Shown here in pieces: positions 1-64,000 of a stretch of DNA of 64,000 nucleotides. Source of the stretch: Sphaerolaimus hirsutus (Eukaryota; Nematoda; Chromadorea; Monhysterida; Sphaerolaimidae); contig OZ038450.1 of NCBI GenBank assembly GCA_964036195.1, positions 13,642,701 through 13,706,700 of the forward strand, written 5' to 3'. The notes beneath the pieces are model-generated. The model was not told the origin of the DNA and searched no databases. It saw nothing but the letters and a program-made list of their open reading frames with translations. The translations under genes were made by a program, and so were the position numbers. Position 1 is the stretch's first letter, and the number at the start of each line of letters is the position of its first letter.

Positions 1-1148
1 AGTGTGACTCTTGATTAATGAGTAGGAAGCTAGTAGCAGCACGACTTGACTTTAGGTGAATGATAGCACTCTGTTTTTAGATGAATTAGGTTTTATTAAC
101 TAATTAGTACTTTTGGATAACATTTTATGTAAAGCTTACCGAATATGCACATTGCACTGAAATTTACCACATCCGATGTGAAAAATGAACAAAAATTAGG
201 TAAATGTATATTAATTTAGAAAAATGCAGCAACATCATGTATATCATGTGGTCAGGTCAGCCAGGTGTACCTATGTCAATGTATTTATTGACATTAAGTA
301 AATACAAGTGTTTGCAATGTCCATTTCTCACATCTTGAGTGTTTTCTCGAAAAGTTTCCACAATGTCACATTTTTTAGTAAACAATGTGAACGTGCCCGT
401 AATATTTACACTTATTTTCACTATGTATTTCATCTAGCAGAAAGATGTGCTCGCGGAGAGTGCTTTTAACAATTAGGTAGAGAGACACCGTGTAAATGTG
501 AGACAGTTATTGTTCTAGTGTACATACTGTTTATGTAGACTGTTGGTATATTGCTTACTCATATTCATGTAGGTAATGGGCTGTTGTCATGCGTATTGTT
601 TCCAAGTACAAGGGGCTCATTCTTCACTTTGTCAAGTGAAAAGACAAGTCAAGTATCGAGAAACGTTACCAATTCCATATTAAGTATGTCAAGCGAGAAG
701 ACTTCAAATTGCAAGTTTGTAAGTTTTCTCGACGACTTGACAGAATTTGCATAACCAATTACGACAATGCCTGTCCATAATGGCGGCCACCTATTTTTAG
801 AATGCTAAAAGTATGCTTTTAGAGCGTTTTTTGTATTCACATACACATAAGTAGGTAAATAGTGAGGTAGGTAAGTTATCTGAAAAATTTATATTTGAAC
901 GATTTACTCTTGTAAAAAATAAGCACTGCTTTATCACTAAAAAATAACGTGAACAATTGTATAATAATCGTTAGGATAGTGTGCAAGTGAATAAGTCGTC
1001 GCATAAGGAATAGTTGAAATAATAGTGGTACAAATATATAAAATAAATATACTGCACGCAGGTGAAATATCTGAGCTCAAATATTTATTGTATTTACAAA
1101 CGTAAAATAATCATATCTTTCGTAATACACTCAGATTTCGAGCTACAG
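1..1148. other. Non-coding AT-rich flank, no gene seen
   Basis: No exon with convincing protein-like sequence and matching splice signals was seen here. The sequence is AT-rich and shows none of the repeat families found elsewhere in the window. It may be an intron or the upstream region of the candidate exon at 1149. Confidence 0.4.
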
Positions 1149-1287
1149 TCCATTTTGACTACAAAAAATACACTCAAGCAGAATGGCCTTCGCTTGCGGA
1201 TACCCAAAATCACATTAATCACAAATAATGATTTATCAGATGACCAGAGCCCACTGAGCGATCCGTCGCCGAGATCTTGGACATTGG
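1149..1287 (+). CDS. Candidate orphan coding exon
   Basis: The segment sits between a CAG acceptor and a strong GGTAAGT donor and is open for 46 codons. The translation looks like a real protein (it contains LRLRIPKITLITNNDLSDDQ, then SPLSDPSPRSWTLG) and the exon ends in phase 1. It lies 2.6 kb upstream of the PLCL gene. It does not join in frame to the first PLCL coding exon I propose, but would join to the third (5461). It could therefore be an alternative PLCL 5-prime exon or an exon of another upstream gene. No family was recognised. Confidence 0.4.
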
Positions 1288-1569
1288 GTAAGTGTTGCGT
1301 AAACTAAAGCACAATAACAATCACTGAAACCCCTTCAAATGTCATGTGCGGTTAGCTGTTTTCAACGTGGGGATTTGATAGATAGAATTTTCTGATAGAA
1401 TTTTCACCGCAATAAACCGCAAATTTTGTTGATTGTATGTGTAAAATACTAAAGCGGCGTTCACACGCTTTCGTGTGCCGACAAAAAAGTTTGGTGAAAA
1501 AGTTCCATAATTCTAGAATTAAGTTCCATATCTGCAAGAAAAAGCGGTGGAGTGTGCTCACTAGTTGAG

Positions 1570-1868
1570 TGTACACACATGCCAATTTTCAGATACCCTA
1601 AATCCTCGAATAAGACCCCAGGGGAGTTATTTTTTCCTCAGACGTTTTAGAGGGGGGAATTGTTCAAGGGGGGGAGTTATTCGAGGGGGGTCTTATTCGA
1701 GGATTTGCGGTAATTTGAGCATGTCGTTCAATAATTATAGGCATTTGAAAATGAATTTTAGTTGTCGGTTCGGTTTTTGTTTTGAAACCGAACCGACAAC
1801 TGAAATTCAACTTCAAATGCTTATAAGTCTTGAACGATAGGCTCAAATTATCTGCAAATTGGCATGTG
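1570..1868. mobile_element. Foldback MITE, about 300 bp
   Basis: The ends ACATGCCAATTTTCAGATA and ATCTGCAAATTGGCATGT are inverted repeats. The interior folds further: 1757-1800 is a hairpin built on TTGTCGGTTCGGTTT, and 1608-1712 carries the TCCTCGAATA/TTATTCGAGGA pair. Short opposite-strand open frames here are the two arms of the hairpin, not genes. Confidence 0.6.
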
Positions 1869-2683
1869 GGTTCTCTTAACTAGTGAGTATACTTCACTGG
1901 CTTTTCGCGCAGATAGCATTGAAAAAATCTCTGGGAGATTTATATTTAAAAAATCTCAGAAAATATAAGATTTTCTGAGATTTATATTTTTTCCATGATT
2001 TTCCAGAGAGATTTAATTATATTTTCTCCTGATTGAGAAAATCTCTCGAGAAAATCTCTCTATATTAGCCCATTTTCACCTTCAAATTCACTAGTTCATG
2101 TGTTTTTTAATACAAATTTTCATCTATTTTTAACTATATATTTGCTTATACCCATTTTTGGCTATTTTCCCCCCATTTGTAGTTTTTTCTCCCCTTTTTC
2201 TGTTCTATGGCATGAAAGAGCTAATTTAAGAGTTATCTGAAATACATTTTCTGTACTCAAGTACTTTCAAGATGTATACAAAAAGAGGGTACTGGTACTT
2301 TTTCAGAGGAAATTTAGATGTATTTACTGAGTACACAAGTATAAGTATTTTTGAGTAAACATAAATGTTTTCACCCCTGAACTTTACTAAACCCCTGCAG
2401 TCACATGAAGACCCAGTGCTCAAGTACAGGGCTGTACCTAAGCACCAGGTTTACATTGGCACTGGATGTTGCTACTTGTGCAACGGATAAACTTATGCAC
2501 TGGGTTCTAGCTGTTTTAACAACTAACGAGTTGACAGCATGCTTTGGAAATATAGTTACCAGTTTTTGGTGAAAAAGTCATCTGATTTTTTCTGTGGGGA
2601 TCATTGCACATGAAAGTAATGTCTTCTACTAAGAGAAAAATATGCCTAAACTATATTTTTGTTCACTATACACATGGTGTATA

Positions 2684-2947
2684 TACCGTATTTCCTCGAA
2701 ATACCCCCCCTCGAAATACCCCCCCCCCTCAAAATGGGTACTATGGATTTGTGGTCCAGGAAATGCATAACAGACGTTCAAAACACTTACTGTGTTATGT
2801 TAGAAAATCGTTTATACCATCTACATCCTTATATAAGGCTGTAAAAACTTATAAATGGTGGTTATTGTTGCATTTTTCATGTTTTTCTCTCAAAATTCTC
2901 ACTATGAAACAATAAACCCCCGGGGGGTATTTCGAGGAAATACGGTA
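2684..2947. mobile_element. CCGTATTTCCTCG-family MITE with TA target sites
   Basis: Inverted ends TACCGTATTTCCTCGAAATA and TATTTCGAGGAAATACGGTA enclose a body with C/G runs. The elements in this family are flanked by TA. A near-identical body (the phrase AAAACTTATAAATGGTGGTT) occurs in the copy at 8026-8273. Confidence 0.75.
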
Positions 2948-3486
2948 GTATATATGGGCTAAATACATGGTAGTACAAAATGTACCATCTCCATCAGTAG
3001 ACAATATGCTGTTATCATATGAAATTGTGAATAAAAAGGTTAAACAACACATAATGGGCTTAATATCTACTCTCAATGGTTCAAACAACTTGAAATATCA
3101 ATTAAATAATACTTTAAGTTGGGAGATTTTATGAAATTTTTTTGAACTGCGAGAGATTTTCTCAGAGATTTAATTATATTTTCAAAAGTGACCCAAGTGA
3201 TTTAATTATATTTTTTCCTTGAGAGATTTTCTGAGATAATATTTAATTATATTTTCTCAAAATCGGTCGTTTTTTTCAATGCTACGCGCAGATACGGAAC
3301 TTAATTCCGGAATTATGGAACTTTCTTGCTTAACTTTTTTGTCGGCACACGAAACCGTGTGAACGACCCTTTACAAAACAAGCGTTAAGGAAATTACGCC
3401 AGTAGAAACGAGTTTTAAATGTTTACGTATTTAACACTGGGGACACTATTCAAAGTGGAATCATTTTTACTCAATCACTCGTCCAG

Positions 3487-3756
3487 GGGGCAGTCCCAAG
3501 TTCTGTAAACGGTAAAGTAAAGTGTCAAATGTCAATTTTCATGCAAAGTGTCAAATGAAAAGCAAAGTGTCAATTGTGTATCCAAATCTTATTTTGCTTA
3601 TCCAAATCATATGTTTTTGTATCCAAATCTTATGTCGAAAACTAATATTTGGGTACTAAAAATAAGCTTAGGATACACAATTGACACTTTACTTAACATT
3701 TGACTGTACATTTGACACCTTACTTTACACTTTACAGGGCTTGGGACTGCCACCAG
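3487..3756. mobile_element. Introner-family element without a donor GT, upstream of PLCL
   Basis: The ends GGGGCAGTCCCAAG and CTTGGGACTGCCAC are inverted repeats, and CAG occurs immediately outside both (3484-3486 and 3754-3756). The interior repeats the AAAGTGTCAA motif of the intronic copies at 12129 and 54765. Where those copies start GT, this one starts GG, so it cannot supply a donor. It lies just upstream of the first PLCL coding exon. Confidence 0.7.
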
Positions 3757-3878
3757 GTGGGGGGGGGGGGTCTTCGAGGGAGAGGACTTATTCAAATATC
3801 AGATTCCGGTAGACGATTCATCGAACCCTCACAGGCAGAAGCCCATCACCAGAAAAGAGCAGTCCATCTCAAACGAAA

Positions 3879-6800
3879 ATGTCATCAGGAACTTCGATCA
3901 ACGGAAGTAACGGAAACACCCTCGCTGGGCCGATCGCAAATGACAACCAAAGACCATCCACCAGCAGTAATAACGGCACTAATGATGGGGCAGATGTTTT
4001 CGATGATAACCTGCTCACGCCGTTGCACCACCCGTTTGAGAAGTTAGATTTTTTGATAAAAATTGTGTGCGGGTTTTCCATTTTTTTCAAATAATTGGAC
4101 GTAATTTTAGTAAAACTTGTGGTTTATACAGCGTCCGCTCGAGATTACGGGCGACCACAATAACGTTTCCCACTGAAAGGTTCGCTCGGAAAAGCGCATG
4201 CGACTGTATTCAAGCAGAGGATGCGCGAATGCATTTTGAGAAAATTTTTTGATGTAAATATTTGAGGCGATTAGCTATTCTCAGTAATTCGCATCTTGCA
4301 CGTATATCCCTTGCTCTGTCGTCATAGAATGAATTGGGGGTGGTATTTTAGAGGTAGGTGCGGGGGCTCCACCAGAATTTCTGGCTCTCCCATTCTGTTG
4401 CACATTGGCTATGTTGATGCCCTTGTAGTATGATTTTTGAGTATGTTGCGGTTAGCGGCCCCACTTATTTTGGGGCCCGGGCCGGGGGATTATTCGAGGA
4501 AAAGAAAAATTGACGAAAGCCTTGACCTCAAACCCTAACATACCAAACGGCATCATCATCGGCCAACGTACATCATCAGAATGGTGCGACACGAAAGTCA
4601 GGTTCACCCACCACCGCTAAAATACCACACACAACACTTTCTATGCCTGCCAGTGCCGCACCGTTCATGCATGAATTGAACATTTTTTGCACAATTTCAA
4701 TTTTTCATTTGATGTATTCACCATTCTTGTACCCAGACATGGAATGGCGCATCGGCGCTGGCGCCATTTTTACATCATATTACATTTCGGTCGATTACAT
4801 AAAAACCAACACATTGCCCATCAATTTCAGAACACCCCTGCGCAGTAGTCTGGTGAAAGACAGTTCTCGTAGACATTCGCCGGCGAGAAAATCTGTCAGC
4901 TTCAGCAGCATGCCGTCGGAGAAAAAAGTCTCCAATGGTGAGTGATTGAAACTTGGGATGGCAATAATGGCATAGGTAAATACAATGGATACTTAGGTAT
5001 GTTTCAACGTAACTGGTGATGTAAAAGCGCCGTGGCAGTGGACCTGGCGCTATGGCCAATGCAAAAAGCGCCACCGCGCTTTCTACTGATTGTCTAATTG
5101 TAACACTTAGCTACCTAGATATTAATTTTTGCGAATGGATATTGCGCCTAAATAAGGCTAAATATTGTGGGGGAAAACATAAAATATATAACCACCAATA
5201 GCGATGGAAAAGCACCAGAAACAAGGGCGCCATGGCGCCTTTCAGAATGTGGGCGCCAGCCGCTAATGGCGCCACAGGAAAAGAGCGTCAAGTGACAATA
5301 GCGGTACGGCACGGCGCCCTTTGGCGCACTCAAATGGCGCCAGCGCAATGGCGCCATTCCATCACTACCCACCACGCAAAAATATCACAAATGAAATCCA
5401 AAACAAACCTCAAAAGCCATCCCAACCCCCAACCCCCCACCAACCCCCTATCCTATTTAGTATCCGAGTGCCTGGCCTACATGATGGCGGGCAGCGAGCT
5501 GACCAAGGTGCGCTCCACCACGCGCCACTACAGACGCGTGTTCACCCTCGACGCCGACTGCGCCCATTTGCGATGGACGCCCACCAGTAAGAAGCCGCAC
5601 AAGGCAAAGTGTGCGTGGGGCGGCGGTTTTGGGGGGATTTTGGAGGGGTGATTTTTGGTGTACCTAGTGATTTTATAGCGCAGGGAATTGTTGTCTGGTG
5701 GCTGCATTCGAAAGCTTTTTTATAACATTGTGTTTTTTTAATTTGCCCCGGGACGTATCTTCAATGAGCTTGATTTGGGACTAAATATATTGATAATTTT
5801 CAACACAGATCTTAATTGCTCGAGTAAGTTGTAAAGTTGTCTTTTTCTCACTTGGCCAACAGCGAGTGTTATTTAAGCCTCAAGGGGAGATGTTCAAGTG
5901 AAATGGGACATTTTCAAATATTTTCGCTATGTACATTTGCCTAATAAGTTTCTGACTGCGCCCACCGAGTTTTCAAAGAACGTTTTATGTGCAGAAATAA
6001 AATATGAAACTCCGCCCACTCACAGTACCGATCGGCGCCATCAAAGAAGTGCGAGTGGGCAAAAATTCTGAAGTACTGCGCAATTTGGATGCATCCACGC
6101 TCGATGCGAGGGACGAATGTGCATTAACGATTATATACAATGACACCTACGAGTGTCTAGATCTGTTGGCAAAAACTGCAGAGGAAAGCAACATTTGGGT
6201 AACTGGATTAATGGCTCTTACTTCGGGTCACAAACGTGGGTATTTGTTTGGGTATCTTGCAGTTTGTGTATTTGTGTTACGCTGGGTGTCTTACGCTTGT
6301 GGGAGTATTTTGTGGGTATTATGCCGTTCTAGAATTTTTCAAATGATGCAAAAATGTTAAAAACAGAAAAAAATAGGCTATACTCCGCAGACCGAACGCT
6401 ATGCATTCTGAAGGGAACACTCCATCATGACGTCGCGATTTATTAAAAAATAGTTTCAAAACAATAAAATAAGGTTCAGCGAAAACAGTCGTAATTTGTA
6501 AGACCTTTTCTCAGTCTTTTTTTTGTGAAAGTGCATGCATAAGTATCCCACACGCGCGTTATCGACTAAGACATAAGTAACTTTGGACACAACTTTGCGG
6601 TCCACTGAGTATATGTCATTCTGAAAAAAAAAATGATCGTGAAACAATTTTTCAAAATTTTTCCAGCTGGAGTAGATGGCACATGTGCCGTACCAGATGA
6701 TAACAATTCTGGAAGCCTCAGAGAACAGTCAGTTTATCAATTTGATAAAAAAACATTTTCCGGTGCACGATAACACAATCATTTTTAGGTGGTTGGAGAG

Positions 6801-9800
6801 CGCTTTCATGGAGGCGGATTTGACAAAAGTTGGCACACTTCCAGAAAAAGTTGTCATCCGATTGACAAAACAATTGAATGATCGGGTGCCCGTGAAACGG
6901 GTGAAACACAGGATTAAGGTTGACATTTTTTCATTTTTTTACTTTTTTTCAAGTTTACCATATTTAAATGACCCCACCTCCAGGAACTGGACTCGTTCAA
7001 GCCAGAGCATGAAAAGGGTCAAATGAATCTGATCGAGTTTGTCGAAATGTACAGAGATTTGGCAACGCGTCCCGAAGTTTACTTTCTCATGGTGCGATAC
7101 GCGAATAAAGATTATCTCACATGGGAAGATCTGCAGTTATTTTTGGAGACTGAACAAGGGGTATTTTATTATCAGGATGGATTTTTGTGATCCAGATTTT
7201 AATTTCTTTTTTTACATGTTTACAGGCGGTGGCAGTATCAAAGGAGGTCTGTGAGAGATTGATACAAATGTATGAACCGTGTACAGAGGGCAAACAAAGA
7301 TGCCATATGACCGTTGATGGTGGGTGCGGTAAAAATAAATATAATTTTTAAGACATAGACAACATGTATTTTATAGCTGCCCGATTTAAAGTTGCTCTTA
7401 TTGGCTGCCAATTAGATTGCCAACCAATCCTTACCACATAAAATCATTACCGGTAAAATGAGTGACGATACCGGAAAAACTTTTCTGACCAATCAAATTG
7501 TGCAACATGGGTATATGTATACTGGGCGGACCGCATGATATGCAATTTTCTGAAGGAAACACTCCATCATGACATCATCGTTAATAAAATAAAAATTGTT
7601 CCAGCAAAAAAAGAAAACAACATTTCAGGAAAAAACATTCGACACTTGTACATGACTCCGCCTTTTTCTTTTTGAAATGTTTTTCTTTTTTTGTGAAAGT
7701 AATGTGGCTTTTTCGTTATCGAGCAAGACATAAATAATTTTGGGCGCATTCTTTGCGGTCCACCGAGTATACTTATGTTACAACGCAGGATTTACCGCAT
7801 ACCTCATGTCTGATGAATGCAACGTTTTTGATCAGTCGCACAAGTTTGCCTGCCAGGATATGACACAACCACTGACGAATTATTTCATTGCTGCATCACA
7901 TAATACTTATTTGGTGGAGGACCAGCTTAAAGGGCCCAGTTCTATTGATGGCTACATTTGTGCGCTGAAAAGGGGCTGCAGATTTATAGAATGTTGGTGG
8001 CTTTAACTACAATCTAAAAATTGAATACCTTATTTCCTCGAAATACCCCCCCCCCTCAAAATGGGCACTATGAATTTGTGGTCCGGGAAATGCATAACAG
8101 ACATTCATAACACTTACTGTGTGACGTAAGAACATCATTTATACCATCTACATCCTTATATAAGGCTGTAAAAACTTATAAATGGTGGTTATTGTTGCAT
8201 TTTTCACGTTTTTCTCTCAGAATTTTCACTCTGAAAAATAAGCCCCCGGGGGGTAATTCGAGGAAATACGGTATTTAGTAAGTGGTGCGTGGTAGCCCAG
8301 CGTGAAACTATCTATGGTGGTCTTTTTATGGGCGGTGACTTTCAGTTCAATCATTTGCACGCAATTCTGCAGCCATTTAAGTTTTCGACTTTGGTCTTAC
8401 GTGATATATGAGGCGTGGGACTTATTGTCTATTTCCGTGACATTACGGTTGAATAACTAGAATACTGTAAATAGGTTAACCGAGTGAAAATTACAAAAAT
8501 GAAAAAGGGGGGATGGCAATATAAATACCTAATAAATAATAATAATAAATAATTAAAAAAACCCGTGGGGTAATTCGAGGAAATACGGTATTTATATTTT
8601 TGTTGGGGTGACTGAATATCCGGCAGGCATGAAATCATTCACCCGACCCAAATAAAAAACCCATCAATAACCCAAACACAATACACAGTGGACATCTGGG
8701 AAAATGACGAGGAACCTTCCACGGGGGAGCCAGTAGTAACCCACGGACATACAGCCACTGGCAGGTTGCCAGTTTCCAGGGCTCTCGCTGCCATCAATGA
8801 GTATGCCTTTCAGACATCACAGTTGGTTGTTTCTTATCATTTTTAGATAGGTGTGGTGAAGTTATATGGATATTTGTGGTAAATAAAATGATAGGGTGAA
8901 GCCATGTGATAGGGTCAACAATTTTTCAACCATGAGTACCCCGTCAAGCTCAGAAGTTACGTATCGATATTTATACACGAACTTCTTGGAAATGAAATTA
9001 CCAGATTCCATGCACCCTTGAACAAGCACACGTCAGGGTTCGGGATCGCTAAAACGCTAGATCACGTTACACACGTTTTCAAGACTCCGAAAAGCGCCGA
9101 AACGTAGGTACCCCCTGCTAATCCGCGTGGAGCAGCACCTGGACGTGCGCTGGCAGCGGTGGCTCGCGGAACAAGTCAAAAACACGTTCGGAACGCGCTT
9201 GTATACCCCGGAAATGGAAGATCCGCACAGCTTGATGTACAGTCGGACCGCTTCGATGCGGAGCACTCCAAGTGGGACACCCTGCAGTGAAAGGGGACAC
9301 GCTGCGGGGAGTCACGCCAGTGGGACTACTCTGAATGCTAATGGGTTGCCTGGGAAATGCTTGTCTAGACAGGGATCTTCGAGAAGGCAACACAGGGATA
9401 GGGATCGGGGTAGGGGTCACTTGCCTGCGCCCTACCCGAGCCCGGAGAACCTCAGAGGGAAGATTTTATTGGTGGTAAGAATGGGTTTTTGTTGGCTCGA
9501 TTGAAAAAGGCTTTCATATTGAAGTGTTGTAAATATGCCGCCTAGGGATGGCAAGCGCTTTTTTTCAAGCGCTTTTTTTTTTAAAACGCCGCTTTTTTTT
9601 ACAAAAAAGCGCAAGGGCCCCAGCGCTTTTTTTTAAAAAAAAGCGCTGGCAAAAATTTTAGTACTCATGCACTAGGTATTTTGCAAAAATTTTTGCGCGC
9701 AAGCACATAATTTCACATGCAAATTGCCATTGGTGGTTGTTTTCATTGATTTTGCAGCATTTTAGTGGCATTGCTTCTATTCCTGCATGGTATCATGTAA

Positions 9801-12800
9801 TAATAAGTTGAGGAGATATGTCAGTGTAGTAAATAATATCCAGCCAATGTGCTTCCACTTTTCTACACTGTGAAACATCACTGTCATGTATTAGCCATCT
9901 TTTATAGCCAAATTGAGGCACTATTCCATGCCTCACTTCACTTGCAGTCACGAAACATTCAAAAACGGCGATATACATAATTAGTCGACATAAAATTGGA
10001 TTTTTTTTGGCAGAAATCAGCACTTATAATGCTATCAGATGATTACATAGCCATTCTATGGTTATATATCATCACAAGTACTGCCACTTGTCTGATATAC
10101 CTGTATATATTGACTCAGGACCATATTTGGGAGCTTTTCAGGTAACGTCTTGACAATTTTTGAAAAAAAGCAAAAAAAGCGCGTTTTTTTAAAAAAAAGC
10201 GCTTTTTTTAAAAAAAGCAGGGTCGTTAAAAAAAGCGCTTTTTTCCATCCCTAAATTGCCGCCCCCGCCAAAGCAACCTGAAAAATTTTGTGAACACTCC
10301 ACCGCTAGACCAGTGTCTTCACTTTCCAAAAATTAAAATATAAATTTGCATGCATACATGAATTTATCCACCAATGCCTCAAGAAATTAAGGCACAAAAT
10401 CACACCAAAAACTACAGGGCAAACGCCTCTCACCCGCATCAGTAGACGCGACCAGCTGCGACTGGGTCGGTCCAGTGTCAGAAGAAGACGAGTCGATCGA
10501 ATCGGTGACAAATCGACGCCCGTCGAATCGACGGAGGTCGAGAACGATCGACATGGCCAAACAACTGTCCGATTTGATGTGTCCGTTTTTGATGAGCGCC
10601 AAGTTAAGAGATTTGGGCGCGGTGGCGGCAGATGGGGCTGATGTCGGTCACGGAAAAGTTTATAATGTGCCTGAAACTAATGGTTGGTTTCGAGTTGTAA
10701 TTGTGCCACCAATAGTTGTGGCTCGGCGATGAAAAAGAACGGTAAAGAAATTGATTAATTGATTGAGTGTCACGTGCCTTTTAATGACTGGCGCGTAGGT
10801 TTCATATAGGATTCACTTCTCAGGATTGGGGTCGGGATCGAAATTTTGGACAATGGACCTTTTATACTCGGATGACATTACGCCGTACATTTGTCCGGAG
10901 GAAACACTCCATCATGACGCCATCACTTTTGTCCCGATCATAATCTCTCGCCATCACGCCCTCTTCATCACACCTTCCATAAGTTCTCGGCTGGCCGTCT
11001 GCCAGCCCAAGACATAACTCCTATCTGTTTGTAGAGTATCGTGTCTGCCGAGTATACTGACATTTTGGACAATCAAGGGTTCCTTTAACTTGGGTGTCAG
11101 AAAACTCGCGTAGATTGGACACTGGAGGTTTCCATTCACATTTCAGAGTGCAAAAAGTCATTTAACTGAGTTAGCATATCATTCCGGAATCGGGATTGGA
11201 ATTTTAACAATTTCGACATTGGGATTGGATTGGATTTCGGGTCGGGATCAGGATCAGGATTGGGGTTTCGGAATTTGGATAGGGACGTCAAAATCCGAAA
11301 AATTCGGGATCCCGTTTGAACTCTACATGTGGTACCCAATCCTACATTAAACTGTTTCACACATGTGAAAAATCCAGCACCGGTCACGCAGCACTGAGAA
11401 TGGCTCAAGCGCAGCCGGACGAACTCTCACTGGTGGCCAAGAGAAAGCTGATCAGAGTCTATCCAAATTCGAGCGTGCGCGTAGATTCGTCCAATTTGAA
11501 CCCGCTGGAAATGTGGAATTTCGGCGTGCAATTGGTCGCGCTAAATTATCAAACGCCTGGCTTGATGATGGATTTACAGGTGGGCGAAGGGAAAATTAGC
11601 GTCGTTTACATGAAGTATTTTCAGGAAAATGTCCCACGGCATGTTATTCTATCAAACAAATTCATTGTGGGGAGGTATTAAAGGGGAACATTTTGAGCTA
11701 TATTTTTAAGATACGCTTCTACTTTAACAGCACCTAATTCAATTTTTTTCATAATGAATCACAAAAAAATTACTAATACCTACATTCAGATAAGAATTAC
11801 CTGCTGAGTTTTGTCTCATTTGGCTGAAAACAAACCATAATGTTAAATGGCGAAATTTATCAGAGCGGAGTTCCATCTTGAAGTGGGCCAAAAAACGACT
11901 ACTAGTGCCATAAATACATTGACGCTTTTCCACTACAAGTAAAATGAATACCATTTTGCCACCGCTCACTACCAACCAGTAACCACGCAGGAAGGTAAAT
12001 TCCGCGCCAACGGCTCCACCGGCTACATCCTGAAGCCGAATTCGATGCGCGACGATATGCACGCCGAAAATCCGACCCGGTCGCGTGCCAGCTCAGCTGC
12101 GGCATCGAGCAGCACGATGGGACAGCAGGTGCCACTCCCAGACCCTGTAAAATGCCCTATAAAGTGTCAAATGTCATGCAAAGTGTCAAAAGTCATGGAA
12201 AATGCCCTGCAAAATGGCAACCGAGTTGTTATTTTGCAGGGTATTGACCATGACTTTTGACACTTTGCATGACTTTTGACACTTTACAGGGCATTTTACA
12301 GGGTCTGGGAGTGCCCCCAGGTTTTGCACTTGAAAGTGATTTCGGGACAGAATCTGCCCAGACCCAGGGGGTCTACTGCGAAGGGGGACTCGGCCGACCC
12401 TTTCGTTGTTATTGAGGTGAGTTTTTCTGGGTTGATTTGTCACTTGAATATTTATAGGGGGAAAATGCTTAACACTGGCAGGGCGGCTGCAGCCGCGATC
12501 TACGATAGCAGCTTCAAATTTACGGCAAGCTGTGACGAAAATGTTTCAAATGAGCAAAAAAGTTAAGGTTCAGAAGCAATGTGAACATTTCAACAGCAAA
12601 AAAACCTAAAGGAGTTAGAAAAAACCCTTTTAGATAACTTGACAGACTGCTGGAATGACGCCAGGCATATTTTATCAACGTTATCTGGCCCAAACTTTTA
12701 GATCCTGTCCACACATAAAAATATCATCACGTGGTGATGACCGTTTCTGTACCGTAAAAAAATCATCACATTTTTTAAAATTTACAACCCAGATTTTCGG

Positions 12801-15689
12801 CGCCCCGTGCGACTGCGCAGAGGAGCGCACCAGAACGGTCAAAAACTGCGATTTCACTCCAACTTGGGATGAATCATTTCAATTTCAATTGGCAGTTCCA
12901 GAATTGGCACTAATCAGATTTCTGGTTCTGGATGATGATTTTATCGGCGACGATTTCATAGGCCAATTTACACTGCCGTTTGAATGCATTCAGCCTGGAT
13001 ACAGGTGAGAAAAATATCACATATTGTCATAACTTTCTTGTCACATTTTTTATCACTCAAAAACATTCAAAACGAACAGAATATTGTGGTATATTACTCG
13101 CTAATCGCCGAATCGGATCCAGAACTATACGCGGCGGACCGCAAATTTTTTATGTGCAGAATGTTTCCATTACCTAATGAATGAAATTTTGTGATAAATT
13201 TCGTAATCCTTCCATAATGTAATGAATGAAATCTTGTGATAAATTCCGTAATTGATTATTCCACAGTAAAAGGAATTATTTTGATGAAAAAAAACTGTAT
13301 AATGTCTGGTTCATCATTCAGATGGGTTATGGTAGCTTTCCATATAAGTGTGATGTCCGCCGAGTATACTAAAAAGCCACCCCATCCACAACCCAGACAC
13401 ATCCAGCTGCTGAACAACGAGGGCGAATCTTTAAGCCCCGCCTCCCTATTCATCCACACGGCGATCACCAATCGGCGCGGCGGGGGCAAGGCTCGCAAGC
13501 GGGGCATGTCGGTCAGGCGCAGGGCGCTGCACAAGGTGCACACCGGCGTCAAGATGTTGGGCGTCAAGCAGCTCGACGACCTGTTCAAGGAGGCCTCGGT
13601 GCCGCTGGCCGAGTGTATACAGTTGAGAAACGCGGTCGAGGCTGCCATGGTCGAGTGGCAGGTGGGCGGAATTTGTGGTTTTTAGCACGTTGAACACACT
13701 GCGATGTGACGCTGAATAAATACAATTGGCCCACACACACTAGTTTACCATTATGAAGCGCTCGACCATTTTGGTAAAGTGTTTCACAAAACAGTACGAA
13801 ACACTGTACAGAGTTGTACACAGTTTTGTACTGTTTTGTGCAAACCGTTTACCGAAATGGTCGTGCATTTAATGATGGTAAACTAGTGTGTGTGTGTGTG
13901 TGCGCCCAATACATGTTTATGTAGATGTTTAGATGCAAGCGAACACCGCTTTGCAAACATTTGCAACGTTTGAATAAGCCATTGTGTTCGAATTCGATCC
14001 ACCCCTGATAACGATAAATGCAGAACTTTTTACAGGACACCACAGGCATGGGCACAACAAGCACCATGCGCCAGGGCATGCGCCTGCTGCACAACCGCCT
14101 ACTAGCTACGCTGCCATCGACCACAAATATCAATGACGTTCAGACTAATTCAAATGTTGGCGATGTGCCAACTGAGAATACGGCTAGTACTCTCAGTGTT
14201 GTTATAAATGCACCAACTAGCGATGGTAATGCTGCGACAGTTAGCGATGGAAATAAAGCACCGAAAATTGGACTGTGTGTGGTGCTGGATGAGCATAGAG
14301 TTAGTCATATTTGAACCTTTGACTTTTACCTACACCTGAGGTCAATCCGTCGCATCGTGTGACCTGACAGGATGAAAATGGTAAACTTTAGAATGATACT
14401 TAAAACCCCCAAAATGATACTAAAAAAAACCCCGGTAATATGAATCCCCATTTTAAAAGTCGTCACTTGGCAGGGTTCCACATTCACACTTCATTTTTGA
14501 TCACAATCTCCACTACACAAATTATATACCCGCCCAGCTGCCCACCGTGGACGTGCAGCCAGCCGAGGCGGCGAACACAGCCCCCGATCAAGTGCGCAAG
14601 TGTCTCGTCGCTTTGCAACACTTGCTGGAGAAATCTAGAGGCATCATAGAGAGTACAGAGCCATTGCTGCAGAAGGTAGTTTTGTAGGGTGTTTTGGTAG
14701 ATGTCTAGACTCTAGAATATCTCTGTGTATACACAAATTGTGTTTTATGTGACCATTTGAAAGAGTTAACGGCACCTGCAAAGATGATGATAAAGGCCAG
14801 ATGCCGTGAAAACATTTTTCTAAAGATGAGCTCACAAGCACCTGATTTGATTTACCAAAATCGAGAACTAAAATACGTAATTTGCGAATGTCCACGAATT
14901 TAATATGTCCACGAAGACAACTTCCAAAAAATCTCACAGCTCGAAGAGTCGACTCACCGAATAGCAGATTCCTATGAAGAACTGACAATATTGTGTTCGC
15001 AAGCTGGTTTGAAAGGCCAGAAAGCGACCAGAGCAACTGAAAACTTTGCTTGGAATTTGAGACTGCTGAAAGCTCAATTAGACCTCATGTGCAGGGCGCA
15101 GATGGATGCCAGCACAACGATACAGCAGGTAACTGGGTTTCTAACATATCGAGATGTGAATATATTGCATAAATATCCATTATTATGAATACATAATTTA
15201 CCTACAAAAAGATAATTGTGAATGCATAGATTCAAGTAATTTGGGAAGTGACCTTCTCTCACACGCCTCACTTAATCATCTTAATCAGAACACATATGAT
15301 AGGGTTTAAAATCTATTTTTAAATGCTTCTTTTCTTAAAAATCAATAAAAAATTGATTTTACAAATTAAAATCAGATACTTCAATGACGCAAAAGTGGGT
15401 TTAGACCAAGAAAATATAAATATCAAGTGACAGAGACTGTGACAATTTATTGTTGATGCAAAGCCATGAAAAACATAAAATTCAAAATTTGAACCACCAT
15501 GTATATACCCTAGAAGGAATTCCTTACCCACCACAGGTAATAGACAGTGGTTGCACAATGGGCATTTTGGTGCCTCCATGCAAAATCCAGCCATGCATGC
15601 ACCAGCCGACACCAACAGCCAGTCCCAGAGTGGAATTAAATGCAGTCAATTCTTCTCATGAAAAACCTGTTCAACCCTCTGCGGTATAA
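3879..15689 (+). CDS. PLCL: Phospholipase C-like protein (PLCL/PRIP family), about 1225 aa
   Basis: Exons: 3879-4042, 4831-4937, 5461-5610, 6026-6235, 6676-6727, 6789-6918, 6984-7160, 7226-7319, 7789-7992, 8689-8821, 9108-9481 (end uncertain), 10443-10682 (start uncertain), 11392-11579, 11991-12128, 12321-12416, 12793-13004, 13397-13661, 14036-14299, 14538-14675, 14940-15128, 15537-15689. All junctions agree in phase except the linker junction after 9474/9481, where a small exon may be missing. Domain order is that of PLCL (human about 1,100 aa), and family phrases such as [13 protein letters not shown] and ITNRRGGGK are present. PLCL proteins bind inositol phosphates, phosphatases and GABA-A receptor trafficking factors in the cytosol and at membranes. 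The start ATG is the first in an exon open from 3813; an upstream exon may exist. Confidence 0.93.
4831..6235 (+). CDS. PLCL: PLCL N-terminal motif and PH domain exons
   Basis: Exon 4831-4937 encodes the conserved [12 protein letters not shown] segment just before the PH domain. Exons 5461-5610 and 6026-6235 encode the PH domain: GSELTKVRS near its start, [10 protein letters not shown] in the strand that usually packs against the phosphoinositide pocket, IKEVRVGKN, and IWVTGLMAL in the C-terminal helix. In the family this domain binds inositol phosphates and PIP2. The junction 5610/6026 gives [11 protein letters not shown], matching the spacing in vertebrate PLCL. Confidence 0.9.
6379..6613. 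mobile_element. TATACTC-family MITE in a PLCL intron
   Basis: Inverted ends TATACTCCGCAGAC and GCGGTCCACTGAGTATA enclose a body with GGAACACTCCATCATGACG. The family recurs at 7518, 10863, 13126, 17130 and 24246. The terminal TA suggests Tc1/mariner-type TA targeting (inference). Confidence 0.7.
6676..7319 (+). CDS. PLCL: PLCL EF-hand-like exons
   Basis: Exons 6676-6727, 6789-6918, 6984-7160 and 7226-7319 encode the EF-hand-like module between PH and X domains. Recognisable pieces are [35 protein letters not shown] and [10 protein letters not shown], the last two being hallmarks of the PLC EF region. The intron 6728-6788 is only 61 nt, showing that short introns are normal in this genome. The loops lack a complete set of calcium ligands, as is common in PLC EF hands. 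Confidence 0.88.
7518..7771. mobile_element. TATACTC-family MITE ending 17 bp before a PLCL acceptor
   Basis: Ends TATACTGGGCGGACC and GGTCCACCGAGTATA are inverted, and the interior shares GGAAACACTCCATCATGACA with the copy at 6379. Its right end lies 17 bp from the first base of the X-domain exon at 7789. Confidence 0.7.
7789..9481 (+). CDS. PLCL: PLCL catalytic X-domain exons
   Basis: Exons 7789-7992, 8689-8821 and 9108-9474/9481. Exon 1 has [20 protein letters not shown], the junction 7992/8689 rebuilds IELDIW, exon 2 has [12 protein letters not shown], and the junction 8821/9108 gives [12 protein letters not shown]. The two active-site histidines (SHNTY and HGHT, about residues 399 and 448), the Asn, the E-L-D pair and the later Glu all appear present. 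From memory, vertebrate PLCL has Thr where HGHT has its first His. About 80 residues of Ser/Arg-rich, poorly conserved sequence precede LRGKILL. The lysines that normally follow GKILLK are not seen, partly because the exon end is uncertain. Confidence 0.85.
8026..8273. mobile_element. CCGTATTTCCTCG-family MITE in a PLCL intron
   Basis: Inverted ends CCTTATTTCCTCGAAATACC and TAATTCGAGGAAATACGG, with TA at both borders. The body is nearly the same as at 2684-2947, which suggests both copies are fairly young. Confidence 0.75.
9543..10253. mobile_element. TAGGGATGG-type hAT-like element in a PLCL intron
   Basis: Ends TAGGGATGG and CCATCCCTA, with AAAAAAGCGC/GCGCTTTTTT inverted sequence next to each end. 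The flanks read ATGCCGCC and TTGCCGCC, an imperfect 8-bp target duplication. The core (TTTTGCGCGCAAGC, then TGGTGGTTGTTTTCATTG) is shared with the elements at 19066, 36975, 45403 and 61833, so these are one family with diverged ends. Confidence 0.75.
10443..12128 (+). CDS. PLCL: PLCL X-Y linker and Y-domain exons
   Basis: Exon 10443-10682 starts with an acidic stretch ([10 protein letters not shown]), then basic Arg-rich sequence, then AKQLSDLM, which matches the start of Y in PLCL. Exon 11392-11579 gives [20 protein letters not shown] and [11 protein letters not shown]. Joining 10682 to 11392 keeps the 33-residue spacing of vertebrate PLCL exactly. Exon 11991-12128 has [19 protein letters not shown], then a Ser/Ala-rich tail ending at the introner intron. 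The Tyr in RVYP is the canonical PLC residue (vertebrate PLCL has Phe, from memory). Confidence 0.87.
10863..11056. mobile_element. TATACTC-family MITE in a PLCL intron
   Basis: Ends TATACTCGGATGAC and GTCTGCCGAGTATA are inverted, and the body has GGAAACACTCCATCATGACG as in the copies at 6379 and 7518. Confidence 0.65.
12129..12320 (+). mobile_element. Introner: an entire PLCL intron made of one inverted-repeat element
   Basis: The 192-nt intron starts GTGCCACTCCCAGACCCTGT and ends with the inverse, ACAGGGTCTGGGAGTGCCCC, followed by CAG. The whole intron folds on itself: roughly 85-90 nt arms pair across a loop near 12217-12232. The 5-prime exon ends CAG and the intron ends CAG, so the acceptor AG may come from a 3-bp target duplication. 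The flanking exons (ending MGQQ, resuming [11 protein letters not shown]) join in phase 0 at the Y-C2 boundary. The same element forms the intron at 54765-54917. Confidence 0.9.
12321..13004 (+). CDS. PLCL: PLCL C2-domain exons
   Basis: Exons 12321-12416 and 12793-13004 (plus the start of 13397) encode the C2 domain: [28 protein letters not shown], then [33 protein letters not shown] and [20 protein letters not shown]. This is a close match to the PLC C2 sandwich; the acidic DDD and GD positions are those that bind calcium in active PLC isoforms. Confidence 0.92.
13126..13368. mobile_element. TATACTC-family MITE ending 28 bp before a PLCL acceptor
   Basis: Ends TATACGCGGCGGACCG and GTCCGCCGAGTATA are inverted. 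The body carries AATGAATGAAATTTTGTGAT twice with small changes and is shared with the copy at 24246. Confidence 0.7.
13397..15689 (+). CDS. PLCL: PLCL-specific C-terminal region exons
   Basis: Exon 13397-13661 has [27 protein letters not shown], and [15 protein letters not shown]. These are specific to PLCL rather than to active PLC-delta, so this exon decides the family. Exons 14036-14299, 14538-14675 and 14940-15128 give helical sequence ([17 protein letters not shown] and [18 protein letters not shown]) as in the PLCL coiled C-terminus. The last exon, 15537-15689, is a Pro/Ser-rich tail ending PVQPSAV, with no match I recognise. The Thr/Asn-rich part of 14036-14299 is lineage-specific. Confidence 0.9.
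13741..13885. repeat. Short palindromic MITE in a PLCL intron
   Basis: ACTAGTTTACCATTATGAAG on the left is answered by ATGGTAAACTAGT on the right. The inner halves (CGACCATTTTGGTAAA and TTTACCGAAATGGTCG) also pair, so nearly the whole 145 bp folds into one hairpin. CA repeats flank one side and TG repeats the other. Confidence 0.7.
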
Positions 15690-17129
15690 GGATAGAGCAG
15701 TGTGGTTCTTTGTCTGTTGTGGAAAGGTTTTATTTGCCTAGGATGAATGTGTGATTTTGTGGATTCTTCAGACCTGAATATACCTTTTGACTGGTGGTTT
15801 TGAATTTTACCGTGATTATTATGTATAAACACTTATCTTTTTTATTTTTCACATTTGTCATTGTGTGATCTCAATTATATTCACCCTGGACCTTTCCTGA
15901 AAAAGGATTGTGCTAAATTTGCATGCATTGCTTACTTGACTTTGAAACTTTCCCTTTCAGTGTCAAATTGTGGTGTAATACACATTGCATTGAATGATTG
16001 TGCAGATAGTTGCAATGCAAGAATGTTTTCAAAATAATTTCATTTTGCTTTCAATGTAGGTAGTCAAAATTTCTGAATCGGGGTAGTCATTACTGACTTA
16101 TTAAATTTGTCATTCTTATCTAACACTTGTGAAAGTCAATGGCAAAGCAGTTATTGTTAGAAGTATTAGAAGTTTACTTCATAGTTACTGTATATCAATG
16201 TGTGTAGTTCATATAAATGTTAAACTAAACATGTTCATGAATGTACAGGTTTTGCCCTTTTAAACATTGTTCCAATAACTGAAGAAAAAGACTGATCAAA
16301 ACAAAACAAATCAGTGTGCATGGCAAAGCATGAACATAAGATAAATATGTGTGTGTGCCTATGGATATAAAATTTTATTAGAGCATTAGAATTTGAATAG
16401 ATGATTTTTTATTTAGGAATGTACTTACTTATATTGGCAGTTAGAACTTTAGTCCAATGTTGGACCGGATATTGTGATGCAAGTGATAAAATACATTTGA
16501 AAAGCGTGCCAATACCAAAAAAAATTAATTGTGATCCATCACTTTCTGAACGTTTTTCATGTATTGTAAATATATTCAGTTAGACCTGAGTGAAGTAACA
16601 TGTTTCGAACAGATCAGTAAAACGCAAAAATCCTTCCACAATTTCACTCCTGGTGTTATGTGCATATATTGCCGTTAATCACCCGTTTATTATTTTAAAT
16701 TTGATACCGTGTGTCATGATAAATAATAAATAGTAATTGCAACATCGACCAAAAATACCGTTCAAAATGTCACCTTTGTGTTAAGGTGCGATTACAGCTC
16801 AAAGTTTCTTTCATAAAATCATGACACAAAAGTGTGTTACGTATTTTTGACATTTTTGATATGGATATTTTTGACAGAAATCACCACTTATAATGCTATC
16901 CCATGGCTCTACAGGGGATGGATAAAGATACGGCGTGGTAATTTCAGTCAAAGAAAGAAAGAATTTCAGTCATATGCTTGTCTCCAAAGCTCATGGGTTT
17001 ATTTTAACTGCACTATGAGTTAAAAACTTAAACACAATTTTTTGTTAATATGCGTCATAATTTAACATTTTAATCATACGCGAATGCATTTTATCCATTC
17101 CCGATTCCCCAGTAATTTAGTGCAATTTA
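15690..17129. other. PLCL 3-prime flank, probably UTR and intergenic
   Basis: Unique-looking AT-rich sequence without credible exons or the repeat families seen elsewhere. The first several hundred bases are probably PLCL 3-prime UTR; the polyadenylation point cannot be fixed by eye. Confidence 0.4.
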
Positions 17130-17922
17130 TATACTCGGCGGACAGCACCTACCATAACCAATCTGAATAATGAACCGAAAATTTTACAGTTTTTTCATCA
17201 TAATATTTCGTTTTTACTATGGAATAATTAATTTCGAAATTTATCACGATATTTTATTAATTAAATTATGGTAGGTTTCTATACTAGGTGTGCTGTCCGC
17301 CGAGCAGAGTTGTTAAAAGGTACGTACGTTTACTCGAAAAATACGCGTACGCGAGTACGCGGTAAATACATTTACATATACTTTTCAAAAAAATACCGTA
17401 CGCACTTGTACGCGTACACTTTCAAAGCGTACGCGTACGGAAAATGTATTTATGAAGATTCAATGTGGGACATATTTATAAAGTAACTACACTGCTATGT
17501 ATTTACAGAAGTGGTTCCATTGAATATTTTAGATATGCGGGGGTAGTGCCTTTAAAAATTTCAAAATTCGAAACCAAATCGAAATGGTTGTGGAGACAAT
17601 GGATGTGGTAAACGAGTCGGGAGAACGATCATTTTTATCTCCTAGAAAAGAGACCTTGAAAACTATATAATCTGTCATTTGCTTATAGAAAACATACGTT
17701 GTGCTGTACACGTATGAAAAAGTGCTCACTTTTACACATTCTATGAAGAAAAGTAGTCGTTTCAACACTCACAAAAAAGTACCCACATTTACGCGTACGT
17801 ACGAGTAAAAAAAAAGTATTTTACGTTTTCTATACTTTGTGGTGAGTAAAAAAAAAATACTTTACGTTTACATATACTTTTAAAAAAGTTCAGTAATTCT
17901 AACAACTCTGCCGCCGAGTTTA
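17130..17922. mobile_element. TATACTC-family MITE split by a 606-bp insertion
   Basis: The left part starts TATACTCGGCGGACAGC and runs to CCGCCGAG at 17304; the right end resumes with CCGCCGAG at 17911. The inserted element is listed separately. Confidence 0.65.
17305..17910. mobile_element. CAGAGTTGTTA hAT-like element with 8-bp target duplication
   Basis: The ends CAGAGTTGTTA and TAACAACTCTG are inverted repeats, flanked by identical CCGCCGAG (17297-17304 and 17911-17918). The interior is rich in ACGCGTACG-type palindromes. The 8-bp duplication is typical of hAT transposons. A relative lies at 27815-28269. Confidence 0.85.
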
Positions 17923-17946
17923 CCTATTTTACACACATATTTCACG

Positions 17947-18476
17947 CAGGGGTATCTTGAATTTTGACCCTCCGAGTGGTTGGATAGATAGCAAATCCCT
18001 CCTCCGGAGGGATAGATAGCTGAAAAATTTTCTGGGGGGGGGGTTGGGGGGGGGTTTGGGGGGGGGTTGTGGTGGTTCGATATATTGGCTTTTTCGGGGC
18101 ATAGAAGGGAGAAAAGGGAAAAAAATCGCTAAAAGTAGGTGTAAAATAGCTCAAAATGGGTATACAAGAGCATATAGTACTTAAAATAGCTGAAAATAGG
18201 CAGTTAGACGCATGAACCAGTGATTTTGGAGGTGAAAATCTATATATAGGTATGAAAAATAGGGATTTTGAGCGAAAATTGGGGTATAGTTTCTGAAAAA
18301 TCGCTCCAGATAGGTAGATAGCTGGGCGATTTGGGGGGGGGGGTTTAGGGGGTAGTAGCCCAAAATTTTGCCTCCGGGATAGATAGATAGCTGAGCGGCC
18401 TCCGGGATAGATAGATAGCTGGGCGGTTTGGGGGGGGGGTAACCCCCCCCCCAACCCCCCCCATTCGAGACCCCTG
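17947..18476. mobile_element. CAGGGGT (GATAGATAGCTG) hAT-like element
   Basis: The ends CAGGGGTATC and GAGACCCCTG lie between identical ATTTCACG duplications (17939-17946 and 18477-18484). The body has repeated GGGATAGATAGATAGCTG units and long G/C runs. Related copies or fragments lie near 22257, 32330, 35577, 49600, 52700, 53725 and 60790. Confidence 0.85.
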
Positions 18477-19340
18477 ATTTCACGTTATAATTTTACGACA
18501 GAAAATTTGAGCTGCTATAGCACCTTGAATGTTGACGCCTCAAGCAAAAGGGGGAGGGGCATAAATGTGGATATCAATTCTACAATCAAATAAAGCTGTC
18601 GTTTGTTTTCGCCCACCCACGTCTCTAGTGAAGTTTGTATCCCGAGTGTACAAAACTACGGATTACAGGGTGGTCACTTCAGAAACTATTAAATGTAAAT
18701 AGGTATATGTGCTCTGCGTCTGCACTTAATATGTGGGAAAAAGTGACGAAAAATGTGGCAAAAAACTTTTGTGGAATTTTAAGTGAACCTACCTAATTGT
18801 TTGCTATTCTGAAAGTGTTTCAAAGCGCCACACACCGCACAGATGAACGTATATACCATATTCACTGGAATACGTGCACTGGGGGGCTAAGTTTTCATCT
18901 GAGATTGTAGTGAGAAATTATGGAAGATTGTTTTTTTTGTGAGTTAACCTCGAACAGCATTATGAATAGTGACAGCAAATGTAGCTAAAAACAACCATTT
19001 TGTGGAATCTGGTAGAGCTTACCTACCATCAACAATTGTGCCTTCATCGTAAATGCAATCCCAGCTAGGGTTGGCCGATGTTTTTTAAACGTTTTTTAAA
19101 AAAACGTTCTTTTTTTAAAAAAAACATGAAGTCCGATAAGTTTATTTTTAAAAAAAACATCGGCCGGAATTTTTAGTACTAAGCACTAGGTATTTTGCAA
19201 AATTTTTGCGCGCAAGCGCGCAATTTCACACACAAATTGACATTGGTGGTTGTTTTTATTGGTTTTGTGGCATTTTTAGTATCAAAGTATCCATTTCTAT
19301 GTGCTACCATGGGTTAATAAGCCGTCATATGTTGCTGTAC

Positions 19341-19790
19341 TACCGTATTTCCTCGAAATACCCCCGGGGGGTTTATTGTTTCAGAGTGAGAATTTTGAGG
19401 GGGGTTTAAACGAGGGGGGGGGTATTTCGAGGGGGGGTTTATTATTTCGCCAAATTTTTTTTGAAATCCCAGTACTGAAATGTCGTCTGAAACGTACGCA
19501 GACGTCAAAAATGCAACAAAAATCGCCATTTATAAGACTCTAAAGACATTTATAAGTGTGTAGACGTACAAACACTGTTCTCACATAACAGAGTCATCGT
19601 TTTTAACGTGTGTTCTGCATTGCCCGGATGACAAACGCAAAGCCTTTGTCATTTACGTTCTCTATACACTAAATTTGGGGGGGGGGGTATTTCGAGGGGG
19701 GGGGGTTATAAGTTCATAGTGTCCATTTTGAGGGGGGGTATTTCGAGGGGGGGGTATTTCGAGGGGGGGGTATTTCGAGGAAATACGGTA
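19341..19790. mobile_element. CCGTATTTCCTCG-family MITE nested in the 19066 element
   Basis: Inverted ends TACCGTATTTCCTCG and CGAGGAAATACGGTA with TA on each side. It interrupts the host where sister copies read TTGCTGTAGTATATAATATT without a gap (compare 62080-62100). This confirms a TA target duplication. Confidence 0.85.
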
Positions 19791-19916
19791 TATAATATTG
19801 AGGTAATGTGCTTCCATGTACCTCCACAGTGTGTAACTTCACTCCCAAAGTAACAACCTCCTTTTATAACCTTGTTTGATCACTATTCTGTGCCAAACTT
19901 CACTTGAAGTCACGAA

Positions 19917-20985
19917 CAGAGTTGGTTTTATAAAAATTCATTTTAGTAAAATTGTATAAAAATTGTATAAAAATTTTATTTTATTTTTATTTTATTCTTG
20001 TTTCATTTTATTTTATTTTATTTTATTCCCAAAAGTCGTTAATAAAATAAAATGACACATTTTACAAAAATTTTACAAAAATTTTACAAAAATTTTACAA
20101 AAAATCAGAAACATGCATGCAAGGCCAGAAAAATGTTATAATTAGACCTATACATGAAAAACCTGTGACAAATTTTTCCCTTTCTTTTCAAAAGTTGCAT
20201 GCAGTATGTATTGTTAGCTAGCTGCAAGTGTAAAGTTACAATTATTGATAAGAATGGTTTGCATTTTCAGTAGAAGGACTACTGGAGTGTGCTTGGCACA
20301 TTTGTAAAATGTCATGCAAAGTGTCAATGGTCATGACAAATGTAAAGTAAAGTATCAATTGTCATGCAAAATGTCAAGTGTCATGTAAAATTTCAAGCAC
20401 AGTGGCAATTGTCATGACAAATGTTATGCAAAGTGTAAATTATGTATCGAAAATTTGTGTTTTTGTATCCATAGTATGTTTTATATCCAAATCTTATGTT
20501 TTTGTATCCAAATGTTCACATAAGATTTGGAGTCAACAACAACATAATTTGGATACAAAACATAAGATTTTGAAATAAAACATGAGATTTGAACACAATT
20601 TGCTTGACAATTGATACTTTAATTTTTACATGTCATGACAATTTACACTTTACTTTACATTTGTCATGACAATTGACACTTTGCATGACATTTTACATGA
20701 CATTTGACACTTTCCAATGCTTGGGACTGCCCCCAGATCCATGAAAAAACAGGTAGAGACTCAAGCAATGAGACAAAATTTTACAAAAAATATGAATTTT
20801 TATACAATTTTACAAAAATACGAATTTTTATACAATTTTACAAAAATTTTACAAAAATTCGAATTTTTATACAATTTTTATTTTTATTCTTAAATTTTCC
20901 ATTTTATTTTATTTTATTTTATTCTTGAATATTCCATTTTATTTTTATTTTATTTTTATTTTTTTCTGAGATTTTGCCAACCCTG
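19917..20985. mobile_element. TTTTATTTTA-rich hAT-like element nested in the 19066 element
   Basis: The ends CAGAGTTGGTTTTATAAAAA and TTTTGCCAACCCTG lie between identical GTCACGAA duplications (19909-19916 and 20986-20993). It contains ATTTTACAAA and TTTTATTTTA repeats and, inside, a diverged introner-family element. Confidence 0.85.
20281..20736. mobile_element. Diverged introner-family element inside a nested transposon
   Basis: The right end CTTGGGACTGCCCCCAG matches the family end seen at 3756 and 12320. The interior repeats TCATGCAAAGTGTCAA on the left and its inverse TTGACACTTTGCATGA on the right. The left end is degraded. It is not inside any gene I can see. Confidence 0.65.
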
Positions 20986-22023
20986 GTCACGAACATTCGA
21001 CTATAAGGCGATATACGAACAATATGTCGACGAAAAATGGATATTTTTGACACAAATCACCACTTATAATGCTATCCCATGGCTCCACAAACATTATATG
21101 GTATATATAACATCACAGTGTATTGCCACTGTCTGATATACCTATATATGTTGACACAAGGTCATATCTGGGAGCTTTAAAAAAACGTTTTTTATTTAAA
21201 AAAACATCGAGTTAAAAAAACGTTTTTTTCCAACCCTAATCCCAGCTGATCCGTATAATTTCCATCTCTTCTGGCGCAAGGGGGGTTTAATTCAAGTAAA
21301 TACGGTCCATCCCCACAAACTACAGCACCTGCATCATCCAAACCCAGCCATGTGTACCATATATACCATACATAACGATGTACGCAACGACCGGGGCGAC
21401 AATAGAGCGCATACACAAAGCACTGCAATGCACAGGTGGGGTGCGGAGCAACGCAATACTGGGGAAAACACTTCAAAAAAGCGCTGCATAGGTGCACTTG
21501 CGGCCGCGCTCAAAACTCCATTTCTTAGCCCTATACAATACCGTAACGTAATCGTCCGATGCAAAACGGGTCTGCGAGGCTTAGAAGTTCTTGTGTGTAA
21601 ATTCGCCGTTGTAGCTATTTATATTTCCCATCCCCGATTTGAGCGGAGGGATTTAGTGTGGACGATAAAGGTCGGTTTCATGCGCGGTTTGGTATTTTGT
21701 TTTTGTGACTTGCTGGGAAATGTTCCGCGACTTATTACCATCCTGCAGATTGTCAGCGGTCGAGTGATAACTTGTCCCAAGTGAATTTGCGGTAAAGTGT
21801 CAAATGATCTGTTAAGACACTAAGCAAAATCCCCGGTCTCCGGAATTTGAATTTTATCACTTTATATGTTATTTTAGACCTCCCTTGAAACTTTGTCCGT
21901 GAAAATTAAGAACAGCAGCGAAATTAAAGTGTAGCACCGAGCGAAAATCGCTAAAAAAAACCGAACATCCACCAAATCCCCCTAAAACCCACCCAGGGCT
22001 AGCCAACAAAAACATCCGCAAAA

Positions 22024-24913
22024 ATGTCCGGCGTGCGTCGGTCGCGCTCGTTCACGCGGGCGGCGGAAAACGTCCGCCAGTCGTGCTACAAGATCCAGCG
22101 CAAGGTGCGCACCAACTCCGTGTCCACCGAGAGCCAGTTCGTCGACCACGTGAACAGGACGTTCGCGCCCGCCAGGCAGTTCGCCCGGTCGGCGAGCATG
22201 AGGAACGTCAGGGTCGGTTGCGGCTGGTTTAGGTGCTGATGATTGAGGGTTGTGGGCAGAGGTATTCCAGATTTTGACCCTCTGGTGGTTGGATGGATAG
22301 CAAATTGCTATACCGGGGGATCTATTTATAGGTGAAAAATTCGGGCGGGTGGGAAGGGGTTGCGGGGGTATTCAATATATAGCCTTTTTCAAGGTGTAGA
22401 ATGGTATAATGTAGAAAGGGTAGAAAAATAGATGAAAAAAGCTAAAAAATAAGTATATAAGCCAAAAATAGCTGAAAATAGGCAATAAGGCACTAGTGAT
22501 TTAAAGGTGAAAATTTATAAATAAAGCTACGCCAATTTGCGATTTTTAGCCTGGCGTGGCGGGGGGGGGGGGGGTCTGGCGCTGGAAGAATCCGGCAGTA
22601 ATTATTTTGTATAATTTCGTATAACATCTGACAGGCTGGATCAATCATGATTTGATCAGCCCATAACTTAGGAAAAACATCAAACCTCACACATTTCAGA
22701 ATCATGAACAATAGATCATACCCCTGTCATCAAAGGCTGTCGCAGAAATTTGTTCTATGTGTAGTACAGTTGATTGAACTTACTACAAAATTAGTTCAAT
22801 CAACTTCTACATATGGAGCCTCGTAAACGCGGCTGCATGAACAAATTTCCGTAACAATATGTGACAAGAAAAATATGATCTAGTATGCATGATTTTGAAA
22901 TGTATGACATTTGATGCTTTTCCTAGGTTATGAGGCTGATCGAATCATTATTGCAAATCAAGCCGTCACACTGCACACATATCAAACATTTCATACTCAT
23001 CCCAAAAAATGGTTGAAAAATCAAAGCCTTGATCATCACCTGGCCATTGCCTGTTAACACCGCCTAAATACCTTTAAAACGGTATCATAAGATTGACCTA
23101 TCCATAATCCTCACTGCCCTGAACCCCCCCCCCCCCCCCCAGGATGAAATAGATGAGCGTGAACGAGAGATAATGCACGACAAAGCCTACGGCGAGTTGG
23201 ACCAGCGCAGGGGCATTGAGACTGTCAGGTGGGTGTACAAAAAAAACGACAAGTGCCAATAAGTTGGACAAGTGCCAAGAAGTTTACATGGCCTAAATTA
23301 ATGAGGGCAGGACTTTTGGTAAACCATTGAATTTCCCTGCAATATCTAACAATAACATTGAAGAAGTCAAGCGGCCATGTAAACTGATAGGCAACACCGG
23401 TAAATAAATATGTAGGTAACACCGAGGGACGACAAAAAAGATTTTAAAGTGATTTTTATCGATGATTTATTTATGTGTATGCTAAGCGATAGTATCTCCA
23501 TCTTATGGTAAAAATGTGCAATATTTTTACGTGACACCTTGATAGTTGGTAACGAAAGTTGCGTTTTTCCTGAGTTTTTCAGGAAGATAGGGGGCTGCGG
23601 TAACCCCCCCCCCCCACCCGCTGGATAAGTCCTCGCATGGTTAGTGCTAAATAAGGTTACTGTATTACCTCGAAAAAAACCCAGGGGGTTTATTATTTCA
23701 CCAGCAAATGTTCAGGGGTGTTACTTTGAAGGGGGGCTTTTTCGAGGGGGTCTATTATTTCGTCAGAAATTTTGAAAAATCAAACAATTACATAGATGTA
23801 TTAGATATGTTTATAGACGTATATAACTGTATGGTAATTTGTATGTGAAATTGCACGCTCCCGCGCAATAAAATAGCGAAATACCTAATGGATAAGAACC
23901 GAAGGTTTTGTGTGGTTTAAAAAACATTTTAGATGGTTGCGTTTTTAAAACGTTTTAAAAACCTCAACAACCAGTGCAGTGACCATCCCTAGTAACAACA
24001 TAAATTTCCATTCGACGATGCAACGCAGACGGCGCTTTTGGCCGCACATGTACACGGCGACCGAGCCGCTGCAAGAGCGCGAGACCTACCAGTCGCACCT
24101 GTCTAGGTCCTACTTCACCCCGCCCTCCTTGGAGTGGCGCTATCACAAGGCAGACCCGTTTTATTACAAGGTTAGCGCATATGTTTGAGGGGGGTTTTTT
24201 TTGGGGGGGGGGGGATTGGGGGTTGACAGTAATATAAGATATTAATATACTCGGCGGACTGCAAAGTATGCGTAGAATCCTACCTTAATTCAATGAATAA
24301 AATCTTGTGATAAATTTCGTAATTAATTATTCAATAGTAAAAACTAAATATTATGATGAAAAAACTGTATAATTTTGGTTCATTATTTAGATGGGTTCTG
24401 GCAGGTTTCCATACTATCCGCCCAGTGTGATGTCCACACTGTATCTGCAAAACATTTTGTGGGGCATCTACAATTGCGTTTCAAAATAAATCCAAAATAA
24501 CGGGAAGCGTGTGAAGACGATCTCAAGTACATTATAAAGTATTGGGTTTCAAGGGGGTGCTAACTGGAAAACATCAACATTATACACCCCCTAAAACATC
24601 CCTACAGGTACAAACGTTCGCCAGAGACATGTCTACGCCCTACATGCACCCGCCCCGCTCCTGGGTCGTCCAGCCCTACAACTACTGGCACTCGGACCAC
24701 ATCCACAGTGGATGGTACCCCTGGTTAGTTGTGCGTTTGCGCTCTTTTTGTCAACTTTTTTAGCGTCAAGAGCAAATTGACAAAATTGACAAAATCGCGT
24801 GCAGGTCATGGCCGTGGCGACACGAAAGGTACATGCACTGCTTAGGCGGTCTGCACCGGCACCTGGACCCCAAGCTGAGCAGCCATTCCTACCAATGGTG
24901 TATGAGCCACTGA
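22024..24913 (+). CDS. Trp/Tyr/His-rich small protein, 213 aa (tandem family member 1)
   Basis: Five exons: 22024-22212, 23143-23228, 24029-24170, 24608-24723, 24805-24913, all phase-consistent, ending in TGA. The N-terminus is basic (MSGVRRSRSFTRAAENV), exon 2 is charged and helical (DEIDEREREIMHDKAYGELD), and exons 3-5 are rich in W, Y and H: RRRFWPHMYTATEPLQ, SPPSLEWRYH-like PPSLEWRYHKADPFYYK, and YNYWHSDHIHSGWYPW. There is no signal peptide, membrane segment or known domain I recognise. The YNxWHxDHxHSxWYP motif recurs in the gene at 29246, and FWP...EP recurs at 31878. Short W/Y-rich arthropod thick-filament proteins (flightin, myofilin) could be compared, but I saw no firm match. Confidence 0.75.
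24246..24432. mobile_element. TATACTC-family MITE in an intron of the 22024 gene
   Basis: The left end TATACTCGGCGGACTGC is intact, the body matches the copy at 13126 (AATGAATAAAATCTTGTGAT), and the right end is degraded to CCGCCCAGTGTGATGTCC. Confidence 0.6.
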
Positions 24914-25462
24914 GCGGACCCCCGCGTGACCCCAGTCCCGAAGCAAACCCACCCCCCTCTCAGCTAGCCCACGATGGTGGCCTGGGTTCGATTCCGCAAT
25001 CTGACAAGTGACAACAAGTTTCGTAAGTAGAAATGAGGAAAAATGCCAAATTGCATGTCGATTTTCATCCGCGGCGAGATGAAATTTTGGTTGGCACTTG
25101 AAATGAAATTTGTAACTTTTCTTGATAGTCGTGTTTTGTCACTTGACACGGTGCGGAGATGGACCCAAACCACCGGCTGATTTTTAGACCCCGCGATGTC
25201 AATTCAAAAAGTGAAAGTCAACTGGAACCAATATCCTGCATTAATTGGTGAATGGTATAGTTGACAGACTTGCCGCTTTAGTTGACGGAATAACATGATG
25301 TCGCAGAGTATAAAAACAGTCTTTTGTGTGTATGACAGTAGAAAATTGTCCGGTTCTGCTTCTGCATTTTTTAGATTCAGATATTTATGACACTGTGTCT
25401 AGAATTATATACATAGACATTCATCGAGTGCAGTTTTGCCCCATTTGTGCAGTGCGTTATTT

Positions 25463-25690
25463 TTAGTGATGGAATGGCGCCATGGCGCTGGCGCCATTTG
25501 AGGGCGCCAAAGGGCGCCGCGCCATGGCGCCATTGGCGCTTGGCGCCCTTTTTCTGTGGCGCCCTTGGCGCCTGGCGCCCACATTCTGAAAGGCGCCATG
25601 GCGCCCTTGGCGCTTGGCGCCCTTTTTCCGTGGCGCCCTTGGCGCCTGGCGCCCTGCTTAATAAGGGCGCCAAAAAGGCGCCAGCAGGGT
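25463..25690. repeat. GGCGCCATGGCGCC palindrome cluster
   Basis: Many overlapping copies of the self-complementary words GGCGCC, ATGGCGCCAT and CAGGCGCC, with spacers such as CCCTTTTTCTGTGG. It starts right after GTGATGGAA. All six frames are open across it because of the composition, so the overlapping open frames are not genes. Confidence 0.85.
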
Positions 25691-26124
25691 TTCACGCTGA
25701 GTGCTGTGTAAACGAAAAAAATATGAAAAACGCATCCGTGGATGATCTAAATTCGCCAGAAAAATGGACGAAGTGGTGTGAGTGGGTGGAAATCTTTCGT
25801 CCAACGGTTCATCAGATCTGTCTGACGGATCAGAAGACAAAAATGATGGACCGTCTAACTTGCAAAATCATAAATAAATGGATTTAAATCGTAGCAATTA
25901 GGAAACATTGTTTGGAAAGGTCTATTTGTAATGAACGGATTGTTGTCAAATGACAATTACCATTGCGTTTGAATTCGTCATGTGGATTTTATTCAAAAAA
26001 TTTTGTTGCTAGCCTTGTTTTTGTTCATTACATCCTGGAGAACGCAAATTAAGAAGTGAATGCGCGTACAATGGTGCTGTAGAAACATTTTTAGCACACG
26101 CATGGTGTTTTAGGCACTTTTTTA

Positions 26125-26368
26125 TCCTGGCGCCCTTGGCGCCTGGCGCCCTATTTTCCAAATGGCGCCATGGCGCCCTTGGCGCTTGGCGCCCTCTTTC
26201 CGTGGCGCCCCTGGCGCCTGGCGCCCACTTTCTGAATGGCGCCATGGCGCCCTTGGCGCCTGGCGCCCTTTTTCTGTGGCGCCCTTGGCGCTTGGCGCCC
26301 ACTTTCCGAATGGCGCCATGGCGCCCTTGGCGCCTGGCGCCATTTTTTCTGGCGCTTTTCCATCACTA
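26125..26368. repeat. GGCGCCATGGCGCC palindrome cluster
   Basis: At least three tandem units of roughly 60-70 bp built from GGCGCCATGGCGCCCTTGGC and GCCCACTTTCTGAAT, ending GGCGCTTTTCCATCACTAGT. Open frames on both strands are composition artefacts. Confidence 0.85.
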
Positions 26369-27814
26369 GTTATTTTTAATTCGCATACTTGAAATAGGAA
26401 TTTGTCATTTCATTTCAGTTTGTTTTATTTCATCGCATTTTGCATGTATTCATTTTTTCTTTACAAATACTCAAACAATTTGTATGATAATTTCATGAAA
26501 ATGAAACTGCCAGTTGGGTGGAGACAGGGAACTGTCGCAATAAAATGAAACTTAATTGTTGTAACAATCGTCATTCGGGAACACCGACGCCACGTGAAAC
26601 AAATTATAATTAGCCACTTGAGTGCCTTAAAAAAAGTTGAAACAAGTGCCAAGAACAAATCGTCTCCAATGACATTTACCAAACTACTTAGTATTTTAAT
26701 GTGTCTCTCTGCATATTATTTACTTCAACCGCCGAAATCCGTGAAAGTGCTTTTCTGTGTGTAGCACAGAACAGCTGACTTTCGCTCAAGAGTTGATTTT
26801 TTTGTCAAATTGAAAACCAAACTTTGGTGTTGGTATTTATTCAGTACATTACAATTTATTTACGTACCTACTCTACCTTTGAGCGCACTTTATACTGCAT
26901 TGTGAAAGAAATTGTGTCCGTTGTTTTGACCCAGTGTTTAGCCGCTTTTTCGGGTGATGTTGATATTAAAAATTGTCGTTTTTTGTTATTATGAAAATTG
27001 TCGCCGTGAGATTTGAGCTACCATTTCATTGTAAAAAATAATAATAAACCGGAAAAAACATATTAATTTGTAGCCAGCCAGCCAGAAATAAGTTAATAAC
27101 AGAATCGCGCACATACAGCAACCATTCATATTTACTTATCAGTAATAACCATATTAAATCAACTTACGATTTTTTCTCCGCAATTTTTTTCATTTCGAGT
27201 TCCGCCATACACATTATTAAACGCATCAAAAGCAAATATAATACCCATAAATAACACAAAAAACACAACAAAGTCTTACAGACGTTTTGTGCGATAAAAG
27301 CCCATCAAGTAAATCACGACATCAAATTGCACTTTCTCGATCGGTAGCAAATGCTTCCATCTTCACTTCTAAGCTGATTAGAGTGAAAATTACTTTTTCT
27401 ATTCTGTGACTCCACAGTAATTATAGTTATGGTCACATGAGCACGGTAAATAGTGCAACAGGTGAAAAAATCTGATATAACACCAACTTTTATATAACAA
27501 AAGTTATTTGAATCCCTAGTCAATTATGACAAAAACAGCACTTGCTACTGACATAAACTGGACAGACAGATCGCCTTACAATCAATGATACCATATTTTG
27601 ATGAATAAGGTCACATGAAAAAATTCACCAAATTCACTCAGAGAAGTAGCAATTTGATAAAAATAATGAAATAAAAAATTCTGTTTGTTCTTTTATTCAG
27701 ATGGGATATGGTAGATTTCATTGTAAGGTGTAATGTCGCTGAAGTATACACACTGACAAACATACACAGACAGGGCAAGGTACGGAGCGCTACCCCCTTT
27801 TCTAGAGTTGATTT

Positions 27815-28269
27815 GCAGAGTTGATATTAGGTATTTACGTTTACTCTGAAATACCGTAAAACTGTGTACTGAGTCAATACCCATGGTTACAATACTTCAA
27901 TTGTACCAGTACCTATCTTTACGAGAATTGTTTCACGAGTACTGAGTATTGAAGCTTACAAAAAGCAAAAAAGTGACAATATATGCCTCCATTTACATGT
28001 AACTATTTATTTATGTTCGTCTTTCGTAAAATGCGAGCATAGAGAAAACCCGTAAATACATACGTTCCAAAAGAATAGATTCCCATGTACCCAAAAATAA
28101 TCGATTTAACACTCCCGTGACGAAAATACGCGATTTACTTTAAAATACTGAAAAATACATCAAAAATACTTTTACGCAATTTTACCCAGGTATTTTTGAG
28201 CATGGGTAAAAATGAAAGTATTTACCAGTACGTGTACTTTTGAAAAAGTTCTGTACTTATAACAACTCA
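27815..28269. mobile_element. GCAGAGTTGAT hAT-like element with 8-bp target duplication
   Basis: Identical GTTGATTT lies at 27807-27814 and 28270-28277. The ends GCAGAGTTGAT and TTATAACAACTCA resemble those of the 17305 element, and the interior has the same TATTTACGTTTACTCTGAAA-type sequence. Pieces of this family also lie near 2230-2420 and 57370-57520. Confidence 0.8.
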
Positions 28270-29245
28270 GTTGATTTGAAGAATTTTCAGTTTCAGACCA
28301 ACAGGGTCATAAAAATAAATGCATTCATATTAAGCCAAATAAAAACTTAATTACATTGAGGTTGCCTTAGGGAGTCGGTCACAGATGTTTGAATTTTTTG
28401 GCACAAATGTCTCACACTGAAACTAATTCATCCATTCCGGATTTAAATATAGGTATACAGCGACATTGCGTTTCCGCGAAAAAAAAACGTTTCCAAAAGT
28501 TAACAGCAAGTTGGCAGCCGAAATTTTTTCCAGGAAAAAAAAATGGGCTTGCGGCAAGTGCCGCAGCCACTGTGACTTGTGAGTAGCTGATATTTGAGAA
28601 CAATTTTTGGTGTGCATTTGAGGGACGTGTGCAGTGCAGTGCATTGGACAGCATAGCACAGCACTCACAAAGTATATGTACACATGTATGTTATATGTAT
28701 GTTATGTACACCGTGTGTATCCAAAATTTGGAGTGACTGAGGAAGACCCAGACATATACTTGGTGTCTGAGCAGTCGGATGTGAGCAAATACAAAACTTT
28801 TTTTCATGGTTGCGCGCACATTGTTTTTCTGTGCTTTGAAAGTTGTGACGGCAGAGCTTTTGCATGGTAGCAGGAAAGCGATTCAAATCACCAGCCACTA
28901 CACTTCAAATATTCAATACTTTTCTTTTTATGTGGAATCTAGATCAGCATGCAAACTCAAGCCAAGTTGACATCCGAAACTCCCAAAGATTATAAATCTG
29001 TTTTAAAATAGGTACATAGAGTGTACTATAATGAATAGTCCGTCAACTTATTTGACATGGATAAAAATTATTCATTCAAACGTGTTTTGGAAATTTCGGC
29101 AGTGTAGTAGTGTGGATACCGGCAAAATTGCTTGAAACAGACGCCCCGCCCCCAACTCAGACATAACAATAAAGTCATCCATCCATCCAACAACACTCTA
29201 AATTCGACTTCTAAATCTAAACTAAACCACAAAAAAATCTAAAAA

Positions 29246-30489
29246 ATGTCTATTCGCCGTCGCTACGTGACGACAACCTACAGCCGGTCCACGACGGGCA
29301 GCAATAGCAGCCTGGTCGCGGGCGACGTGATGCAGCAGAACTATAAAAATGCAGTCAGGCACAGTTTTGCACTGGCCAAGGAGGCCAGTCAAAAACATGT
29401 GGGCCAGTTTAGGGTGCGTTTGGAGGTTTTATGAGGTTTGGAGGGTTTTTTGGTGGGAGGTTTTGTGATTGAAGAGATAATCGTGATTTATTCTTCATTT
29501 TAGAGAAGTTACGCTCAGCTGACGCCGAAATACCAGCGCGCCGCGACAGCGACACACCTGAATGAGTTAGTCGCAATGAAATTTTTTTTAACATCGTTAA
29601 TTATTTTTCTGTTTGGTTGCCCTCTGTTCATGATTTGATTTGCTTTAATTTGATTGACGTCATTTTTTATAAACCTTGATTTATGTACTCAAATGCTCTG
29701 TCAAACGGCAAAGTTTCCATTTCTAACTCGCTATCTATTGAGTAAATACTAGTGATGTAAAAGCGCCATGGCGCTTGGCGCTATTTTGCTGTTGCGCCAT
29801 TGGCGCTTGGCGCAATGCCCATGAAAAGCGCCATGGCGCTTTTGGCGCTATTTCTGACTGACACCAGGATTAAAATGCCTGGCGGTGACGCTTGGCGCTA
29901 GCGCCAAAGCAAAAAGCGCCATGGCGCTTGGCGTTATTTTTCTCTGGCGCCATTGGCGCTTGGCGCTGGGGGTCGGAAAAGCGCCATGGCGCTTGGCGCC
30001 AAAGTTCTGGCGCTTTTCACATCACGATTGAGTTCCCAGTAGAAACTTTTAGGACATTTGAAATTTTACTTATCCACCTGACAGTGCATTTGAAACCATT
30101 CCTGAAATTTATCGCTCAACAAAATCAATTGACACGACCAGTAAAAAAGTACACAATTATCCCAAAACATCCAAAATCACCAAAAACCCAGTCTGCCCGC
30201 CTACGCGGCCGCCTTAAACGCCGGCCCGTGCGACCAGCGCGAATACACATCAGTACTGAACCGCTTCTCCACCGTACTCCACAGCGCCTACAGCAGGCCG
30301 CCCAGACCCCACGGGGACGTGGATACCTACAACCATTGGCACTGCGATCACGTGCACTCAGAGTGGTACCCCAACCCTATTGGGGGGGCCACGGGGGTCA
30401 GAGTAGGGCAGGGCCCTAGGAGGAGGCACGATAATCCTCATAGAGAGTGCATGGGCAGGGATGTGAATATAGAATGTAGGGCGCATTAG
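29246..30489 (+). CDS. Trp/Tyr/His-rich small protein, 175 aa (tandem family member 2)
   Basis: Three exons: 29246-29413, 29504-29565, 30192-30489, phase-consistent and ending TAG. The start is MSIRRRYVTTTYSRS, basic like the gene at 22024. Exon 2 encodes RSYAQLTPKYQRAATATHLN. Exon 3 holds YSRPPRPHGDVDTYNHWHCD and HVHSEWYP, which aligns with the neighbour over about 40 residues (F-x8-SxY-x2-PPR-x7-YN-x-WH-x-DH-x-HS-x-WYP), followed by RRRHDNPHRECMG, similar to the neighbour tail. The third coding exon of the neighbour (FWP) has no clear counterpart. Exon 2/3 are separated by an intron filled with the GGCGCC repeat at 29750-30026. Confidence 0.75.
29750..30026. repeat. GGCGCC palindrome cluster in an intron
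   Basis: The border is CTAGTGATGTAAAAGCGCCA on the left and GCGCTTTTCACATCAC on the right, an inverted pair enclosing repeated AAGCGCCATGGCGCTTGGCG units. The same borders recur at 30904-31176, 53424-53590 and 54373-54596. Confidence 0.8.
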
Positions 30490-30903
30490 GGTGTGATGTG
30501 ACGCTTTGGTTTCATTTTTCGGTTTGTATTTTTTGTATATACGGTTTGTATTTATTCATGTGAATACGATTTATTTCTCAGGTTCGGAATGAATGCTTTT
30601 TATTTAGTTCACCTTGTTTCATTTTGATTGTGTGAATGAAAAATAACCACTAATATACACTGACAACCATGAGTAATTTGATATCCTTTATGATCATTGA
30701 AAAAGTACACAAGTACACAAGACACAAGATTTACAAGGAAAACGAGCTTAAGGTCCGCTAGAAATCAAGCTCGATCTGCACGACGTTCCTTTAGTGACGT
30801 CATTTCCGCAAGCATCACAGATCATTTTCTACCCTGGTGAAGGTCCTTCAGAGAGTGAACTACTACTACTAGTGAACCCCGTAATTTTAGGGTGCCCATT
30901 GGT

Positions 30904-31176
30904 TAGTGATGTAAAAATCGCCAGCACTTTGGCGCCAAGCGCCAAAAGCGCCATTGCGCTTATTCTACCCCCAGCGTCAAACGTCAATGGCGCCAGAGCA
31001 AAATACGCCCAGCATCGGCGCCAAGCGTTATGTTCCTGTCGCAGGCAAAAAAGCACCAAGCGCCAAAAGCGCCATGGAGCTTTTCCAAACCCTAACTCCA
31101 AGCGCCACGGTAAAATGGCGCAAGCGGCCATGGCGCTTTTGCCTTGGCGCTAGCGCCATGGTTCTTTTACATCACT
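30904..31176. repeat. GGCGCC palindrome cluster with TAGTGATGTAAAA/TTTTACATCACT borders
   Basis: Inverted borders TTAGTGATGTAAAA and TTCTTTTACATCACTGATG enclose degenerate GGCGCCAAGCGCC units. It lies between tandem family members 2 and 3. Confidence 0.8.
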
Positions 31177-31450
31177 GATGCCCGTCAGAAAATCAAAAGC
31201 ACCCTCAAAAATTATCACTAAACGCTGAGAAGCACCATGATGGCTGGTGAATTCAATTCCACTCGCGGAATCGAATTGCCCACCACCCACCATCAGTACA
31301 CACCCCTGCAGGAGAAAATGGACAGTAGCCCGTTCCATAACGCTCACGAGCGTGTACTCGAAGTGGCTGGAATCGAGCAGAAGTCAGAGCGACACATCGG
31401 TGCAGAGACTTTGGACAGCCAGGCACTTTGGCGCGTACAGACAGTTCAGA

Positions 31451-32049
31451 ATGCCCGCTAGATTTGCACAAAGGTCAGTGGGTTTTGGTCAGCGTTGGGA
31501 TGGAACTGGGTTCTGGGCTTCAATCCAATGAGAACGATAGGCGCTAAATATTATGGCAAGTGCATTGGATGATCGCTCTGCGACACGTGAAGCAGAAATC
31601 TGAGTAGACACAGACCAGGGACCAGTTCCACAAATTGAGAAGTGAGAAGTAAAATGGCAAATGCGAAGTGAAATGGCAAAAGCGAAGAGAAAATACTTCT
31701 TTTTTCACTCCGATTTTGCCAAATTACTTGCCATTTCACTTCACTTTTGCCATTTCACTTCGCTTTGGCCATTTTACTTAGCACTTCTCAATTTGCGAAA
31801 CTGGCACCAGTTGACACACGTGTCAACTAGTGTGGGCCGCCAAAAATACCTTTATCAACACCCTACAAATCCCACAGAGCCCCATGCGGGTCGATAGCCG
31901 ATCGAATGCCAACAATCTACCACAAATACGAATGCTACTTCTGGCCGCGCTTCGGTATTTACCATGAGCCGCCAAAACCGTCGCCGGAAAAGTTATCCCT
32001 GGTTTATAGGACAAAGCCGAGAGATTGGAGGGACTTTTTGTGGAACTAA
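31451..32049 (+). CDS. Candidate third Trp-rich small protein gene
   Basis: Last exon 31878-32049 encodes YHKYECYFWPRFGIYHEPP, then LVYRTKPRDWRDFLWN and TAA. FWP...EP followed by a W-R pair resembles the third exon of the 22024 gene (FWPHMYTATEP, LEWRYH). A good donor (AAAGGTCAGT) ends a candidate first exon at 31473; in the joining frame the only ATG is at 31451, giving a 64-residue protein. The overlapping frame from the ATG at 31237 is also open (74 codons), reads like protein (ALWRVQTVQNAR at its end) and stops at 31461, so the true 5-prime structure is unsettled. Confidence 0.45.
31636..31797. repeat. Hairpin repeat of GCAAAAGCGAAG type
   Basis: GAGAAGTGAGAAGTAAAATG on the left pairs with CATTTTACTTAGCACTTCTC on the right across about 160 bp, with internal AATGGCAAA/TTTGCCATT repeats. 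It lies in the intron of the candidate gene at 31451. Confidence 0.65.
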
Positions 32050-35000
32050 TTCAGTTGGATTACGGTAGCGTTTTCATGCTTTGTTGGACGACGAATGAGA
32101 GTGAATGGCATTTTTTATTAATATTTATTAAGAGCACTATGGGTAAAATTGTGGAGGAGACCAATATCTACAGGTGCCGTGTGATTGAACGAGCATTTAT
32201 TCCTTCTATCAATGGCATACACTCAAACGCAGTGTAACACCATGGTTTCTTTCGGGCCATGCTTAACCGACATCTAGACTGGGACACCGAACATGTTGAC
32301 ACGGAACACATTTAATTATACCCGGCATGCTGAGAATAGGCAATAAAACACATGACCTAATGATTTGGAAGGTGAAAATCTATAAGAAGTATGAAAATTT
32401 GCGATTTTTGGTGCAAATTAGAGTAAAATTGCACAAAAGCGCTCTAGATAGCTAGATAGCTAAGCAATTTGCGGGGGGGGGTGTTCAGGGGAAAGTAGCC
32501 AAAAAAATTGCACCAGGGATAGAAAGATCGCTGGGCGGTTTGGGGTGGGCTTAACCCCCCCCCCCCCCCCGTTGACACAGATGACACAAAATTAGATGTG
32601 CGGTCGGTCTAGATGTCGGATGGCACGGGCTCTTTCTTTCGACATCTACCGTAGGAAAAAAAGGTCAAAATCAAAAATTAGGATCATTGACCTAAAACCG
32701 AAAATCGGTGTCGAAAATGTTGAAAATACAATGCATCGATATCGATATTGTCTCGACAATCACACGGTTCATAACGTCTTTTGATGCGCGTGGGACCTGA
32801 ACCATGAAGTTAAACATTTTATATTGACAATTTAAATATAATGGATGGATACGAGTGCAACTTTCGGACAGGTTGTCATTGAGAATGTGACGAACTGTGA
32901 CGACAAAAAACACAATTCACAAATATTTAGTTCAAAATTTCAGCGAACTACTGCCATATAACCCTCGCTTCCGGTGCAAGCTCGTTCAAGCTTTTTTTAC
33001 TTGTTCCTTATTGTCCATTGTCGGGTGCATTTGTGAACCGGATTTTCGAAGGTTTTTTGCTGAAAAATAAAATTTTCGGACATTGGGGTGTGGGCTGTGA
33101 ACGATGTGCATTGTGCAGCTATCTATCCAGCTTGAAGAGATCGTTTGCCGATTATCGCCAAAATATCAGCGTTTACCTATTTCTTCTAATAGAAGAGCGC
33201 CGTTCTATTTTTTTCGTCAACTTTTTTACCTGCCGTTCTATTAGAGGTGCCGTTCTATTGGAGGCCGCCGTTCTATTTATGTTATCACACATTTCTAGTT
33301 TTTAAATAGCTTTTTTTTGGTGAAGCTTAAGCAATATTTTTAACTCAGAGCATCAATTTCAGATTTTACACGTAGTTGAATGCCTTGCATGTTATCACCA
33401 TCCATTTCTGTGTTTTGGCACTCCCAACATAATTCCTACCTGCCGTTCAATTGGAGGTGCCGTTCAACTGGAGACTGCCGTTCTATTGTTTTCGTGAGTG
33501 CAAAAATGTGCCAAAACCTGCCGTTCAATTGGTCGTATGCCGTTCTATTAGAAGCAATACGGTAATGTATTTCCAAAAATTATAAATCGTGTGAAAACCC
33601 TCTCTCGTTAGCACCCACCTGCCAAATCTCTTGGGGAAAAAGCCATCCAAGTTTCGTCAAATCTTTCAGCAAAAAATTATATACGCTCCTTCAACTACCC
33701 TAATAGAATCCCTGATTTTGTGGGTATCAAAAATATATATTGGCGTTCGAAGTATCCAGAAAATACAAAAATTTCAACAGTGTTCGGAATGAAGTACAGA
33801 TTTTGGAAATGCAAGTAATGTTAGTGGATGAAATATTTGCCGCATAACCGGAAATTTTCTGTATACGTCGCTGGTATTTATGTACATATTTTTAACAGTG
33901 TGTTTATAGAAAAATCTGAAATAAAAAAATCTTTTTCCGGGGTTTAGTTCTGTTGCCTACTGCTAGTAATGCGCCACTATTCATGAGATTTTGCAATACA
34001 GGAAGGCTTTTCCCTGCACGCTTTCGAGGCTGCCTATCCCCACATGGATTTCGATGAATTTTTACACATTGTTCAATTTGCGTGATCTATAATCACTAAT
34101 TAATTAATGAAGTGACAATAATGATCAATTCTTCATGCCAGAATAGAAGGGAGTGAACATAAAATTCAAGGGATTATTTCCCTATAAACATTTACAAAAA
34201 AAATTATGAAAAATGTGCACAACAGCCACAATTGTAGCAAAGTGTCAAACAATTACAAAAATGTGGGTGTGTCATAAAAAAAGGCTTACAGCATTCACAT
34301 GAGTGAGTTCGGTAACCTGACTAGCACATAAATACAATAAGGACTACACAAACAATTCGCCGCTCGTCGCGCTTATAAATTTGCATTCGCAAAACCAGTT
34401 GTGCAAAATCGTAACGGCGCAGGGACTTTGTGCGTTGTTAACTAGCAGCAGCGTACATTCAAAAAAGGGAAAATTCATGCGTACCATTCAAGGTATTCCT
34501 TAATCTTAATCTCAACTAAAAGTACATGGAAGCATTGGTAAAAAGTGAAAATAAACAAGTACCTAGTAGACTGCGCGGATACGATTTTACAAAGCTGATT
34601 TTGCGTGTGAATATATACTAACCTGCCGGACATCTGGATATGAACACGGCGATATTCTCACTGGATATTAAATTGAGAAATAAAGACAAACTTTCTTTAT
34701 CCAACTTAAACTACGTTATCGATATTGCCCCTGTCAAATGTCAAGTGAAGTTTCGATGCGCTGTGAACGTTCTACTGGAAATTTCAAAACTCGCTTTCAA
34801 TTTGTCACTTGACAGAATAGCGTATTGGTATCAGATGGCACGTCAATGACACAAATCATAATTTTCGTCACAATAATTATAACTGTCTCACACAAACGCT
34901 CACACCGAAAAATTCAACATAAGATACTCAAATTCACATTCTGAATAGAATAGTAACTCGCCTCAAACAAAGCACTCAAAAACGACTACCGTATTTCCTC

Positions 35001-36744
35001 AAATAGAAAGGCATACCTCCAATAGAAGGGCACCTCCAATAGAACGGCAGGTAAAAAAGTTGACAAAAAATAGAAAGGCGCTCTTCTATTAGAAGAAACA
35101 CGGTACCTCACATTTATCAGCACGCAGGGCAAGCCAGAAACGCAAACCCCCCTCAAGTCACTCGATTTGATCCAGCTTTACATCTTGCAGCGCGACTGGA
35201 ACATTACTCTCATTATGATTTCCAGTGGCGTTATCGCTGCTGCATTCATTAGTAGCGGACCCGCGTGGAGAGACTTGACTGCGTGTCGCGAATGTAGAGA
35301 GATAATTCGTGTCTTGAAATGAGGGTTAACGTAGCTTAGAAGGAGAGTAAGAGCCCACATACGCTAGTTGACATCGGAAATCGCTAGTTGACATCGTGTC
35401 AACTGAATTCGTGTCAATGTCAACTAAATAACACAAAAAAGAATTTTTAAGCATCACACTTAACAGAAACAATGAAAATTAACTGTCTGATGTAAAATTA
35501 ACTATGCTCTATCAGATAAGAAAGTTGAAATCACGTAATTCACTAAAAATTTAGTTGACACAAATTCAGTTGACATCACGGGTCTCCAAGATTTTGGCCC
35601 TCGCGGGTGCTGGCATAGAAGGCAAAAAGGGGAAAAAATAACTAAAAACAGGTTAAAAGTAGCTAAAATAGGGTAAAAATAGGTATATAAACATGTGTAT
35701 AGATGAAAGCCGCGATTTTGATCGTGACAAACTATAAAAAGTACGAAAATTAGCGATTTTGAGCGAAAATTGGGTCAAAATTTCTCAAAAATCACTACGG
35801 ATAGGTAGATAGCTGGCCGATTTGGGGGATAGATAGCCAAAAAATTTGCCTCCGGGATAGATAGATAGCTGAGCGACCTCCGGGATAGATAGAAAGCTGG
35901 GGGATTTTGGGGGGCAGCCCCCCCCCCCTAGGAGACCCCTGGTTGACATCCAGCGTGTGTGGCGCCTAAGAGACTTCCGACAATTTTGGAACACACTGTA
36001 TCTAGGTTCGGTTGGCTTGGATTAACACATCCCTGCATTTATGTACCTATCTACCTACATATCTAGTTTAGCTAATGGCCAAGAAGCACGCCATCGTGGT
36101 ACAATTTTCATACGTAACTGCGCGCGTCCTACCGCGGTCGCAGGAGTGAATGTGGCTAAACAGATTATGCGTGCGCGTGCATTTACGCTGACATTAAACG
36201 CGTGTCACCTTAAAAGAGCGCTAACTGCATAATTATGCATCTTTGAGAGTCAGTTTAAGTCAAGAGAGTGTGAGTGAGGTATGTGTTTGCAATTAGTAAT
36301 TCAATTTGATACACAAAGTATTTAAATACAGACGCAATAAATGCATACCCCGATGAAAAAAGCTGCAAGACATCGACATATGAGGCGTCCACATCTACAA
36401 ATCGATGATAACTCCGAAAATTTCAAAAATTGAGTTAAGAAAACGGAAACGGTATCTACAATTTTTGAAAACAAATTTCAAGGCCCCTCGCGCCCACAAT
36501 TAGGAACAGTTATAGAAAAAACCCATCAAGAATTCGAATACTAATAAGTGCGCAAATTTCCCCATAAAGCAAAACCGACTTTTAGAAGTAGAAGCCTCAT
36601 AAATATGTAGATGTTGGAAATCATGTCCAAGGTGTTAAGGGATAACAATTTTTCCGAACAAATCGTACCAAGAACACATTACCACCACAGAAGCAAGCGC
36701 AAAGCATTTGTACACCTCGAACTAAAAACAACCACAAAAAAGAC
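32050..36744. other. Repeat-rich intergenic region
   Basis: No credible exon on either strand. Contents: a CAGGGGT-type fragment near 32330-32575; two blocks of CCGTTCTATTGGAGG-type repeats (33200-33560, and inverted at 34988-35104); a GTTGACATC hairpin (35370-35575); and the 35577 hAT-like element. 33600-34980 and 35950-36740 look unique and AT-rich; the latter would include the ANKMY2 3-prime UTR. Confidence 0.5.
35577..35942. mobile_element. CAGGGGT (GATAGATAGCTG) hAT-like element
   Basis: Identical TTGACATC lies on both sides (35569-35576 and 35943-35950). The ends ACGGGTCTCC and GGAGACCCCTGG are near-inverted, and the body has CCTCCGGGATAGATAGATAG as in the 17947 copy. Confidence 0.85.
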
Positions 36745-39700
36745 TCACCCCAGACCGCTGGTCAGACTAGCCTTCTGCATCAATTCAAACTGTTCATTTT
36801 CCTTATCCGTGCACACCTCATTCTGTTCATCGAGGCTCATTTGTGCGAACTTCTCCGCCAATGAACTGCAGTGACGCTTGTGTTCGAACCAGTGGAACTT
36901 TTGACAGTCGGAACTGCAGTAGTTTACCTGCAATTGTTTGTTGTTGTTTGTTTTTTTTGGGGGTGTAATCAGGGGTAGGGTTGGAAAAAAACTTTTTTTT
37001 TTAAATCGATGTTTTTTTTTAAAAAAACAACGTTTTTTTTAAAAGCTCCCAGATATGACCTAGTGTCAACATATATAGGTATATCAGACAGTGGCAATAC
37101 TCTGTGATGTTAAATATGACCATATAATGGCTGTGGAGCCATGGGATAGCATTATAAGTGGTGATTTGTGTCAAAAATATCCATTTTTCGTCGACATATC
37201 GTTCGTATATCGCCTTATAGTCGAATGTTCCTGACTTCAGGTAAAGTTTGGCACGGAATAGTGATCAAACAAGGTTATAAAAGGAGGTTGTTACTTTGGG
37301 AGTGAAGTCACACACTGTGGAGGTACATGGAAGCACATTACCTCAATATTATATATTACAGCAACATATGTCGGCTTATTCACCCATGGTAGCACATAGA
37401 AATGGATGTTTTGATACTAAAAATGCAACAAAACCAATGAAAACAACCACCAATGTCAATTTGTGTGTGAAATTGCGCACTTGCGCGCAAAAATTTTGCA
37501 AAATACCTAGTGCTTAGTACTAAAAATTTCGGCCGATGTTTTAAAAAAAAAAAAACATTTCGGACGTCATGTTTTTAAAAAACAACAACGTTTTTTTTAA
37601 AAAAAAAACGTTTAAAAAAAACATCGGCCAACCCTAATCAGGGGAATCCCTTTTCTGGTTGGAAACATTATTATTCACATAAAAATTAATTTTCAATCGC
37701 AATAGCTATCTGTCCACCCGTAAAAATTTACTTAGCTAATCATTACATTACATAAATCATACATACCGTATTTACTCGAATAATTCCCCGGGGAATTATT
37801 TTTTCGTCAGACATTTCTGAGGGGGAACTATTCGAGGGGGGAATTATTCAAGTGGGGGGATTATTTAATTTTCCTCAAAATTTTCAAGCATGTATCTATC
37901 ACACAATTAACACATTTTGTCCTTGTGGCCGCTGCTAGTGCACATTCCATAGCATCTTTGCACGCCGGATGTGCTGCATTTACATTCGATGAATCAAACC
38001 AGACACAGCTTGCTCTGCTTCATCGGTTATTTAAAAAAAACATGTGCATTTAAAAAATTATACCATCATTGGGGGGGGAATTATTCAAGTGGGGGAATTA
38101 TTTTTTCCTCACCCGTCTAACAGGGGGGAACTATTCGAGGGGGGAATTATTCAAGTGGGGGAACTATTCGAGTAAATACGGTACATTTACATCATCATTG
38201 AGTGCCGGCATGCAAAGGTATATTTTATGTAAATAGGTAAAAATTTCAGTTTACTGATCAATGATGTAAATATATTCCATACATCGACCCACTATCCACG
38301 TACTTTTCCGGTCCGGATTTCACTTTTTAAAGTTGTCTTTTCAAAAGTGTGTTGTCGTAATCGCGCTATCCAGAGACTTCACTCAACACCATATAAAATT
38401 TCTCAGCACGAGAAAAATTCACAGACACGTAATTTTGCGACGAAAAAGTTCAAGCCGTTGCAAAAAGTATTCGGCGTGCAAAATGGTGAACAAGGGATTC
38501 GATATTACGATAGCGCTGTTTTTCATCACGATGATTATCCTGGCCACCGTGACAGTGGTTCGATTTTTAACGGTTTTTTTTGTTGCAAAATTACACGAAT
38601 AAAAAATCCTGGTAAAGTTGTCGTTCAAACTGTTGAGTATGAAGAATCGTTTACAATTGCTTGGAGTTAAAACGGGGTGATTGTGATCCAGAGTGGGGCA
38701 AAATTTCGGCGATTCTGCAATTTGTTAAGTGTGACAAATGTAAGTATCAAGCGGATGTAAAGTGTTAAATAACTTGATTGGTGACATCACTTCACCTAGG
38801 GTTGGCACTTGATTTTTTAAACTGATTTAAAAAAAAATCTGATTTTTTATTGTAAAAAATCAAGGGGTGGAAACTGATTTTATTTAAAAAAAGCTAAAAT
38901 GAAAAATTCCTGGTAGACTTGCACTAGGTATTTTGCAATTTTTTGCGCTGCAATTTCTAATACACATTACCATTGGTGATGTTTTCATGGGTTTTGGGGC
39001 ATTTTTAGTGTAAACGTTTGCATTTATTCATGCTACAGTGTAATAATAAGCCGTGATATGCTAGTGTAGTATATAATATTCAGCCAATGTGCCCTCACAT
39101 ACTTCTACAGTGTGTAGCATCACTGTCAATGTATTAGCCTTCTCTTACAGCCTTATTTAGGCACTATTCCATGCTTAACTTCACTTGAAGTCACAAACGT
39201 TTGACAAAATGCGATATACGTAACAAGTCGCCATAAAATGGATATTTTTGAATGAAATCACTGCTTATAATACTATCCCATGACTCCACAGTCATAATAT
39301 GACCACAATAGCCATAACAATAAATTGTCTGACACTTAGCATAGACATATTCTCTATACCCCATTTTGGGCGATTTTTAAAAAAATTGATTTTTTTTTAA
39401 ATAGAGGCGTTCGAAAAAAATTTGAAGATTTTTTTCTAACCCTAACTTCACCTATGCTTGAATGTTCACAACAACTTTAATTGAAACTTGATAACATACA
39501 GAATTGGCACCGAAGGGGCCACACACGCTGGATGTCAACTGAATTCGTGTCAACTAAATTTTAGTGAATTGTGTGATTTCAATTTTCCTATCTGATAGAG
39601 CATAGTTAATTTTACATAACGACACGTAATTCTCATTCTTTCTATTTTCTTTTGTTCTAATCGTTTTTTTTTGTGTTATTTAGTTGACATTGACACGGAT

Positions 39701-42700
39701 TTAAATGACACGAATTCGCGATGTCAACTATCGTATTTATGTGGGCCCTAAGTGTCATTATACCGTGACCAGGCTCCAACACTTAAACTTTCAGATATAC
39801 GATGATGGGATCTCGGGTGTGATAATGATGGCGGCAGCGATGTCAGTGTGCTTGGGGCTGGTCGTGACGTGCGTACTAGTCCACAGAAGACGAATGAACC
39901 ACACCAGTGAAGGGAGGTGAGTTCATAATATAAATTATGGTGTAATTATGTCTGATTTCAGCACGAAACTTACGCGTCCCTTCTCACGCATTCGCAACAT
40001 TTTTCATTCTCAGTAGTTCATTTGTTTGAATTTAAATACAGCTGAATATGTAAATAAATATTCAACTCTATACCATTGCCAATTCGGAATTTTTTGGCTG
40101 TTTTGGCCTGAAATTTTTTTCTCTCGCGTATCTATGCATCCACGAAAAACGACTCACTATCACCACGTTTCCACACACTAAAAATGCCTGCTTAACCCAC
40201 AAAACCGTCTGGGCGCACCTAGGGTTCAAACGGGATTTACTTTTCGGGATCGGGATCGGGATTCACTTTTTGAGATTTCGGGATCGGGATCGGGATCGGG
40301 ATTGGCCGGGATTGGGGTCACGGGATCGGGATCGGGATTGGCATTTTTTCGGGATCAGGATTGGGGTCTAGGGATAGAGATTTTTGTCACTGTTCTGGCA
40401 TTCACAGTTGTTCATAAAGGTCTCAAAACACTGTTGGATGCCAGAAAAGTGACATAAAATGGATGCTGGGGGTTTGCGTTCACATTTTTGCACGCAAAAA
40501 TGTCATTTTTTCACTTTCACTTTAATTTTCACTATTTTTTCCGGGATCGGGATCCCGGACTTGGGAGATTCTCGGGATCGGGATTTGAAAGTTTTCGGGA
40601 TCGGGATCGGGATTGGTATTTTTGGATTTCGGGATCGGGATTGGGGTTTCGGGATCGAGATCGGGATCGGGACTGCTAAATCCCGGAATTTCACGGGATC
40701 CGGGATAGGGTTCAAACGGGACCAGTTTTTCTGACCGGGACCGGGACCAGAAATTTTCTAATGTCGGGACCGGGACCGGGACCGGGACTGGGGGGTCGGG
40801 ACCGGGACTGGCTTTTTTCAATTGTCGGGACCGGGACCGGGACCGGGGGGTCCGGACAGGGACTGGGATTTGCCGAACCAGGTACCGGAACTGCGGTATT
40901 GTTTGAACCTTATTGGTATGTTGTTCCACACACCTCCACTGTGTGTAGGACCACTCTCAATGTATTAGCCTTTTCTTATAACATTATTCAAGCAGTATTC
41001 CATTGCCATCTTCACTTGAAGTTGTGAATACCGTATTTCCTCGAAATACCCCCCCCTTGAAATACCCCCCCCTCGTTTGACCCCCCCCCCCCTCTCGAGA
41101 CCACTATGAAACAATCACCCCCCCCCCTCGAAATACCCCCCCCCAAATTGAGTGTAAAGGGAACGTACATGACAATAACTGTAGTTTGTGTTCAGTGTAC
41201 TGCAGAACACACGTTAAAACAATGTCGGTGTCACGTTAGAACAGTGTACATACCATCTACATACTAATATTAGTCTACAGAACCTTATAAATGGCGGTTT
41301 TTGTTGCATTTTTCGACGTCTGCGTACGTTTCAGACGACAATTTCGTTCTTGGTTTTCAAAAATTTTCTTGTGAAATAATAACCCCCCCCCCCTCGAAAT
41401 ACCCGCCCCCTCGTTTAACCCCCCCCCTCTCGGGACCACTATGAAACAATCACCCCCCGGGGGGTATTTCGAGGAAATACGGTATTTGATGAAACGCGAT
41501 GTACGCAGGATTTTTTTGGGAGGGGGGGGGGCGGCGCCAGTTGTAGGTGCCAACGCCATGGCAGTATTGGCGCTGACGTTGGCGCCAACGTCTACAATAT
41601 AGGTATCTTTATATACCTATATTTCGTACTAGAATCATGTTGGGGACCTTTCTAACGCTGTCACTTTATGGAAAAATACATAGTAATCATTGGCTGGGTA
41701 TATGCGCGCTTGCGCGCAAAATTTTTTTAGATGTTTCTACAGAATCGCATTAGAAAAGTGCCATTTCTGGCAAATTTTTTTTTGAAAAATACGTTTTTTC
41801 CATGCCTTGTCGGGACCGCTATAAAATTCCGGGACCGGGACCGGGACTGGGTGGTCGGGACCGGGACCGGGACTGGCTTTTTTTAATTGTCGGGACCGGG
41901 ACCGGGACTGGGGTGTCGGGACCGGGACCGGGACCGGGACCGCCCCAGTCCCGACTTTTGGCCGAACCATGTACCGGGACCGCGGTCCCGTTTGAACCCT
42001 AATTCGGGATCGGGATCGGGATCCCGTTTGAACCCTAGGCGCACCCCCGCAGAGTGGTCAGACCAGGCCCCTACACGGAGCGGCTGCCCACACCCCGCCC
42101 AGCGCCCAGACTTCCCGCCCGCCCCGCCGGGGGTAGCGTGTCGTTCCCACCCCCTGCCCAGCCGATCCCACCCCCCGTACCGGAGACTTTGGGTAGCGAG
42201 GAGGTACCGCAAATGCCAAAGACACCGTCGACAAAGACTCATAGGAGACCGAGGGTGACTTGGAATCGAATTTATTTCTAACACTAGTTGTGTTAAGTTG
42301 ACTGATAATTGAGGCGTCTAATTCTAAAAGTCGACTAGTCCACAAAATGCGATTTTGGTGCGTGTCCAATTTGGCTCTCTCATGCTTTCCATTAAGTTCC
42401 ATATGTTCACAATAAAGTGTCAAATTGTCAGCCCCTGCTCTCGACCTATATGTGAAAAATGGGGTGTCCATCAATCTCCATTTGGTCAGAACAACTGTTT
42501 CGGGGGGGGGGGGGAATGGACTTGTCGACTTGTTGCACGCGCGAACATTTTTATTCATGGCAACGACGAGGCTGCCTTAAGGGAAATTTATGGACTTGTC
42601 GACTTTTAGAAATCGGTTTCCACAGTGGACTTTTCACATTTCTTGCTTTTTCCTAACAAAAAAGACGAACGGTTGACTTTTAGCCCAAAACAAGTGGACT

Positions 42701-45700
42701 TGTCGACTTCTTGCCCTAATTTGCTGCATTTTATCCCTAAAATGTCAAATTTGACACTATCGTATATAGGCATGAGGTCAAAAACTTTTTGGAAAAAAAT
42801 GAAAAACGTGCGGGAGTAGCCGCAGATGACGTTCCCGGCCTAACTCGAAATTTTCATATTTTGGTCTTCTCGACTTTTAGAATTGGACGCCTCAATTGAA
42901 ATGGAAACTGGGTATTTATAAATGACTACTACACTCACATTATTTATTTTAAATAAAAATTTACTAGTCTACGTGTCTTGCACTCATAACTTCACCTATC
43001 ATCTAAAACTATTAAACCATCACTCCATCCTTCCCCAAACTTGACATATTTACTTAAATACCCCTCAACGACGATAAGAATAGTGCCCAATGGTGAATTT
43101 CTCAACACAACCAATTTACAGTTTCGCGTCAGCCACGTACCATTAGTCCACAAGCGAACGGAGTCTCAAACCGCGGAAAATGGACAAGAAAATAGCGGGG
43201 CGCCGTCGCCGCTAAGCTCTAAATCGGTAGAGGAACCGGATTCGGAGAGATCTAATGCCGCCGTTACCGGGACCGCCAGCGTGCAATCGGTGCGAAAATG
43301 TTTTTTTATTGTTGTGGGGAAATTTCGGAGAGACTATGCGCGGGGAAAACAAACTGGATTTGGGGTTCTAAATACGGTTCACGTGGGATCCAGATTCCGG
43401 TTTTGGATTCCAGACAAGATCAAAATGCCGCAGGCAATTTACCGCAAATTTGAAACTTAACGGAAATTTATCATGGCTTGAATATATGTCAATAAATAAC
43501 CGCTGACTGCTGAATGGGTATATGAACTCTGCTCGCTAATTAAAACTCCCTAACAACAACATCAGCTATGCGTGACGGACGTGTCGCCGCCGGATAACGA
43601 AAAAAAAGATAGTGTTTACAAGAAAACATTGATAGCTACCTCAAGCGATGTGCCGTACCCCCATACCCCGTGCCCGTATCCCCGTACTCCAAAGTGATTT
43701 ACAGTGATTGGTGTGAAAAATGATGCTGTGAAACATTTGTGAAATGTGAAATACTCTAGTTTTGTGTGAGACAATTGTCCGCCTAAAATGGCTCGATGTG
43801 AATGAAAAAGCTGAAATTTGTCTGAAGTAGCTGAAATTTGTCTGATGTCTGATTTGTTCCGCGGGTACAAAATATCGTTTTTAGACGAATTGTTGCGCTT
43901 GCTTAAATGCATTCAACGATGCTCAGAAGCGCGGAACAGACATTTTGAGAAAAAGTTTTCAGGGTGAGAAAGTTTTTCCACGATTATGTTCAACCCTGAA
44001 AACTTTGTAGAGTTTCATCGTACAAAAACAAATTCATGTCACCCACCAACAGTCACCAGTCACAAACACAATCATATTCCGGTTCCACAAAACCAAACCA
44101 AACCGACCATTTTGCACGCGGCGCAGCGTTTCCTCGCTCTGGGCTCGCCGCAAGTGGCGCAAAATGTAGCGTCCATGGCCATGCGATTGCCCAGGATGAC
44201 CTGCTGCAGCACGTTGATCGCCGTCGGCTCTTTGCCCTGCGATTTGCGCTTGAAATTAATACCGAAAATAGCTGAACAAGAGGTTAGTAGTGGGGTTTGA
44301 GGGGGGCTTACGCCCTCCGAACGATGCTGCTATATGTCTACCATGGGCAGGGACGTATCCAGGATTTTTGAGCGGGGGGGGGGCTGCTTGTTTACGGAGG
44401 CCGGCGAGCGGGCGGGGGGGGGGGGGCTCAGCTCCCCCTAACATTTTACGTACAGAGTGGCGGAATGGCGCCATGGCGCCATTGGCGTTGGTGCCAGCGC
44501 CATGGAACACTGTATATGTATGTAAATATACATACAAATACAGCAAACAGCACACATTTGCGTATATTTATAAAGATTTCGGCCACAGGGAGCAACTCTG
44601 CTACTAATACATTACGTCTGGTGAAAAATGCGCGCTTGCGCGGAAAAATTTTTTACGCTGACGTTGAAAAGGTTGAATTTTTCGGCCACTTTCTGGTCTC
44701 ACCCCGGGAAGGGGGGGGGCTGCAGCCCCCCCCCCCGCCCCCCCCCCCTGGATACGGCCCTGACCATTGGGCGAAAACTTGACCCCCATCCGTCCTATTA
44801 TACGGTTGCGTTTTATCGTAATATGGTCGTAATGTTTCCTTCTGGAGAAAAAATGCAAATCCGCAAGACCTAATTTAAATTTTTTTTGCCCTGTACCGCG
44901 TAAATGGTCAAAGAATATTATACAATTACACGTGAAAACCAAACTAAATACCTACAAATACCCGGCAAAAATACGATGAATCGAACGGCTTTTAAACCAG
45001 GTCACATTGAAAACCGTCGCTTCTCAAATCCTAAACGCGTCTTTTCTACCGGGTCATTCCACAAAACTAACAATTTCCGTCTGCGCTAGTTGTCTGAGCA
45101 CAGTTTGAAACAAAACAGACTGGTGATATGGAAATTTCTGCACCGCTCGTCGTACCAAATGTTCCAATTGCTTTGCGAACCAATGATCTCTTCCCTGTAA
45201 TTGAAAAGTTTCATTTTAGAAGTGTACCAAGGAATCAATCTGTTTTGAACATGTGCACTAATGCAAAAAATTCGTGTGGCCCAAGAAAGCCATATGAATT
45301 TCATGGTTGACATCCAATATCGAAATCCGTTTTTATTGAGGAAAACTACAAATATGTGATCGTAAAATCCACCTTCAGCAAAAAAATTTCTGGGCTCTGC
45401 ACTAGGGATGGATAAAAATAGCTTTTTTTAACGGCCCGCTTTTTTTTTAAAGCGTACTTTTTTAAAAAAACGCTATTTTTTAAAAAAGCGCTTTTTTCGC
45501 TTTTTTCAAAAAATGTCAAGACATTTCCTAGAAAGCTCCCAAATATAGTTCTGAGTCAAAATGTACAGGTATATCATACAGGTGGCAGCACTTGTGAGTA
45601 TATATAGCCATAGAATGGCTCTTGAGCAGTGGGATAGCATTATAAGTGGGGTTTTATGCCAAAAATTTCACTTTTTATGTTGATTAGTTATGTAAATTGC

Positions 45701-48700
45701 TATTTAAGTGAAGTTAGGCATGAAATGGTGCTTAAATAAGATTATAAAGAAGGCTAATACATTGAGACTGATGTTTCCCACTGTAGGAGTATGTGGGAGC
45801 ACATTGGCTGGATACTATATACTACACTAACATATCATCTGCTTATTATTATATTTATGATAGCATGCAGGAATAGAAGCAGTGACACTAAAAATACACA
45901 AAACCATTAAAACAACCACCAGTGGTAATGTGTATGTGAAATTGCGCGCTTGCGCGCAAAAAAAAAATTACAAAATACCTACTGCATAGGTACAAAATTT
46001 TTCGCCAGCGCTCTTTTTTTAAAAAAAGCGATGGGACCCTTGCGCTTTTTTTTAAAAAAAGCGGCGTTGTTTTGAGAAAAATTCGCTTGAAAAAAAGCGC
46101 TGGCCATCCCTACTCTGCACTTTGTAATTAAAACCACACAAATTAGATTTACAGACATTCACAAAACTCTTTGGTCAAAATTCACACCTCGGAGCGCAGG
46201 AGCATTTTCGCGAATGTATTCACCAATTCACAATCGCTTTTCGTGTTATCTTCCCGTTTGCGTTCCTCCTCGACGAATTTGAATAATTCCCGCATTGTGT
46301 GCAGAATTATGTGCAATTTGAAAGCCATCACCTGTGGCATGAATTGGATTAGAATGTCACTTTTGGAAGAAAAAATTGTCGCGTCATTAAATATTCTAAC
46401 CTCATTAGTTTCTTTCTGTTTCATTTGTCGCTCAAAAAGCTCATCGAAAACATAAAGCACACCTTTTGCGTGATTCAAAAGATTCGCGTGTGCTGAGATG
46501 AACATACAGGTCTGAAATGTGGACACAAATTTACATTCATCGTTGATAAACTTTGAAAGTTGACCAACCTTTACAGGGTGAACATTATAAGTCCGTGATA
46601 ATTCGTGTAACGCGGGCACATTTTCCAACGGCACTCTCGGGGGGTCTGTGCTGCCTGTCAAGATTGCAAAAGTCAAGATCACTGATCGCACAGATGTGTA
46701 GTCCGTCCGTAGATATGTTTGGCCCTCTTTTTCTAAATCTACGAGTGGTCCAAATCAACAAAAGCCCAACCTCAGGTATTGGGAGCGATTCATTCTGCCA
46801 TTATGGTGCAAGTCACACAAGCGCCAAGACATTCTCATGATATGGGTGCGAAATTGTATCACCAATAATATATGAACCTTCTTAAATGGCGCCGTTACAT
46901 TCCAAACCTCCCAATTTCCCAGAGAGTTCAAATTACCGATTTTTTTGCGAAACGAATTTTTTTTAAGCGAAATATTTTTTTAACAAAACACACCTTTTGG
47001 CTGCAATATCGCCATGACATCATCGTTTGACAGGAAGTTGTTTATCACACTAACGCAGTGGTGTTGACCTGAGACGACAAAAGAGGACAATTAAACCTGT
47101 TTTTGATACGAAACGACCACGAATTGACACAGTCATACTTAGATGTCTAATCAACGTGAATTCGGCGAAAAAGAGGGCCCAACTAAACGACACAGCCGTA
47201 GAAAGGTGTCAATGACGGTCGGCCAAAAGTTATCACAAGGCATAGAATAGGTAGCTTTCATATTCGAATCATCTTACAGGTATCATCAAGAGAATATCGA
47301 CTGTCAGTCAGACAGGCTAAGGTCGCTCAAAAAAGCGCACCCGTAAACGCGGCCATCTCAGCGGCCGTTCTGCCGATGCCGTTGGTCCTGTACGCCTTGA
47401 CGCCCCTGTCCAAGAGCACCTGGCACACGTCGGCGGCACCGGCGAGCGCGGCGAAATGCAGCGTCGTGTAGCCGTGCTCGTGCTCGTTGCAGTTCACGTC
47501 GGCGCCCAGCGAGATCAGCGAGTTCACCAGCGGCAGACTGCCTTTGAAGCAGGCTGCCATTAGGAGCGACATGCCGTGCTGCGAGGGGGGGGGGGTAAAG
47601 TGGCATTACTGCGCTTTTTATGGATGCAGTGATGACATAAATTACGTGCTTACTTCTCTGGCAGTGAGAGCAATTTACCCTCGAGGGAAGCATATAAAAA
47701 TAACCAGTTTACTCTATTTTTACCATTCCCTTGATTGTTTATTATTACCCATCAATTAACGCTTTTAACCTTATGCATACATAAACATGTACATGCAAGG
47801 TGGGCAGTCTCTATCAGTCACTATAAAAACATGAACGGGTATCCTTGGTAATCGAGTTTCTGTGATCAGAGCAAATTAACATCCAAACCCCTATTTCAAC
47901 ATTTCAAACCAGACAAGAAAACTGGCAGTCTGGAGTTATCGTCATAACTCGGCGTGGGTTTTTGGCGCGTTATTTCGCACAAGTTCTGCCTGATTTATAT
48001 TTTCACATTGTTGGGGTCGGGGAAACAGTTATCAAAGGAGGTTTTTTGCATTGTGCGCATCTGCTGAGCACTTATTCCACACATAATAGTTACAATTTAA
48101 AAAATGATGTATATTCATTTACTAAACTATAAATCTCAAGACATTTTTGGAACATGGCACACTCAGACAATTTTTGGTAATAAATTCTTACTGAATAATT
48201 CAATTGCTAACTTCTGTTTTATCAGGTAAACCCCCCCAGAAAACAGGGGCAACATTTGCTATTTTTGTTAATGGTGCAACAGGCATGTGTTGCGCATCGA
48301 TGGAGCAATGCTCCGCGCGAAGAGTTGTGACGATAACTCTAGGGAACCAGAAAACTATATCAAACCTCATCCAATGAATTCGGATCGCAATTGGAACCGT
48401 TCAGCAGCGCCTCGGCGGCATCACTTTTCCCTGAAAAACAATAGATACAGGGTACAACGGAAATTGAGTTTCATTCCTAAAGTCCACAAAAATCGAGTCC
48501 AAAACGTAGATTTGAGATCCACATTTTTTTGTGAAAAAATTGCGTTATAGTCAATGTCACGAAGATGTGGGGGTGAAAAATTCGGTAAATTGGAGACATT
48601 CTAACCGCGATGCCAATTTTAAAGAAGTCGTTTCGATAGATAAAAATTCCCTGTATTCTCGTCAAAAGTTCAATTCGAAACCTAAGAAGTAACTTGAAAA

Positions 48701-48797
48701 CTAAAATAAAGAATATTGAAACTTTATAACCATCTTGGATGAGTTGAAATAATTTCGTCTCGTTTTCAGTCAGCTGCCGTCGTCCCTTTTTGGCCAT
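36745..48797 (-). CDS. ANKMY2: ANKMY2: ankyrin-repeat and MYND-finger protein, 406 aa
   Basis: Ten minus-strand exons, in transcript order: 48797-48731, 48430-48366, 47578-47341, 47068-46994, 46654-46569, 46511-46401, 46331-46188, 45194-45072, 44236-44108, 36927-36745. All phases agree and the sum is exactly 407 codons with stop (human about 441). Exons 2-3 give the ankyrin repeats (NGSNCDPNSLDE, GADVNCNEHEHGYTTLHFAA, NGIGRTAAEMAAF); exon 5 has YNVHPVK; exon 8 has VRRAVQKFPY; exons 9-10 form the MYND finger, [38 protein letters not shown], with all eight zinc ligands. In vertebrates ANKMY2 partners adenylyl-cyclase trafficking to cilia and tunes Hedgehog signalling. Intron 9 (7.2 kb) hosts other exons on the opposite strand. 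Confidence 0.95.
36975..37635. mobile_element. TAGGGTTGG hAT-like element in ANKMY2 intron 9
   Basis: Identical AATCAGGG lies at 36967-36974 and 37636-37643. The ends GTAGGGTTGG and GGCCAACCCT and the core (reverse orientation relative to the 19066 copy) identify the family. Confidence 0.88.
37764..38183. mobile_element. CCGTATTTACTCG-family MITE in ANKMY2 intron 9
   Basis: Inverted ends TACCGTATTTACTCGAATAA and TATTCGAGTAAATACGGTA with TA borders. The AATTATT/GGGG-rich body is a variant of the CCGTATTTCCTCG family. Confidence 0.75.
38483..42281 (+). CDS. Small membrane protein nested in ANKMY2 intron 9, about 141 aa
   Basis: Proposed exons 38483-38557 (donor could be a few codons earlier), 39795-39916, 42053-42281, in phase and ending TAA. 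Exon 1 is MVNKGFDITIALFFITMIIL, a first hydrophobic segment. Exon 2 has GVIMMAAAMSVCLGLVVTCV, a clear transmembrane helix, followed by LVHRRRMNH, a positive stop-transfer. Exon 3 is a Pro-rich tail (VVRPGPYTERLPTPRPAPRL, then PPPAQPIPPPVPETLG) ending KTHRRPRVTWNRIYF. No family recognised. Exon 2 and 3 belong together with fair certainty; exon 1 is less certain. Confidence 0.55.
38797..39444. mobile_element. TAGGGTTGG hAT-like element between exons of the nested gene
   Basis: Identical ACTTCACC lies at 38789-38796 and 39445-39452. The ends TAGGGTTGG and AACCCTA and the shared core place it in the family of 19066. Confidence 0.88.
39528..39731. repeat. GTTGACAT hairpin repeat
   Basis: GATGTCAACTGAATTCGTGT on the left is answered by ACACGAATTCGCGATGTCAA on the right. 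A near copy lies at 35371-35575. Both halves contain AGTTGACA/TGTCAACT words, so the full 200 bp folds back. Confidence 0.65.
40220..42037. mobile_element. 1.8 kb element with GGGATC and GGGACC hexamer arrays
   Basis: The ends TAGGGTTCAAACGGGAT and ATCCCGTTTGAACCCTA are inverted and flanked by identical GGCGCACC (40212-40219 and 42038-42045). Just inside each end are long runs of GGGATC; further in are GGGACC arrays with their own GGGTTCAAACGGGAC-type ends (40710-40910 and 41800-41999), so one such element sits in another. A CCGTATTTCCTCG MITE at 41029-41484 is nested too. Its right edge ends 15 bp before the exon at 42053. Confidence 0.85.
41029..41484. mobile_element. CCGTATTTCCTCG-family MITE nested in the hexamer element
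   Basis: Inverted ends TACCGTATTTCCTCGAAATA and TATTTCGAGGAAATACGGTA with TA borders. The body has GTTTCAGACGACAATTTCG and long C runs, as in the reverse of the 19341 copy. Confidence 0.8.
43122..43697 (+). CDS. Two coding exons of a nested gene, end of an unknown protein
   Basis: Exons 43122-43289 and 43566-43697, both phase 0, ending TGA. The first has VSHVPLVHKRTESQTAENGQ and a Ser/Glu-rich stretch (SSKSVEEPDSERS); the second has LCVTDVSPPDNEKKDSVYKK and ends CPYPRTPK. No start was found. They lie 0.8 kb past the stop of the membrane-protein model on the same strand, so they may be alternative 3-prime exons of it (exon 1 at 38483 also ends in phase 0) or a separate gene. Low-complexity acidic/proline sequence suggests a disordered tail. 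Confidence 0.45.
44348..44762. mobile_element. CAGGGACGTA hAT-like MITE in ANKMY2 intron 8
   Basis: The ends CAGGGACGTATCCAGGATTT and CTGGATACGGCCCTG are inverted, between ACCATGGG (44340-44347) and ACCATTGG (44763-44770), an 8-bp duplication with one mismatch. G and C runs and a GGCGCCATGGCGCC palindrome lie inside. It sits just upstream of the exon at 44236 in transcript sense. Confidence 0.85.
45403..46112. mobile_element. TAGGGATGG hAT-like element in ANKMY2 intron 7
   Basis: Identical CTCTGCAC lies at 45395-45402 and 46113-46120; the ends are TAGGGATGG and CCATCCCTA. The core is the same as in the 9543 element, in the opposite orientation. Confidence 0.9.
47924..48348. mobile_element. 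425-bp hAT-like MITE inserted after the duplication (copy 1 only)
   Basis: Identical AGAAAACT lies at 47916-47923 and 48349-48356. Terminal inverted repeats contain GAGTTATCGTCATAAC and GAGTTATCGTCACAAC. In copy 2 the site is empty: AGAAAACT occurs once, at 59505-59512, with identical flanks. It lies in ANKMY2 intron 2. Confidence 0.93.
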
Positions 48798-49396
48798 TTT
48801 GATTGAAACAGTTTATAATGCTCGAAGAAATCACTCTTTGACTCTTTCGAAAGAACGTAAACTTTTTCGGAGATCCCCTTTATGGCAACTGGCCAAAGAT
48901 TTCGAAATCTCTAAAAATATATAAAATAGGTCGACAGCCGACAATAGCTAAAGATAGGTATTTAACAATGTATATAGACACACATAGCTATTATGACGGT
49001 AAAAAATTCAAAATAGCGAAACTTTAAGCGATTTTTAGCTATAATTAGAAAAACTTCGCTCAAAATACAAAACGCAAACGATAACTTGGACGCAGCCCAA
49101 GTTATCGTAAATTCCCCGACCAGATCCAAATTTATATTTTTATTTGGATACAGTGTGTACAAACGAGATATAACCTGTGTCGCTAATTTTCGGATACAAA
49201 TGAATGAGAGGATTATTACGTTTTCAGCGTGAAAGAACCCAAATAAGCCGATAAGCTTCGAACGTGATGCACACGCTAAAACGGTGATGTTAAAAAAAAG
49301 ATCAGTTTTCAGAGTTGATTTCCTGGTGATTGGCAATCTGCCATTTTCTCAAAAAAACAAAATAATTCGGAAAGTTGTGTAGGGGGACGATTCGGG
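48798..49396. promoter_or_regulatory. Shared head-to-head promoter, ANKMY2 / zinc-finger gene
   Basis: The start codons of ANKMY2 (48797, minus) and the zinc-finger gene (49397, plus) are 599 bp apart and point away from each other. No other gene signal is in between. The stretch is duplicated at 59966-60566 with scattered changes and contains paired words such as CCAAGTTATCGT near 49097, but no motif I can name with confidence. Confidence 0.65.
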
Positions 49397-52300
49397 ATGG
49401 AGTGCCAAGAGATGGACTCGCTGCAGTGCACTCACAAATTCTGCGGATTTGCGACCACATCGGAAGCGGTGCTGCGGACGCACATTGAAGGTTGTCACAA
49501 GGATCTCACTCCTGTCCGGTGAGCCCTCTTTTGTGAATCGCTGATGTCCCCGTCAGACTACCTGTTATACCTTTTTGCGAATTTTGGTATTTTACCCCTT
49601 GGGATGGTTGGCGTTTTTACCATAGCTGAGCGGCCTTCGGGATAGATAGATAGCTGGAAAAAAATGGGTGGGGTTGTGGTGGTTCGATATTTGGTCTATT
49701 TCAGGGTGTAGAAGGAAGAAAAGGGAGAACAATCGCTAAAAGTAGGTGTAAAATAGCTCAAAATGGGTATACAAGAGCATATAGTACTTTAAATAGCTGT
49801 AAATAGGTAAATAGGAACAAAAACTGGTTTTTTGAAGGTGAAAATGTATAAAAAGGTAAAGTAGAGGTAATGTATAGCGATTTTGAGCGAAAATTCGGGT
49901 ATAGTTTCTAAAAAATCGCTCCAGATAAGTAGATAGATGAGCGATAGGTGGGGGGTTTAGGGGTTGCCCAAAATTTTGCCTCCGGGATAGATAGATAGCT
50001 GAGCGGCCTCTGGGATAGATAGATAGCTGGGCGGTTTGGGGGGGGGGGTAACCCCCCCATTCGAGACCCCTGATTTTAGTAAATATTTAAATAATTAGTC
50101 AGGATTAGGGTTGGCCGATGTTTTTTTGAACGTTTTTTTTAACATGACGTCCGTCGACCGAAATTTTTAGTACTAAGCACTGTATTTTGCAAAATTTTTG
50201 CGCGCAAGCGCGCAATTTCACACACAAATTGACATTGGTGGTTGTTTTCACTGGTTTTGTGGCATTTTTAGTATCAAAGCATCCATTTCTATGGGCTACC
50301 ATGGGTTTATAAGCCGTCATATGTTGCTGTAGTATATAAACATTTTTTATTATTTTAAAAACATCGAGTTAAAAAAAAACGTTTTTTTTCCAACCCTAGT
50401 CAGGATTTGAACCTCACTTTCTCTACTTGTCTTTTCCCAGATGCAATGGTTGTGGCGACAGCATACCATTTGCATACATGCGATCTCACATTAAAGAACA
50501 TCACCCCGGGCAGAACATTAAGATGGTTGTCAGTGTGAGTCGGGTCTTGTTGATTTTGACATTCACATGGGTTCCATTAAATAGATAGTAATAGACTATA
50601 ACTCCTTGGGAAGATAACTAGGGTAAAACGATAGTGGCAAGGACGTACGCAGGGAGCGGGGGGGGGCGGCCGCCCCCCCCCCCCCCCGTTCCTGGGCCGG
50701 ACAGAAAAATTTGCCAGAAATGGCACTTTTCTGAGGCGAACTTGTAGGGACTTTTGTAGGGCGCACGCGCGCAAATTCCCACCCCATTCTTTAATATGTC
50801 TTTTCAGGCGTCAAATTGCACTAGAAAAGTGTCCAACAGTGTCAAAAGCGGACCTAGTACCATATATAGGTATAAATAGATACCTATATGGTAGACGTTG
50901 GCGCCAACGCCAATACTGCCATGGCGCTGGCGCCTACAAATGGCGCCAGCGCCATGGCTCTATTCCTTTACTATAGGGCAACATTTTAGGGGGTCGCCGC
51001 CCCCCCCGTTCGCCGGGCTCCGTATACAATCCGCCCCCCCCCCCGCTCAAAAATCCTGCGTACCTCCCTGGATAGTGGCATTTTCACACCAAAATAAAAA
51101 ATTTCTGCTACGGAAATTTTCGATTTTGCTATTATCATTGCACAAAACACAAGTATCATTGGGAAATATAATTCACAAAATTGTCTAACAAATCGCGGTT
51201 GAATGTATCGATTTAACCTGATCTGGTTGTGTCCTTTGTGTAAAATACGACTTTTCAAATGAAGGGTGTGCTTCTAAAAGTACCGATCTACAAAAAATCG
51301 ATTTTGAGATAATCGCGATTGAAAGTTTGGAGCATGCAATACCCATACATGGGTATTGGGTATGGGAATTTTGGGTAAGGGTATTTCGGCCATATTGTTG
51401 GGTATCCACATGCATGGGTATAATCATTGATTATACACATAACACTAGCTATATAAAATTTAGGGAATTGTATTTTTGTAGTACAGTACATTTTAAAGGA
51501 ACAAATTGGTAATAGCGTGTAGATCGGTATTTTTTAAAGCACAAAATCAGAACGCTGTAGATCGGTACTTTTACCCATAATAAAAAAGCACAAAATGAGT
51601 TTTTGCGCAAGCGGACGCCGATCTGACATCGGTACTTCTAGAAGCACAAAAAATAATGTGCAGATCGGTACATTTCAAAGAACACATTTGAAAAAAGTGT
51701 GTAGATCGGTACTTTTAAAGACACAAAAGCTGAAAAAGCTTGTAGATCGGTACTTTTAAAATTTCAAAAACTGTAATTTGCGATTTTTTTGCTTTTTTCG
51801 ACCCCCCATATCTCAAAATTGAATTTCGCACCCCCCACATATTATATATATTTTTGAAGCGCATTTTTATGGGGACCCCAAAAATGGTCCTAACTCAAAT
51901 TTGAAAAATTTGTAGATCGGTACTTTTAGAAGCACACCCTTCAAATGTACCTGTTTGGTAACCTCTTTACAAATGTGTGCTTTGGTTTCACATGTAGTTA
52001 TTTTGTTATGAAAAGGTTTACCTAGGACAAATTTTATTTCAGTTCGATGCGAATGTTTTGGAAAATTTGGATCAAGTTGACCAAGAAGTGGTATATGCGA
52101 AACGCCAGGGACAGGAGCGATTCCGCAGAGCGCAGATGAGTGTATCACTGGTTCGTCGATTCTACTGGGGTTTTGTGTTGGTTTGGCGTATTCACGTTTA
52201 TCCTTTCTGTATAAGTTGACTAATGTTGAAGTGTTTTTTGTACTGCGGAGAAGCACTTAGCTAAATACTGCGAGGCACAACTTGACAGCGATTTACAAAT

Positions 52301-55300
52301 TTTATTGGATGCCCATGCTTTTTAAAGATTTTTTTCCAAAAGACGGCAAAAAACACCGGCCACCCCGACATGTAGGATTTCAACAAACATCTTTTTAAAT
52401 GAAAACAACTGCCAATGTCAATTTGTGTTTGAATTTGGCCATTATATTGAGTTTCACGCACATTCACTCACCCGTTTTCGCAGAGCCACGATGACTCCAC
52501 GACACCCTGCTCCACACCACCATTTGAAGTTTTGCCTGCACATCGCGCCGCTAGTGTCGCTCCGAACTTTGGCGTGATTGCAGCTAACACTGGCTTGCAA
52601 TCCAATATTGAATCGTGGGTTTGAAGTTTACATATTTATCATTTGCCATTTTTCCTTGTGTCTCCCAAAATCTCTCAATTTAATAGGGACGAAACAGAAA
52701 CTTGTGCGTCTGGCATAGATAGGTAGCTGGGCGGTTTGGGGGGGGGGGGGGGTTACCTCCTCATTTGAGACCCCTGTAGCCATATAATAACATTACCTGG
52801 AACCATGACATTATATTTAAGTGGCAGGCCAGTTGTCTTGTAGATTTGAACTCCTACGGGGGTTCATATATTTGGTTGCTAAATCCCTCCGGGAGGGATA
52901 TAAATGTGGTGCAATATTGTGTTCCATAAAGTGTTCATAATCATTACGCGACAACCCCACTCAGTACACCAATTGCCTCAAGGACGACTCAATCATCCAG
53001 TGATGAAACGCAAGCCTACAAAATATCGGCCACGCCCAGCAACCAGACTGAAATGCCGCATTCGTCTGGCTCCGCCCCAATTGTAAACCAGCGCGGCCGC
53101 AAATCGCGCTGCAAAGTGCCCTGTCCAAAATGTGACCAACTGTTTACAGACAAGGGTCTAATTTCACATGAGAAAAATTGCTGTGGGAAGGCGCGGCTAT
53201 TGGCGGTTCGTTTGCAATTTCTGTTTATCTATAACCCCCTTGTCGGTGATTTTAAAAAAAGTAGACAATTTGTAAAAAAAATCTATTTAAATATCAGGGT
53301 GTTCTGAAAAATCGATTTTTGACCAGCCCAGAGTAGGGATGTCACTGTTTTAGAGTCACTACTGTCTCGGGGCCATTATCGGGCCTGGATAATCCTGACA
53401 GTTTTTGTGGTTTCACTCTGAACTAGTGATGTAAAAAGCGCCAGACTTTTGGCGCCAAGCGCCATGGCGCTTTTCCGGAACTGGCGCCAAGCGTATGGCG
53501 CTTTTCTGGACCTTAGCGCCAAGCGCCAAAGGCGCCACGGGGCCATGGCGCCAAGCGCCAATGGCGCCAGCGCCAAAATGATATTGCCTTTAATGATACA
53601 GGTGAGACAAAGTATTATTTTCTTCACCTTCAATTACTGGTATTGCCTACAAAAACACAATGGTCAAATAATGGAAATCAATAAGTTGTCTTGCTCAACA
53701 CACAAGGTTAACTAAGACAGGTTCAAATAGATAGCAAATTGCCTCTCTGAAGTGGTAGAAGCTGAAAGATTGTCTGGGGGTTGGGGGTTGCAGTGTTTCA
53801 ATTTATTGGATTTTTCAAGATTCAAAGTGCAAACTGTGAGATAACAGGGTAAAAATAGCTAAATTACATATCTGGGTAAAATACCTACCGTATTCCCTCG
53901 AAATACCCCCAAGGGGTTTATTTTTTCAGAGTGGAAATTTTGAGGTGGGGCATTTCGAGGGGGGCTTATTCGAAGGGGGGGGGGAGTTATTATTTCGTCA
54001 GAAATTTTCGGGAAAGTCATACTAAAGAATACGCTTTTACATACCCCAAACCGGTAATAAACGTGACCAAATAGGGTATGTAGGGACATACAGGGACGTA
54101 AACATACATCGCTACACAAAGTAGCGTATACGTAAATATAACTGCGATGCAAAATGGTCGCAAAAAATACATCATGTTCCTTGCATACATGATGTACCTT
54201 ATTCCAGAGGGGGGGTATTTCGAGGGGGGGGGTATTTTTCCTCAGCTCGAAAACACCTGGGGGTATTTCAAGGGGGGAGTATTTCGAGGAAATATGGTAT
54301 GTAAAATAATTACATACATGGCCAAAAATTGCTGAAAATAAGCAATAAGGCACATGAACACCGCGGCGCAATTATCACTCTCTGGCGCTTTTTTGGCGCT
54401 TTAAAAAATGGTAGCGCCAAGCGCCAATGGCGCCACTGGAAAGTAGCGCCAAGCGCCAAAAGCGCCATGGCACTTTTCGGAAACACGGCGCCAAGCGCCA
54501 ATGGCGCCAGAGCATTTTAGCGCCAAGCGCCATGGCGCTTTTTGCTTTGGCGCTAGCGCCAGGCGCCAGCGCCATGGCGCTTTCACATCACTACTCTGAA
54601 CCAATTTCTGATACACCATTGTTGCCGAAACCATTTTACAGCGAAAGACCGTGCCCGCTCCGCAAGTTGACGCGGCAGCGTCCAGTCCCAAGGCAGTTGC
54701 CAAGGCAGCGCTTTCGGCTGAGCGCCCGGCGCCATTTCCAGCTCCAAGTTTCGCCAGCCGCCAGGTGCCACTCCCAAACCCTGTAAAGTGCCCTGACAAA
54801 TGTCAAATGTCCTGTAACATGTTTGCCATTTTGCAGTGCATTTTCCATGACTTTTGACACTTTGCACGAGATTTGACATTTTACAGGGCACTTTACAGGG
54901 TCTGGGAATGCCCGCAGAAGAGCGCGGCAAAAACGCCTCAAGTGGCGGCCGCGGCTCGCACCGAGAAACACGTCAAGTGTAACCACTGCACTTTGCTGGT
55001 CGAGCGGTCGCGACTGCCGATGCACATGGAGATGCTTCACGCTGATGTTCAGGACGTGCAGGTGAGTTATGCTGGGTTTTTTTGTAGTTTAGTTTTGCTA
55101 TTTTTAGTCACACTCAAAGTGGCGCAACACCTTCGCACAGCAGTCTCCAATATTTGAACTCAACTCTGTGGTCTCCAATGGGGGTCGTCCAGTTATCTAT
55201 CAATCCGCGCAATACATCCGCAAAATATGTGTCTATCGCTAGGAAAAAATTTTGGCCACTGTTCCCTGAACCCCCGTCCCAAAAAAATCGACCAGCTATC

Positions 55301-57868
55301 TGGAGCGATTTATTGAAAGATTTGACTCGAATTTTTGCTCAATTAACTGATTTTCGTGACTTTTTGTCCATTTTTATATTTAAAATGTTCTGATTTTCAT
55401 ATAAATTGATGGGAGTCGCAGGGGAGCCTATCGGAACCCCATAGCTCCCATTTTAATTACATTCATCGATATTGATTCTGCTCGCAGACGACGGTTGAGT
55501 GTCCAGTGTGCAAAAGGTCATTCGAAACTGCGCCCGGATTGAAAATCCACAGGTACCGCACAATTGGGTGCAAAGATATCAACGCACCTATTGAGGGCGG
55601 ACCCGTGCAGGTGAGATATTTACTTGTTGGGAACAATTTATGTCCAAAAACAACCACCAACATGTTTCTTCAAGAACGAATCCCAAATATTGTGTTGTCG
55701 AATATTTTCGTATTGGGCAGTTTTATTTTATATTGCCATTTCAATGTCCGGGAGTTATTCCCCTTTATGATTTATTATCACAACACGCAGAAAATCGCCC
55801 GCCAGCGGGTGCGCAATGCGACCCGACCCAAAAATGCCCGTTTGACGTGTCGCTTTTGCAAGCGCAAACTGGCTCGCAATCAGCTGATGAAACACATTCG
55901 GCACCAGCACGAGCCCAGGTGGGACCGCAACCTCATGTGCCCCATATGCACGCACAGGTGTTTTTTCAAAAGTTGGGTGAGTTTCGGGCTGTGTGACGCG
56001 AAATTTTGGCAGTTTTTTGGGTAGCCTTTTTGATGAATAAAACTCTTTCAAAGTTGCGGACTATGGTAATGGGCAGGGGTAGGAAAGGTGGGGTTGGGGG
56101 GTTGACCCCCCCCCCCCTAAAAAAAACGACAATGGCCCAGCTATCTAACCTACTGTTAAAAAGTATTTATTTGCTGTTAAATAGCCGGCCATCTCTAAGT
56201 AAAATGACCAAAACCCGGTACGCATGTAAACCCGGTGCACATGGTGACCTGGTGATGGAGGGTTTGGGGACATTCCAGGATTTTTGAGCGGGACGGGGTG
56301 TTTGTTTACGAAGCCCGGTGAACTGGAGGGGGCCTAGCCCACACCTTATCTCAAATTTTACCTACATGGTGATAGAAACTAAAATGTCTAATGAAAGGGT
56401 TTTTTTCAGTTTGTTCATTCATGCACTTTTGGAAAATGACTGAAATGCGTACGTCGTTTCCGCTGTAAATTTTTTCGCAATTGAGTAACACTGTCTGAAC
56501 AAAAGATGTCGGGTTTGTGACAATGAAATGTCAAACTTTACAGGTGGCATTCTATGGTCACTTCCGCGGTGTTCACAGCATCAATTTGAGCAAGTTCTCA
56601 GCAGCAGGTATGTAATTATTTTGCATTCTTTCAACGATCCCTTTCCAATGTTTAGTAAGGAACTAAGGTGATTTTTAAAAATTAAATCTTAATTAAACTC
56701 TTATTTAATTTAACTCAATTAGAAAAATTCACTCATTTTTAGATCGAGAGGCGATAAAAGCTCAGTCAGAAGGGAAATACGTGCAAACCGTTAAAGATGG
56801 TCGTAAAAAGACATGTATAGAGTTTCCAGAGGCAGGGGATATATCATCGCTGTGGGACCGGTTGGAAAAGAACGTCCCAGCGAATTTGGTTCCCCCGCGG
56901 CCCGAAGTGCAGGTACGTCCGGCAAATGTAAAAGCGTGTTCAGAAGTACATTCGTTTTTAGAAGGAAAAAGACATCTTTTTTCAGTAAAAGTCAACCACT
57001 TAAGCACGGTTTGATTTGTTCAGCTGTTTTAGTGGTGAGATAACAAGAGAAAATTTATATAAGCACTGATTTATTTCTAACCCTCCCAAATGAAGAATTC
57101 CGTTCTAAAAGTGCACAAACGGCGTAAAAGTGTTTGTCAAGTTCTTGAGTATTTTTGGGTAAATCCAGTATTTTTTTGTCACGGTAGCGTAAAATCCATA
57201 ATTTTTGGGTTATATGTGTGGTTTAGGCACCGGGTGTCAAGTGACACCAGGTCAAGACAATCTATGCCTGCATTTTTAGAGAAAATTACACTTGAAAATA
57301 TTAATTAATGCAGGCATACAGTTATACATGGTCACTTTTAGCTTTTTGTGTGCTTATTTGAATTTTGTGAAATACTGAGAAGTACCCATTACTGATGAAA
57401 AGGTACGCGTACAAATAGGTACTGGTACAATTAAACTATTGTACCCCTTGGTATTTACCCAGTACCCAGTTTTTCGCGTATTTCAGAGTAAACGTAAATA
57501 TTCACTATCAACTCTGCTGTCATCTTCAATGTCGTATGGCTCAAGCCATTCACTAGCAGTTCAATTGTAATTATACCTAGTGAGCAATGCAATCTTAATA
57601 AAAACTTTCGATCCATTTTAATGGTAGATAATGAACAATCATTAAGGATTCCTTCACATGAATGAAGATAATGAAGATTCATATTAATTATCCATTCAGA
57701 TTAAAATTTATTGCAAAAAAATTATTTATAAACTTATGTAGGTAGTTATTGCAGCCTTAAGTCCAACTCACACAGGTGTTGGCTGATGGGGGCGGGCAGG
57801 TGAACGAGAATGAAGAAATCATACAGACTGTCAAATTGGAGCAGCAAGATGGAGATGAGCAGAATTGA
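49397..57868 (+). CDS. Multi-C2H2 zinc-finger protein, 529 aa
   Basis: Twelve exons: 49397-49518, 50441-50534, 52043-52141, 52484-52614, 52965-53205, 54642-54764, 54918-55061, 55488-55610, 55791-55976, 56544-56607, 56743-56912, 57776-57868. Phases all agree and the total is exactly 530 codons with stop. About seven fingers: CTHKFCGFATTSEAVLRTHI (aa 11-31), CNGCGDSIPFAYMRSHIKEH (42-62), CPKCDQLFTDKGLISH, CNHCTLLVERSRLPMHMEML, CPVCKRSFETAPGLKIH, CRFCKRKLARNQLMKHIRHQ, and CPIC...GHFRGVH split by an intron. No TGEKP linkers, so this is not a classic KRAB/Kruppel array. Spacers are Ser/Ala/Pro-rich; the tail is acidic. Probably a nuclear DNA- or RNA-binding protein (inference). Intron 6 is an introner. 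Confidence 0.9.
49600..50076. mobile_element. CAGGGGT (GATAGATAGCTG) element, shared by both duplication copies
   Basis: The right end reads CATTCGAGACCCCTG and the body has GGGATAGATAGATAGCTGGG. The left border is degraded. The copy at 60790-61799 occupies the same place in intron 1, so this insertion predates the duplication. Confidence 0.7.
50105..50397. mobile_element. TAGGGTTGG hAT-like element, internally deleted (copy 1)
   Basis: Identical AGTCAGGA lies at 50097-50104 and 50398-50405. The same insertion in copy 2 (61833-62506, same target site) is 674 bp, so this 293-bp version lost internal sequence after the duplication. Confidence 0.88.
50639..51071. mobile_element. CAGGGACGTA-family hAT-like MITE (copy 1 only)
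   Basis: Identical ATAGTGGC lies at 50631-50638 and 51072-51079. The ends AAGGACGTACGCAGGG and TGCGTACCTCCCTGG are inverted. Copy 2 is empty here (GATACTGGCATTTTCACACC near 63195). Confidence 0.9.
51262..51941. mobile_element. 680-bp element with repeated GTAGATCGGTAC motif (copy 1 only)
   Basis: The ends AAGGGTGTGCTTCTAAAAGT and its inverse ACTTTTAGAAGCACACCCTT are near perfect; CAAATG flanks both sides (51256-51261 and 51942-51947). Copy 2 has a single CAAATG at 63379-63384, an empty site. Inside, the end motif GTAGATCGGTACTTTT recurs about six times in one orientation (near 51519, 51552, 51630, 51660, 51700, 51740). I do not recognise the superfamily. Confidence 0.9.
53424..53590. repeat. 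GGCGCC palindrome cluster in a zinc-finger gene intron
   Basis: It begins CTAGTGATGTAAAAAGCGCC and consists of GGCGCCAAGCGCC and GCCATGGCGC units. Short open frames on both strands across it are artefacts. Confidence 0.75.
53886..54299. mobile_element. CCGTATTCCCTCG-family MITE in zinc-finger intron 5
   Basis: Inverted ends TACCGTATTCCCTCGAAATA and TATTTCGAGGAAATATGGTA with TA borders. The interior differs from the 2684 type but keeps the GGGG-rich subterminal blocks. Confidence 0.75.
54373..54596. repeat. GGCGCC palindrome cluster in zinc-finger intron 5
   Basis: Repeated TAGCGCCAAGCGCC and CGCCATGGCGCTTTT units ending CGCTTTCACATCACTACTC. It ends about 45 bp upstream of the exon at 54642. 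Confidence 0.75.
54765..54917 (+). mobile_element. Introner: an entire zinc-finger gene intron made of one element
   Basis: The 153-nt intron begins GTGCCACTCCCAAACCCTGT and ends ACAGGGTCTGGGAATGCCCG then CAG. These are the same ends as the PLCL intron at 12129, and the interior shares TCAAATGTC, CATTTTCCATGACTTTTGAC and TTTGCA blocks in the same order. The upstream exon ends CAG (FASRQ) and the downstream exon resumes KSAAKTPQ in phase 0. The middle is shorter and less paired than in the PLCL copy. Confidence 0.9.
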
Positions 57869-58426
57869 GATCTTTTTCAAGTGAATTTACGTATTTTCCC
57901 AATGTTTTTCTTAAGAATTATTTGCCACATTGTTTGGAATTTCTATTGCACACGAATTATTGCTGGAATTTTTTTGAATCACCGGATATTGATTTTTGAA
58001 TGTTGAAATTGCTCTACTCGTGTTCTATTAATTGCGTTGTGTTTTACCGCATTCTGTTGATAAAGCGTCATTGGGGAACTGTGTGTTAAGGAAATTTTTT
58101 CCTGTGTTTTATTTGCAATGTAGAAAAAACATCGAAATTTGACGGATATTGACATTATTCAGACAAACTTAGGGTTGGAAAAAAGCGTTTTTAATGGCCC
58201 GGGTTTTTTTCAAAAGCTCCTAAATACATTTATACCAATGTTGACTCAAATATTGTTATGAGAGTCAACATTGGTATACATGTATTTATAGCATAGACAA
58301 GTGACATTACTTTGTGATGTTTTATTAAGAAAGCCATAAAATGGCTGTGTAGCCATCGGATAGCATAATGGTGGTGACATCTGCAAGAAAATACACTTTT
58401 ATGTCGACCCGTGGCATAAATATATC

Positions 58427-58852
58427 CAAGGACGTACGCAGGGGGGGGGGGGCGTTCCCGGGCCGGACAGAAAAATTTGCCAGAAATGGCACTTTTCTGA
58501 GGCGAAGTTGTGGGCACAAAAAATTTTGCGTTCAAACTCGCAAATCCCTACCCCATTCTTTAATATGCATTTTCAGGTGTCAAATAGCATTAGAAAAGTG
58601 TCCAACAGTGCCAAAAGCGGCCCTAGTATCATATAGATAGGTATAAATAGATACTTATATGGTAGACGTTAGCGCCAGCGCCAACGCCAACGCCAATACT
58701 GCCATGGCGCAGGCGCCTACAACTGGCGCCAGCGCCATGGCTCCATCCCTTTACTATAGGCCAAATTTTAGGGGGGGCGCCGCCCCCCCCCCCCGTTCGC
58801 CGGGCTCCGTATACAATCCGCCCCCCGCTCAAAAATCCTGCGTACGTCCCTG
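58427..58852. mobile_element. CAGGGACGTA-family hAT-like MITE
   Basis: Identical AATATATC lies at 58419-58426 and 58853-58860. The ends CAAGGACGTACGCAGGG and TGCGTACGTCCCTG are inverted. Very close in sequence to the copy at 50639. It is nested in a TAGGGTTGG-type element spanning about 58169-59036. Confidence 0.88.
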
Positions 58853-59521
58853 AATATATCGCCTTAGTGGAAGCACATTGATTGGATTCTATACACTTTG
58901 GAAATGGAAACTTGGCACGAGAAATGTCACAAAACCAATGAAAAAAACCACCAATTTCGATTCGTAAATAAGTTTGCGAAATTGGTTGCTTTTAAAACTT
59001 TGTTTTTTTAACCACTGAAAAACGCCGGCCATCCCCACAAAAACTACTGACATTTTTTTCCAACTGATTAAATACATCAAAAATGTCCGTGTATCATTCA
59101 AATATGCTCGGCGTACATGATACTCTGCCCTCGCACTCATTTATGTCTCACGTTGGAAGCGTGCCAATGATGATAAGGCATGCAATTTTTGTATAAAAAA
59201 ATGAAAAAGTCATTGTTGTGAATAAGTGAATTACGTGCTTACTTCTCTGGCAGTGAGAGCAATTTACCCTCGAGGGAAGCATATAAAAATAACCAGTTTA
59301 CTGTATTTTTACCATTCCCTTGATTGTTTATTATTACCCATCAATTAACGCTTTTAACCTTATGCATACATAAACATGTACATGCAAGGTGGGCAGTCTC
59401 TATCAGTCACTATAAAAACATGAACGGGTATCCTTGGTAATCGAGTTTCTGTGATCAGAGCAAATTAACATCCAAACCCCTATTTCAACATTTCAAACCA
59501 GACAAGAAAACTATATCAAAC

Positions 59522-59965
59522 CTCATCCAATGAATTCGGATCGCAATTGGAACCGTTCAGCAGCGCCTCGGCGGCATCACTTTTCCCTGAAAAACAATAG
59601 ATACAGGGTACAACGGAAATTGAGTTTCATTCCTAAATTCCACAAAAATCGAGTCCAAAACGTAGATTTGAGATCCACATAAAAAAAAATTTGTGAAAAA
59701 ATTGCGTTATAGTCAATGTCGCGAACTAAGATGTGGGGGTGTAAAATTCGGTAAATCGGAGACATTTTAACCGCGATGCCAATTTTAAAGAAGTCGTTTC
59801 GATAAATATAAAAATTCCCTGTATTCTCGTCAAAAGTTCAATTCGAAATCTATTAAGTAACTTGAAAACTAAAATAAAGAATATTAAAACTTTATAACCA
59901 TCTTGGATGAGTTGAAATAATTTCGTCTCGTTTTCAGTCAGCTGCCGTCGTCCCTTTTTGGCCAT
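59522..59965 (-). pseudogene. Partial ANKMY2 copy: exons 1 and 2 only
   Basis: Exon 1 (59965-59899, MAKKGRRQLTENETKLFQLI) and exon 2 (59586-59522, AAEALLNGSNCDPNSLDE) match the parent, keep both splice sites and are followed by none of the later exons: the duplication starts between exons 2 and 3. A transcript from the copied promoter would run leftward toward the 3-prime end of the zinc-finger gene at 57868. It is either a dead fragment or the seed of a chimeric transcript. Confidence 0.85.
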
Positions 59966-60566
59966 TTTGATTGAAACAGTTTAGAATGCTCGAAGAAATC
60001 AGATCGTAAAATTGGCTCTTTCGAAAGAACGCAAACTTTTTCGGAGATCCCCTCTATGGCAACTGGCCAAAGATTTCGAAACCTCTAAAAATATATAGAA
60101 AATAGGTCGACAGCCGACAATAGCTAAAGATAGGTATATAACAATGTATATAGACGCACATAGCAATTATGACGGTAAAAAATACAAAATGGCGAAACTT
60201 TAAGCGATTTTTAGCGATAATTAGGAAAACTTCGCTCAAAATACAATACGCAAACCATAACTTGGACGCAGCCCAAGTTGTCGTAAATTCCCCCGACCCG
60301 ATCCAAATTTTTATTTTTATTTGGATACAGTGTGTACAAACGAGATATAACCTGTGTCGCTAATTTTCGGAAACAAATGAATGAGAGGATCATTACGTTT
60401 TCATCGTGAAAGAACTCGAATAAGCCGAAAAGCTTCGAACTTGATGCACACTCTATGATGTTAAAATAAAAGATCTGTTGTCAGAGTTGATTTCCTGGTG
60501 TTTGGCAATCTGCCATTTTCTCAAAAAAGAATAATTCGGAAAGTTGTTGTAGGGGGACGATTCGGG
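59966..60566. promoter_or_regulatory. Duplicated head-to-head promoter
   Basis: Copy of 48798-49396 between the ANKMY2 exon 1 copy and the second zinc-finger start. Small indels and substitutions are scattered throughout, with no large insertion. Confidence 0.6.
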
Positions 60567-63500
60567 ATGGAGTGCCAAGAGATGGACTCGCTGCAGTGCA
60601 CTCACAAATTCTGCGGATTTGCGACCACATCGGAAGCGGTGCTGCGGACGCACATCGAAGGTTGTCACAAGGATCTCACTCCTGTCCGGTGAGCCCTCTT
60701 TTGTGAATCGCTGATGTCCCCGTCAGACTTTGTTATCCCTTTTTGCGAATTTTGGTATTTTACCCCTTGGGATGGTTGGCGTTTTTTTCCATAACTGAGC
60801 GGCCTTCGGGATAGATAGATAGCTGGAAAAAAATTGGGGGGGGGGGTTGTGGTGGTCCGATATTTGGTCTATTTCAGGGTGTAGATGAAGAAAAGAGAGA
60901 ACAATCGCTAAAAGGAGGTGTAAAATAGCTCAAAATGGGTATACAAGAGCATATAGTACCAAAAATAGCTGTAAATAGATAAATAGGAATAAAAACTAGT
61001 ATTTTGAAGGTGAAAATGTATAAAAAGGTATGAAAGATAGCGATTTTGAGCGAAAATTGGAGTATAGTTTCTCAAAAATCGCTCCAGATAAGTATAGGAA
61101 GGCCCACGTCAGGCGCACGGTTTCAATTGGCTCCCAACACGTCCATTTTGAATGAAAACTACTCAAATTTGGTATGGGGGTAGATAAATGTACCCCATTT
61201 GTTGTGTTAAGTGCACGGTTCCACATCACAAAAATTCATGTCGAAACGTGAAGCAAAGTTTTATACATTTTTGAGGGTGGGGCATGTCAGGTCATCGTCT
61301 ACCAAAGCACCAATTAGTCATAAAAATAGTCCAAATTTGGCATGACAGTAGATTAATGTACCCTATTTAGTATGTTAAGCACACGCATAAATTTCACTTA
61401 ATTTTCACATTTATGACATCGTATGCAAAACAACGTCACTCCACAGCACCATCTACAATGGGACACATTCAAAAACGTAAATATGAAACTCTTTCACGTT
61501 CTGACACGAAATCTTGCAATATGAAACCGTACACTTAACACAACAAATGGGGTACATTTATTTACCCCCATATTAAATTCGAGCGGTTCTCATTCAAAAT
61601 TGATGTGTTGGGGGCCAATCAAAACCGTGCGCCTGACGTGGGCCACCCGGTAGATAGATGAGCGATTGGGGGGGGGGTTAGGGGGTAGTTGCTTAAAATT
61701 TTACCTCCGGGATAGAAAGATAGCTGAGCGGCCTCTGGGATAGATGGATAGCTGGGCGGTTTGGGGGGGGGGGTAACCCCCCCCCCATTCGAGACTCCTG
61801 ATTTTAGTAAATATTTAAATAATTAGTCAGGATTAGGGTTGGCCGATGTTTTTTTAAACGTTTTTTTTGAACATGACGTCCGAAATGTTTTGTTTTTTTT
61901 AAAACATCGACCGAAATTTTTAGTACTAAGCACTAGGTATTTCGCAAAAATTTTGCGTGCAAGCGCTCAATTTCACACACAAATTGACATTGGTTGTTGT
62001 TTTCACTGGTTTTGTGGCATTTTTAGTATCAAAGCATCCATTTCCTCCATGGGTGCTACCATGGGTTTATAAGCCGTCATATGTTGCTGTAGTATATAAT
62101 ATTGAGGTAATGTGCTTCCATGTACCTCCACAGTGTGTAACTTCACTCCCAAAGTAACAACCTCCTTTTATAACCTTGTTTAATCACTATTCCACTATGC
62201 CAAACTTCGCCTGAAGTCACGAACATTCGACTATAAGGCGATATATGAACATGTCGACTAAAAATGGATATTTTTGACACAAATCACCACTTATAATGCT
62301 ATCCCATGGCTCCACAGCCATTATATGGTCATATTTAACATCACAGAGAATTGCCACTGTCTGATATACCTATATATGTTGACACAAGGTCATATCTGGG
62401 AGCTTTTTAAAAAAACGTTTTTTATTAAAAAAACGTTGTTTTTTAGAAAAAACAAAACGTTTTTTGTAAACATCGAGTGAAAAAAAACGTTTTTTTTTCC
62501 AACCCTAGTCAGGATTTGAACCTCACTTTCTCTACTTTTCTATTCACAGATGCAATGGTTGTGGCGACAGCATACCATTTGCATACATGCGTTCTCACAT
62601 TAAAGAACTTCACCCCGGGCAGAACATTAAGATGGTTGTCAGTGTGAGTCGGGTCTTGTTGATTTTGACATTCACATGGGTTCCATTAAATAGATCAGGG
62701 ACGTAGCCAGGATTTTTGAGCGGGGGGGGCGGATTGTATACGGAGCCCGGCGAACGGGGGGGGCGGCGCCCCCCCCCCCTAAAATTTTGCCCCTGTAGTA
62801 AGGGAATGGCGCCATGGCGCTGGCGCCATTCGTAGGCGCCACGCCATGGCACCACTGGCGTTGGCGTTGGCGCCAAAACCGCTCTATACGTCTGTATTTT
62901 ACAGGCATATACAGCGACATGGACAGAATATGCGCGTTTTTTCACTGGCTTTGATGTTGCGGAGACCGATCAGCCAAATATATGTTGCGTGAAGGAAAAA
63001 TGCGCGCTTGCGCGCAAAATTTTTGAAAACTGTGACAAAATCGTCTTCTGGAAGTGCTATTTCTGGCACATTTTTCGGTCCAGCCCGGGAAGGGGGGGGG
63101 CGGCCGCCCCCCCCCCCGCCCCCCCCCCTGGCTACGTCCTTGAAATAGATAGTTATAGACTATAACTCCTTCTGAAGATAACTAGGGTAAAATGATACTG
63201 GCATTTTCACACCAAAATAAAAGATTTCTGCTTTGAAAATTTTCGATTTTGCTATTTTCATTGCACAGAACACACGTATTATTGGAAAATATAATTCACA
63301 AAATTGTTTAACAAATCGCGGTTGAATGTATCGATTGAACCTGATCTGGTTATGTCCTTTGTGTAAAATACGACTTTTCAAATGTAACTGTTTGGTAACC
63401 TCTTTACAAATGTGTACCTTGGTTTCACATGTAGTTATTTTGTTATGAAAAACTTTACCTAGGACAAATTTTTTTCAGTTCGATGCGAATGTTTTGGAAA

Positions 63501-64000
63501 ATTTGGATCAAGTTGACCAAGAGGTCGTGTATGCGAAACGCCAGGGACAGGAGCGATTCCGCAGAGCGCAGATGAGTGTTTCACTGGTTCGTCGATTCTA
63601 CTGGGGTTTTGTGTTGGTTTGGCGTATTCACGTTTATCTTTCTGTATAAATTGACTAATGGTGAAGTGTTTTTTGTACTGCGGAGAAGCACTTAGCTAAA
63701 TACTGCGAGGCACAACTTGACAGCGATTTACAAATTTTATTGGATGCCCATGCTTTTTAAAGATTTTTTCCAAAAGACGGCAAAAAACACCGGCCACCCC
63801 GACATGTAGGAATTCAACAAACATCTTTTTAAATGAAAACAACTGCCAATGTCAATTTGTGTTTGAATTTGGCCATTATATTGAGTTTCACGCATATTCA
63901 CTCACCCGTTTTTGCAGAGCCACGATGACTCCACGACACCCTGCTCCACACCACCATTTGAAGTTTTGCCTGCACATCGCGCCGCTAGTGTCGCTCCGAA
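60567..64000 (+). CDS. Second zinc-finger gene (tandem paralogue), 5-prime part
   Basis: Exons 60567-60688, 62550-62643, 63479-63577 and 63918 onward (cut by the window end) correspond one-to-one to exons 1-4 of the gene at 49397. Compared with that gene, exon 1 has one silent change, exon 2 changes KEHH to KELH (the finger still has an H-x4-H pair), and exon 3 differs only at silent sites (GAA GTG GTA to GAG GTC GTG). The exon 3 donor is GTTTCA instead of GTATCA. The frame is intact throughout, so it is probably functional. Confidence 0.85.
61095..61650. mobile_element. 556-bp foldback element (copy 2 only)
   Basis: It sits at a TA (61093-61094 and 61651-61652) where copy 1 reads AAGTAGATAGATG without a gap. 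GGCCCACGTCAGGCGCACGG near the left end is inverted near the right end. A second inverted pair further in (GGGGTACATTTATTTACCCC and its partner GGGGGTAGATAAATGTACCC) makes most of the element fold back. It is nested in the CAGGGGT-type element of 60790-61799. Confidence 0.9.
61833..62506. mobile_element. TAGGGTTGG hAT-like element (copy 2 of a shared insertion)
   Basis: Identical AGTCAGGA lies at 61825-61832 and 62507-62514, the same target as in copy 1 (50097). It is the full-length version (674 bp) and gives the best view of an uninterrupted family member. Confidence 0.9.
62696..63142. mobile_element. CAGGGACGTA-family hAT-like MITE (copy 2 only)
   Basis: Identical AAATAGAT lies at 62688-62695 and 63143-63150. 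The ends CAGGGACGTAGCCAGGATTT and CTGGCTACGTCCTTG are inverted. Copy 1 is empty at this site (CCATTAAATAGATAGTAATA near 50575), although copy 1 gained another member of the same family 60 bp away. Confidence 0.92.

Follow-up and report, generated by a model that had tools for sequence, protein, structure and literature searches.

An intron-like interval in a phospholipase C (PLC) gene is very probably an introner, namely a non-autonomous, CWG-duplicating MITE of a PIF/Harbinger-like (NuwaI-like) type that was pasted into an exon. It lies in the window, which denotes the whole 64-kb stretch (64,000 nt) of DNA that was analysed. The interval (12129-12320) reads GTGCCACTCCCAG...CTGGGAGTGCCCC followed by CAG, and a further CAG precedes it (12126-12128). 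Its arms (12128-12221 and 12225-12318) were 90% complementary over 94 nt and were separated by a loop of 3 nt. The 251-nt stretch around the element was folded as single-stranded DNA and gave -102.5 kcal/mol, compared with -32.1 kcal/mol (SD 3.5) in the shuffle control (z = -20), and 0 of 200 dinucleotide shuffles were as good. The sequence-only reading had described the intron as exactly one inverted-repeat element, and the near-perfect palindrome, the GT..AG borders and the CAG on both sides bear this out.

The flanking exons, which comprise 46 codons upstream and 32 codons downstream, the latter followed by gtgagt, were read by eye and share a common frame, and two in-frame stops are met when the element is read through. 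A query protein was assembled from four exons, namely these two and the next one on either side, with exon borders placed by eye. In a PDB search, it matched PLC zeta at 1.3e-36, and PLC zeta and delta were matched over 170 residues; in Pfam, the C2 domain (4.2e-18) and PI-PLC-Y domain (2.9e-16) were found. The junction falls within the variable linker between PI-PLC-Y and C2, so that the left flank lacks high conservation, and the PLC copy alone is no proof of exact removal. Thus, of the earlier claim that the exons encode contiguous, highly conserved PLCL sequence, the PLC family and the single frame held, whereas the left flank proved to be a variable linker and the PLCL subtype was unsupported.

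Table 1. Features of the window and family copies that interrupt a matched protein. Positions are those of the window; for copies, orientation is relative to the protein.
Feature or copy	Position	Strand or orientation	Basis, or match across the junction	Borders
Left target-duplication copy, CAG, also last codon of the upstream exon	12126..12128	+	Sequence; CWG on both sides in 26/36 set-1 copies	
MITE proper, 189 nt, GTGCCA / TGCCCC ends, near-palindrome	12129..12317	+	Sequence, fold, 38-copy consensus	
GT donor from the GTGCC end of the element; opposite end GGGGC	12129..12130	+	Sequence	
Right target-duplication copy, CAG, gives the AG acceptor	12318..12320	+	Sequence	
Internal AG of TTTTACAG, 19 nt before the border, out of frame in PLC	12300..12301	+	Sequence; would help define the 3' end	
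Second internal AG at -9, in-frame alternative adding 3 residues (GGGAG-type copies)	12310..12311	+	Sequence	
Upstream exon: end of PI-PLC-Y domain and linker	11991..12128	+	Sequence, Pfam, PLC match	
Downstream exon: start of C2 domain, then gtgagt	12321..12416	+	Sequence, Pfam, PLC match	
Second family member, 150 nt + CAG, CAG before, within one open frame	54765..54917	+	Sequence, consensus set	
Copy L001		Sense	PLC	GT..AG
Copy L011		Sense	VMAT, 4.5e-24, ungapped at junction	CTG/CTG, TG border
Copy L037		Sense	FERM, 1.7e-9	CTG/CTG, TG border
Copy L039		Sense	PFAS glutaminase domain, 2.6e-28	GT..AG
Copy L045		Sense	Haem peroxidase, 4.9e-30	GT..AG
Copy L049		Sense	7tm_2 (7TM receptor), 1.6e-10	GT..AG
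Copy L096		Antisense	QTMAN_N, 4e-21	
Copy L104		Sense	HSP60, 5.7e-28, gapless (PDB); Pfam below cut-off	GT..AG
Copy L106		Sense	Sterol-sensing/Patched, 9.6e-19	GT..AG
Copy L120		Sense	BCKDHA, 2.6e-11, ungapped at junction	CTG/CTG, TG border
Copy L122		Sense	Sugar_tr, 2.2e-15	CTG/CTG, TG border

Within about 115 kb, the flanks of the second family member recur five times, always with a gap of ~150-190 nt at that point, and elements were confirmed at three of the five places (the window and two others). The protein that it interrupts had no Pfam match. Other inverted-repeat elements were observed in the window. A different palindrome at 31618-31811 (GGACCAGTTCC...GAAACTGGCAC between two CAG, with a CWG duplication and an GTGCCAGT end) is perhaps a sister MITE family sharing the donor-like end. 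A short element at 13732-13894 has the ends CACACACTAGTTTACC; in L112, the letters CACACTAGTTTAC also stand close to a DDE_Tnp_4 gene of an abundant kind, and this element may therefore be the MITE of that transposon. Repeated elements with ends of about TACCGTATTTCCTCGAAATA, whose interiors are often C- or G-rich, occur at five places in the 64 kb (2684-2947, 19341-19790, 37764-38183, 41027-41486, and 53895-54226), and diverged relatives lie at 3487-3753 (GTCCCAAG-type ends between CAG and CAG) and at 20303-20733 (ends GGGACTGCCCC followed by CAG).

A palindromic family with CWG target duplications

To count the family, a genome of 348 Mb in 762 contigs was searched. The terminal 26-mer with at most two mismatches gave 7163 matches (3591 + 3572), in which one copy may match at both ends, and its reversed-pattern control gave 0. 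A strict pattern, with the whole element between C[A/T]G, gave 1193 copies with GTGCC and GGGGC ends, a count that includes duplicated contigs and segments; 31 copies under the strict pattern had GGGGC at both ends. The sequence-only reading had proposed a search with the terminal sequence as a check, with few copies speaking against it, and the family proved to be large. Forty copies (set 1) were chosen without regard to their flanks and scored, and flanks were fetched for all 40. Three composite or ragged copies (L007, L026, and L027) were left out of the tables, leaving 37 copies, or 38 with the second window copy; L018, the version of L019 on a second contig, was left out of most tables.

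The consensus of the 38 copies was 189 nt long and matched its reverse complement at 180 of these positions. Its tips differ at positions 2 and 4 (GTGCC versus GGGGC), and GT is therefore present at one end only. One end is GTGCCA, which supplies the donor, and the other is GGGGCA; written in full, the ends of the family are GTGCCANTCCC and GGGGCANTCCC. The median divergence of sampled main-subfamily copies from the consensus was 8-11%, and a search for empty sites at 8 of 22 prepared sites found only interrupted places, in an assembly that may be collapsed. The earlier suggestion that the family is active now or was so recently is thus unsupported.

CWG was present on both sides in 26 of 36 set-1 copies, with the W identical in 24 of these 26, and a clean CWG pair was missing in 10. 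In the strict genome count, 579 copies were CAG/CAG, 361 were CTG/CTG, 185 had CTG on the left and CAG on the right, and 68 had CAG on the left and CTG on the right; W agreed in 940 of the 1193 copies, although the pattern itself demands CWG, and 253 were mixed. The target duplication, given as a 3-bp CAG from the window, is therefore corrected to CWG, which leaves 429 of the 1193 strict copies without a border AG. The flanks of 87 copies showed a preference of about CCAC-CWG-GT. Fish Harbinger elements have a comparable ACCWGGT target, and CAG followed by G resembles exon junctions (the proto-splice site).

Terminal inverted repeats and the CWG duplication, both hallmarks of spread by transposition, were found. 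The accessible part of PMC4482050 describes the NuwaI group of PHIS (PIF/Harbinger-ISL2EU-Spy) as restricted to animals, with a 5'-CWG-3' duplication and a TIR usually starting with GGG. The present family shares the CWG duplication with the NuwaI group as it appears in that part of the source, and one of its two ends starts with GGG (GGGGCA). Unlike NuwaI, it is a short non-autonomous palindrome with GTGCC at its other end, and no linked DDE or Myb/SANT gene was found. On its target duplication, the family is assigned to MITEs of the CWG-duplicating PIF/Harbinger-like, NuwaI-like type.

DDE_Tnp_4 gave 163 matches in the genome, with 150 of the 306 candidates scored. Across the genome (e.g. 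L107-L112), more than 80 transposase matches of the PIF/Harbinger type had almost equal scores with E below 1e-13, and most of them span 633 nt for 147 profile positions, contain in-frame TGAs, and are apparently intron-bearing; their abundance is perhaps the mark of a young burst. The extra 192 nt in these matches was considered as the element itself, and this was rejected because a consensus BLAST against L107-L112 gave no hit. An autonomous partner with the family ends was not seen in the stretches L107-L112 (3.6 kb each) and L113 (4.8 kb), and these candidates were not confirmed.

Copies within coding frames and their orientation

To investigate whether removal of the element restores known proteins, the element and one CWG were removed from 100 copies, and the joined flanks were scanned with Pfam. 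For 30 copies, one frame each was picked by eye (28 of them sense), and for 70 copies, the best sense and best antisense frames were used; L045 and L035 were hand-joined at a border shifted by one base. A match was counted as strict if it ran across the junction and either passed the Pfam cut-off or reached a value better than 1e-10 in PDB, the PDB search covering 7 of the 100 copies, picked by eye. Eleven copies had a strict match (Table 1), and 89 had none. Ten of the 11 were in the sense orientation, as were 5 of 6 among the copies offered in both senses, and 6 of the 10 homology-supported sense copies had GT..AG borders. In-frame stops were found within the element in all eight copies checked, seven of which are among the 11 matched copies. 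Similar copies reach up to the borders in the unrelated genes for PLC, PFAS, peroxidase, HSP60, Patched, and 7tm_2, where the frames suggest introns, and the alignments of HSP60, VMAT, and BCKDHA, whose flanks join gap-free, suggest insertion into an exon with the transcript unchanged. The introner interpretation of the sequence-only reading, in which the element ends give GT and the duplication gives AG, gains support from these one-frame interruptions of known proteins, and the letters support its substance, that the PLC intron belongs to a large introner family.

Several other candidates were not counted. By eye, L034 appeared guanylate-cyclase-like, L032 SMYD-like, and L020 SAM-like, with no convincing match. 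COMM in L099 was below the cut-off, Kelch in L065 was below the cut-off and stops at the junction, and DUF6349 in L055, permease in L028, the S8 pro-domain in L021, and others were also below the cut-off. The antisense strand of L024 looks coding, by eye only. L096 (C1:12859963-12860660) is an antisense insertion in an exon of a tRNA-queuosine mannosyltransferase-like gene; in the gene sense, its borders are neither GT nor AG, and it contains an internal GTAAAG...TTTACAG pair.

The orientation of the copies was also assessed with a codon score, for which 16 set-1 copies served as training data and which was applied to set 2. In three classes of the main subfamily, the sense score exceeded the antisense score in 36 of 42 copies (Wilcoxon 3e-7), and the same held for 8 of 11 main-subfamily CAG/CTG copies. 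Subfamily B showed no sense bias, with a higher sense score in only 6 of 17 copies, and in its CAG/CAG and CAG/CTG classes the sense score was above 0 in 0 of 12. Open frames of 25 + 25 codons, sense versus antisense, numbered 17 versus 13 in CAG/CAG, 14 versus 13 in CTG/CAG, 7 versus 8 in CTG/CTG, and 8 versus 9 in CAG/CTG, so that sense frames were hardly commoner in three of the four classes. Our confidence in the introner interpretation was slightly lowered by subfamily B and by this count. A coding score trained on itself came to follow base composition, gave equal sense and antisense values, and was discarded.

An ordinary MITE family that landed in intergenic DNA or in introns already present, the PLC borders being a coincidence, would account for the 89 copies without a strict match, for the two subfamily B classes without a sense coding signal, and for a PLC junction within a variable linker. 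We consider this highly improbable, since removal of the element and one CWG restored the frames of HSP60, VMAT, PFAS, peroxidase, Patched, BCKDHA, and the sugar transporter, and since the in-frame stops and the sense bias of the main subfamily also speak against it. Another explanation, in which the exonic copies escape splicing, disrupt their genes and were segregating in the individual that was sequenced, would suit the exonic CTG/CTG copies without a border AG and the antisense L096; it is improbable as well, because a sense bias is unexpected under it, because the sampled CTG/CTG copies are not younger than CAG/CAG copies (median divergence 0.079, n = 10, versus 0.085, n = 17; p = 0.37), and because the eight searched sites gave interrupted places only, again with the proviso of a possibly collapsed assembly.

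The introner explanation, which we prefer, can be laid out in steps. A transposase acting in trans would insert the element at a CCACCWGGT-like site and duplicate CWG; the target preference and the duplication were observed. At a CAG site, a sense copy yields CAG followed by GTGCC......CCCC, the second CAG and G, as can be read in the sequence; the donor would then be the element end and the acceptor the duplicated CAG, in a target that already resembles an exon junction. The spliceosome would excise the element and one CAG exactly and bring back the old frame, as suggested by the restored conserved proteins and the in-frame stops. Sense copies would be tolerated and pile up as introns, an outcome in which selection is presumed and to which the orientation bias of the main subfamily points.

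CTG copies and the acceptor

Insertion at a CTG site results in GT..TG borders. If a border AG were required, CTG copies would be expected to disappear from exons; nevertheless, four of the 10 sense copies with homology support (L011, L037, L120, and L122) are CTG/CTG and have TG at the border. The codon score was higher in sense than in antisense in 9 of the 10 CTG/CTG copies that were sampled; this sample, the smallest, consisted of the first listed places and, unlike the other sets, of subfamily A only. In most copies inspected, TTTTACAG or a close form was present 19 nt before the border, and it was missing in L030, L038, and L123.

Szafranski et al. 2007 (PMC2374985), in its accessible part, reports human TG acceptors only as an alternative to AG, within 28 nt. 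On this ground, it is proposed that the AG at -19 defines the intron and that the border TG is ligated. Hundreds of CTG/CTG copies could then be GT-TG introns, in which the near-constant TTTTACAG sets the 3' end, ligation takes place 19 nt downstream at the border CTG, and the hairpin holds the ends together; we put this forward as a tentative possibility. If it is true, a CWG transposon landing in exons in the sense orientation would yield, in half of the cases, introns that depart from the AG rule, and some of these would later be improved to CAG. The alternatives are the use of internal AGs with protein changes, or poor function.

To examine the use of internal AGs, 14 exonic-looking CTG-right copies, picked by eye, were tested for in-frame GT-AG options with donors at -15..+20 and acceptors at -60..+36. 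The explanation that splicing of exonic CTG/CTG copies uses internal AGs (-9, -12, or -18), with a few residues added, and not the border TG, is favoured by 4 of the 14 (L034, L037, L114, and L117), in which the border donor can be combined with an in-frame internal AG adding 3-4 residues, and by an in-frame AG at -18 in L030 and, by eye, in L035. Against it, four copies (L011, L033, L043, and L120) had no in-frame option in the searched range, six of the 14 need residue loss or another (upstream) donor, and the usual AG at -19 in TTTTACAG is out of frame. If the donor is allowed to lie further inside the element, L011, L033, and L043 gain in-frame options adding 18-29 residues. The AG at -9 was considered as a rescue of CTG copies and is not general. 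Splicing at internal AGs is thus a doubtful account of these copies, to be held no more firmly than the GT-TG proposal.

Neutral, strand-symmetric change at W would be expected to give equal numbers of CTG/CAG and CAG/CTG copies. The excess of the former (185 versus 68; binomial p = 1.1e-13) could reflect selection for an AG acceptor in genes, an explanation to which we give an even chance. Eight CAG/CTG copies, near-identical in letters, lie within 0.8 Mb (C9:24.96-25.76 Mb), with look-alikes on C15, C16, and C591; this group is probably a duplicated segment, and because eight of the 68 copies look like one duplicated copy, the contrast would become stronger. The numbers of CAG/CAG (579) versus CTG/CTG (361) are also in favour, as are the sense scores, which were higher in CTG/CAG than in CAG/CTG over both subfamilies (20 versus 20, p = 0.03) and were above 0 in 4 of 5 CTG/CAG versus 0 of 9 CAG/CTG copies of subfamily B. 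However, the sense scores did not differ in subfamily A (15 versus 11, p = 0.76), and copies with CAA on the left and CAG on the right (3) versus CAG on the left and CAA on the right (6) did not show the expected asymmetry. This next-base G-to-A change is far rarer than W flips, suggesting that W may flip during insertion or through conversion among the copies. Selection on the acceptor is therefore not proven.

Host code and comparison with known systems

Tunicates read AGA/AGG as glycine. COX1 on contig C762 was stop-free with TGA as Trp and had AGA/AGG at expected serine sites, indicating an invertebrate with code 5 or similar, which presumably argues against a cnidarian or tunicate host.

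Introners explain bursts of intron gain and are thinly documented in animals. In this family, the target duplication allows the transposon type to be named, the target (about CCACCWGGT) serves at the same time as a proto-splice site, and the palindrome is interrupted at the donor end. The CAG/CTG split provides hundreds of cases in one genome that differ in one acceptor base, and RNA-seq would therefore give a direct measure of how far AG is needed. New here are the type of transposon, a donor that arises from the break in the palindrome, and the CTG half, which makes the AG rule testable within one genome. In the literature searched, which covers few subscription papers and preprints, no description of a CWG-duplicating introner was found.

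In the accessible part of the survey by Gozashti et al. 2022 (PMC9860276), introners are found in only two animal groups, with copepods named; PMC10597677, likewise accessible in part, lists Oikopleura among the earlier introner reports and, for a bdelloid rotifer, suggests a single introner-like intron. The present family resembles the introners in the accessible text of PMC9860276 in its similar introns across unrelated genes up to the borders, its TIRs, and its short target duplications. The division of the borders is that described there for the Chrysochromulina introner, with the donor on the element and the acceptor from the duplication. It differs from the introners in that text in its 3-bp CWG duplication, the CTG half of which leaves GT..TG borders. 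The human TG 3' splice sites, as far as the accessible part of PMC2374985 describes them, also have an AG nearby, here mostly that in TTTTACAG, 19 nt before the border; unlike them, the putative TG here would be the sole short-range in-frame acceptor in some copies. The larvacean Fritillaria (PMC13326754, accessible in part) is an animal whose genome has introns that break the GT-AG rule, as is proposed here; a difference is that COX1 in the present host has AGA/AGG at the expected serine positions.
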